37,097 nt of DNA from a virus. This document shows, in pieces, positions 1 through 37,097 of the stretch (position 1 is its first letter; every line of letters begins with the position of its first letter). A program made the position numbers and the translations under genes. The stretch lies in the IMG/VR virus record IMGVR_UViG_3300037189_016759, positions 1-37,097 of that record; one strand, given 5' to 3'. The notes beneath the pieces were generated by a model. The model had not been told where the DNA came from, ran no database searches, and was given only the letters and a program-made list of their open reading frames with translations.

Positions 1-11
1 AGCAGACCTTT

Positions 12-87
12 ACGCCTATAGCTTAACTGGATAGAGCAGTTGCCTCCTAAGCGACCGACGTGGGTTCAAGTCCCGCTGGGCGTACCA
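12..87 (+). tRNA. tRNA-Arg (anticodon CCU), prophage insertion site
   Basis: The cloverleaf folds by eye. The acceptor stem ACGCCTA pairs with TGGGCGT (one G-T wobble), followed by discriminator A and an encoded CCA. The anticodon stem GTTGC/GCGAC encloses the loop CTCCTAA, giving anticodon CCT (arginine, AGG codons). The T arm is GTGGG-TTCAAGT-CCCGC. The gene is intact because the prophage re-supplies an identical 3' end. tRNA 3' ends are standard targets of P4-type tyrosine integrases, and an integrase follows 163 bases downstream. Confidence 0.96.
71..87 (+). other. attL core, 17-bp direct repeat
   Basis: The bases TCCCGCTGGGCGTACCA recur exactly at 36609-36625. This copy lies in the 3' part of the T arm plus the acceptor stem and CCA of the tRNA-Arg gene. 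Flanking bases differ between copies (G versus T before, C versus G after), so the identity block is exactly 17 bases. It defines the left boundary of the prophage. Confidence 0.95.
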
Positions 88-115
88 CATCAACGTTTTA
101 ATAGTGTGCATTATA

Positions 116-129
116 TTGCAATACATTGC
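116..129 (+). promoter_or_regulatory. Candidate CII-activated integrase promoter site TTGC-N6-TTGC
   Basis: TTGC-AATACA-TTGC matches exactly the lambda CII binding consensus (two TTGC tetramers separated by six bases), pointing toward integrase. A near copy, TTGC-AATTCA-TTTC, lies at 158-171. A CII-like gene is present at 11063. The -10 element downstream is not clear (TAAAAT at 140-145 has short spacing). The tetramers also belong to ATTGCAA repeats that may serve integrase instead. Confidence 0.45.
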
Positions 130-213
130 ATAAGTCGCTTAAAATCTAGCTTTATCATTGCAATTCATTTCAATGCGTTTTAACTTATTGCAACCAAACC
201 ACACTAGTTTAAG

Positions 214-227
214 CGGTATTATCAAAA
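214..227 (+). repeat. Left copy of 14-bp end repeat, candidate integrase arm site
   Basis: CGGTATTATCAAAA occurs here and again at 36544-36557, close to the other att core and in the same orientation. A related TACGGTATCAAAAA lies in the opposite orientation at 235-248, just before the integrase start. Arm-type sites near both ends of an attP are typical of tyrosine integrases with an N-terminal arm-binding domain. Binding here could also autoregulate integrase. Confidence 0.5.
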
Positions 228-250
228 TACCGCATTTTTGATACCGTAAA

Positions 251-1450
251 ATGCTCACTTTAGCCAAAATCAAGGCGTTACAGCCAAAAGAAAAAGATTA
301 CAAAGTCACCGATGGGCGCGGCTTATACTTACTCGTTAAAACAAGCGGTAGTAAGCTATGGCGTTATGACTACGCTCGACCACTCACCAAAAAACGCGCT
401 ACTTATTCGCTGGGTGCTTATCCCGATTTATCGCTAGTTGATGCGCGAAATATGCACAGTGAACTTAGGACAATGCTAGCAAAAAGCATTGACCCATTAG
501 AGCATAAAAAAGAATTGGCGCGTGAAGCGATACTTGCTCAAAAGTCTATCTTTGAAGCGGTTGCCTTAGAGTACATCGAGAAAAAATCACTCACTTGGGC
601 AGAGACAACTAAGATTAATAATCAGCGTTACCTAAGCTACGCCAGTGCTAAATTTGGCAAAAAGCCAATTAGCGAAGTTAAAGCCATTGATGTGCTAGAC
701 GTATGCCGCCTTGAAGAAAAGAAAGGCAATTATGAGCAAGCCCTAAAGATACGCTCGGTAGTGGGTCAAGTCATGCGCTATGCGGTGGCTTGTAGCTACT
801 GTGAGCGCGATGTGACGCAAGATTTGCGCGGTGCTATCATCACACCAAAAGCTAGTCATCATGCAGCTATCATTGACCCTGTAGAACTAGGAAAGCTATT
901 AAAGGGTATTGATACTTATAACGGCTATCTTGAAACGCAAATCGCACTAAAACTCATGCCTTATATTTTCGTACGCCCTGGGGAACTTCGCTTTGCTCAA
1001 TGGTCGGATATTGACTTTGACGAAAGACAATTTAAGTTTACACCGAGAAAGACACGACAAATCACAGGTATCAGCCTAGTTGTGCCGCTATCTAATCAGG
1101 CTTTTAACTTATTGAAGGAAATTGAACCAGTAACCCGCCACAAGTCTAAGTACATATTCCCTGCCGTTCATACCGTATTAAAACCGATGAGTGAAAATAC
1201 GATGCGTCAGGCGTTGATGCGGCTTGGCTATACCAGTGACGAGCATACCATACACGGTTTTAGGGCAACTGCTAGAACTTTGCTTGTTGAAAAGCTAAAG
1301 TATGACGAGCAATTAGTTGAAATGCAACTAGGTCATCGGGTGCGCGATATGCACGGCAGGGCATACAATCGCACTACCTTTATTGATGAGCGCACAGAAA
1401 TGATGCAAGCATGGGCTGATTATCTTGACGAAATAAAAAAGGCGACCTAA
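251..1450 (+). CDS. int: Site-specific tyrosine integrase (P4 type, tRNA-targeting)
   Basis: This 399-residue protein catalyses integration and, with an excision factor, excision at the 17-bp att core. The N-terminal 90 residues are the DUF4102-type arm-binding domain (GRGLYLLV and LGAYPDLSLVDAR motifs), residues about 95-185 the core-binding SAM-like domain, and the rest the catalytic domain. Visible catalytic residues are R242 in FVRPGELR, K267, H335 and R338 in HGFRAT, H362 in LGH, and nucleophile Y372. The length is normal for the family. It sits beside attL and converges on the excisionase-like gene with a 4-base overlap and a shared terminator. The start lacks a strong ribosome site, and repeats immediately upstream suggest autoregulation or CII control. 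Confidence 0.95.
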   Translation: MLTLAKIKALQPKEKDYKVTDGRGLYLLVKTSGSKLWRYDYARPLTKKRATYSLGAYPDLSLVDARNMHSELRTMLAKSIDPLEHKKELAREAILAQKSIFEAVALEYIEKKSLTWAETTKINNQRYLSYASAKFGKKPISEVKAIDVLDVCRLEEKKGNYEQALKIRSVVGQVMRYAVACSYCERDVTQDLRGAIITPKASHHAAIIDPVELGKLLKGIDTYNGYLETQIALKLMPYIFVRPGELRFAQWSDIDFDERQFKFTPRKTRQITGISLVVPLSNQAFNLLKEIEPVTRHKSKYIFPAVHTVLKPMSENTMRQALMRLGYTSDEHTIHGFRATARTLLVEKLKYDEQLVEMQLGHRVRDMHGRAYNRTTFIDERTEMMQAWADYLDEIKKAT

Positions 1451-1463
1451 GCCGCCTTGTTTT
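1434..1463. terminator. Bidirectional terminator between int and the leftward operon
   Basis: The stem AAGGCG/CGCCTT (1439-1444 and 1453-1458) has an A-tract on its left and TTGTTTT on its right. It can therefore end leftward early transcripts (U-tract on the minus strand) and rightward integrase transcripts. It spans the overlapping stop codons of the two convergent genes. Confidence 0.65.
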
Positions 1464-1641
1464 GATGTTGTTTGATAGTTTTGCCTAGCCACTTTTTGCC
1501 TTTAGTATTTGGGTTTACATCAGCTTTTGGAAATAAACCCTTTTTCACCCACCGCCATAGCGTACTAGGGCTGTCAATTTTAAATATTTGCATTACATCG
1601 GCTTGCGTGTAGTACAAGTCATCATGTATTACTTTAATCAT
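1447..1641 (-). CDS. AlpA/excisionase-like helix-turn-helix protein
   Basis: This 64-residue protein (65 from the first of two ATG codons) has the pattern of small MerR-like winged-helix factors: YYTQADVMQIFKIDSPSTLWRWVKKGLFPK, where the helix-turn-helix picks a DNA site and the rest is a basic tail. AlpA and phage excisionases share this form. It is the last gene of the leftward operon and abuts integrase tail to tail, the expected place for a recombination directionality factor. The second ATG was chosen because it is better spaced from GGGAG. The excisionase role is inferred from fold and position; a transcription regulator is the alternative. Confidence 0.7.
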   Translation of the reverse strand: MIKVIHDDLYYTQADVMQIFKIDSPSTLWRWVKKGLFPKADVNPNTKGKKWLGKTIKQHQNKAA

Positions 1642-1654
1642 CATTCACTCCCTA

Positions 1655-2014
1655 TCAATCGCTTCTCTTTTGAAAAAACTCAATGGCTTTATCTGATAAT
1701 TCATTTAAATCATCTACGTAACACCATTTATTCCAAGTTGCACCCCATGAATTACGCATTTGCATTTGAAGCTTGCAGAGATAACCACTTAAACGCTTTT
1801 CAGCTAAAATTTCATCCAACCAATCATCATTGTCTACTTCTTTTTCTTCGTCAGTAAAACCAAGCTGGGTTGCGATATCATCAAAATCAGCTTGGTAAAA
1901 AATCACTTCTGAGATTTCATTAGAATAACCACCGAGATTATGAAACATCATTGGTAAAATTTGTGTGCATCTAATTCCACGCTCGACTAAAACATTGATA
2001 GTTTCTTGATTCAC
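1655..2014 (-). CDS. Hypothetical early protein, 119 residues
   Basis: No family was recognised. The protein is acidic, with a DEEKEVDNDDW stretch in the middle and a Trp-rich C-terminal third (NSWGATWNKWCYVDDLNELSDKA), and no membrane segment or signal peptide. It starts with GTG, whose last two bases plus A form the stop of the preceding gene (GTGA overlap), so translation is probably coupled. Its place among the last leftward early genes suggests a non-essential, host-directed or regulatory role, but nothing in the sequence shows one. Confidence 0.75.
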   Translation of the reverse strand: MNQETINVLVERGIRCTQILPMMFHNLGGYSNEISEVIFYQADFDDIATQLGFTDEEKEVDNDDWLDEILAEKRLSGYLCKLQMQMRNSWGATWNKWCYVDDLNELSDKAIEFFQKRSD

Positions 2015-2169
2015 TTCTTTTTCCCCTTGGTTTTCTTGTTGTTTTTAGCATTGTGTGGCGGTATAAAGTGGCTCACATCCTTTAACCATGTTTGATTGAA
2101 ATAGCTGTTTTTATTTGCAATCTGAATAGCAATCATGTGAGCAAGGCATAGTTTTGCAATTCTAGTCAT
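2011..2169 (-). CDS. Hypothetical small basic protein, 52 residues
   Basis: The chosen ATG at 2169 overlaps the stop of the upstream gene (ATGACTAG), matching the coupling style of this operon. A start nine codons earlier is possible but would run deeper into the neighbour. The product begins MTRIAKLCLAHMIAIQIANK and ends in a strongly basic, lysine-rich tail (NNKKTKGKKK). No family was recognised, and the basic tail suggests nucleic-acid contact at most. Confidence 0.6.
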   Translation of the reverse strand: MTRIAKLCLAHMIAIQIANKNSYFNQTWLKDVSHFIPPHNAKNNKKTKGKKK

Positions 2170-2443
2170 CTTGCGCCTTCCTTCTATCACGTTCATTTTT
2201 TAAAGTATCTAGCAGGGCAAGCCACATTTTTTTATCAAAATCCATGCCTAGCATATCTCTATCAGCTTCAATCTCGATATCTCGTATCAATACGCCTAGT
2301 GTGTTGTTGTCGATTTTTGGTAGATATTTGCGGACAAGTTCGTTAGTTTCTTCCACGACATAACTTCTGCGACCTAACGTATAGCGCACCGATTCGATGA
2401 TGAGCTTTTGAAATTCTTGGGCTGTGATTGTCATGTCAATCAT
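2162..2443 (-). CDS. Hypothetical early protein, 93 residues
   Basis: This is a mostly helical, charged small protein without membrane segments. It starts at an ATG that overlaps the stop of the upstream DUF551 gene by eight bases (ATGATTGA). A second ATG three codons in is an equally good start. It carries the motif IESVRYTLGRRSYVVEETNELVRK and a charged C-terminus. I recognise the style from phage early regions but no function. Confidence 0.7.
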   Translation of the reverse strand: MIDMTITAQEFQKLIIESVRYTLGRRSYVVEETNELVRKYLPKIDNNTLGVLIRDIEIEADRDMLGMDFDKKMWLALLDTLKNERDRRKAQDD

Positions 2444-2858
2444 CTTGCACCTCGCTTGGTGGTTGAATTTGTTGCCAGTAAATAACTTTAAACAAAGGAC
2501 TTAAGGCAAACCAACTGCCTTTTGTTTTTTGATTAAATCTCATAATAGATAACTCTTTTCTATCCTTTGTAAGTTCTCTACTGCCCACACAGTAAACTAA
2601 ATATTTACCATCTTTATCGGGCAATCGCTCATCGGCTGATATCCAATCGCTGTGCTGTTTAACGATAGCGATAGCCATTTTTAAACCTGCAATAGTAGCG
2701 GTATGTACCATGGCGATTTCATCATCTACGATTGCAAACTGCTCAAAAGAATTTTCTAGGCTTTCGATTTCTTGCTCTAACTTCTCAACCAGTGTCAATG
2801 GACGCTCAGTCGCGTCCGGTTTCGGCTGCATTAGCACTTTTGATATGAGTTGGTTCAT
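2436..2858 (-). CDS. DUF551 domain phage protein
   Basis: The C-terminal half (about residues 72-135) has the DUF551 signature: WISADERLPDKDGKYLVY near its beginning and VIYWQQIQPPSE at its end. This family of unknown function is common in phages and prophages. The N-terminal 70 residues are an acidic helical extension (EKLEQEIESLENSFEQF). The start overlaps the stop of the upstream 248-residue protein by four bases (ATGA). The role is unknown; the family is usually found among dispensable early genes. Confidence 0.8.
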   Translation of the reverse strand: MNQLISKVLMQPKPDATERPLTLVEKLEQEIESLENSFEQFAIVDDEIAMVHTATIAGLKMAIAIVKQHSDWISADERLPDKDGKYLVYCVGSRELTKDRKELSIMRFNQKTKGSWFALSPLFKVIYWQQIQPPSEVQDD

Positions 2859-3601
2859 GCCACTTCTCCAAATAGGTCAGGTTGGTTATCATCGATTTGC
2901 TTTTTAGGTTTTGGTAATGGCTTCGCCTCATCAATAACTTTTGTTTTGCTAACTGGTGGCAACAAGACATCAGGCGAGTAGTCAATTCCATTAACATCCA
3001 AAGCAGCTTGAAAGCCAAAACTTCCTTCACTGCCAATAAAACCAAGTGGTTTTGGGGTTAAATGAAAATAGTATTTTTCGTACAAGTTATCTAAAAGCAT
3101 GTAACCTGGTATTGCTACGCCGATGAAAAGGCCAGTCTTGCAATGCTTCATCATGCCTACATATCGCATCTCAGGTGGGTTCCAACGTATATTACGGTCA
3201 TCCATGCGACATTCTTCGCCATAGATTCCGTACGGTTCAAATCCCATGTTAAGGATTTTGAGAAGCAATCTCTCTTGGTAATACGTGCCACGAAATACCG
3301 TTCTGTGATACATGGTGCTGTAACCACTAACTATATGCTTGTGGTGATAGTCCGCAAAATACTTACCAAGATATTTTTTCGGGCTTTTCTCAAGCATTTT
3401 GTAAAATGCCTCTTTTTCGTCATGATAAGGGATAACAATATTGTGATAGTCAATTGGCTCAATGACTTCGCCAAGCATGTTGCAAGTGACAAAGTAGCCA
3501 TCGACCGCAACGCCAATATACTCACGGTTCTCATAGTGGTTACCGTTATAAATCCATGCGATGTTCGCTAGGATTTCGGCTTTGGTGGGTTTATTGCTCA
3601 C
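2855..3601 (-). CDS. Hypothetical early protein, 248 residues, with C-terminal QPDLF motif
   Basis: No family was recognised with confidence. The protein is rich in Tyr and His (for example ADYHHKHIVSGYSTMYHRTV), lacks membrane segments, and ends in a proline- and lysine-rich linker followed by DDNQPDLFGEVA. QPDLF resembles the pentapeptide by which proteins bind the bacterial beta sliding clamp (consensus QL[SD]LF). The start is GTG and overlaps the stop of the 44-residue gene upstream (GTGA). The clamp idea is inference. Confidence 0.75.
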   Translation of the reverse strand: MSNKPTKAEILANIAWIYNGNHYENREYIGVAVDGYFVTCNMLGEVIEPIDYHNIVIPYHDEKEAFYKMLEKSPKKYLGKYFADYHHKHIVSGYSTMYHRTVFRGTYYQERLLLKILNMGFEPYGIYGEECRMDDRNIRWNPPEMRYVGMMKHCKTGLFIGVAIPGYMLLDNLYEKYYFHLTPKPLGFIGSEGSFGFQAALDVNGIDYSPDVLLPPVSKTKVIDEAKPLPKPKKQIDDNQPDLFGEVA

Positions 3602-3732
3602 GGCTTTCTCCTTATCCTTTTATCCATTTTAATGGGCGGCATAGGCAGCGCTTTGACTGCCTCTTTAAACTTTATTTCGCGCTTCAACTTATCGTAGTAA
3701 AAACGGTGGCGTCGCTGGCGGTTTTTATTCAT
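3598..3732 (-). CDS. Small basic protein, 44 residues
   Basis: This short frame exactly fills the gap between two coupled genes. Its ATG overlaps the stop of the 279-residue gene by eight bases (ATGAATAA), and its TGA overlaps the GTG start of the next gene. The product begins MNKNRQRRHRFYYDKLKR and is very basic (about a third Lys/Arg), with a C-terminal MDKRIRRKP. Double coupling and charge support a real gene. Function is unknown; RNA or DNA binding is possible. Confidence 0.65.
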   Translation of the reverse strand: MNKNRQRRHRFYYDKLKREIKFKEAVKALPMPPIKMDKRIRRKP

Positions 3733-4564
3733 CGATGCTACCTTCTGTTACCATCACAGCATCAAACATGGTTGGATTTTCAGCTAGGCAAATCAGTAAT
3801 TCACGCACAGCAAGCATTTCTGGGTTGCGGTTAAATGACTCGACGTAAATAAACGGGTTTTTGAGATTGTGGCGATTCTCGTCGATATACCGTTGAGCCT
3901 GCTCACGAGTAAAGCATGTTGTTACTGTGCGTTCTTGAAACCGATAATAGACTTTTTCGTACTCACTGCCGTTAATGGTAATCTCATCTTCACCTAAGTC
4001 ATTGGCAAAAGTGTCTAAAGCGTCGTGGAAAGCATCACCATCTGACCACGATTCTTGGTCTGCCAAACAAGCCCAGTCATATCCATCGTTTTCGTAATCT
4101 TTGTCAACGCCAAACACTTTTTTTCTTTCTTTGACACAGTAGGCAGGGTTAGCAGTTGCCGCATTGTCTTGAGTCAAGATGCTTTGGGCAGACTTTTTGA
4201 GAACATCAATAAAGCTAAAGCTTGTGATTGGTGTTTGACTAGACTTTAACTCGTCCGGCAACGCCTCAAACTCAGGTGTTAGCTCAATATTTTCCAGTGG
4301 GCTTTCTGCTGATTTCAGCAAGTCGGTGAGTAGGGTGATTAGGTCATCTGCTTGGATTGTTGCACCCTCTTGATAACTCCATCCATGCTCAGTCAAACCA
4401 AAAGACATTTTTAAACACTTACTAACATACAAACGCTCTAAATGAGTTTCTTTGACGAAAGTATCACCACTTTGCAAGCTTCCACCTAACTTAAACACCA
4501 ACTCTTGAATTTTACGGCTCTGCTCTGGAGTAACGCGTACTTTGTAGCTTTTGTCTAGTTTCAT
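3725..4564 (-). CDS. Hypothetical early protein, 279 residues
   Basis: No function was recognised. The N-terminus (SYKVRVTPEQSRKIQELVFKLGG) and the C-terminal block (EQAQRYIDENRHNLKNPFIYVESFNRNPEM) look like conserved segments I associate with phage early proteins. The middle is acidic with a WSDGDAFHDALDTF stretch. No membrane segment or signal peptide is visible. It starts 58 bases downstream of the recT stop, after a hairpin that could lower its expression, and its end is coupled to the 44-residue gene. Confidence 0.75.
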   Translation of the reverse strand: MKLDKSYKVRVTPEQSRKIQELVFKLGGSLQSGDTFVKETHLERLYVSKCLKMSFGLTEHGWSYQEGATIQADDLITLLTDLLKSAESPLENIELTPEFEALPDELKSSQTPITSFSFIDVLKKSAQSILTQDNAATANPAYCVKERKKVFGVDKDYENDGYDWACLADQESWSDGDAFHDALDTFANDLGEDEITINGSEYEKVYYRFQERTVTTCFTREQAQRYIDENRHNLKNPFIYVESFNRNPEMLAVRELLICLAENPTMFDAVMVTEGSIDE

Positions 4565-4593
4565 AATTCGCTCGCTTATTGATAAATAGTAAA

Positions 4594-4613
4594 TGCCACC
4601 GTTGCCAGTGGCA
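4594..4613 (-). terminator. Hairpin between recT and the 279-residue gene, weak terminator or attenuator
   Basis: TGCCAC (4594-4599) and GTGGCA (4608-4613) form a six-pair stem with an eight-base loop. On the transcribed minus strand it is followed only by TTTACTATTT, so termination would be partial. On the plus strand CGTTTTT follows. It separates the recombination genes from the distal unknown genes. Confidence 0.4.
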
Positions 4614-4622
4614 CGTTTTTAG

Positions 4623-5660
4623 TTATTCAGTGGCTTGGTTGATAACGGTTTCAAGGATTTCGTTAAGCTCTTGCACGCGCTCATCACCTAGCTTGTCTTT
4701 GGCACCATAAATACGTTGACGCATTTCTTGGGCATCGTCTGCCGTTGACTGATTGATGTCATTTAGCAGCTCGTTATAGATGATAGATGCGCGTTGCTCA
4801 GCCCAAGTGTTTTGCAAGATTGACAAGTCATCACCACATAGGTTCTCAGTGGCTTTGATTTGGGCAATGTCTTTCCCCAATCCCATCAATTCATCAAGCG
4901 TGGTGGCTGATTGGATTTCTTTGACCTTTGGTTCAATGTCAAAGCATTCAGCCGCTTGCGCTTCCATCACTGGCTCAGCCTTTTTAGCTTTGATGCGGTC
5001 TTTGATTGACGCGGTGCCGCCGTTTTTGGTTGGCGTAGGGGTTACATCTTTCGGCTGTGCGTTGCGGTCTTGCAATTCATCTTCGCTATATAAGCCTAAG
5101 ACAACATCCGGGCAGTAGAGACGTGCCCAACGCTTCGCAGCAAGGTAGGCAAGTTGCTGGCGTGGGTCAGCCGTCCAAAGTGGTGAGTTACGCACCGTGC
5201 CAACCTGTGCCATTGACAGGTCAAGGACCGTCGGCTCGTCATCACTGCGCATGGTTGCTGATACCTTGACGCCTACATCTGCAGGGCTATCAGTCTTGGT
5301 TTTGACTTTTGACCAGTCGCCATAATATTCAAACTTCAAGCGACCAACGATAGGGGCTTTGCCATTGATGACAGCGATAATTAGCTGCGCTTCATAGCCC
5401 AATACGCCATTAACCAAATGGGTTTTTTGCGCAACTGCATAGGGGTCAAAGCCCCAGCGCAATGCTTGACCGACGATGGCAAAACAGTCGCCAACATTGC
5501 CCTGCAAATGCTTAGGCACGGTACACGCACCGCTTGCCATGATTTGCGCTAGGCGGTGGCATTGACCAAACAGGGTGTCATCAAGCGCGATTTGCATCGG
5601 ACTAAATGCGTCTGCTGTGGCTGGCGCGGTGATTGGGTTTGGGGTGGTTAAATCGTTCAT
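4623..5660 (-). CDS. recT: RecT-family single-strand annealing protein
   Basis: This 345-residue protein matches the RecT family over about residues 30-215. Typical stretches are GDCFAIVGQALRWGFDPYAVAQ, NGVLGYEAQLIIAVIN, and ADPRQQLAYLAAKRWARLYCPDVVLGLYSEDE. RecT coats and anneals complementary single strands produced by its partner exonuclease, allowing recA-independent recombination and circularisation repair. The C-terminal 130 residues are acidic and helical, probably a flexible partner-binding part. It lies 10 bases downstream of the YqaJ exonuclease gene, the classic pairing. Confidence 0.92.
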   Translation of the reverse strand: MNDLTTPNPITAPATADAFSPMQIALDDTLFGQCHRLAQIMASGACTVPKHLQGNVGDCFAIVGQALRWGFDPYAVAQKTHLVNGVLGYEAQLIIAVINGKAPIVGRLKFEYYGDWSKVKTKTDSPADVGVKVSATMRSDDEPTVLDLSMAQVGTVRNSPLWTADPRQQLAYLAAKRWARLYCPDVVLGLYSEDELQDRNAQPKDVTPTPTKNGGTASIKDRIKAKKAEPVMEAQAAECFDIEPKVKEIQSATTLDELMGLGKDIAQIKATENLCGDDLSILQNTWAEQRASIIYNELLNDINQSTADDAQEMRQRIYGAKDKLGDERVQELNEILETVINQATE

Positions 5661-5670
5661 AGTGTTTTCC

Positions 5671-6699
5671 TTATTTGATTTTTAGGTTGCGGGTTGGTTC
5701 ACCAGTCTTGGTAAATTCGGCAAATTGTTTTGCCAGTTCGGGGTAGGCTTTAAGACAGCCTTTATAGTCAAACGTGGTTTTGCCTTTCTGTGATTTGTAG
5801 GTCACGACCAGTTCGCCATCAACTGCCAACGCTTCGTTAAAGCCAATCAGGTTGATTAACTCGACTTGAGCTAACTCAAGGGCGGATTTGACAAGCTTTT
5901 CTTGGTCTTTTAGCTCAACATAGCGGTCAATGATGGCGATGTTGTCATCATCGTTAAACGCTAAATCAAGCGTGCTATCTGGAGTTGACGTTGCGTATTT
6001 TTGCTTGGCATTGGCAAGGGTAGTGGGCGTTGGCTCAACCCTCGCCAATACATGATTGACCCAGAAGTTTTGAGCTTCATCAATCATGATTTCAAACAAT
6101 TCGGCATCGAATTTGATGTTGTACTGGCGGTATTTGTTGCCCCCAAGTAGCAAGGCAAGGTCGCATTCATCGACGCCAGTAATGCCCATGTACCATTGAC
6201 ACTGCAGGTTATAGTTATCTGGCACTTGGTCGGATGCTTCATCGCCCCAGACATTCTTCATGTACTCGGATGCGGTTTTGACTTCGAGCAATTTGTTGGT
6301 GGTCAACTTGCCGTCTTTGAGTCGCACGTTGCCGCTGATTGATGGGTTGATGACAGCGCGGTCAATGTTGGCTAGGGCAAAATCAAACTCGGGGTGACGG
6401 ATCATGTAATTGACCTTTTGCACCTTGCAGTCATTACGCAGGGCGTATTCTTTGGCTACTACGTCCTCAAGGATTGTGCCCCAATAAGCCGCATCGCTTT
6501 GAGCATCTGCTACCACGTCATTGATTTTGTCGTGATATAGGTCATACGCGGTTCTGTATGGGTTAAAGCCCATGATGGCTGAGATATCGCTACCGCCAAT
6601 ACCGCTTTGGCGTAAGCGTAGCCAATCTTCGCGGCTTAGGTCTTTGGTGGGGATTGCCAAGGCTTGCTTGGCAGTGGTTTGGATTGCTAAATTGGTCAT
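5671..6699 (-). CDS. YqaJ-type viral recombinase exonuclease (lambda Exo-like)
   Basis: This 342-residue nuclease of the PD-(D/E)XK superfamily has the family order of motifs: GIGGSDIS (33-40), WGTILEDVVAKEY (73-85, acidic E78), NIDR with D113, and LEVKTA (138-143) with E139 and K141. Such enzymes degrade one strand from double-strand ends, and the tail is handed to RecT, encoded just downstream. The length is normal. The start follows the 63-residue membrane gene by three bases. Confidence in the family is high; substrate polarity is assumed from the family. Confidence 0.92.
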   Translation of the reverse strand: MTNLAIQTTAKQALAIPTKDLSREDWLRLRQSGIGGSDISAIMGFNPYRTAYDLYHDKINDVVADAQSDAAYWGTILEDVVAKEYALRNDCKVQKVNYMIRHPEFDFALANIDRAVINPSISGNVRLKDGKLTTNKLLEVKTASEYMKNVWGDEASDQVPDNYNLQCQWYMGITGVDECDLALLLGGNKYRQYNIKFDAELFEIMIDEAQNFWVNHVLARVEPTPTTLANAKQKYATSTPDSTLDLAFNDDDNIAIIDRYVELKDQEKLVKSALELAQVELINLIGFNEALAVDGELVVTYKSQKGKTTFDYKGCLKAYPELAKQFAEFTKTGEPTRNLKIK

Positions 6700-6702
6700 G
6701 GA

Positions 6703-6888
6703 TTAATCCTTATTTTGCTCGGCTTTTAGCTCAGCCTTGTAGTTTTCGATATAATCGGCTTCGGCTTTGGCTTGCGCGTCTAACCGGCTTGGGATTGAAT
6801 AAACAGCGATAATCACAAAGATTAAAGCAATAACGATGGCCACCAGTTTTAACACTGGCAGCCATGCTTTAAGGGGGTTAATTTTCAT
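6703..6888 (-). CDS. Small single-pass membrane protein, about 61 residues
   Basis: After a short basic start (MKINPLKAWLPVLK) there is one clear membrane segment (LVAIVIALIFVIIAVYSI), then a charged helical tail (RLDAQAKAEADYIENYKAELK). An alternative GTG start at 6894 would overlap the upstream stop as GTGA; ATG at 6888 is chosen for spacing from GGGGTGA. The topology suggests a cytoplasmic N-terminus with the tail outside, or a small inner-membrane modulator. Function is unknown; it sits directly upstream of the recombination pair. Confidence 0.65.
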   Translation of the reverse strand: MKINPLKAWLPVLKLVAIVIALIFVIIAVYSIPSRLDAQAKAEADYIENYKAELKAEQNKD

Positions 6889-6890
6889 GC

Positions 6891-7097
6891 TCACCCCGCG
6901 ACTGGATAAAGCTGATAGCCTTTTTGGTCGGCATCGGCTTCACTCATTTGCAGCACTTCTAAAAACCGTGGAGCGCCGCGGTTAACTTCACGTCTGACGA
7001 TGTGTCCACGGGCTTCCATCTTGGTAGCGCCTTCGACTAATTCGGTCATCGGGATAGGGCAAGCATTGCTCACCCAAGTGATTTCAAACAGTTTCAT
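6891..7097 (-). CDS. Hypothetical early protein, 68 residues
   Basis: The start at 7097 is preceded by a good ribosome site (AAGGAG, seven-base spacing). A longer upstream frame exists but would overlap the neighbouring gene in another frame. The product begins MKLFEITWVSNACPIPMTEL and contains MEARGHIVRREVNRGAPRFLEVLQMSEADAD. It has no membrane segment. No family was recognised. It is the second gene of the leftward operon. Confidence 0.7.
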   Translation of the reverse strand: MKLFEITWVSNACPIPMTELVEGATKMEARGHIVRREVNRGAPRFLEVLQMSEADADQKGYQLYPVAG

Positions 7098-7107
7098 CGT
7101 TGGCTCC

Positions 7108-7476
7108 TTAAGCTGCGTCGTGTTGGTCGGTCTCAATCTCTGCGCTCTCGATAAATCGCGTGATGATTGATTTGATTTCTTCAATGCGTGCCGCGTAGTT
7201 AAAAACATCGCAGTCATAGCTATCTGCATAAGTGACTTTGAGGGCTGAAACGCTTTCAACCTTGCTGTAATCATAAACGCGGCTGTACCAGTGACCGCGG
7301 CAGATTGATTCATACGGATGCTCAACCTCAGCGCTAAAGTTAAAGCCAATCCATGCGCCATCATCACCGATTGCTAGGTAAACAATACCTTTTGCTTGGC
7401 TGCTACTGATTTCAATTTCTTGATCAGCTTCGCTATCTAAGCGAAGTGCTTGCTTTAAAAAGTCTAGTTGTGCCAT
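7108..7476 (-). CDS. Hypothetical early protein, first gene of the leftward operon
   Basis: This 122-residue product starts at an ATG preceded by AAAAAGGAGC; a longer frame extends upstream into the leader hairpin and is unlikely. The protein is acidic, with GIVYLAIGDDGAWIGFNFSAEVEHPYESICRGHWYSRVYDY in its centre and an EIETDQHDAA tail. No known domain was recognised. As the first gene after the leftward promoter it should be expressed early and strongly, the usual position for host-takeover, anti-restriction or antitermination factors; which of these, if any, cannot be seen. Confidence 0.7.
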   Translation of the reverse strand: MAQLDFLKQALRLDSEADQEIEISSSQAKGIVYLAIGDDGAWIGFNFSAEVEHPYESICRGHWYSRVYDYSKVESVSALKVTYADSYDCDVFNYAARIEEIKSIITRFIESAEIETDQHDAA

Positions 7477-7499
7477 AATTTGATTGCTCCTTTTTGAGT

Positions 7500-7537
7500 A
7501 AAGCCCTTTCTGATTTCGACGTCTAAAGGGCTTTTTT
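7500..7537. promoter_or_regulatory. 10-bp perfect hairpin in the leader of the leftward operon
   Basis: AAAGCCCTTT (7500-7509) and AAAGGGCTTT (7525-7534) form a perfect ten-pair stem with a 15-base loop. On the plus strand it ends in CTTTTTTG and looks like a rightward intrinsic terminator. On the minus strand it lies in the mRNA leader about 25 bases before the first start codon and lacks a U-tract. It may shield against antisense transcription or regulate the leader. Confidence 0.55.
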
Positions 7538-7634
7538 GTTGGGTGAAATTTGGTTGCCGTTCTCTGCACGGCTTGACAGGTTCCTAGGTTTTAATTGAAT
7601 TTCGCGATAATCGGCTTATCGTGTTGATGAATTA

Positions 7635-7663
7635 ATTATGAACTAATGGTTCTTATATGTCAA
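7635..7663 (-). promoter_or_regulatory. Leftward early promoter (PL-like)
   Basis: On the minus strand, perfect -35 TTGACA (7663-7658) is followed by exactly 17 bases and -10 CATAAT (7640-7635). A perfect copy of the repressor palindrome (7640-7652) fills the spacer and touches the -10, so bound repressor would exclude RNA polymerase. The leader before the first gene is about 150 bases. Confidence 0.85.
7640..7652. promoter_or_regulatory. Repressor operator at the leftward promoter
   Basis: GAAC-TAATG-GTTC is a 13-base palindrome of the same form as the two sites between repressor and cro (10727-10739, 10782-10794). It lies between the -35 and -10 of the leftward promoter. The binding protein is inferred to be the S24 repressor and probably Cro. 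Confidence 0.8.
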
Positions 7664-7695
7664 TCTATATGAGAACCAATATTACAAAATATTAA

Positions 7696-7708
7696 GAATT
7701 ATTTGTTC
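7696..7708. promoter_or_regulatory. Second, imperfect operator near the leftward promoter
   Basis: GAAT-TATTT-GTTC differs from the palindrome by one base. It lies 56 bases from the perfect site at 7640, close to the 55-base spacing of the two operators at the repressor/cro junction. A GAAC half-site lies between at 7673-7676 and another at 7715-7718. Equal spacing suggests cooperative binding. Confidence 0.6.
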
Positions 7709-7726
7709 TTATATGAACTGATATGC

Positions 7727-7752
7727 AATAAAAAACCCGCATTTAAGCGGGT
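7727..7752 (-). terminator. Leftward terminator upstream of the PL promoter
   Basis: ACCCGC (7735-7740) and GCGGGT (7747-7752) form a stem with loop ATTTAA; the minus strand continues into TTTTTT. It would stop leftward transcripts arriving from the Cas2-like gene before they reach the leftward early promoter. Confidence 0.75.
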
Positions 7753-7797
7753 CATGTGGTAAAATATTTTTATACTTTTTTGTAACTAAAGGTGAAA

Positions 7798-7986
7798 ATG
7801 ATGAATACTGCAGAGATTCGCTTAGAAATCGTCCGTGATTTAATCGATACTGGACATTATCAACCCAACCATACCAAGCAAATGATTGATGATGCCCAAG
7901 AAATTGTGAAGTATATAGTCAGTGGTGAGCGTTATGGTTGTAATAGCAGCGATAGCGCAAAGCAATTACATTCTCCAAGTGTGTAA
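7798..7986 (+). CDS. Small rightward protein in the PL region, about 62 residues
   Basis: The product begins MMNTAEIRLEIVRDLIDTGH and is a short charged helical protein with a TKQMIDDAQEIVKYIVSGE segment. The start is one of two adjacent ATG codons after AAAGGTG. A GTG two codons earlier lies inside the ribosome site and is unlikely. A possible -10 TATACT is at 7771-7776 without a good -35. The gene runs against the leftward operons and its 3' end overlaps the Cas2-like gene by 21 bases, tail to tail. No family was assigned; it may be a small regulator. Confidence 0.6.
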   Translation: MMNTAEIRLEIVRDLIDTGHYQPNHTKQMIDDAQEIVKYIVSGERYGCNSSDSAKQLHSPSV

Positions 7987-8241
7987 TCTATCAACGGCTT
8001 GCTGACTGACATTGACAGATAGCCAAGTGTCAATATCGCACTCGACTAGAAATATCTTGTCATCTTTGTCAGTGGCCTTGATAAGATGATGGAAAATAGG
8101 CTTTCTCTCCCAATTTGTCTTAATGACAAAAAATGATAACAAAGGACGAACCCAATCGATTGAAACATAATCTATAGCCATTCTGATTTTTTCATAATCT
8201 TTATTATCGATTAGGTCGTAACTGATAATATAATATCTCAT
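7966..8241 (-). CDS. Cas2/VapD-like small ferredoxin-fold protein (SinR-type annotation)
   Basis: This 91-residue protein follows the pattern of small proteins related to Cas2 and VapD. Its first strand is RYYIISYDL (conserved Tyr-Asp at 8-9), then a helix DYEKIRMAIDYV, a strand PLLSFFVIKT, a helix, and a strand DDKIFLVE followed by DTW. Cas2 and VapD are dimeric, some with nuclease activity; this orphan subgroup has no established role. No Cas1 or CRISPR array exists in the window. The ribosome site GGAGAAAGAA is strong. The gene has terminators on both sides (8326-8350 and 7727-7752) and overlaps the opposing small gene, so it appears to be an independent cargo unit. Confidence 0.6.
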   Translation of the reverse strand: MRYYIISYDLIDNKDYEKIRMAIDYVSIDWVRPLLSFFVIKTNWERKPIFHHLIKATDKDDKIFLVECDIDTWLSVNVSQQAVDRLHTWRM

Positions 8242-8252
8242 TTCTTTCTCCT

Positions 8253-8275
8253 AGCCACTCTCAAGCGGGGTGGCT
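8253..8275. promoter_or_regulatory. Hairpin in the leader of the Cas2-like gene
   Basis: AGCCAC (8253-8258) pairs with GTGGCT (8270-8275). On the minus strand it ends just before the ribosome site of the Cas2-like gene. On the plus strand it is followed by TTTTCC. It could tune translation or act as a weak rightward terminator. Confidence 0.35.
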
Positions 8276-8325
8276 TTTCCGCGTTTGAGCTTTCATATTA
8301 GCATAAACCCAGGTAATTTTTAGGC

Positions 8326-8350
8326 AATAAAAAACCCACCGGCGTGGGTT
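8326..8350 (-). terminator. Terminator of the 356-residue membrane protein gene
   Basis: AACCCAC (8333-8339) and GTGGGTT (8344-8350) form a tight stem with loop CGGC. The minus strand continues TTTTTTATT. It lies 15 bases after the stop codon and isolates the gene from the downstream Cas2-like gene. Confidence 0.85.
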
Positions 8351-8364
8351 ATTAACGAGATTTC

Positions 8365-9435
8365 CTACTCTTCTTCAACTCCGTCAGAGTCATCGAAGAC
8401 AACCGATTTATCAACGCTTTCGACACTGATAATTTGAGCATCTTTAAATTGCTCTCCTTTCATTTTAGCTTTTACTTTAAGTTTAGCAGGATGTAAATTC
8501 CATTCCGCATCACCAAGAAGTTGTAAATGACGACTGCCTATTGTGTTATCTTCTAGAGTAGCAGTTATTTCCTTGCCATTATCTAAATTCAACATGGTAA
8601 CTTTCCGTTGGCGCGTATTGGATGAATTTACTCTTAATAAACGATAATTACCATCGATGCGAACAGGTTGCCAGTCAACACGTACAGATCTAGTAAGAAA
8701 CTCTGCGGTTTCGCCACTCATTTCTACAGTGTCATTAATAATAGCAGTTTCAGCATTTCTAGTGCTTCTAACAATCGCGTTGGTTGTATCAATAGCAATG
8801 CGTTCAATTTGTTGAGCTTTTGGGTTTTGCTCAATAGCTTTTTCTAAAACTTCTAGCACCTTTTGATCTTTTTTATTATGAGACTCAACTACGTTTTTAA
8901 CGGTTTCTACTAGTGATTCTTGGTTAGATTTTGCTTGTTCAGCCTCAAGTTCTTTTTCCTTAATAGCTTGACGATGTTCTAAAAATTTACCAAGTGCAGA
9001 TGTGCCAAAATATAGCAGTAGTGCCACAAAAATCAAGATGAATGCCTGTTGTGAACTCATTTTACCTACTGTGCCTTCAATAAATTTGCTAAAAACATCA
9101 TTAATGTCAATATCAACAATAGAGCTTCCTTTATACACTACTACCTTGAGCTCTAAAGCATTTTTTTCTTGGCGGCTTAATCTATTAGTGTTTTTATCGT
9201 TATAAACTGCCAATGCATAGGCTTCATAAACAGCTTTCTGCAGTTCTATGATGCCTTTCATTACAGTTGGGGTGAGACTATTATCAAACTTTTCACCCTG
9301 CAAATAAAGTGTAAAGTGTTTCCAATCTTTGATTTCGATATTGGTAGTATCGACTTTTTCGGGATGAGTGAGCAATTGGTCAAGTAATTGAGCCGCTTGC
9401 GCTTCGTCTGATATGATAATTTTTTCTTTTGCCAT
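8365..9435 (-). CDS. Single-pass membrane protein of unknown function, cargo/exclusion candidate
   Basis: This 356-residue protein has no family I can name. Residues 1-125 form a soluble region with KDWKHFTLYLQGEKF and LTPTVMKGIIELQKAVYEAYAL. Residues about 130-149 are one hydrophobic segment (AFILIFVALLLYFGTSALGK). Residues 150-205 are a charged helical, coiled-coil-like stretch, and the remainder resembles a beta-rich domain (NYRLLRVNSSNTRQRKVTML) with an acidic tail. The start at 9435 is preceded by GAGAG; an upstream ATG nine codons earlier lacks a site. Flanking terminators at 9471-9496 and 8326-8350 make it a self-contained unit downstream of the repressor operon, the classic place for superinfection exclusion or anti-phage genes. 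That role is inference. Confidence 0.75.
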   Translation of the reverse strand: MAKEKIIISDEAQAAQLLDQLLTHPEKVDTTNIEIKDWKHFTLYLQGEKFDNSLTPTVMKGIIELQKAVYEAYALAVYNDKNTNRLSRQEKNALELKVVVYKGSSIVDIDINDVFSKFIEGTVGKMSSQQAFILIFVALLLYFGTSALGKFLEHRQAIKEKELEAEQAKSNQESLVETVKNVVESHNKKDQKVLEVLEKAIEQNPKAQQIERIAIDTTNAIVRSTRNAETAIINDTVEMSGETAEFLTRSVRVDWQPVRIDGNYRLLRVNSSNTRQRKVTMLNLDNGKEITATLEDNTIGSRHLQLLGDAEWNLHPAKLKVKAKMKGEQFKDAQIISVESVDKSVVFDDSDGVEEE

Positions 9436-9470
9436 AATGCTCTCAATTATTAATAAATTCAATGCTTTAT

Positions 9471-9496
9471 ATAAAAAATAACGACAATTTTTGTCG
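9471..9496 (-). terminator. Terminator of the repressor operon
   Basis: CGACAA (9482-9487) and TTGTCG (9491-9496) form a stem. The minus strand then reads TTATTTTTTATA. It lies about 38 bases beyond the stop of the 65-residue membrane gene and separates the repressor operon from the 356-residue membrane protein gene. Confidence 0.8.
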
Positions 9497-9533
9497 CATT
9501 AATTGATTCTAAAAATCCAACTCAATTCCTCAA

Positions 9534-9731
9534 CTAAACCCTAAAAGGCACCTTTCGCCCCGTCACAACCAACTGAGCGATATATACCAAGCTAAACGGC
9601 ACCCAAGCATAAGCCAAAGCCGCTAACCACGTTGACAAAAACGCTGGTCTTACAATAAAAAGAGCGACAATATCAGCAATCCATATTCCTGCGACACACG
9701 TCCACAAAATCAACCAAATCCATCTGTTCAT
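9534..9731 (-). CDS. Small two-segment membrane protein downstream of the repressor
   Basis: This 65-residue protein has two membrane segments: WIWLILWTCVAGIWIADIVA and FLSTWLAALAYAWVPFSLVY. It ends in a basic tail (VVTGRKVPFRV). The ATG at 9731 lies one base after the stop of the preceding 63-residue gene (TGATATG), so the two are coupled; a longer frame into the neighbour is rejected. It is the last gene of the repressor operon and would be made in the lysogen. Lysogen-expressed small membrane proteins often block superinfecting DNA entry, but that function is only inferred here. Confidence 0.7.
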   Translation of the reverse strand: MNRWIWLILWTCVAGIWIADIVALFIVRPAFLSTWLAALAYAWVPFSLVYIAQLVVTGRKVPFRV

Positions 9732-9732
9732 A

Positions 9733-9924
9733 TCAAAAATCCAACTCAACTTCCCGAAAAACACACCAACCCTTAGCTTTGGTCGCTGGCGTGATCAGCT
9801 CAGCATTGTAGATAAACCAAACAATGAAATAATGGTCTGGGTCAACTTGGTCGAGTGACCAGCCTGTGAGTATTGGCTTGGGTTTGGTATGGTTGTCTAA
9901 AAAATATGAATTATCTAGCTCCAT
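9733..9924 (-). CDS. Small protein coupled to the repressor gene, 63 residues
   Basis: The ATG overlaps the end of the repressor gene by 10 bases, so it is translated from the repressor transcript. The product is aromatic and acidic, with GWSLDQVDPDHYFIVWFIYN and GWCVFREVELDF. It has no membrane segment and no recognised family. Expression together with the repressor and the following membrane protein suggests a lysogeny-time role, possibly immunity or exclusion. Confidence 0.7.
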   Translation of the reverse strand: MELDNSYFLDNHTKPKPILTGWSLDQVDPDHYFIVWFIYNAELITPATKAKGWCVFREVELDF

Positions 9925-10712
9925 TGGTGATGCTTCCTGTATCTCACATATTTCCCATCAACCACTCCCACCAATCGACACTCTTGCATAGGTCGGATTT
10001 CTTGATTATGCCACTCTGGGTTAAGTGGCTTTAAGTACATATCTTCGCTAGTTTCACCTATGACAAGCTGCTTAAACGTCGCCTCACCGTCACCGTCGCA
10101 CGATACAACTACCAAGTCACCGTCGCGCAACCAATAGGGGTTAAATTCTGGCTCAACGTAAATAATCTCATCAGGTTTAAACTCAGGCATCATACTGCGT
10201 CCACGGATAACCAAGCCGAACGCCATCTTGGATAAATGACTTGGGCGCGGTATCCACTCCATGACATCGGTAAGACAAGTCGAAAGAACAGGAGTCATGT
10301 CACCCGCAGCCACCCAGCTAATCACTGGCACATAACGCTCAAGCATGGCTTCAATATTATCGGTATCTAACTCATCATCGCCATGGTCAGCAGTCAAATG
10401 GTCGCGTAGGGCAGGTGGCATCGAATTAGGGTCATCAATCGCCATTCTGATTGCTGGCTTAGTGGTCATTTCGCCATTGCCAGTGGCGAGCCAGTCAAAT
10501 CCAACACCATAGTGTCGAGAAAGAATAGCTAAATTACTATGGTCGGGGATAGATTCACCTTTTAACCATTTGTTTATAGCTCTATCAGAGATACTTAATT
10601 TAGTTTCAGCTAAAACCTTCTGAGCGCGTCCCCGCGTTGGATAGCCTTTATCGTCCAATACTTTATTCAAACGCTCTGCAAATTCAATACGTTCTTTTTC
10701 TGCAACTGTCAT
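9915..10712 (-). CDS. Lysogeny repressor, HTH plus S24 peptidase (LexA/CI-like)
   Basis: This 265-residue protein has an N-terminal Cro/CI helix-turn-helix (about residues 10-75, ISDRAINKWLKGESIPDHSNL) and a C-terminal LexA-type autoprotease. The probable cleavage bond is Ala136-Gly137 in SWVAAGDM, with catalytic Ser173 in GRSMMPE and Lys214 in ATFKQL, so DNA damage via RecA should trigger induction. The ATG at 10712 follows AAGGTGAT; a GTG three codons earlier is inside that site. It is divergent from cro, and operators overlap both promoters. It heads an operon with two small genes. Confidence 0.93.
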   Translation of the reverse strand: MTVAEKERIEFAERLNKVLDDKGYPTRGRAQKVLAETKLSISDRAINKWLKGESIPDHSNLAILSRHYGVGFDWLATGNGEMTTKPAIRMAIDDPNSMPPALRDHLTADHGDDELDTDNIEAMLERYVPVISWVAAGDMTPVLSTCLTDVMEWIPRPSHLSKMAFGLVIRGRSMMPEFKPDEIIYVEPEFNPYWLRDGDLVVVSCDGDGEATFKQLVIGETSEDMYLKPLNPEWHNQEIRPMQECRLVGVVDGKYVRYRKHHQWS

Positions 10713-10726
10713 TTTTATCACCTTAT

Positions 10727-10739
10727 GAACCTATTGTTC
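10727..10739. promoter_or_regulatory. Operator adjoining the repressor promoter
   Basis: GAAC-CTATT-GTTC lies immediately after the putative -10 (GATAAT, minus strand) of the repressor gene, 15 bases before its ATG. Binding here would repress the repressor's own promoter. Confidence 0.8.
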
Positions 10740-10768
10740 ATTATCAAAGTTCTTGAAAGAAAAATCAC
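10740..10768 (-). promoter_or_regulatory. Repressor promoter (PRM-like)
   Basis: On the minus strand, -10 GATAAT (10745-10740) lies 17 bases from GTGATT (10768-10763), a poor -35. The weak -35 suggests activation by bound repressor, as in lambda. The operator at 10727-10739 directly follows the -10. Confidence 0.5.
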
Positions 10769-10781
10769 TTCCTGTTAATAT
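10753..10781 (+). promoter_or_regulatory. Rightward early promoter (PR-like)
   Basis: -35 TTGAAA (10753-10758), a 17-base spacer and -10 TAATAT (10776-10781) face cro. The -10 is directly followed by the operator at 10782-10794, mirroring the arrangement at the repressor promoter on the other strand. Confidence 0.8.
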
Positions 10782-10794
10782 GAACCGTATGTTC
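10782..10794. promoter_or_regulatory. Operator adjoining the rightward promoter
   Basis: GAAC-CGTAT-GTTC overlaps the expected transcription start of the rightward early promoter. It is 55 bases from the operator at 10727, and a GTTC half-site lies between at 10749-10752. Confidence 0.8.
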
Positions 10795-10816
10795 TTATTT
10801 AAGGAATTAACAGTTC

Positions 10817-11053
10817 ATGAAAACACAAACATTGCATGAATTTTTGAAAGCAAATGGCGGTGTATCAAAAGTAGCCAAGGCTTTAAATCTTACTGCGCGT
10901 GGAGTTTATAAGTGGTCAAACAAAAATGCTTTGCCACGCACTGAATACACTGGCGAATCTAATTACGCTGAAAAACTTTCTGAAATTTCAGGTGTCCCAA
11001 CTGATGAAATCAAAGAAATGTTTAAACCTCAAGCTCAACTCGAAACCGCCTAG
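10817..11053 (+). CDS. cro: Cro-like repressor
   Basis: This 78-residue helix-turn-helix protein has the pattern GGVSKVAKALNLTARGVYKWSNKNALPRTEY, typical of Cro and YdaS-type proteins. It is the first gene of the rightward early operon, divergent from the lysogeny repressor. It presumably binds the same GAAC-N5-GTTC operators to shut off the repressor promoter during lytic growth. AAGGA precedes the ATG. The size and position are standard. Confidence 0.88.
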   Translation: MKTQTLHEFLKANGGVSKVAKALNLTARGVYKWSNKNALPRTEYTGESNYAEKLSEISGVPTDEIKEMFKPQAQLETA

Positions 11054-11062
11054 GAGCAACCT

Positions 11063-11380
11063 ATGTGCCATAAGCCGATAAGTGAATTATCACCTGAGCT
11101 ACAGGAAATCGCACGAAAGAACGAACGGCTTTTATTGACTCGACTTTCCGAGATTGGACAAAAAGAAGTGGGTGAGAAAGTCGGGACAAGTGAAAGCAGT
11201 ATGTCAAAACTCAAAAGCGAAGGTCGCATTGAGTTTTTTGCCGTTTTGACCGCTGTGCTTGGCATCAAACTATCTGATAAAGATGACTTGATGTGCTCAC
11301 CTGTCATTGCCGAAGCATTTAAAGAGATTTTAAAGAACTCGGCAGAAAGCCCAGAGTTTTTACAGATTTTATTTCGATAG
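11063..11380 (+). CDS. CII-like transcription activator
   Basis: This 105-residue protein aligns by eye with lambda CII across its core. RKNERLLLTRLSEIGQKEVGEKVG matches the first two helices, TSESSMSKLKSEGRIEFFAVLTAVLG the recognition helix and beyond, and AEAFKEILKN the tail helix. CII tetramers bind TTGC-N6-TTGC and favour lysogeny; one exact site exists upstream of integrase at 116-129. I found no such site pointing at the repressor gene. TAGGAGCAACCT provides the ribosome site. The gene follows cro by nine bases, as in lambdoid phages. Confidence 0.82.
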   Translation: MCHKPISELSPELQEIARKNERLLLTRLSEIGQKEVGEKVGTSESSMSKLKSEGRIEFFAVLTAVLGIKLSDKDDLMCSPVIAEAFKEILKNSAESPEFLQILFR

Positions 11381-11389
11381 GAGATATCA

Positions 11390-11599
11390 ATGGCTAAATT
11401 CAACCCAGATGATTGTAAATATTGCAATAACACAGACGGCGTATGTTGCCATGAAGTGATCATGACTGACGAAAAAACGCCTCGTCATATCATCGACCCA
11501 CAAGACGAGCATTACAACAAGCAGGCTGATAGCCATGTTTTTATGATGAATGGTTTGCTTGTCGCTAAAGACGTGGTTATGCCAAAGGCGGGTGTGTGA
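11390..11599 (+). CDS. Hypothetical cysteine-rich protein, 69 residues
   Basis: A compact N-terminal cluster, DCKYCNNTDGVCCHEV, could bind a metal (Cys-x2-Cys and Cys-Cys-His). The remainder (DEKTPRHIIDPQDEHYNKQAD) is polar. GGAGATATCA precedes the ATG. It follows cII by nine bases and is coupled to the next gene (TGATG). No family was recognised; small zinc-ribbon-like proteins are common in this operon position. Confidence 0.7.
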   Translation: MAKFNPDDCKYCNNTDGVCCHEVIMTDEKTPRHIIDPQDEHYNKQADSHVFMMNGLLVAKDVVMPKAGV

Positions 11600-12003
11600 T
11601 GAGTGAGCTGGACAAATACAGCAAGCATGATCCATTGGCCAGACATTCAAGTCGTCCTAAAAAGGCGAAACTTACCGTCACTGATACTGATGCTTGGTTG
11701 GCAAAAAACGGTAATGGTATGAACAGGCTGCCAAACAAAGCCAAGATCGTAACAGATGCAATCTGGTCAGACTACGGCAAGCAATCGGTAGCGACATTGA
11801 TCTGGCGTTGTATCAATGCTAATGGCGTGGTGGTACCTGCTGATATTAGCAATACCTCATGCCAACGGTCAGTAACTTATTACTGCCGAAACATGGTGGC
11901 TAACGGTGAGCTTGAAGTATTTACGGTAGAGCGCCACACGAACGACCCAATGCGTGCCGAATCAGGTAGTAAACGTAAAGTAAATGCGTATCGACGCGCA
12001 TGA
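11599..12003 (+). CDS. Hypothetical early protein, 134 residues
   Basis: The protein contains NKAKIVTDAIWSDYGKQSVATLIWRCINANGVVVPADIS followed by RSVTYYCRNMVANGELEVFTVER. This looks like a winged-helix arrangement in which a pair of helices leads to a strand hairpin. It may bind DNA, but no family was assigned. The ATG overlaps the preceding stop by one base; the in-frame GTG one codon earlier is less likely. A terminator-like hairpin begins at its stop codon. Confidence 0.7.
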   Translation: MSELDKYSKHDPLARHSSRPKKAKLTVTDTDAWLAKNGNGMNRLPNKAKIVTDAIWSDYGKQSVATLIWRCINANGVVVPADISNTSCQRSVTYYCRNMVANGELEVFTVERHTNDPMRAESGSKRKVNAYRRA

Positions 12004-12040
12004 AAAAACCCAAACGACGGCAATCGCTTGGGTTTTGGTT
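12003..12040. terminator. Hairpin terminator inside the rightward early operon
   Basis: AAAACCCAA (12005-12013) and TTGGGTTTT (12028-12036) form a nine-pair stem. U-tracts exist in both directions (TTTTTT on the minus strand, a broken TTTTGGTTT on the plus strand). It divides the regulatory genes from the replication genes, a position like lambda tR1, and would limit replication gene expression unless read through. Confidence 0.6.
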
Positions 12041-12067
12041 TCAATCAACAAACAAGGACATTTAATC

Positions 12068-12100
12068 ATGAAAAATATAAATAAGCAAGGGGTGACGTGA
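12068..12100 (+). CDS. Possible 10-residue leader peptide before the replication gene
   Basis: ATG at 12068 after AAGGACATTTAATC opens a frame MKNINKQGVT whose TGA (12098-12100) overlaps the ATG of the replication gene (TGATG). The arrangement would couple translation. It is too short to judge by coding statistics and may be incidental. Confidence 0.3.
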   Translation: MKNINKQGVT

Positions 12101-13074
12101 TGCACTATTACAAATTCAACATTGGTGATTTTGATAAAGCCACACGTCATCTATCAATTATCGAGCGCGGTTTATTCCGTGACATTCTTGATCTTTACAT
12201 CAAAGACGAGAAGCCAGTTACTGACAACCTTAAAAAACTTGAGCGTCTTTTGTGCGTCAAGTCTAAGGTTGAAAAAGAAGCCTTGCAAAACATCTTGGAT
12301 GACTTCTTTGTCTTGACCGATGACGGCTACTATAGCGACTACTGCCAATCTATTTTAAATGATACGACTGACCGCGTTGAAGCGTCACGCGAAAACGGTA
12401 AGAAAGGTGGTCGCCCATCAAAGCAAAGTCAAAGCGAAACAAAAGCCAATGGTAATCAAGATGAAAGCCAATCAAAACCTAGCGAAAACCTAGAAAAAAC
12501 CCAAGATAAACCTAGTAATAACCTAGACGAAAGCTACCCATCTACCCATAACCCATTACCCAATAACCCAAATACACAAACACCCCCAAACCCCCAAAGC
12601 GGTGTTTGTGTGGGTGAAACTGCTGATGAGGTCTTGGCTAAGGCTGAGCAAGTCAAACAAGCTAATGCCTTGGAAATTCAAAACTGGATAGCGCCAAAGT
12701 TAGACGAGATTCGCAGTATGTTGTTCTCAGCAGGATTTGTGGGCACCTTGACTGAGCAGCAGTACAACCAATTCACGTCAGACTTTAAAGTTTACTATGC
12801 GGATCAAGCCATCATCGGCAAGCCAATCGGCACCGAAGCACTTAGAAAAAATAAACTTCGTGATTGGATTATGCGCAACGTTCAAAAACCACTAGCGGGC
12901 AAGGCGAAACAGCCACAAAATTTTGGCAGCACCAATGATCCATTGGCGGTAAATCAAAAATGGCGACCAGGTGAGACGGGCATCGTTGCGCCAAATACAA
13001 ACTTTGAATTTATTGACGGCCAGTTAGTGGCTACACCACTTGATACATCATCGCCAGTACAAGGAGCTTGGTAA
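12100..13074 (+). CDS. DUF1376 (YdaU-like) replication protein
   Basis: Of its 324 residues, the first 85 have the DUF1376 pattern: MHYYKFNIGDFDKATRHLSIIERGLFRDILDLYIKDEKP and FFVLTDDGYYSD. A polar, Asn/Pro/Gln-rich linker (about 95-165) follows. The C-terminal part (TEQQYNQFTSDFKVYYADQ... LRDWIMRNV) resembles a DnaT/PriA-type DNA-binding segment. Such proteins accompany DnaC-like loaders and probably recruit the host replicative helicase to the phage origin. The next gene overlaps its stop (TAATG). An origin may lie inside this gene, but I saw no clear iterons. Confidence 0.82.
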   Translation: MHYYKFNIGDFDKATRHLSIIERGLFRDILDLYIKDEKPVTDNLKKLERLLCVKSKVEKEALQNILDDFFVLTDDGYYSDYCQSILNDTTDRVEASRENGKKGGRPSKQSQSETKANGNQDESQSKPSENLEKTQDKPSNNLDESYPSTHNPLPNNPNTQTPPNPQSGVCVGETADEVLAKAEQVKQANALEIQNWIAPKLDEIRSMLFSAGFVGTLTEQQYNQFTSDFKVYYADQAIIGKPIGTEALRKNKLRDWIMRNVQKPLAGKAKQPQNFGSTNDPLAVNQKWRPGETGIVAPNTNFEFIDGQLVATPLDTSSPVQGAW

Positions 13075-13865
13075 TGGACCTACAAGCATTTCGTGATTCA
13101 TTCAAAAAATTTACTGCAACATGTCCGATCCATGGCGAAACCAGTTTTAGCAAAATCATGGAATTCCCAGAGCGATGTGACTTATGTGCAGCTGAACAAA
13201 AACGCATCGATGATGAGCACCAAGCAAAACAAGCTTACCGCGAACGTATGCTTAGCGGAATGGCAAGTTGTGGCATCAATATCAACGCCAAGGGGTTTGA
13301 CGCTTGGGAAATTGATGAAACACAGCGCACGCGTCAAGAAGCGTTATTGGCTAATCTCAAAAAATATGCAACCGATTTTCATACTGGTATGCCAAACCTT
13401 TTGTTTTATGGCGGCACAGGGGCGGGAAAGACGATGTTAAGCAATGCCTTGGCACGCGCCGTGTATCAAAGTCAGTTTAAGAAAAATTCACTATGCCCAG
13501 CCAAGTTTATTCGCTCGTCAGAATTTGTTGAGCAGTGCAAAGAATCATGGAGCGATAAGAGTAAACCCACTCAAAACATGATTATTGCTCGTTTGGCTAG
13601 TTTTGATTTGCTTGTGATTGATGATTTGGGTGACGGTGATACCACGGGCAATCAATTAAGTGACCGTAGCCGATTGGGTGGCTTGATTGATGCGCGTTAT
13701 CAACAAAAACCAACGGTTATCACCACAAATTTAAGCTACGAAGAAACTAAAACCTTCATGGGCGATCGTGCATGGGATCGGTTTCAGCAAAACCTAATCC
13801 ATATTAAATGCGATTGGTCAAGCTATCGTCAAAAAGCAGGCGTAGCCAAGATTGGGGGATGGTAA
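13074..13865 (+). CDS. DnaC-like helicase loader (AAA+ ATPase)
   Basis: This 263-residue protein has Walker A GGTGAGKT (113-120), Walker B LLVIDDLG (179-186) and a sensor segment TVITTNLSYEE. The N-terminus has a Cys17-x2-His20 and Cys35-x2-Cys38 pair, suggesting a small zinc site. It should load the host DnaB helicase at the phage origin together with the upstream DUF1376 protein. The ATG at 13074 is preceded by AAGGAGC with ideal spacing and overlaps the previous stop; an upstream in-frame TTG is ignored. Confidence 0.9.
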   Translation: MDLQAFRDSFKKFTATCPIHGETSFSKIMEFPERCDLCAAEQKRIDDEHQAKQAYRERMLSGMASCGININAKGFDAWEIDETQRTRQEALLANLKKYATDFHTGMPNLLFYGGTGAGKTMLSNALARAVYQSQFKKNSLCPAKFIRSSEFVEQCKESWSDKSKPTQNMIIARLASFDLLVIDDLGDGDTTGNQLSDRSRLGGLIDARYQQKPTVITTNLSYEETKTFMGDRAWDRFQQNLIHIKCDWSSYRQKAGVAKIGGW

Positions 13866-13869
13866 GAGC

Positions 13870-14247
13870 ATGAGCAAAGGCAATCGTTATTTTGCAGTAA
13901 AAATCAAATTATACATGCCTTGGGTGAGCAACCCCAAGGCATGGTCATCAACTTACATCGAAGATTTGCTTTTTGATGAAGAAGAATACAGGCCTTCTCA
14001 TACATACATTGAAGAATCAGCAAAAGAAGCGTTTAGACTTTTTGACCGCATCGAAATCCTAAATATTGAAGAACTGACCAAGGCTGATTTTGAGCATATC
14101 ACCAAAGATGGTGATTGGACGGATAAAAACTGGAAAGAGCAACTTTGGGAACGAAAAGAGCAGTTTTGGAAAGAGCAGGCAATCAAAAATAGCCAAAACA
14201 CACCTAGACGCACACCAGTTTTAACGGTTTTGGAAGGTGGCAAATGA
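13870..14247 (+). CDS. Hypothetical protein, 125 residues, Trp-rich tail
   Basis: No known domain was recognised. The C-terminal third is amphipathic and rich in Trp, Lys and Glu (DKNWKEQLWERKEQFWKEQA), then ends in TPRRTPVLTVLEGGK. The ATG at 13870 follows the helicase loader stop by four bases. The stop overlaps the next start as ATGA. Its setting among replication genes suggests an accessory replication or nucleic-acid role, but this is not shown. Confidence 0.7.
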   Translation: MSKGNRYFAVKIKLYMPWVSNPKAWSSTYIEDLLFDEEEYRPSHTYIEESAKEAFRLFDRIEILNIEELTKADFEHITKDGDWTDKNWKEQLWERKEQFWKEQAIKNSQNTPRRTPVLTVLEGGK

Positions 14248-14495
14248 CCCACCTTAGCCACCCAAACCACAAATTAACCACTACAGGATATTACGTCTGT
14301 GCGGTTAAGCGGGGCGAGCTCACTTGGCGCGACAACAGGACCAATGAGCTTAAAGCAATCAAGTACATAAGCGGACGCATCATCAAAAGCCCACACAACG
14401 AGAGTCTGCACCCAGCGCAGTGGGCGAAATGGCGATTAGATGGACGGGCAATTAAACACGAATTTGGGGATTTAATTTTAGGGAGTGAGCAGTGA
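14244..14495 (+). CDS. Hypothetical protein, 83 residues
   Basis: This is a basic, aromatic small protein with GYYVCAVKRGELTWRDNRTNEL and SPHNESLHPAQWAKWRLDGR. Coupled junctions exist on both sides (ATGA at its start, GTGA at its stop). It lies directly before the RusA resolvase gene. No family was recognised. Confidence 0.7.
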   Translation: MTHLSHPNHKLTTTGYYVCAVKRGELTWRDNRTNELKAIKYISGRIIKSPHNESLHPAQWAKWRLDGRAIKHEFGDLILGSEQ

Positions 14496-14869
14496 GTGAG
14501 AAATTAATTTTTAGTGAAGTGTTACCCTTTCCACCATCAGTCAATAAATACTGGCGTATGGGAAAAACATGGAATGGCAAGCGCGTCACCCACTTAAGCA
14601 GTGAGGCTAAAAAATTCACGCATGAAGTTGCTGTAATTATTGCAAAAAAGGCAGGCACGACATACAGCACCAAACGGCTCCGAGGTGAATTTATTTTACA
14701 CCCAAGAACCAAGGCAAGGATCGATATTGATAACCGGTTAAAGGGTTTGCTTGATGCGATGCAAAAAGCGTATTTGTATGCTGATGACGAGCAGTTCGAC
14801 GAGATCACAATCAAGCGGGGTGATATCGTAAAAGGCGGAAGTGTTGAAGTTAGAATTTGGGAAATTTGA
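14492..14869 (+). CDS. rusA: RusA-family Holliday junction resolvase
   Basis: This 125-residue protein has the family hallmarks: LPFPPSVNKYWR near the N-terminus and the acidic metal-binding core IDIDNRLKGLLDAM with Asp residues, then YADDEQFDEITIKR. RusA enzymes cut Holliday junctions and branched DNA, resolving phage recombination intermediates and preparing concatemers for packaging. It begins with GTG overlapping the previous stop. Length and position (end of the early right operon) are typical. Confidence 0.92.
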   Translation: MSEKLIFSEVLPFPPSVNKYWRMGKTWNGKRVTHLSSEAKKFTHEVAVIIAKKAGTTYSTKRLRGEFILHPRTKARIDIDNRLKGLLDAMQKAYLYADDEQFDEITIKRGDIVKGGSVEVRIWEI

Positions 14870-14892
14870 CGCAGTTGATTCGAGGGATTTAA

Positions 14893-15408
14893 ATGATTTA
14901 TACAACTGAAAACATTGAGAAGATGCTAAAGCTTTGGGCAGCCTATCGTGAGTTCGACGAAAGCGAAAGTATTCACCTTGGCTGTGGCTCACCAACGTAT
15001 GCGGCTATGATGCACGCCAAAGGCTATGTTCGGCAAAGTGAGAATTGTCGAACGGTATTTACCCCGCCACAAGCACCGGATTATTATCAGCTTATTCAGC
15101 AAGCCACAAACGCGCTTTGGGATTGTCCAAGACTGCAGTATGTGGTTGGCAAGCTTGAAGAAAATGGGGAGGTGAAGTTTTATACTCAGGCAAGATTGTT
15201 GATGAGTGTGGTTAATCGTCGATATCGATATGGAATGAGTTATCGTAGAATTGGCAAGCATGTGGGTAAAATTATTCATGGCGAAAGTGGGAAGCGAGCG
15301 GGGGATAGTAGAATAATCGGACTACTGGATGAAGCCCATGAGTTCATTTGTGATTACTTGAATCAAAGAATAAAAGTGTGTGATTTAGCTATTGACGAAA
15401 CGGGGTGA
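14893..15408 (+). CDS. Candidate late-gene antiterminator/regulator (Q-like position)
   Basis: This 171-residue protein has no confident family match. The segment RRYRYGMSYRRIGKHVGKII looks like a helix-turn-helix, and AGDSRIIGLLDEAHEFICDYLNQR is a C-terminal helix. It is the last gene of the early rightward operon, directly followed by a promoter-like sequence that starts inside its end and by an intrinsic terminator at 15448. This is the geometry of lambda Q, pR' and tR'. The late-regulator role is an inference from position. Confidence 0.55.
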   Translation: MIYTTENIEKMLKLWAAYREFDESESIHLGCGSPTYAAMMHAKGYVRQSENCRTVFTPPQAPDYYQLIQQATNALWDCPRLQYVVGKLEENGEVKFYTQARLLMSVVNRRYRYGMSYRRIGKHVGKIIHGESGKRAGDSRIIGLLDEAHEFICDYLNQRIKVCDLAIDETG

Positions 15409-15423
15409 AAAAGTCAATAATAT
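15392..15423 (+). promoter_or_regulatory. Candidate late promoter (pR'-like)
   Basis: TTGACG (15392-15397) is followed by AT-rich possible -10 elements: CAATAA at 17-base spacing (15415-15420) or TAATAT at 20-base spacing (15418-15423). The terminator at 15448 would stop transcripts after about 40-50 bases unless antiterminated. Confidence 0.4.
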
Positions 15424-15447
15424 GCTATATTTGAAATATTTATACCT

Positions 15448-15479
15448 AAGGCGAAGTCGAAAGATTTTCGCCTTTTTTG
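15448..15479 (+). terminator. Terminator ahead of the late genes (tR'-like)
   Basis: AAGGCGAA (15448-15455) and TTCGCCTT (15467-15474) form an eight-pair stem followed by TTTTTTG. It stands between the last early gene and the late operon. Confidence 0.85.
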
Positions 15480-15548
15480 TTGTCTGTCACTTGGCTTGCA
15501 ATCTTAACCAGTTGCAGGTCTTTTTTATATCAACACGTTTTACGACCT

Positions 15549-16181
15549 ATGAACCGACCAATGCCACCCGAGCACTTGCTTAACATTGACCCCGAGTTTC
15601 AGCCCACCGAGCTTGAGCCAGCATTTGAAGTCAAAAAGTGGATTGAGCAAACTTTCTTAGATAAAGAAAGCAAGCTATACAATCCTGATCATGAGCACCT
15701 AAGTTATTTTGATGAAACATTCTTGGCAGTGCTTTGGGCATCGTCAGGATTTGCAAAAGGTGGTCGTTTCGTTCTGGGGCAATGTGAACGAGTCGCTTTC
15801 AGAGCAGGTGGGTGGCAAAAGGCTAGGCAAGAAAAGCAGATGCGAGATTGGTTTGGGTTTATACCGACTTACCTCATAACGCTTGACGCCAAATACAGTA
15901 GTGAAGCCAGTGATATTGATTTTTGTGCATTGGTTGAGCATGAGCTTTATCATATCGGGGTCAAACGTGATGAAGAAGGCGAGATGCTTTTTAGCGACAC
16001 GACCGGTGAGCCTAAGCATTATTTGCGCGGGCATGATGTCGAGGAGTTCTTTGGCGTAGTTGAGCGCTATGGAGCGAATGAATCAGTAATGAAAATGGCG
16101 GAGTTGGCAAACAATGCACCAACGGTTTCAAAAGCGAATATTGCGCAAGCATGTGGTACGTGTCTATTGAAGTTGGCTTAA
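15549..16181 (+). CDS. Putative phage metallopeptidase (HEXXH)
   Basis: This 210-residue protein carries a zinc-protease motif HELYH at residues 131-135 (in DFCALVEHELYHIGV). A later conserved stretch, DTTGEPKHYLRGHDVEEFFGVVERYG, supplies further His and acidic residues. It fits the putative phage metallopeptidase family found next to terminase genes. The start is uncertain: ATG 15549 or 15561, neither with a clear ribosome site; a longer frame back to 15477 runs into the terminator region. A role in prohead processing or host interference is possible; the substrate is unknown. Confidence 0.78.
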   Translation: MNRPMPPEHLLNIDPEFQPTELEPAFEVKKWIEQTFLDKESKLYNPDHEHLSYFDETFLAVLWASSGFAKGGRFVLGQCERVAFRAGGWQKARQEKQMRDWFGFIPTYLITLDAKYSSEASDIDFCALVEHELYHIGVKRDEEGEMLFSDTTGEPKHYLRGHDVEEFFGVVERYGANESVMKMAELANNAPTVSKANIAQACGTCLLKLA

Positions 16182-16228
16182 ATTTTTTTTGCCTGCTTTG
16201 TGATACGTAGTGATACAAAGAGGTAGTT

Positions 16229-16687
16229 ATGGCAACCCTAAAAGAGCCTGTAAAAATCTTTATAGTTCAAGCTCTTGCATGTCGTGATACGCCTCAGGAA
16301 GTTGCAGACCTTGTAAAACAAGAATTTGGCATTGATATTGATAGACAACAGTGTGCAGCCTATGACCCGACGAAGCAGCGTGGCAAGAACTTAAGTAAAA
16401 AGTTTGTTGATTTATTTCATGAAACGCGCCAAAAGTTTGACGATGGATTGATTGATATTCCAATCGCCAATAAATACTACCGATTAAAAAATTATCAGCA
16501 GCAGCTTGAGCGTAATAAACGCAACACGGTTATGACGCTTAAAATCCTAAGACAAGCAGCTGAAGATACTGGTGGTGTTTATACCAACAAACAAACCATT
16601 GACAGCACTTCATCCGATGGCAGCATGTCACCCAACTTAAAAATCGAGTTTATCAATGCAAGCAATACAGGTATCGGACAAGTTTAA
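16229..16687 (+). CDS. Terminase small subunit, DUF2280 type
   Basis: This 152-residue DNA-binding subunit should recognise the packaging site and present DNA to the large subunit. The N-terminal segment VKIFIVQALACRDTPQEVADLVKQEFGIDIDRQQCAAYDPTK matches DUF2280 proteins, with a helix-turn-helix around residues 18-40. A central helix (KYYRLKNYQQQLERNKRN) suits oligomerisation. AGAGGTAG precedes the ATG. Its end overlaps the large subunit start by 32 bases. Confidence 0.82.
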   Translation: MATLKEPVKIFIVQALACRDTPQEVADLVKQEFGIDIDRQQCAAYDPTKQRGKNLSKKFVDLFHETRQKFDDGLIDIPIANKYYRLKNYQQQLERNKRNTVMTLKILRQAAEDTGGVYTNKQTIDSTSSDGSMSPNLKIEFINASNTGIGQV

Positions 16688-17942
16688 GCCGCTGTATCTG
16701 CATGCTGAACTGCGCAAACTGTTTTATGTATTCCACGGTGGGCGAGGTGGCGGCAAGTCTTGGGAAATAGCTGACTTCTTGCTAATCATTGGCACAACTG
16801 CCAAGCACCGCATTTTGTGTTGTCGTGAGGTGCAAAAGTCTATCAAGCAATCGGTGCATAAGCTATTATCAGACCGCATTGCCGCAATGGGTTTGGGTGG
16901 TTTTTACGAGATTCTCGAGACTGAAATCCGTGGGCGCAATGGCACTGAGTTTAGTTTTGCTGGCTTGCTTGGTCACACGGTTGATAGTATCAAATCGTTT
17001 GAAGGTGCGACAATCACATGGATTGAAGAAGCGCAAACAGTTAGTGCCTTCAGCCTTGGTATTTTAATACCAACCGTTATTCGTACACCAAATCCAATGG
17101 TCATCATGTCGCTCAACCCACGTTTACCACAAGATGCGGTTTATTCTCAGTATATCGCTGTGGAGCGTGATGATACTGTGGTGGTGCAAGTAAACTATAC
17201 AGACAATCCGCATTGTCCACCTGAACTAATCAGATTGGCGGAACAGATGCGAGACGAGGACTTTGATAATTATGAGCATGTCTATTTGGGGCGACCTAAA
17301 GAAATCGCAGACGGTGCCATTTATAAAGCCGAATTTGAGCAGATACGCAAAGATAACCGCATCTGCAAAGTAGCACACGATCCAAACTTACCTGTCTATA
17401 CGTCATGGGATTTGGGAATTCTTGACTCAACCGCAATATGGTTCTTCCAAATCTACGGCAAAGAAGTGCGAGTAATTGACTACTACGAGGCAAGCGATGA
17501 GCCGTTGTCGCACTATGCGCGTATCTTAGACGAAAAGAAAGCTCAGTACGGTTATCACTATGATAAACACTTTGCACCGCATGATATTGCAGCGCGTGAC
17601 TTGTCCAGTGGCGTGAGTCGTGAACAGACAATGGCAAATTTGGGCTATCGAATGACCAAAGGCGCAAGGCTTGGCGTTGAGGATAGGATTGAAGCCACGC
17701 GCCAATTCCTTAAAAATTGTTGGTTTGATAGTGATAAGTGCGAGCATGGTATCAGAGCATTGCAAAACTATCGCCGTGAGTTTAACGATAAGCTTGAGCA
17801 GTTTAAGGCTACGCCAGTCCATGATTGGGCATCCCATGGCTCAGACGCGTTTGGCGAAGGCGCTATCAATATCAACAAAATGCAAGTGGCTACAAAGCCA
17901 AAACCTATGCCGAAACCACTTAAAAAGAGTTGGATGAGTTAA
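16656..17942 (+). CDS. Terminase large subunit (PBSX type)
   Basis: This 428-residue packaging motor and headful nuclease has Walker A GGRGGGKS (28-35) and Walker B ITWIEEAQ (120-127, catalytic Glu). The nuclease domain begins with SWDLGILDSTAIW (Asp252 and Asp257 as metal ligands) and has EDRIEATRQFL further on. The ATG lies inside the small subunit gene, 32 bases before its stop, which suggests coupling. The length is normal for the PBSX-type family. Confidence 0.94.
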   Translation: MQAIQVSDKFKPLYLHAELRKLFYVFHGGRGGGKSWEIADFLLIIGTTAKHRILCCREVQKSIKQSVHKLLSDRIAAMGLGGFYEILETEIRGRNGTEFSFAGLLGHTVDSIKSFEGATITWIEEAQTVSAFSLGILIPTVIRTPNPMVIMSLNPRLPQDAVYSQYIAVERDDTVVVQVNYTDNPHCPPELIRLAEQMRDEDFDNYEHVYLGRPKEIADGAIYKAEFEQIRKDNRICKVAHDPNLPVYTSWDLGILDSTAIWFFQIYGKEVRVIDYYEASDEPLSHYARILDEKKAQYGYHYDKHFAPHDIAARDLSSGVSREQTMANLGYRMTKGARLGVEDRIEATRQFLKNCWFDSDKCEHGIRALQNYRREFNDKLEQFKATPVHDWASHGSDAFGEGAININKMQVATKPKPMPKPLKKSWMS

Positions 17943-20164
17943 TGAGCGATAAAATATTAGACGAAATCAAAACGCGCTTGAAACAAGCCGAAGATTATTG
18001 GCAAGAAAACTATCAGCGTGGCGTTGAAGACAAAGAATTTGTCACCGTTGAAGGCGCACAGTGGGGCTTGCATGAAGTGCAAAAACGAAAAGACGACGGC
18101 AAGCCAAGTCTTGAGTTTAATATGTGCCGCGCATACTGCCGTCAGCAAATTAACACCCAACGCCAAAACCGACCACAGGCTAAAGTTGTGCCTGTCGATA
18201 ACGGAGCGGACGCGGACAAGGCGAACCTCATTGAAGGCTTAATCAAAGACACCGAAGAAGCCACGGACGCAGAATCAGCTTACGACACCGCAGCGGAAAA
18301 TGCCGTGTATGGTGGACTTGGTTTTTATCGCCTTGTGACCGATTACGTCAGTGAATTATCATTCAACCAAGAACCAAAATTCATGCCGGTGCAAAATCCC
18401 CATGCGGTTTATATTGACCCGTTGAGCCGTGCGCTAGATGGTTCGGATATGACGTGGGCAATCGTGGGTGATTGGGTCAGTAAAGACGATATCACCCAGC
18501 AATACGGCAATGACGCGGCTGTTGACTTTGAAAGCAGTAACTATTCGGACTGGTACGATGACAGTGATAAGACATTGCGAATTGTCGAATACTTTAAACT
18601 CGAAGAAGTCAAAGACACACTTTGGCTACTGAGCGATGGCACGGCAAACTATAAATCTGTGTTGGCTGAACAATATGGCGAAGCTGAAAATATCCTGAAA
18701 AACGCGGGTATTTTACAAGCGACACGACCAACCACGCGCAAAGAAGTGAAGTGGTACAAAGTATCTGGCGCAAAAGTGCTTGAAGAAAATACCTTCCCTG
18801 GTCGATATATCCCCATTGTGCCTGTCTATGGTGAAGTTACTTGGGTGCAGGAAAAGCGGTATATCTTTAGCTTGGTGCATTTTGCCAAAGACCCACAGCG
18901 ACTGTTCAACTACTGGAAATCAACCGAAGCGCACATTTTGCAGAAGAACCAAGATGATATTTTGGTGGTTGATGCCGAGGGCGTGGCAGGACATGAAGAA
19001 CAATGGAAAGACCCTAGCAGCTATTCAGCTGTTTATTATAACTATGCTAATGAGCTTGGCGACCAACGTCCTGCTCCATTTCGCATGGGTGCAGCTCAAC
19101 CGCCAGTGGGCGTACTAAACGCGGCTGAAAGCGCCAAGCAAGGCATTACTGACATTCTCAATATGCACGCACCTGTTATGGGCGGTCAGGGCAATGAAAC
19201 GTCAGGCGTGGCAATCGGTATGCGCCAACGTCAATCGGAAACCGCTCAATTCCATCTACAAGACAACTTAAACAAGTCAATCCGTCACGGTGCAAAAATA
19301 TTGCTTGGGCTTTATCAAGCACTCTACACTGTGCCGATGGTTAGACGTATTGTCGGTGTCGATGGTGAAAGCGAGCAAGTCAAACTGTTTGAAGAAACCG
19401 CCAAAGGTGTGATGGCTGATGTGACAGTTGGTCGCTATGACGTACGCATGGACACGGGACCATCGTTTAATACGCAGCGCGAACAAAACTTTGCGCTGAT
19501 GATGCAGCTTTTGAGTATGAATCCGCAGCTATTTAGCTTAATCGGTGATATCTTGCTGCAAAACTCACCACTGCTTAATGCCAAAGAGATTGCGGAGCGT
19601 ATCAAGTCAACGATGCCGCCACAGCTCACAGGCAAAGAGCAGCAAATTGACCCAGAACAAGCCAAAGCGCAAATCATGCAGCTTGACCAGTTGGTGCAAA
19701 AAATGACTACTGAAATCGAGCAGCTGCAAGGCTTGGTCAATGACAAAGATGCGGATAGACAGCTTGAGTTGGTCAAAATCCAGTTGCAAGCGGAAAAAGA
19801 CATCCGAGTCGCACAAATTAACGCTGAAAGCAAAGCCGATGTTGAGGAGCTTAAAGGTGTTGTGTCGCTACTCACGCAGCACATGGGCAACTTGCAAGCG
19901 GTTGAACAAATGGTGCCACCTGAATGGATGGAAACCGAAGAATACGACCAAGAATTACCCGAACATGAATTACCTCCGCAGCATGAGATGGACGAGCCAC
20001 CACCCATGCCAAGCGAACACATTGAGAACCCTGCCGAATCTGAGCAGGGTTTTTTAATGCCTGAAGAAATGGCTCAAAACTTCGCCCCTGAATCTGACCA
20101 GTTTGGGGATAGCGTATCGGTCAATGATATGGAGCAACCCAATGCAAACGATGGACAATATTGA
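17942..20164 (+). CDS. Portal protein, P22 gp1-like
   Basis: This 740-residue protein forms the dodecameric DNA entry and exit channel. Recognisable stretches include EFVTVEGAQWGLHEVQKRK, NPHAVYIDPLSRALDGSDM, and NETSGVAIGMRQRQSETAQFHLQDNL. The C-terminal region (about 560-740) is helical then acidic and Pro-rich, like the barrel and tail of P22-type portals (P22 gp1 is about 725 residues). The ATG overlaps the terminase stop (TAATG). The next gene starts within its last 23 bases. Confidence 0.93.
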   Translation: MSDKILDEIKTRLKQAEDYWQENYQRGVEDKEFVTVEGAQWGLHEVQKRKDDGKPSLEFNMCRAYCRQQINTQRQNRPQAKVVPVDNGADADKANLIEGLIKDTEEATDAESAYDTAAENAVYGGLGFYRLVTDYVSELSFNQEPKFMPVQNPHAVYIDPLSRALDGSDMTWAIVGDWVSKDDITQQYGNDAAVDFESSNYSDWYDDSDKTLRIVEYFKLEEVKDTLWLLSDGTANYKSVLAEQYGEAENILKNAGILQATRPTTRKEVKWYKVSGAKVLEENTFPGRYIPIVPVYGEVTWVQEKRYIFSLVHFAKDPQRLFNYWKSTEAHILQKNQDDILVVDAEGVAGHEEQWKDPSSYSAVYYNYANELGDQRPAPFRMGAAQPPVGVLNAAESAKQGITDILNMHAPVMGGQGNETSGVAIGMRQRQSETAQFHLQDNLNKSIRHGAKILLGLYQALYTVPMVRRIVGVDGESEQVKLFEETAKGVMADVTVGRYDVRMDTGPSFNTQREQNFALMMQLLSMNPQLFSLIGDILLQNSPLLNAKEIAERIKSTMPPQLTGKEQQIDPEQAKAQIMQLDQLVQKMTTEIEQLQGLVNDKDADRQLELVKIQLQAEKDIRVAQINAESKADVEELKGVVSLLTQHMGNLQAVEQMVPPEWMETEEYDQELPEHELPPQHEMDEPPPMPSEHIENPAESEQGFLMPEEMAQNFAPESDQFGDSVSVNDMEQPNANDGQY

Positions 20165-20945
20165 TACTGACAACGTGGCAACAGCTGACACGGAAAATAC
20201 TAGCGCAGATAGTCAGGATATCGAACAGCCACAAGCCGAACCCGAAGCGGTTGAACAAACCGAAGAAGAAAAGGCAGAACAAGCCAAGCAAGAACAGGAA
20301 ACTGAAAAGCAAAGCCGCTCACAAAAGCGGATTCAGCAGCTCGCTCGTGAAAAAGCCGAACTACAACGTAAAGTAGCCGAGTATGAGCAAAAGCAATCAG
20401 AGCCTAAAGCGTCTGACGCCCCGAACATCGAAGATTTTGACGATTATTCGGAGTATCAAAAAGCGCAGCAAGAATACTATGTTGCCCAAGCTGAACAGCG
20501 TGTACTTGCCAAACTTGAAGCTGAAAAAGCCCAGCAATCACAGGTCGAACAACAAGCCGAATTTGAAACTGCTATCAGTGAGTTAAAAGATGGCGGCGTT
20601 GATGTAGATGGATTGATGGCGAAGGCTGATACATTGCCACCGCTACCCGTCACGCTTGACCAATTCGGACTATCTGCCAAAGACACGCTGAATTTAGCCG
20701 CTGAATTACTGCAAAACGATGATTTATACATCGAGTTATCGCAGCTAAACCCAGTGCAAGCAGCGGTCAAAATTGGGCAAATGATTGCAAGCAAACAACC
20801 ATCAAATGCTGCACCTGCTAAGGTGCCAACCGCTCCACCACCAATTAAACCCGTTACCGCCAATGCGCCCGTTGCTAAAGACCCTAGCAAGATGAGCGAT
20901 GATGAGTGGTATCGACAAGAATCCCAAAAACGAAAAGGCAGATAA
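20142..20945 (+). CDS. Scaffolding protein, P22 gp8-like
   Basis: This 267-residue assembly chaperone has an acidic N-terminus (Glu/Gln-rich, about residues 10-50), a long coiled coil (50-150, QKRIQQLAREKAELQRKVAEY), and a Pro/Ala linker. It ends in a basic segment, YRQESQKRKGR, comparable with the coat-binding C-terminus of P22 scaffold. The ATG at 20142 has GGAG upstream and overlaps the portal end; the longer frame lacks a site. It directly precedes the coat gene, as expected. Confidence 0.85.
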   Translation: MQTMDNIDTDNVATADTENTSADSQDIEQPQAEPEAVEQTEEEKAEQAKQEQETEKQSRSQKRIQQLAREKAELQRKVAEYEQKQSEPKASDAPNIEDFDDYSEYQKAQQEYYVAQAEQRVLAKLEAEKAQQSQVEQQAEFETAISELKDGGVDVDGLMAKADTLPPLPVTLDQFGLSAKDTLNLAAELLQNDDLYIELSQLNPVQAAVKIGQMIASKQPSNAAPAKVPTAPPPIKPVTANAPVAKDPSKMSDDEWYRQESQKRKGR

Positions 20946-20948
20946 TTT

Positions 20949-22142
20949 ATGGCAAATCAAATCTTAACCCACCAAATGATTGCGCGTGAAGCCGCTAAAA
21001 TGCTTGAAGAAGAAGCACCGTTTTTAGCAAACATCAACAAAGGACGCCAAGACGAATTTGGCACCGACACACAAGGTTACAAAAAAGGCGATACCGTCAC
21101 CATCAAAATCCCAACTGCGGGTAAAGTGTTTGATGGTGCGCAGTTTGCTGGCGGCGGCTCAGGCACTGACGTAGTAGAAGATAAAGTCAACTTGACGCTT
21201 GACACCCAAAAGCATGTTGCATTGCAGTTTGGTGCCAAAGAAAAACTGCTAAACATCACTGACTTTAAAGACCGTATCTTGCGCCCACAAATGCAGACCC
21301 TAGCGTCTGTCGTTGAAGCTGATTTGACGATGCGCGGCGTGATTGGCACACCCAACCAAGTGGCGATGAACTTGGCAGGCTCAAATCCATCTAACGCATT
21401 GGCATTGGCACGTGCCAAGTTAAACCAGTATCTTGCGCCAAAAGGTGATCGCAATGCGTTAATCACCAGTACCGCTAACGTGGCGTTAAGTGGCGAAGTA
21501 TCACGCATGTGGAACCCAACCAAGACCAGTGAAAAAGCCTATATTGACGGCTTCGTGGCTAATGCGTTTGGTCAAGATATCTTTGAACATCAATCCATTC
21601 CAGTTTTTGCCAATGGTACAGCCGCAGGCATTACCGTGTCAGGTGCAAGTCAAGGCGGTAGCACGTTGACTATGGCGGCTTCAACCGCTGGCACGTTGGT
21701 AGCCGGCACTGTGTTTACTATTGCAGGCGTTAACGCTGTCCATCCGCTCACCGGCGCTGATATGGGCACATTGCAGCAATTTGTGGTCAAGGCGACTGCT
21801 ACCGTTGGTTCTGCAACCGCAGTAAGCATCTACCCAGCCATTAACCCAACCGCACCAAACAAAACCGTTACTGCTTCACCTGCCAATGGTGCGGCTGTCA
21901 CTGTGGTATCGGTCAATGGTCCACAAAACTTGGTATTCCACAAAGACGCATTTACCGCAGCATTTGCACCACTGCCAGTCTTGGCAAGCTGTGAAGGTTA
22001 CACCGCACGTCTGCCAAGTGGTGTAAACGTGCGTGTAATGACGTTTGGTGATGGTAACAACGATATCGAGCGTACTCGTATTGATGTGTTGTATGGCTTC
22101 CAAACTGTACGTGGTATCCATGCAAGCCGCGTAACGCAGTAA
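20949..22142 (+). CDS. Major capsid protein, P22 gp5-like
   Basis: This 397-residue HK97-fold coat protein has the P22-type N-terminus (NQILTHQMIAREAAKMLEEE, FANINKG-like LANINKGRQDEF) and core TVTIKIPTAGKVFDGAQF. The C-terminal part has FAPLPVLASCEGYTARLPSG and RIDVLYGFQTVRGIHASRV. Residues about 225-330 are Thr/Ala/Val-rich and beta-like, matching the inserted telokin-like I-domain of this family. Length is slightly below P22 gp5 (430). A strong terminator follows at 22158. Confidence 0.94.
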   Translation: MANQILTHQMIAREAAKMLEEEAPFLANINKGRQDEFGTDTQGYKKGDTVTIKIPTAGKVFDGAQFAGGGSGTDVVEDKVNLTLDTQKHVALQFGAKEKLLNITDFKDRILRPQMQTLASVVEADLTMRGVIGTPNQVAMNLAGSNPSNALALARAKLNQYLAPKGDRNALITSTANVALSGEVSRMWNPTKTSEKAYIDGFVANAFGQDIFEHQSIPVFANGTAAGITVSGASQGGSTLTMAASTAGTLVAGTVFTIAGVNAVHPLTGADMGTLQQFVVKATATVGSATAVSIYPAINPTAPNKTVTASPANGAAVTVVSVNGPQNLVFHKDAFTAAFAPLPVLASCEGYTARLPSGVNVRVMTFGDGNNDIERTRIDVLYGFQTVRGIHASRVTQ

Positions 22143-22157
22143 TCACATTAACCCATG

Positions 22158-22187
22158 ACAGGCGGCTTCGGTCGTCTGTTTTATTTG
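22158..22187 (+). terminator. Post-coat terminator with UUCG tetraloop
   Basis: ACAGGCGGC (22158-22166), loop TTCG, and GTCGTCTGT (22171-22179) form a nine-pair stem including G-U pairs, then TTTTATTT. It probably caps the abundant coat mRNA while later genes are read through. Confidence 0.85.
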
Positions 22188-22198
22188 AGAGATAAACG

Positions 22199-22858
22199 AT
22201 GAAAAACTACGGACATAAACTAGGTGTTATTACTGCAATGGCTTTAGTGGCAACTTTGCCAGAGCGAAAACTTACCAAAGAATTTTTGGAAAGTGAAATC
22301 GATAAAGTCGAGTATAACCGATTTGGCGAAACAAACACTCACTGCACCATCACCACCAAAAGTGGATTTTCATTTACTGGTGAAAGTGCGTGTGTTGACC
22401 CTAATAACTTTGACCAAAAAATTGGCGAAAAGTTTGCCTATGAAAACGCATTTAATAAAATGTGGACGCCATATGGGTTTTGGCTGCACAAGGCGCTGGC
22501 TGACCATGATAATCGATTGCAACCACCAAGCGATGATAACAAAATTGAAGCGCAGGACTGGATGATTCCAGATGATGCGACATTTAGCTTTGGTGATGCG
22601 GTAGAGATATTAAAAAAAGGCGCTCGCGTGGCGCGTGCCGGTTGGAATGGCAAGGGTATGTTTTTGTCATTGGTTAAAGGTCGTGATACTGACTACCACG
22701 TTAATAGTGAAGTTTTCGGTACTGGCAATGATGGCAACTCACAAGACCAACTTCCAGTGTTAGATGCTATCTACATGAAAACTGCTGACAACAAACTTGT
22801 GCCTTGGCTTGCTAGTCAAACCGATGTACTCGCCGAAGATTGGCAAATTGTGGAGTAA
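22199..22858 (+). CDS. Gp49-like / Tad2-like (DUF2829) fusion protein
   Basis: This 219-residue protein joins two known phage domains. Residues about 34-100 match the Gp49 family (NTHCTITTKSGFSFTGESAC, KFAYENAFNKMWTPYGFWL). Residues 127-219 match DUF2829, now known as the Tad2-like domain (FSFGDAVEILKKGARVARAGWN, then KLVPWLASQTDVLAEDW). Tad2 of phage SPO1 sequesters the cyclic ADP-ribose signal of Thoeris defence; other members of the domain family may have other roles. The conserved GW and WLASQTD-LAEDW motifs are intact. It follows the coat terminator and precedes head-completion genes. Anti-defence activity here is inference. Confidence 0.85.
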   Translation: MKNYGHKLGVITAMALVATLPERKLTKEFLESEIDKVEYNRFGETNTHCTITTKSGFSFTGESACVDPNNFDQKIGEKFAYENAFNKMWTPYGFWLHKALADHDNRLQPPSDDNKIEAQDWMIPDDATFSFGDAVEILKKGARVARAGWNGKGMFLSLVKGRDTDYHVNSEVFGTGNDGNSQDQLPVLDAIYMKTADNKLVPWLASQTDVLAEDWQIVE

Positions 22859-22864
22859 AAACCA

Positions 22865-23215
22865 ATGGAAGAAATTGAATACCCCAAAGCCTTATACATC
22901 GGCGATACCATCAACAATGAAATGATTATCGTCCAAGATGAAGATGAAGAAGCGCAGGCGCGTGAGCATGGTGCAGTGGATTTTGGTGATTTGCCCGAAG
23001 GTGAAGTGATTGAGCCGGTAGCGAATGACGAACTACCCGAAGCCTATGCCAATGCTATGGCGCGGATTGCGGAGCTTGAAGCTGAAGTACGCGGCTATCA
23101 GCTTAAAGATATGCAATCCGATGAACTCAAAGCGATTTTGACTGAGCGTAACATTGAGTTTGGCAGCCGTGACAGCAAAGACACCCTTTTAAAATTAGTG
23201 ATTGAATCGGAATAA
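22865..23215 (+). CDS. Head-region protein with C-terminal HeH/SAP-like domain
   Basis: Residues 1-60 of this 116-residue protein are acidic (IVQDEDEEAQAREHGAVDFG). Residues about 62-80 are helical. Residues 82-116 (MQSDELKAILTERNIEFGSRDSKDTLLKLV) match the helix-extension-helix fold of small phage DNA-binding or head-associated proteins. It may help hold packaged DNA or join the neck, but no direct role is visible. It lies six bases after the Tad2 fusion gene and three before the gp4-like gene. Confidence 0.7.
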   Translation: MEEIEYPKALYIGDTINNEMIIVQDEDEEAQAREHGAVDFGDLPEGEVIEPVANDELPEAYANAMARIAELEAEVRGYQLKDMQSDELKAILTERNIEFGSRDSKDTLLKLVIESE

Positions 23216-23218
23216 TCC

Positions 23219-23902
23219 ATGAACGTCAGCAAAATCGTATCAGCCGCGTTAAAGCAACTTGGCGTGTTAGCAGCCGGTGAAAATGCCAGCGGCGAAGAAG
23301 TTGCTGACGCGATTGAAGCCTTGCAAGATATTTTAAGCCAGTGGGCTACGCACAAGCTGTATGTCCACAAAGCCACCACAATCACTATTCCACTGTCAAA
23401 AGGTCGCAATACTTACCTTGTAGGTAAGATTGAGGGTGATTGCTGTGAGTATGAATTAACGTGCTGTGGTGAGCTGCTTGCTCGTCCCGATGTTACCGCA
23501 GAAATCGCCAGTATCTCGGACAAAGCTTGGCTTGATGATAAGCTAATTACCCTAGTGCGTGACATCAATGACAGCAAATACGCTGGTGTGACTTACCAAG
23601 TCGATAACCCTAATTGGTCATTTATCGTTGATACCGATGGCGGTGAGCTTAAAATCAAGGCGTTTACCTTGCCATTTGACCTATGCCCACACGATGAATT
23701 GCACTTGCCAAAGCAGTATGAGCGGGCTTTAAAACTGACCTTGGCCATTGAAATTGCCCCAATGTTTGGTGTTGAGCCAGCGAGCGCGTTGGTGGTCAAT
23801 CAGCGCAATGCTATTAACTTGCTCAAACGCTCAAATATCACCCCGTTATATGTCAAAAACTCAATTAATATTGGAGTAGGTAATCGTGACTGCACTTATT
23901 GA
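23219..23902 (+). CDS. Tail accessory factor, P22 gp4-like
   Basis: This 227-residue protein matches the P22 gp4 family. The N-terminal helices KIVSAALKQLGVLAAGENASGEEVADAIEALQDILSQWATHKLYV insert below the portal, and a beta-rich rest follows. In P22 this ring is the first hub layer, sealing the portal after packaging, and also has muramidase activity; no clear muramidase motif is seen here and a separate lysozyme gene exists at 28558. It overlaps the gp10-like gene by 17 bases. Confidence 0.88.
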   Translation: MNVSKIVSAALKQLGVLAAGENASGEEVADAIEALQDILSQWATHKLYVHKATTITIPLSKGRNTYLVGKIEGDCCEYELTCCGELLARPDVTAEIASISDKAWLDDKLITLVRDINDSKYAGVTYQVDNPNWSFIVDTDGGELKIKAFTLPFDLCPHDELHLPKQYERALKLTLAIEIAPMFGVEPASALVVNQRNAINLLKRSNITPLYVKNSINIGVGNRDCTY

Positions 23903-25292
23903 TATCCCCATTGTAGGGCAGTCTTATCACTTGCAAGATTGGGCGATTGACTGCCAGCGCACACTTAATCTATATCCACAGGTCATTGAAAGTGGCAATA
24001 CGCAGTCAGTAAGCGCATTGTTGCCCACCGAAGGACTATATAAACGATATGAGTTTACAGGCGCAATCCGTGGGCTTTATACCTTGCCTGACCGCTTTTT
24101 AGTGGTGGCTGGCACAGCATTGTACGTTGTCAAAAATGGCGCGTCACAGCAGATTGGTGAGATTAGCGGCACTGACTTAGTGACGTTTGCTGATGACAGT
24201 GTGCAAGTGATGATTGTGGGTAATGATGCCTACCGCTACAAAATGGCGGATAACAGTTTGACCAAGCTACTGATTAATGATGACACTGGCTTTTTTGGTG
24301 CGTCATCGGTGACGTTTTTAGACTCTCGGTTTGTTTGGTCGGTACCCAATAGCGGCAAAATACAATGGTCAAACTTATTAAGCACCACGACAACCGCGCT
24401 AAATTACGCCACCGCTGAAGCGCAAAGCGATAACCTAGTGCGCGTGATTGCAAGTAACGGGCAATTATGGTTAATCGGTGTAAAAACCACTGAAATTTGG
24501 AATAGCACAGGCTCGCAGGACTTGCCCTATCAGCGTACATCGGGCGCCTATATCCCAGTAGGCTGCGCGGCTAAAGACTCCGTTAGTGCGTTTGGTAGTA
24601 GCTTGATTTGGCTGTCACAAACTGAACACGGTAACGCGCAAATTGTGATGACGCAAGGCTATCAAGTCAGCCGTATTAGCAACCATGCTATTGAAAATGA
24701 GCTTGCCAGTTACGCGCAGATTGATGACGCCTATGCGTTTAGCTATCAGCGCGAGGGGCATAATTTTTATGTGATTAGCTTCCCCACCGCTCAAAAAACA
24801 TGGGTGTATGACGCGTCAGTGCAAATGTGGCATGAGCGAAGTTTTTACAACACCCAAACCTTTAGCCACGAACATCACCGCGCTAACAGCCATTGTTTTT
24901 TTGAGGGTGAGCATTTGGTGGGTGACCGCGCTAATGGCTTGGTGTATCGATTATGCCCAAACTGCCAAACAGATAATGGTAGCTTAATCATGCGTGAGCG
25001 GGTGACGCCATGCCTAAACCCACAGGGGCAGCGCCTTGTTTTTGATGAAGTCGAAATCATTGCCCAAGTGGGGCAGGATGACAATGCCAAGCCGCTAATC
25101 ATGTTCGATTGGTCAGATGACAAAGGGCGCACCTGGTCAAACGATAGACAAGAAAGCTTGGGTGGTATTGGTGAGTACAAAAAACGGCTGATTTTTCGCC
25201 GTCTTGGTCAATCGTTTAACCGTGTATTTCGGGTGCGCATGACTGATGCAGCAAGATTAATTTTATTGGGCGCAAAAGCAAAGGTGAGATAA
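23886..25292 (+). CDS. Packaged DNA stabilisation hub protein, P22 gp10-like
   Basis: This 468-residue protein has family motifs at the N-terminus (IPIVGQSYHLQDWAIDCQRTLNLYPQVIE) and the beta-propeller-like repeats typical of gp10 (DRFLVVAGTALYVV, DSVQVMIVGNDAYRY, GQLWLIGVKTTEIW). It forms the second ring of the tail hub after gp4 and anchors the needle and spikes. It begins with GTG inside the gp4-like gene. The length matches P22 gp10 (472). Confidence 0.92.
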   Translation: MTALIDIPIVGQSYHLQDWAIDCQRTLNLYPQVIESGNTQSVSALLPTEGLYKRYEFTGAIRGLYTLPDRFLVVAGTALYVVKNGASQQIGEISGTDLVTFADDSVQVMIVGNDAYRYKMADNSLTKLLINDDTGFFGASSVTFLDSRFVWSVPNSGKIQWSNLLSTTTTALNYATAEAQSDNLVRVIASNGQLWLIGVKTTEIWNSTGSQDLPYQRTSGAYIPVGCAAKDSVSAFGSSLIWLSQTEHGNAQIVMTQGYQVSRISNHAIENELASYAQIDDAYAFSYQREGHNFYVISFPTAQKTWVYDASVQMWHERSFYNTQTFSHEHHRANSHCFFEGEHLVGDRANGLVYRLCPNCQTDNGSLIMRERVTPCLNPQGQRLVFDEVEIIAQVGQDDNAKPLIMFDWSDDKGRTWSNDRQESLGGIGEYKKRLIFRRLGQSFNRVFRVRMTDAARLILLGAKAKVR

Positions 25293-25631
25293 ATGCCACA
25301 AATTCCCCGCGTATCGCAAGTGCCAATTATTGAGCCGATGTATAGCAATGGCGTGATGAACCCAACTTGGGTGCGATTCTTTGAGCGTCTTGCATCGATG
25401 CTCAACACAGGCGATTTGGCGGACTTGCTCACTTTATTGCAGCTATCAAGTCAACTGCCAACACAGTCGCTAACAGGGCAAATGTTGCTAAATATGTCTA
25501 ATACCCAGTTCGATACAGTAGCATTGCCCGTTATGCAAGCTGAAACTATGCCGATGGTTGCTGTATCTGTAAACCCATCACCTCCTTTTGATATGGTCGC
25601 TATGCCGACCAGTGAGATTATTGCCCCATGA
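25293..25631 (+). CDS. Hypothetical tail-region protein, 112 residues
   Basis: The N-terminus (PRVSQVPIIEPMYSNGVMNPTWVRFFERLA) has the form of short podovirus structural proteins in which a NPTWVRFFE-like helix follows a proline-rich start. The C-terminus is Met/Pro/Val-rich. The gene starts immediately after the gp10-like stop, and its stop overlaps the next ATG. It occupies the place of the tail needle gene in P22 but is far shorter and shows no trimeric coiled coil, so needle function is not claimed. Confidence 0.68.
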   Translation: MPQIPRVSQVPIIEPMYSNGVMNPTWVRFFERLASMLNTGDLADLLTLLQLSSQLPTQSLTGQMLLNMSNTQFDTVALPVMQAETMPMVAVSVNPSPPFDMVAMPTSEIIAP

Positions 25632-25954
25632 TTCGATACCTAAACCCATTTAAACCACAAAGTCTAGTTGCGGATAATAATATTGCTTATGTCGTGCCCG
25701 GGCTGTCAGTTGCACAAATTCGCGCATTAACATTCCACAACGCCACAGCAAGCCCGATCAGCATTGAGGTGTATTTAGTCCCTGCCAGTGGCTCAGTGCA
25801 AGCGTCTAATCGCTTGGTTAAAAAAACACTGGGCACCAATGAAGGTTATCTTTGCCCTGAAGTCATCAACCATGTACTCACTGAAGGTATGCAAGTGGTG
25901 CTTGTTGGGCAAGGCGCCAATGCCACGCTATCAATCATGGAACAGTCAGTATGA
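25628..25954 (+). CDS. Hypothetical beta-rich structural protein, 108 residues
   Basis: The sequence alternates hydrophobic and polar residues in strand-like runs (AYVVPGLSVAQIRALTFHNATASPISIEVYLVPASG, EGMQVVLVGQGANATLSIM), suggesting a small beta sandwich, perhaps a tail or decoration subunit. It is coupled at both ends by ATGA overlaps. No family was recognised. Confidence 0.68.
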   Translation: MIRYLNPFKPQSLVADNNIAYVVPGLSVAQIRALTFHNATASPISIEVYLVPASGSVQASNRLVKKTLGTNEGYLCPEVINHVLTEGMQVVLVGQGANATLSIMEQSV

Positions 25955-26397
25955 TAACCATTGACCGCGAAAAATGGGCGGACTGCATTGATGAGCTTAT
26001 GCCGCTATGTGAACAGGTGTTTTCGTTGGTGGAAGCCGATATTACTGGATTGCCGCTGGATTTTGACCATGACACATATAATGAGCTAGACAACAATGAC
26101 TTGCTGCATTGCTTGGTCATGCGTGATAGCGGCACAGCGATAGGATTTCACTGGGTAGTTATTTCGCCAATGGCAAGGCACAAGGGCTACAACCAAGCGC
26201 ATACGGACGCTATCTTTGTATTGCCTGAACACCGCAGACACTCGACCAAGCTACTACACTTTAGCCAAGAGTACATTGCACAGAAGGCAAGTTTTTGGAC
26301 ACTTGCAAATCTTGATCCAAATGACCGCGCATTGATGTGGTACAAAAAAGGCTTTGTGCCCATCGAAACCATTATGTTTAAAAAATTAGGGAGTTAA
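25951..26397 (+). CDS. GNAT-like N-acetyltransferase in the tail module
   Basis: This 148-residue protein has the GNAT layout. A strand FHWVVISPMARHKGYNQAHTDAIFVLPEHRR corresponds to the central strands and the start of the acetyl-CoA loop. HSTKLLHFSQEYIAQKASFWTLANLDPNDRALMWYKKGFVPIETIMFKKL forms the C-terminal half with the usual Tyr-x2-Gly-Phe. The classic Q/R-x2-G-x-G/A loop is weak. Such genes occur in podovirus structural clusters with unknown targets. It is coupled upstream by an ATGA overlap. Confidence 0.72.
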   Translation: MITIDREKWADCIDELMPLCEQVFSLVEADITGLPLDFDHDTYNELDNNDLLHCLVMRDSGTAIGFHWVVISPMARHKGYNQAHTDAIFVLPEHRRHSTKLLHFSQEYIAQKASFWTLANLDPNDRALMWYKKGFVPIETIMFKKLGS

Positions 26398-26398
26398 C

Positions 26399-27055
26399 AT
26401 GTCATTTGTCGGTAAAGCCATCGGCTCAATCACTGGGGCAAATCAACAAGCGAAAGCCGCGAAAAATGCGGCAAATATTCAAGCAAAGGCGGCAGAGAAA
26501 TCAAGCCAAATTCAAAAAGATATGTTTGAGCAGGTGCGTGGTGATTTAAACCCCTATCGCACGGCTGGCAGTGATGCACTGGCGCAGTTAATGGGCAAAA
26601 TGCAGCCTAATGGTTTTTTTAATCAAACCTATTCAGGTCAAGATATTTATGATGACCCTAGTTACCAATTTCGCGTCAATCAAGGCAATAACGCCATTCA
26701 AGGTAGCGCAGCGTCACAAGGCGGTTTGTTGTCGGGGGCAACGCTTAAAGCCCTGCAAAACTATGGTCAAGAGTCAGCGAGCCAAGAGTATCAAAATGCT
26801 TATAATCGATTTAATGCTGACCAAACCAACCAATACAACCGCTTGTCTAATTTGGTAGGCATTGGGCAAAATGCGGCAGCGCAAACAGGTAGCGCAGGCA
26901 CACAAACCGCGCAAGCGATTGCAAACAACACCATGCAAGGCGCCAACTCACAAGCGGCAGGCACAATTGCAGCGGGTAATAGTGTCGCTAATGGTTTTGG
27001 GTCGTTGCTTGGTTTGGCGGGCACGGCAGTTAAATTTATGAATCCAGTAATTTGA
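26399..27055 (+). CDS. DNA ejection protein, P22 gp7-like
   Basis: This 218-residue Ala/Gln/Asn-rich helical protein begins SFVGKAIGSITGANQQAKAAKNAA. It has FEQVRGDLNPYRTAGSDALAQL and a long low-complexity helix (NQYNRLSNLVGIGQNAAAQTGSAGTQTAQAIA), with a hydrophobic C-terminal segment GFGSLLGLAGTAVKFM. Size and position before the gp20-like gene match the first P22 ejection protein (229 residues). Ejection proteins leave the head with the DNA and help it cross the envelope. The assignment rests on composition and order. Confidence 0.65.
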   Translation: MSFVGKAIGSITGANQQAKAAKNAANIQAKAAEKSSQIQKDMFEQVRGDLNPYRTAGSDALAQLMGKMQPNGFFNQTYSGQDIYDDPSYQFRVNQGNNAIQGSAASQGGLLSGATLKALQNYGQESASQEYQNAYNRFNADQTNQYNRLSNLVGIGQNAAAQTGSAGTQTAQAIANNTMQGANSQAAGTIAAGNSVANGFGSLLGLAGTAVKFMNPVI

Positions 27056-27063
27056 GGTGAGTT

Positions 27064-28554
27064 ATGTTAGACCCTAGTATCATCACCAACGGGGCGATTA
27101 ATGCCCAGACTCAGCAAGCTAATAACATGAATATGTTGGGCGAGCTTGGCGGTGCGTTTGGTAAATTACTGCTTGCTCGTCAAATTAACGACATGAATCA
27201 GCTTGATACGCCTGAGGAAGAAAAAGCATTTGCTCAAAAGCACAAGCTATTTGCCCCACAGCTTATGCAGCAGTACAACGATAATCGAGCGGCTGAAGTT
27301 AAATCGGTGCGAGATGGTTTGAAGTTTTATTCAGATTTGGGTAAAACAGACGCAGAGACCGGTAAATTAAAATCAGAGTCGGGTAAAATTGATGCTGAAA
27401 AAGGAAAAATCAGCGCTGAAACGAAAGGGATGGACATCGACCAAAACGCTAAGCTAAACAGCATGGTTTGGGGTTCGGTGCTCGAGGGCGGCAAAAATGC
27501 GGGGCTTGCTCGGCTTGAAATGCAAAAAAGCCGTGGGGAGATTGATGAAGCCACTTACAACCAGCAGGTAGGCTTTATCAATAATTTGCCAAGCGACCTC
27601 AAGTTGGCACGAGAATATGCAATGGCAATATATAGGGGCGCTCAAGACCCGAAATATATTCTTCCCACGGCTGATAATGTGTTGAATAACGAGACATCGA
27701 CCAATAACAATGTTCGCGATAATACTACGTCAGCGAATAACAATATCCGCACTACGCAGGCAAGTATGTATAGTAGCGATAACAGCCTAAAAGGTACGAT
27801 GTACTCAAGCGATAATTCGCTTGAAGGCACTAAATATACCGCCAATCAAGCCACCTATCGCACGGAAAAAGAGATTGAAGCCGCCAAAAAACAAGGTAAG
27901 CAGCAGCTAATCAACGGTTTGGTTTATACCGTTTACCCTGACGGTACGGCAGACGCTTTTATTGACCCTAAAACTGGACAGCAAGCTACGTCATTGGGTA
28001 ATGGCATCGGCAACAAACCCATGCCTGCAAGTGCCTTGAATCTAGTTTCTACATCACGGGATAGAATTCAAAGCTCACAAAATACGATTGATAAAATCGA
28101 GCAATCAATCAAAGACCTTGACCCAAAACAAGGGGGTAAATTAAGTCTTGGGTTGCTAGGCAATGCGGGCAATGTTGCAAGAAATTTAACAGGCAATAGC
28201 AATGAAAGTAGCTTGGCTTATGAGCGTTTGAATTCAAACATCAAAGGTATGGTCAATGAAGTATTGCAAATGGCGAAAGGCACTCAGACTGAAGGCGATG
28301 CACAGCGCGCCGCCAAGGTAATCTTATCAACACCATTGACGGATAACCGAGCCGTGTCTAATGCACTGGCTGAATTAAAACGAGTAGCGCAAAAAACAGT
28401 GGCTTTAGAACAAGGCAAAGTGGAAGAAGTTTACTCAAACTACGGCAAAGAAGCCCCGATTTATCCTGCCGCGTCTGCCCCACCTGAAAGTATCGCAGCG
28501 CCCAAAACGCCAAGCGGCAAACCAAGACCACCGTTATCAGCTTATGGATTTTAA
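27064..28554 (+). CDS. DNA ejection protein, P22 gp20-like, with heptad and hendecad repeats
   Basis: The length of 496 residues is close to P22 gp20 (471). The N-terminus is helical (NMNMLGELGGAFGKLLLARQ). Residues 93-120 are four consecutive heptads of the form GKxDAET. Residues 211-265 are five 11-residue repeats, including MYSSDNSLKGT followed by MYSSDNSLEGT. The C-terminal half is helical, then Pro-rich. Repeats of these periods suit coiled-coil or tube-like assembly during ejection. It lies between the gp7-like gene and the lysozyme gene. Function is inferred from position and composition. Confidence 0.65.
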   Translation: MLDPSIITNGAINAQTQQANNMNMLGELGGAFGKLLLARQINDMNQLDTPEEEKAFAQKHKLFAPQLMQQYNDNRAAEVKSVRDGLKFYSDLGKTDAETGKLKSESGKIDAEKGKISAETKGMDIDQNAKLNSMVWGSVLEGGKNAGLARLEMQKSRGEIDEATYNQQVGFINNLPSDLKLAREYAMAIYRGAQDPKYILPTADNVLNNETSTNNNVRDNTTSANNNIRTTQASMYSSDNSLKGTMYSSDNSLEGTKYTANQATYRTEKEIEAAKKQGKQQLINGLVYTVYPDGTADAFIDPKTGQQATSLGNGIGNKPMPASALNLVSTSRDRIQSSQNTIDKIEQSIKDLDPKQGGKLSLGLLGNAGNVARNLTGNSNESSLAYERLNSNIKGMVNEVLQMAKGTQTEGDAQRAAKVILSTPLTDNRAVSNALAELKRVAQKTVALEQGKVEEVYSNYGKEAPIYPAASAPPESIAAPKTPSGKPRPPLSAYGF

Positions 28555-28557
28555 ATT

Positions 28558-29355
28558 ATGGTAGCCAAACTAAATGATGGTACGCCAATTAATGTAGGAG
28601 TGTATAAAGCCTATCGCAATGCAGGGTTGTCACATAATCAAGCGATGGCAATCACGGCTGAAGTGGGGCGCGAAAATAGTTTTAACCCAAATACTTTGTT
28701 TGGCACGCATCCCGACCCAGCGAGGGATAAAAATGGCAACATTATCCGCAATGTCGGTATGTTGTCGTGGAATCAAGGGCGTGATACTCAAGTGCTCAAC
28801 GCCATGCGAAATGCAGGTGTATTAGGTCAGCAAAGCCAAGCCAACCTAAACGCACAAGCGGCGTTTTCTGTTCGTGAAATGTTGACGGGTTACAAAGGAA
28901 AATTACGCAACTTTTTGAATAATCCAAACGGCAGCCCTGAACAGTTCGCTCAAGAATTGGGCAGGAATTATATTGTTTGGGCGTATGGGCAAAATACGAT
29001 ACGCGGTAAAGGTGGTGGACGAGTACCTTTTAACTGGCAAAAACACGATGCGCGCCGAAGAAATTATCTATCTTCTCTCGCAGGTATGCTTGGCGATAAA
29101 GGTTATACACCCCAAAGCGGCGGGCAAGCTGCACCGCAGCCACTTGGTCGTTTTAATGTCGCTGATTTGATGAAACAGGCGCCACAAAAGCCGCAACCAT
29201 TGGGCAAATTTAATGTGGCAGACTTAATGAAGCAGCAGACGCCACAGCCGATAGGACAGTTTAAGGTATCAGATTTACAAGCGCAGCCGCCAGTGCAATC
29301 TCAGCAAGGCATTGGCAAATTTAACGTGGCGGACTTGATGAAAGGTGGCGGATAA
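28558..29355 (+). CDS. Virion-associated tail lysozyme with four C-terminal peptide repeats
   Basis: Residues about 10-180 of this 265-residue protein match the phage tail-tip lysozyme type: AGLSHNQAMAITAEVGRENSFNPNTLFGTH (Glu35 or Glu39 as probable catalytic acid), GMLSWNQGR, and YIVWAYGQNTIRGKGG. Such enzymes locally open peptidoglycan during DNA entry. Residues 196-263 hold four copies of a 12-residue unit (LGRFNVADLMKQ at 196, LGKFNVADLMKQ at 215, IGQFKVSDLQAQ at 232, IGKFNVADLMKG at 252) separated by Gln/Pro linkers, likely docking peptides. It sits among ejection genes, not with the endolysin. Confidence 0.8.
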   Translation: MVAKLNDGTPINVGVYKAYRNAGLSHNQAMAITAEVGRENSFNPNTLFGTHPDPARDKNGNIIRNVGMLSWNQGRDTQVLNAMRNAGVLGQQSQANLNAQAAFSVREMLTGYKGKLRNFLNNPNGSPEQFAQELGRNYIVWAYGQNTIRGKGGGRVPFNWQKHDARRRNYLSSLAGMLGDKGYTPQSGGQAAPQPLGRFNVADLMKQAPQKPQPLGKFNVADLMKQQTPQPIGQFKVSDLQAQPPVQSQQGIGKFNVADLMKGGG

Positions 29356-29358
29356 TTG

Positions 29359-29388
29359 TTGCTTAATTCTTGCTAGGTCGGGTATAGT
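29359..29388 (+). promoter_or_regulatory. Candidate promoter of the secreted cargo gene
   Basis: TTGCTT (29359-29364), an 18-base spacer and TATAGT (29383-29388) lie between the lysozyme stop and the next gene. With the terminator after that gene, this would form an independent transcription unit inside the late operon. Confidence 0.5.
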
Positions 29389-29418
29389 GAAAATCCGACT
29401 TAGATAAGGAGTTGAATG

Positions 29419-29853
29419 ATGAAACGGTTAGCGGTAGCGATTTTTGGCTTGCTGATGACAAGTGTGGCGGTTGGTGCGAATTGGGTTGAAATAAACGACT
29501 CTATTCAGAAAAAGACAGTAACCTATATGGATGTAGATTCTCTGGAAAAAATTAATTTGCATCTAGTTGGCTCTTACCAAACGCCTGTGCATTCTGTATT
29601 TTTAAAAGAAGAATATAAAAAAGGTTCAAAACAGAGAAATGATGGTATCGCACGAACAGTCATAAACTACTATGTAACCTGTGACCCAAAAGCACATTTT
29701 ACAAGAGCCGCAGTACGATATGATAGCAAGGATGAGCAAATTTGGAGTGATAAGGCGAATATCTCGTTATTATCCCAAAATGATTTTTCGCCGACTTATC
29801 CAGGTACAATAGGTGAGTTTGTAAATGATACTGTATGCAAGAAGTTTAATTAA
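29419..29853 (+). CDS. Secreted surface-adhesin protein E-like protein, lysogenic conversion candidate
   Basis: This 144-residue protein has a clear signal peptide (MKRLAVAIFGLLMTSVAVGA, cleavage after GA). The mature part contains WVEINDSIQKKTVTYMDVDSL, an internal YYVTCDP and a C-terminal VNDTVCKKF. The two Cys residues could form a disulfide, the layout of adhesin protein E domain proteins of Gram-negative bacteria. AGGAG precedes two adjacent ATGs; the second has better spacing. It has its own promoter-like sequence and terminator and interrupts the ejection genes, so it is probably a cargo gene expressed in the lysogen. Function in adhesion is inferred from family resemblance. Confidence 0.65.
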   Translation: MKRLAVAIFGLLMTSVAVGANWVEINDSIQKKTVTYMDVDSLEKINLHLVGSYQTPVHSVFLKEEYKKGSKQRNDGIARTVINYYVTCDPKAHFTRAAVRYDSKDEQIWSDKANISLLSQNDFSPTYPGTIGEFVNDTVCKKFN

Positions 29854-29859
29854 CAAATA

Positions 29860-29884
29860 AACCCACTCAAGCAGTGGGTTTTTC
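29860..29884. terminator. Terminator between the secreted cargo gene and arc
   Basis: AACCCACT (29860-29867), loop CAAGC, AGTGGGTT (29873-29880), then TTTCTTTT. It ends the rightward cargo gene; on the minus strand TTTATTTG follows, so it may also serve the converging arc gene, whose stop codon lies in the stem. Confidence 0.85.
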
Positions 29885-30148
29885 TTTTAAAAGCTTGAGC
29901 GTTTCTAGAATTTCTCTTGACTGTCTGTGTAATTCGACTATTTCATCTCTTAATGATGGCTCTTGCATTGCTGATTGTTCGAGACCCTTGTCCATTAACT
30001 CAATCATAGCAGAGTTCAAGGATATATTATTTTTTTCAGCATATTGCATTAAATCTGCGTATAAATCTTGAGGCATACGAATTTGGGTGCGCTTCCAGTC
30101 ATCTTGCGTTAAAGTTCGACCGTGATTTGGGGCTTTCTCAAACTGCAT
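29867..30148 (-). CDS. Arc-family ribbon-helix-helix repressor
   Basis: This 93-residue protein has a ribbon-helix-helix core, KRTQIRMPQDLYADLMQYAEKNNISLNSAMIELMDKGL. Here TQIRMP is the DNA-contacting strand and NISLNSAM the turn between helices, as in P22 Arc. The C-terminal 40 residues add a helical extension (EIVELHRQSREILETLKLLKEK). The ATG at 30148 follows AAGGA; an upstream start in the promoter region is unlikely. It is divergent from the antirepressor gene and should control it through the operator region between them. No Mnt gene is present. Confidence 0.88.
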   Translation of the reverse strand: MQFEKAPNHGRTLTQDDWKRTQIRMPQDLYADLMQYAEKNNISLNSAMIELMDKGLEQSAMQEPSLRDEIVELHRQSREILETLKLLKEKPTA

Positions 30149-30171
30149 TTTTATTTCCTTAAAGATTTTAT

Positions 30172-30200
30172 TTGACATCATTATAGTATGATAATATTAT
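30172..30200 (+). promoter_or_regulatory. Antirepressor promoter (Pant-like)
   Basis: TTGACA (30172-30177), 17 bases, TATTAT (30195-30200): a near-consensus promoter facing the antirepressor gene. It is interleaved with the opposite arc promoter and overlaps direct repeats ATTATAGT(A/G) that are probable Arc sites. Confidence 0.85.
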
Positions 30201-30204
30201 AGTG
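30180..30204. promoter_or_regulatory. Probable Arc operator, paired ATTATAGT repeats
   Basis: ATTATAGTA (30180-30188) and ATTATAGTG (30196-30204) are direct repeats 16 bases apart, spanning both promoters. A third AGTGTCA element recurs at 30221-30227. Ribbon-helix-helix proteins bind such short repeats as cooperating dimers. The exact half-sites are not proven. Confidence 0.5.
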
Positions 30205-30208
30205 TCAA
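30180..30208 (-). promoter_or_regulatory. Arc promoter, perfect consensus
   Basis: On the minus strand TTGACA (30208-30203), 17 bases and TATAAT (30185-30180) match the sigma-70 consensus at all 12 positions. It shares DNA with the antirepressor promoter, so only one polymerase can bind at a time. Confidence 0.85.
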
Positions 30209-30235
30209 TGATACGCAGTTAGTGTCAGAAACTAA

Positions 30236-30275
30236 AAGCCCCTTACATCTCCGTGGAAAGTTTTGCAAAGGGCTT
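30236..30275. ncRNA. Candidate sar-like antisense RNA terminator / antirepressor leader hairpin
   Basis: AAGCCC (30236-30241) pairs with GGGCTT (30270-30275), with further A-T pairs inside. On the plus strand this is a hairpin in the antirepressor mRNA leader. On the minus strand it ends in GGGGCTTTTAGTTT and could terminate a small RNA starting near 30280. A minus-strand TTGACA lies at 30314-30309 with a poor -10 (TATGTC). P22 has a sar antisense RNA at the same place. Confidence 0.35.
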
Positions 30276-30307
30276 AGAACAATCACCGACATATTGGAGA
30301 ATATTCC

Positions 30308-31114
30308 ATGTCAAGTTTAGCATTATCTTTTAATGATGTCACGTTTAGCCCAGTTGCTCAAAATGATGGGCAGATTTGGTTAACTTCTACCGAACTTGCA
30401 AAAGCACTAGGATATGCTGAAACCGATAGCGTTTCAAAAATATATAACCGCAATAAAGATGAATTTACAAGCCATATGACAACGACGGTCAAAATGGGCG
30501 TCGTTAGGAAAACAGGCAAAGTTACTATGTCTGTGCGCCTTTTCTCATTGCGCGGTTGCCATTTGTTAGCAATGTTTGCCAAAACAGAAGTAGCAAAACA
30601 ATTTCGCAAATGGGTTTTGGACTTACTGGATAAAGAAGTCGGTCAGCCAGTTTTAACCAAAGTTGAAAAAACCGAGCCAAAACCGAAAACTACCGTTGCT
30701 GACCGTGTACCATTAAAAGATGCAGTTAATGTTTTGGTGGCTAAGTCATCATTAAATTACAGTGATGCTTACAAAATGGTGCATCAATTCATGGGTGTTG
30801 ATAGCATTGACCAAATACCGCTTGAAGATTTGCCAAGAGCCGTAGCTTATGTGCATAGTTTGATGTTGGTGGCAGGTAGAGCAAGCCACCCATTAGATGC
30901 CTATGCTTTAACTAACCTAAAAGCCTTGGTGACTCATAACTTTTTGATGGTGTCGTTTTATAAAACGATTGAGCAACCGATAAAAGCACTTAACCCAAGT
31001 TTGTGGTCACATACTTTTGAGCATTTTTGGAGCGCCAAATCACTTGCTATTGGATTTAACAATCAATTTGATTTAGGCGTAGATGATCGGTATTTATTGC
31101 CTTATCGTTGTTAG
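30308..31114 (+). CDS. ant: Antirepressor (BRO-N domain, P22AR-type C-terminus)
   Basis: Residues about 8-112 of this 268-residue protein form a BRO-N domain (GQIWLTSTELAKALGYAETDSVSKIYNRNKDEF, then LFSLRGCHLLAMFAKTEVAKQFRKWVLDLLD). A charged linker follows. Residues 135-195 match the P22 antirepressor C-terminal domain (VPLKDAVNVLVAKSSLNYSDAYKMVHQFMGVDSIDQIPLEDLP). Antirepressor binds and inactivates lysogeny repressors of resident or superinfecting phages. It is controlled by the divergent Arc-like repressor and a structured leader. A terminator follows at 31135. Confidence 0.88.
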   Translation: MSSLALSFNDVTFSPVAQNDGQIWLTSTELAKALGYAETDSVSKIYNRNKDEFTSHMTTTVKMGVVRKTGKVTMSVRLFSLRGCHLLAMFAKTEVAKQFRKWVLDLLDKEVGQPVLTKVEKTEPKPKTTVADRVPLKDAVNVLVAKSSLNYSDAYKMVHQFMGVDSIDQIPLEDLPRAVAYVHSLMLVAGRASHPLDAYALTNLKALVTHNFLMVSFYKTIEQPIKALNPSLWSHTFEHFWSAKSLAIGFNNQFDLGVDDRYLLPYRC

Positions 31115-31134
31115 TATTAACTTTTAACCTACAA

Positions 31135-31162
31135 AACCTCAGTCGAAAGATTGGGGTTTTTT
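31135..31162 (+). terminator. Antirepressor terminator
   Basis: AACCTCA (31135-31141) pairs with the GGGGTT side (TTGGGGTT, 31151-31158), followed by TTTTTTA. It lies about 20 bases past the antirepressor stop and 19 bases before the next start, preventing run-on into the ejection gene. Confidence 0.75.
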
Positions 31163-31180
31163 ATCGCCCAAGGAAACCAC

Positions 31181-33334
31181 ATGGCAATCTCTAAAGAAAC
31201 CCAAGCCAAAATCAACATGGCACGCAAAGACGGCTATAGTGACGCAGAGATTTTTGCCCACTTGAAAAATAGCCCAAAGTATAAAAACCGCTTTACTATG
31301 GCGAAAAAAGACGGCTACACCGAAGGCGATATCGCCCAGCAATTAGGGTTAAATATCACTGTCACGGTCAAGCAGCCTGAACAGCCGAAGTATGAGAAAC
31401 CGTCATTTTTGGCAGACGTTGGCGCAGGCATGGATGATGTATTTAGCGGTATCAAGCAAGGCGCCCTGTACTTAAAAGACGGTGTTACTGGCGGTAATGA
31501 CTACGAAAAATTTACCAAAGAAAAAGCCGATGAGAAAGCCTTTTATGAAAAAGCGCGTGAGCAATCGGGCGCGGGAACCAATGTAGGGCGGTTTGTCGGT
31601 CAGACGGTTGCTACTTTGCCAGCCGCGGCATTTGCCAAAGGCTATCAAAGCGTCAATGCCGCAACGAAAGCGGGTAGAGTGGTGCAAGCCGCAGGCGTTA
31701 CTGGTCAAAATGCGTTATCGGGTGCAGCTGCAGGCGGGGTGATGTTTGCCAAAGACGCAGATGAGCGATTGAAAAATACTCAGTATGCAGCGGCAGGCGG
31801 TGCCATCGGTGGGGTAATTGCCCATCCAATCGGTAAAGGCATTGCTAAATTAAGCACTAAGCTATCGCCCAATGCGTCAAGCCGTGCGTCTGCTAGACTG
31901 GGGGCAACGATTGACGACCAAATTGAGATTGCGCTAACTTCTCGCAATATTCGCATGGGTGATTTATCCGATGATATTTTGCGCGGTTTGCGTAAAGATG
32001 TTGGCGCAGCGTTGAAGTCTGGCAAGGCGGTCAATAAAGAGGCGGTAGCGCGTAAAGTGGTGTTTGATAGACTTGGTATTACCCCTACTAAAGCGCAGCT
32101 TACAGGCGACCCTAAGCTATGGAACAAACAAGCTGAACTTGCCAAAATCCACGGTGCGGGCGACCCATTGCGCGACAAACTTATCCAAGACAATGAAAAG
32201 CTATCTACCCTTATGGATGATTTTGTGACCAAGACAGACGGTCAAGCCATTGACCAATACGGTGCGATGAGTAAAGCCGTTGACGCACTAGACAATCACA
32301 ACGCCACCATGAAGCAGCAAGTCGGGCAAATGTATGACGCGGCTAAATCAGCGCAGGGTAATGATGTGCTACTAGACGGCGCAGGATTTGCCAATGACGC
32401 GATTACGCGCCTTGATGCAGATTACGCCATGTCAAGCCTACCGCAAAACATCCATAAATTGATGAAGGACGTGGCAGACAACCCCGATAAATTCACACTG
32501 GGAAAATCTGAAGAATTTATCAAAATCCTAAACCGTGAGCATAAGGCAAGTCTGCAAAATGGGCAACCTACCAGTACGACTCATGCTATCGGTGTGGTGC
32601 GTGACGCACTGACCAAGCGGCAAGAGCAAGCCATGCAGGGCTTATTGATCCAAGGCAACAATGACGCGGCTCAAATATATAACCTTGCTCGCACGGCTCA
32701 CAAAATGCGCGTTGAGCAAATTGAAGCCAATCCGCTGCTAAAAGCTACCGTAAAAGGTGAGCAGCCTGACAAGTTATTTAATCAGCATATCTTAGGTGGC
32801 AATGTGGCTGAACTTGAAAACACGGTGAAATTACTGCGTAGCGTTGACGCTCAAGCGGTCAATGACATTCGCGGGCAAGTTGCCAAGTATATCTATGATA
32901 AAACTTTTAGTAGTTTAAATGGACAAGCAAGTCCCAAAAATATGGCTACAGCGTTAAAGCAAATCGGTGATAGACGACTGAATATCTTGTTTTCCCCTGA
33001 GGAAGTGGCAAAGCTAAAAGATATTGGCTCGGCAATGCACTATCTGATTACTCAGCCTATACAGAGTAATATCAACAACTCAAACACGGCATCCGCTGCG
33101 ATGAACTTCTTAGGTAATATCTTGAATCGCCCTGGTGTTCGCCTTGCGCTATCGCCGCTCAAAGACGTGCAGGACAGTGTAAAAGTTAACCGTGCGTTAA
33201 AAGGTTCGGTAGCCAGTGACGCAAAAGCGTCAAATGATATGTTAGACAATATCTTGTACGGCGAAGAAGAAAAGAAACTCATCGACATACTGACCAAACT
33301 CGGTGTTATTGGCGGCGCCAATACTGCCAAGTAA
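31181..33334 (+). CDS. Large DNA ejection protein, P22 gp16-like
   Basis: This 717-residue protein has a short duplicated N-terminal motif (ARKDGYSDAEI, then AKKDGYTEGDI). An Ala/Gly-rich hydrophobic region follows at about 150-220 (AAAGGVMFAKDADE, YAAAGGAIGGVIAHPIGKGIAKL) that could insert in a membrane, and then long helices. P22 gp16 (609 residues) is the ejection protein thought to act at the inner membrane. The ATG at 31181 follows AAGGAAACCAC; an upstream start lies inside the terminator. It is separated from the other two ejection genes by the cargo gene and the arc/ant cassette. Confidence 0.68.
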   Translation: MAISKETQAKINMARKDGYSDAEIFAHLKNSPKYKNRFTMAKKDGYTEGDIAQQLGLNITVTVKQPEQPKYEKPSFLADVGAGMDDVFSGIKQGALYLKDGVTGGNDYEKFTKEKADEKAFYEKAREQSGAGTNVGRFVGQTVATLPAAAFAKGYQSVNAATKAGRVVQAAGVTGQNALSGAAAGGVMFAKDADERLKNTQYAAAGGAIGGVIAHPIGKGIAKLSTKLSPNASSRASARLGATIDDQIEIALTSRNIRMGDLSDDILRGLRKDVGAALKSGKAVNKEAVARKVVFDRLGITPTKAQLTGDPKLWNKQAELAKIHGAGDPLRDKLIQDNEKLSTLMDDFVTKTDGQAIDQYGAMSKAVDALDNHNATMKQQVGQMYDAAKSAQGNDVLLDGAGFANDAITRLDADYAMSSLPQNIHKLMKDVADNPDKFTLGKSEEFIKILNREHKASLQNGQPTSTTHAIGVVRDALTKRQEQAMQGLLIQGNNDAAQIYNLARTAHKMRVEQIEANPLLKATVKGEQPDKLFNQHILGGNVAELENTVKLLRSVDAQAVNDIRGQVAKYIYDKTFSSLNGQASPKNMATALKQIGDRRLNILFSPEEVAKLKDIGSAMHYLITQPIQSNINNSNTASAAMNFLGNILNRPGVRLALSPLKDVQDSVKVNRALKGSVASDAKASNDMLDNILYGEEEKKLIDILTKLGVIGGANTAK

Positions 33335-33351
33335 TACCAAACCACCCAACA

Positions 33352-33375
33352 AACCACCCTAGCGGTGGTTTTTTA
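33352..33375 (+). terminator. Terminator after the gp16-like gene
   Basis: AACCACC (33352-33358), loop CTAGC, GGTGGTT (33364-33370), then TTTTATT. It is an isolated strong hairpin 18 bases after the stop codon and 18 before the tail protein start. Confidence 0.9.
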
Positions 33376-33392
33376 TTATCTAAGGAAAAATT

Positions 33393-35156
33393 ATGGCAAC
33401 AGCTTTGCACTCCGCTCGCACTCGTTTTTTTGATAAATGTGGCAAGCCGCTATGTGGCGGCACTGTATATACGTATCAAGTCGGTACCACAACTGCAAAA
33501 CCTACTTACACAGATGTAAGTAAAAATGCAGTTAATACCAATCCTGTTGTTTTAGATAGTATCGGCTCAGCAGCTATTTTTTTAGAAGGTGCGTACCGCG
33601 TGCGCGTGCTAGATCGCAACGGCGTGTTAGTTGAAGATATCGCATATGTCGAATCTTGGATTTCAGCGTCTGAAAAAGATGCACTTAACAAAAGTATTCA
33701 AGATGTCAGCGAGTCACTATCTAGTCATGTTGCAAAAACCGATAACCCTCACGGGGTTACTAAAGCACAAGTAGGACTTGGGAATGTTGATAATACCGCC
33801 GATATTGATAAGCCTGTAAGTAATGCAGCAAAATTAGCCATAAATGAAGCTACTGCAGGATTAGCTGATAAAGCCTATGTTGATGATGAGATTAACTCTC
33901 TTTTGGGCGATTTAAAGACGGGGGCGTTGGTTGGTTCGACGGCTTTTGCCACTAAAGCCGCTTTGATTGCAGATACAACACTTGCAGACGGTGCGTATGC
34001 ACTTGTTGTCAATGACATAGATGCAAACAACGGTTTGTATAAAAAAGTTGACGGTATATGGCAGTATCAAAGCTACAACAATCCGACTGTTAAAATTACT
34101 GCTAACGTAGAGCTTTATAATACATCAAACAATGTTGATGGTGTATATGTATCAAGTGATGGCAAAAGTATCGGTAGTGCAAGCGGGTGGACAATAGCTG
34201 CTATACCTGTTTTGAGCGGTCAAACCTATGTTTTGCAAGCAGATGCTATTACAAATAACACTTATATTGCTGTTACTTATCGCAGCAAGGCGGACATAGC
34301 TACAGGTGCGACAAACGGAATTTTGCCGCTGGATTGGGATAATGTTGATCACCCAAATCAGCGTATTTTTACAACACCTACCGATGCTAAGATGATTTTT
34401 TTTAGCATTAAAAATCAAACCGATTTAGATATCACACAAGGTTTATCAGTTAAATTATTAGACCAATCGACGGCTAACAAAGTTATCGCAATCAACGGAT
34501 TGAAGGTAGCAAGTACAGTCACTCAAATATCCCGACTGGACAATAAAAAGTGGTGCGTCATCGGTGATAGTATCACAGAGCATAATTTTCGCACTAATAA
34601 AAACTACCATGATTATGTCAAAGATAGCGTAAACAATCTGATAGTTTACAACTATGGTCAAAGTGGAACTGGGTATTATGGGCGTTTTAATGTCGCCGAC
34701 ACAATCACAGAGACCGATATTGATATTATCAGCGTGGCATTTGGTACTAACGACTGGGGGATATCAACTAAAGACTTAGGCGCATTTTTAGACACAGACA
34801 CAAGCGCAACAATTAGTGCGTGTATCAATATCTGTCTGCAAAAATTAATTGCTAAATTTCCCACGAAAAAAATCGTTTTGTTTACGCCACTTCCGCGCGC
34901 AGACGCATTTGGTGGTGTTAAAAATGTCGTCAATTACACGCTTGATGAATTGGCACAGCTTATCAAAAAATACGCTGATTACTACTCGTTACCCTGTCTT
35001 GATATGTTGCATATTAGTAATCTGCATCCTTGGAACGCCACCGCAAACGACTACTACTTTAAAGCAGTGGGGTATGAAGCTGATGGACTACACCCTAACG
35101 ACAACGGTCATAAATTGTACGGTGATAAAGTCAAAGCATTTTTAGAGACTATTTAA
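33393..35156 (+). CDS. Tail fibre/spike protein with C-terminal SGNH hydrolase domain
   Basis: Residues 1-95 of this 587-residue protein are a P22-spike-like head-binding part (GGTVYTYQVGTTTAKPTYTD, GAYRVRVLDRNG). Residues 112-140 carry the fibre collar motif DNPHGVTKAQVGLGNVDNTAD. A beta-rich middle follows. Residues 385-587 are an SGNH/GDSL esterase with block I GDSIT (Ser393), a Gly block YGQSGTG (421-427), block III GTND (Asn453) and block V DGLH (Asp564, His567). It probably binds the host surface and removes acyl groups from capsule or LPS. It replaces the P22 tailspike. Confidence 0.9.
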   Translation: MATALHSARTRFFDKCGKPLCGGTVYTYQVGTTTAKPTYTDVSKNAVNTNPVVLDSIGSAAIFLEGAYRVRVLDRNGVLVEDIAYVESWISASEKDALNKSIQDVSESLSSHVAKTDNPHGVTKAQVGLGNVDNTADIDKPVSNAAKLAINEATAGLADKAYVDDEINSLLGDLKTGALVGSTAFATKAALIADTTLADGAYALVVNDIDANNGLYKKVDGIWQYQSYNNPTVKITANVELYNTSNNVDGVYVSSDGKSIGSASGWTIAAIPVLSGQTYVLQADAITNNTYIAVTYRSKADIATGATNGILPLDWDNVDHPNQRIFTTPTDAKMIFFSIKNQTDLDITQGLSVKLLDQSTANKVIAINGLKVASTVTQISRLDNKKWCVIGDSITEHNFRTNKNYHDYVKDSVNNLIVYNYGQSGTGYYGRFNVADTITETDIDIISVAFGTNDWGISTKDLGAFLDTDTSATISACINICLQKLIAKFPTKKIVLFTPLPRADAFGGVKNVVNYTLDELAQLIKKYADYYSLPCLDMLHISNLHPWNATANDYYFKAVGYEADGLHPNDNGHKLYGDKVKAFLETI

Positions 35157-35182
35157 CCCAAGACCACAAATCTTGGGTTTTT
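35155..35182 (+). terminator. Terminator after the tail protein gene
   Basis: AACCCAAGA (35155-35163), loop CCACAAA, TCTTGGGTT (35171-35179), then TTTA. The stem begins in the tail gene's stop codon. Confidence 0.9.
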
Positions 35183-35200
35183 ACTTTCAAGGGGGCGTAA

Positions 35201-35551
35201 ATGCCAAAGGACTTAACAGTAACAGCCTTGGCAATGTGGGGGCTGTTTGCACTCGGTGTAATCGTCGGTACTTGCTACTGCTATTACTCTGATAATCACA
35301 TTGACGACAAACTAGGTGTCAGTAAAGGAAAAATCAAACTAAGCGCCGCTATAATTAGCGGCGTTTTTTTATCTCTGCTATCTATCAAAGTAGCCAAAAT
35401 GGAAATACCAGGTATCGAGCTTGCCGCTGTAGCTGCATTTTTGGCAGCGTCTGGGCAAACGGTGGTAGCAACATTGGTCGCATTACTGCCAGAAATGATG
35501 TCTAAAAAGTTGCGTGGTGCAATGGGTATTAAAGAGGAGGACGTGCAGTGA
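35201..35551 (+). CDS. Putative holin, three membrane segments
   Basis: This 116-residue protein has hydrophobic segments at about 9-28 (ALAMWGLFALGVIVGTCYCY), 47-65 (LSAAIISGVFLSLLSIKVA) and 72-96 (IELAAVAAFLAASGQTVVATLVALL), followed by a charged tail (MSKKLRGAMGIKEEDVQ). Small three-segment proteins upstream of an endolysin are class I holins or LydA-type. It should form the membrane lesion that times lysis. The next gene starts by GTGA overlap. The name rests on topology and position. Confidence 0.75.
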   Translation: MPKDLTVTALAMWGLFALGVIVGTCYCYYSDNHIDDKLGVSKGKIKLSAAIISGVFLSLLSIKVAKMEIPGIELAAVAAFLAASGQTVVATLVALLPEMMSKKLRGAMGIKEEDVQ

Positions 35552-35931
35552 AATTCATCGTCACAAAACAAGGTGCATTATTTGCGCTCATGCTGATTGT
35601 CGCGTTGTTCGCGTATCTGTATATCACATCACCCATGCTTGAGTTTATCAAGGTGCTAGGCTGTGCGCTATCTGCCTTATTGTTTGTTATTGCCATGCAA
35701 GCGCGTGTTTGCAAGCGCATTAATACCACGCAATTAGGTGCTGATTGGGCATTGCTGTTTGTCGGAGCGTGCGGACTTTCGTTTTTCGTATTTTTTTGGG
35801 ATTTATCGGCTGGCTGCGTTAGTGATAAAGCGTGGTGGGCATTAATTATTGGTATGCTGTGTCACGTCATAGGGCTGGCGTGTTGGTATGGGCAGAATTT
35901 AATTAATAATAGACGTCAAGCCGCCAACTAG
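35548..35931 (+). CDS. Second small membrane protein of the lysis cassette, holin/antiholin candidate
   Basis: This 127-residue protein has about four membrane segments: ALFALMLIVALFAYLYI, VLGCALSALLFVIAMQA, ALLFVGACGLSFFVFFW and WALIIGMLCHVIGLACWY. It begins with GTG overlapping the stop of the holin candidate, with GAGGAGG well placed. Coupled pairs of this kind are often holin plus antiholin. Which one forms the lesion cannot be told. A terminator overlaps its end. Confidence 0.7.
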   Translation: MKFIVTKQGALFALMLIVALFAYLYITSPMLEFIKVLGCALSALLFVIAMQARVCKRINTTQLGADWALLFVGACGLSFFVFFWDLSAGCVSDKAWWALIIGMLCHVIGLACWYGQNLINNRRQAAN

Positions 35932-35942
35932 GCGGTTTTTTT
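35919..35942 (+). terminator. Terminator before the endolysin gene
   Basis: CCGCC (35921-35925), loop AACTA, GGCGG (35931-35935), then TTTTTTT. It overlaps the last codons of the membrane gene and lies 13 bases before the endolysin ATG. Confidence 0.85.
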
Positions 35943-35954
35943 ATGGAGAAAACA

Positions 35955-36449
35955 ATGGCAATTTTTGACACACTATTTGACCGGCTTATGAAACACGAAG
36001 GCGGCTATGCAAACAACCCTGCCGACCCGGGTGGCGAAACAATGTGGGGCGTCACTAAGGCAGTCGCACGTCAATATGGCTACACTGGTGCTATGCGCCA
36101 GTTACCCAAAGCCACGGCACAGCAGATTGCTGATAAGCTATATTGGCAAGCTATTCAGGGTGATAAACTAGACCGTGCTATTGCATGGCAGTTAGTTGAT
36201 GCAGCGTACAATCATGGCAACCGTAACGCAGTCAAAATGCTACAACGTGCTGTAGGTGTGGCTGATGACGGTATCATCGGCAATGTGACAATCAGCGCAG
36301 TTAATGCGATGGATAAAAACGATGTGCTATTTAAATTCAACGCTGAACGCATCGAGTTTTTTTGTAATATCCGCACGTTTAACGTGTTTGGTCGTGGTTG
36401 GATGCGCCGCGTAGCAGGTAATTTGCGCTGGGCTGCTGTGGATAATTAA
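35955..36449 (+). CDS. Endolysin, glycoside hydrolase family 108 muramidase
   Basis: This 164-residue protein begins with the GH108 signature MKHEGGYANNPADPGGETMWGVT at residues 12-34, with catalytic Glu15. The C-terminal half has the peptidoglycan-binding-like stretch NHGNRNAVKMLQRAVGVADDGIIGNVT typical of the family. The enzyme breaks the cell wall after holin action. No signal peptide is present, so it depends on a holin. The second ATG (35955) is chosen because TATGGAG precedes it; a start four codons earlier is inside the terminator region. Confidence 0.92.
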   Translation: MAIFDTLFDRLMKHEGGYANNPADPGGETMWGVTKAVARQYGYTGAMRQLPKATAQQIADKLYWQAIQGDKLDRAIAWQLVDAAYNHGNRNAVKMLQRAVGVADDGIIGNVTISAVNAMDKNDVLFKFNAERIEFFCNIRTFNVFGRGWMRRVAGNLRWAAVDN

Positions 36450-36480
36450 AAACCGCTTTAAATTCTGTCAAATTTCAAAT

Positions 36481-36515
36481 ATGATAGGCGCTATAACTTA
36501 GTGCCTATTTATCAT
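36481..36515. promoter_or_regulatory. Inverted repeat after the endolysin gene
   Basis: ATAGGC (36484-36489) and GCCTAT (36503-36508), extended by ATGAT and ATCAT, form an imperfect hairpin followed by an A-rich rightward sequence. It could be the final late terminator or part of the attP arm. The rest of the 36450-36608 gap holds only the repeats listed separately. Confidence 0.4.
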
Positions 36516-36529
36516 TAAAAAATAATCAA

Positions 36530-36557
36530 TACGGTATCAAATACGGTATTATCAAAA
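36530..36557 (+). repeat. Right-end tandem TACGGTAT repeats, candidate integrase arm sites
   Basis: TACGGTATCAAA (36530-36541) is followed directly by TACGGTATTATCAAAA (36542-36557). The last 14 bases equal the left-end copy at 214-227. The block lies about 52 bases from the attR core. Confidence 0.55.
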
Positions 36558-36608
36558 ATCAAATTAACAAAACCATTTATTATCAATAGTTTACACGTTT
36601 AATTTGTT

Positions 36609-36625
36609 TCCCGCTGGGCGTACCA
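36609..36625 (+). other. attR core, 17-bp direct repeat
   Basis: This is an exact copy of the 3' end of tRNA-Arg (positions 71-87) with no tRNA body around it. It marks the right boundary of the prophage; host sequence resumes afterwards. Confidence 0.95.
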
Positions 36626-36652
36626 GTTTTTTTGACATAAAAACCTATAAAA

Positions 36653-36685
36653 ATAAAAAAACCCAATAAAAAAATTATTGGGTTT
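36653..36685 (-). terminator. Terminator of the host phasin-like gene
   Basis: AACCCAATAA (36660-36669) and TTATTGGGTT (36675-36684) form a ten-pair stem. The minus strand then has a TTTTTTTATTTTT tract. It lies about 20 bases past the stop of the leftward host gene. Confidence 0.88.
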
Positions 36686-36703
36686 GGTTGAAAAAAGTAA
36701 AAA

Positions 36704-37097
36704 TTAGCTTAAACGTTTGGCATTGGCTGCCACGCGGCTATAGATAGGGTGCATCCCTTTTTCCAATACATGGAGCGCTTCTTGATTAACCGCATAAAAG
36801 AAGTTTTCCAATGAAATCGGTTGACCCAAGCTTAACTTCATACAGTTTGAAAACATTAATTGCCCAATATTTTGCTGCGCAACGAGCGCTTGCCAAGCCA
36901 TTTGTGTCCAAGATTCAAAAAATGCGATGGGTTTTTCAGTCACCATACGCTCCATTTCTTTCATTTCTTTGGCATTGTTGAGAGGGTTTTGTTTCGCTAT
37001 CATATAGATGCGGCGCTGCATGACTTGTGGTACGCGAACTGAAAAATCTTCAGATTGCTGACACATTTTTTCAACTTTTTGGTTAATATGTTCGTAG
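36704..37097 (-). CDS. Host phasin-like protein, 5' end outside the window
   Basis: The reading frame is open to the window edge: in-frame codons before Met at 37066 read YEHINQKVEK without a stop, so the true start lies beyond 37097. The visible part is amphipathic and helical, with VRVPQVMQRRIYMIAKQNP, FFESWTQMAWQALVAQQNIGQLMFSNCMKL and a C-terminal HPIYSRVAANAKRL. This resembles phasins, which coat polyhydroxyalkanoate granules, in Moraxellaceae relatives. The family call is tentative. It is host DNA flanking attR and has its own terminator. Confidence 0.6.
   Translation of the reverse strand, partial: YEHINQKVEKMCQQSEDFSVRVPQVMQRRIYMIAKQNPLNNAKEMKEMERMVTEKPIAFFESWTQMAWQALVAQQNIGQLMFSNCMKLSLGQPISLENFFYAVNQEALHVLEKGMHPIYSRVAANAKRLS

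Follow-up and report, generated by a model that had tools for sequence, protein, structure and literature searches.

The window, a stretch of viral DNA of 37,097 nt, is a Moraxellaceae prophage inserted at tRNA-Arg(CCT), and the DNA to the right of the probable right attachment site was 97% identical to a Moraxellaceae chromosome (Table 1). A gene for a protein of 219 aa, beginning with ATG, was located 56 bp after a P22-type coat gene, with a terminator-like hairpin in the gap. Hairpins were found at the equivalent place in the related loci L003 and L005/L084, and in L004 upstream of the corresponding gene. The first 21 residues as well as the rest of the protein were kept in L003 (83% identity) and L004 (63% identity), and the start codon is credible because of this conservation over the whole length.

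Table 1. Coordinates of the fusion gene, its domains and the associated features in the window
Feature	Position	Strand	Evidence
tRNA-Arg(CCT), left attachment site of the prophage	12..87	+	ARAGORN; last 17 nt recur at 36609-36625
P22-type coat gene, directly 5' of the fusion	20949..22142	+	PHROG 283 major head protein, E 2e-94
Terminator-like hairpin (T-rich tail) in the gap between coat gene and fusion	22157..22180	+	10-bp stem
Acb4-Tad2 fusion gene, 219 aa	22199..22858	+	Conserved from end to end in L003 and L004; AlphaFold2 mean pLDDT 84
Acb4 domain, residues 25-99	22271..22495	+	PF13876 E 3e-18; PDB 9e4w by sequence E 0.005, by fold E 1e-5
Linker, residues 107-128	22517..22582	+	Low model confidence; pLDDT <50 at 115-119
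Tad2 domain, residues 130-218	22586..22852	+	PF11195 E 4e-24; SPO1 Tad2 by sequence E 4e-19, by fold E 1e-8
Probable right attachment site, 17-nt copy of the tRNA 3' end	36609..36625	+	Flanking DNA to the right

A first-pass annotation made from the sequence alone had described this ORF as following the coat gene and as joining a Gp49-like domain (residues 34-100) to a full DUF2829 pattern (residues 127-219). The ORF does lie directly 3' of the PHROG 283 coat gene, the C-terminal domain matched the Tad2-like Pfam family PF11195 far above its curated cut-off (85.5 bits versus 25), and the quoted motifs GDAVEILKKGARVARAGWN and WLASQTDVLAEDW were both present in the protein. The Gp49-like assignment was borne out by a match to PF13876 (66.4 bits versus a cut-off of 27), but the identity of that family had been overlooked, as Acb4, an anti-CBASS sponge first found in phage SPO1 (PMC11722364), belongs to PF13876 ('Gp49/Sf6 gene 66'). 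Sequence searches of the PDB returned the Acb4 structure 9e4w for the N-terminal part and SPO1 Tad2 for the C-terminal part. Since PF13876 is the Acb4 family and solved members of both families were matched, the protein joins two sponge families that have each been characterised on their own. Searches with NCBIfam and PADLOC found nothing.

An AlphaFold2 monomer model built from 90 sequences was confident for both domains and weak in the linker, the length of which differs widely among fusions. A Foldseek comparison of this model to the PDB returned 23 Tad2-family chains, the best being 8smf (Tad2 with gcADPR; TM 0.76 of the target), followed by 13 Acb4 chains with 3'3'-cGAMP, the best being 9e4w (TM 0.65-0.75 of the target), and these were the only matches below 0.001. 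In the model, the N-terminal half has the Acb4 fold of a three-stranded sheet with helices as in 9e4w and the C-terminal half has the Tad2 fold as in 8smf.

The motifs GWNGK-M-F, KTADNK and SQTDVLAEDW were common to the window domain and SPO1 Tad2 (gp34.65, PDB 8SMF; other solved members include ModTad2, 9EIB, and HgmTad2, 8KBJ). The loops that line the gcADPR pocket of Tad2 have been described (PMC12043709) and were near identical between the two proteins in a sequence comparison made without ligand superposition; judged at that level, the Tad2 pocket elements are conserved in the window protein. Unlike SPO1 Tad2, the window domain makes up the C-terminal half of a longer protein, and the variable stretch that separates the conserved motifs comprises 51 residues versus 45 in SPO1. 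The earlier suggestion of a signal sponge remains the favoured interpretation of the Tad2 half, although it had been made without recognising the partner half as Acb4. Ligands differ between Tad2 relatives and include gcADPR, His-ADPR and cGG. The PF11195 members 8kbi and 9kzr, which are labelled AcrIIA7 or 'Inhibitor of Type II CRISPR-Cas system', also matched the window domain, so that this half could be read as an AcrIIA7-type anti-CRISPR instead of a Thoeris sponge. We regard this as very improbable as SPO1 Tad2 was the closest solved relative both by sequence and by fold, and structural work on the 8kbi protein has also captured it with a cADPR isomer and with cGG bound, i.e. as a sponge; the tie of the window protein to AcrIIA7 would be limited to a relation in sequence via PF11195. 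A separate proposal, that Acb4-linked Tad2 domains are without the long insertion tied to dinucleotide binding, was rejected as the motif-to-motif length showed no difference (p 0.28).

SPO1 Acb4 (gp1.3, PDB 9E4W) is a tetramer that binds cyclic dinucleotides and blocks CBASS. The window domain resembles it in Pfam membership, fold and core residues, and differs in being fused to Tad2 and in several ligand contacts. The stacking residue F48 and the hydrophobic residues F62, I66 and L89 (SPO1 numbering) were kept, while the guanine readers K36 and E49 were replaced by T45 and S58, and the phosphate contacts Y57, T70 and K81 by V66, F79 and T90. Positions V56 and N63 also differed. Because several SPO1 contact residues were replaced, the ligand preference may differ from that of SPO1 Acb4. 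Replacements of this sort were common among relatives, and gp48 of phage N4, which was 46% identical to the window domain over 56 core residues and alike in its pocket pattern, is also without most of the SPO1 contact residues. To our knowledge, N4 gp48 is the nearest experimentally supported Acb4. It has published Acb4 activity and was both required for and sufficient to trigger Panoptes, which is expected of a cyclic-nucleotide sponge (PMC12657230), and therefore a pocket of the N4 gp48 type works in vivo.

Chang et al. (PMC11722364) report that Acb4 resembles dsRBD proteins in structure, which raises another reading in which the N-terminal half binds and acts on RNA of the host or the phage, with Tad2 as a passenger. 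There is only a slight chance of this, as 3'3'-cGAMP was bound by all eight of the eight Acb4 homologues tested in the same study (PMC11722364) and the best solved match to the window domain was cGAMP-bound Acb4. A sponge for cyclic dinucleotides is the preferred reading of the N-terminal half.

Acb4 and Tad2 were encoded as one ORF in approximately 20 distinct records, a hand count from the census after repeat fetches of one contig were removed, and because the single ORF recurs in this manner the fusion is not a chance event. Carriers included Moraxellaceae prophages, the Pasteurella phages Pm86 and Pmp13, and loci from a Campylobacterota MAG and a Verrucomicrobia MAG. The Pasteurella phage proteins (AWY03314.1, XYO02325.1) were 51% identical to the window protein over 90%, and their gene adjoins lysis genes whereas that of the window adjoins the coat gene. 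Bacillus phage SBSphiC was rejected as a cultured carrier of the fusion, since the tblastn match crosses a stop and a look at the upstream sequence revealed no Acb4 domain.

Among 80 viral loci seeded with Acb4, thirteen had Acb4 fused to Tad2, twelve had it directly beside a Tad2 gene and none had the two further apart, while among 79 loci seeded with Tad2 carrying an N-terminal module here called IGTK, Acb4 was directly adjacent in 25 and further away in one. Together this gave 50 fused or adjacent cases versus a single distant one, where the informative part is the contrast of adjacent and distant and not the fractions, as the sets were chosen by similarity, are partly redundant and do not give population frequencies. 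Phage N4 (L325, record 33632-34485) has the Tad2-domain gene gp49 immediately 3' of gp48, its Acb4 gene. The two sponge families are thus present in N4 as overlapping neighbouring genes, as two proteins where the window has one, and N4 gp49 has the extra N-terminal IGTK module. No test of an effect of N4 gp49 on Thoeris was found in the literature searched.

Fused proteins appeared in several places in a tree of the Acb4 domain, with at least four changes forced by well-supported branches, each of which may be a gain or a loss in a tree of 75 columns only. A single clade of fused proteins was rejected (p-AU 6e-9, two long branches removed). Close relatives with Acb4 alone exist, and two pairs had the same or nearly the same Acb4 without and with a Tad2 tail, namely L170 (87 aa) and L005 (181 aa), and L171 and L083. 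The Acb4-only relatives, the rejected single clade and the recurrent adjacency of the genes point to repeated joining or splitting of Acb4 and Tad2. No description of the fusion or of its repeated origin was found in the literature search, although an earlier mention is possible; Chang et al. mention unspecified extensions only (PMC11722364). Acb4 and Tad2 are themselves known families.

Building on the domain membership, predicted fold, pocket-element conservation and recurrent fusion or adjacency, each of which is directly supported, the fusion is predicted to be a dual counter-defence sponge for CBASS and Thoeris-type signals, and we consider this the probable function. The N-terminal Acb4 domain would bind and hold CBASS cyclic dinucleotides (3'3'-cGAMP and relatives) and the C-terminal Tad2 domain would hold Thoeris ADP-ribose-type signals (gcADPR isomers or His-ADPR), so that both defence systems would be inhibited by the one protein. 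Solved structures show homotetramers for Acb4 as well as for Tad2, so a tetrameric fusion could hold both pocket sets, at a predicted four for Acb4 and two for Tad2. The same tetrameric state means that either domain could scaffold the other, and in a competing explanation one half alone is the active sponge and the other an oligomerisation scaffold or a binder of a different, non-immune ligand. The replaced SPO1-type contacts in the Acb4 half fit such an arrangement, as does the tree, on which the Tad2 tail is gained or lost so that one half can be dispensable. We nevertheless consider it rather unlikely, as the family-conserved cores were kept in both domains and N4 gp48 is functional with a similar pocket. 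The dual sponge could be tested with a single purified protein for joint neutralisation of cyclic-dinucleotide and ADP-ribose signals, and the N4 gp48-gp49 pair, with gp48 a demonstrated Acb4, is a ready laboratory model. Known sponges were found family by family, and the recurrent fusion suggests selection against both signal classes together. Since Panoptes is triggered by sponges, a combined sponge may also come at a cost, and this could explain why the tail is variably present.

Both targets, of the Thoeris and the CBASS type, exist in the host family. By matches to individual genes, ThsB_TIR was above cut-off in 17 of 199 Moraxellaceae genomes and a SMODS nucleotidyltransferase (CD-NTase) in 27 of the 199.

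The position between coat and head-completion genes was common to the window, L002, L003 and L005/L084, and in L004 the fusion followed another type of coat gene and a decoration gene. A minor virion protein, either structural or injected with the DNA, might be expected at such a place, and packaging or a structural role had been raised in the first-pass annotation. The position was variable among relatives, however, as the fusion was in the lysis region of Pm86 and Pmp13, between terminase and portal in L008, upstream of the portal gene in L009 and beside an exonuclease gene in L086. Because these positions are unrelated, a virion role is disfavoured and has a very low probability; the family also consists mostly of small stand-alone proteins, and in the window the terminator-like hairpin separates the coat gene from the fusion. 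For the dual sponge, expression would be late and driven by the head operon, at the time of synthesis of a coat protein able to trigger Thoeris. Major capsid proteins can act as triggers of Thoeris (PMC12578639), and production of a sponge together with the coat protein or shortly afterwards would for that reason be sensible. It is a conjecture that the coat-adjacent position may matter since Thoeris senses capsids.

The IGTK module of approximately 75 aa was recurrently fused N-terminal to Tad2, including in L039 (4782-5267), L100, L089, L325 (N4 gp49) and dozens more, with the pattern Y-IGTK...PMTR.EYN..RGW...GYLVEY.DGG...GY.SWSPK.VF..AY. It matched no Pfam family, and in a model of an IGTK-Tad2 protein the IGTK part was confident and had no fold match in the PDB, with only the Tad2 part matching solved folds. 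A single ORF from the Verrucomicrobia MAG (L088, 5755-6585) appears to hold IGTK, Acb4 and Tad2 in a row. In L027, L204 and L238 the crAss001_48 domain (PF21825), a domain of unknown function, was located C-terminal to Acb4 where Tad2 would be, and IGTK was also present in L238. The crAss001_48 tail was rejected as a relative of a solved sponge as a PDB sequence search gave no match.

We tentatively propose, with less confidence than the dual function itself, that phages use a combinatorial kit of small modules that bind immune signals (Acb4, Tad2, IGTK and possibly crAss001_48) and are repeatedly fused, split and juxtaposed. If so, IGTK and crAss001_48, candidate counter-defence domains by guilt by association, would represent sponge or counter-defence domains not described before, and fusing such modules would generally enable one polypeptide to block several signalling defences.

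A plasmid of Chromobacterium phragmitis (L331, 2122-2958) featured a 278-aa ORF adjoining a pair of genes for IGTK-Tad2 and Acb4. This ORF had a weak and divergent Acb4-like match of 21 bits, below the cut-off, preceded by an N-terminal part without an assigned family.
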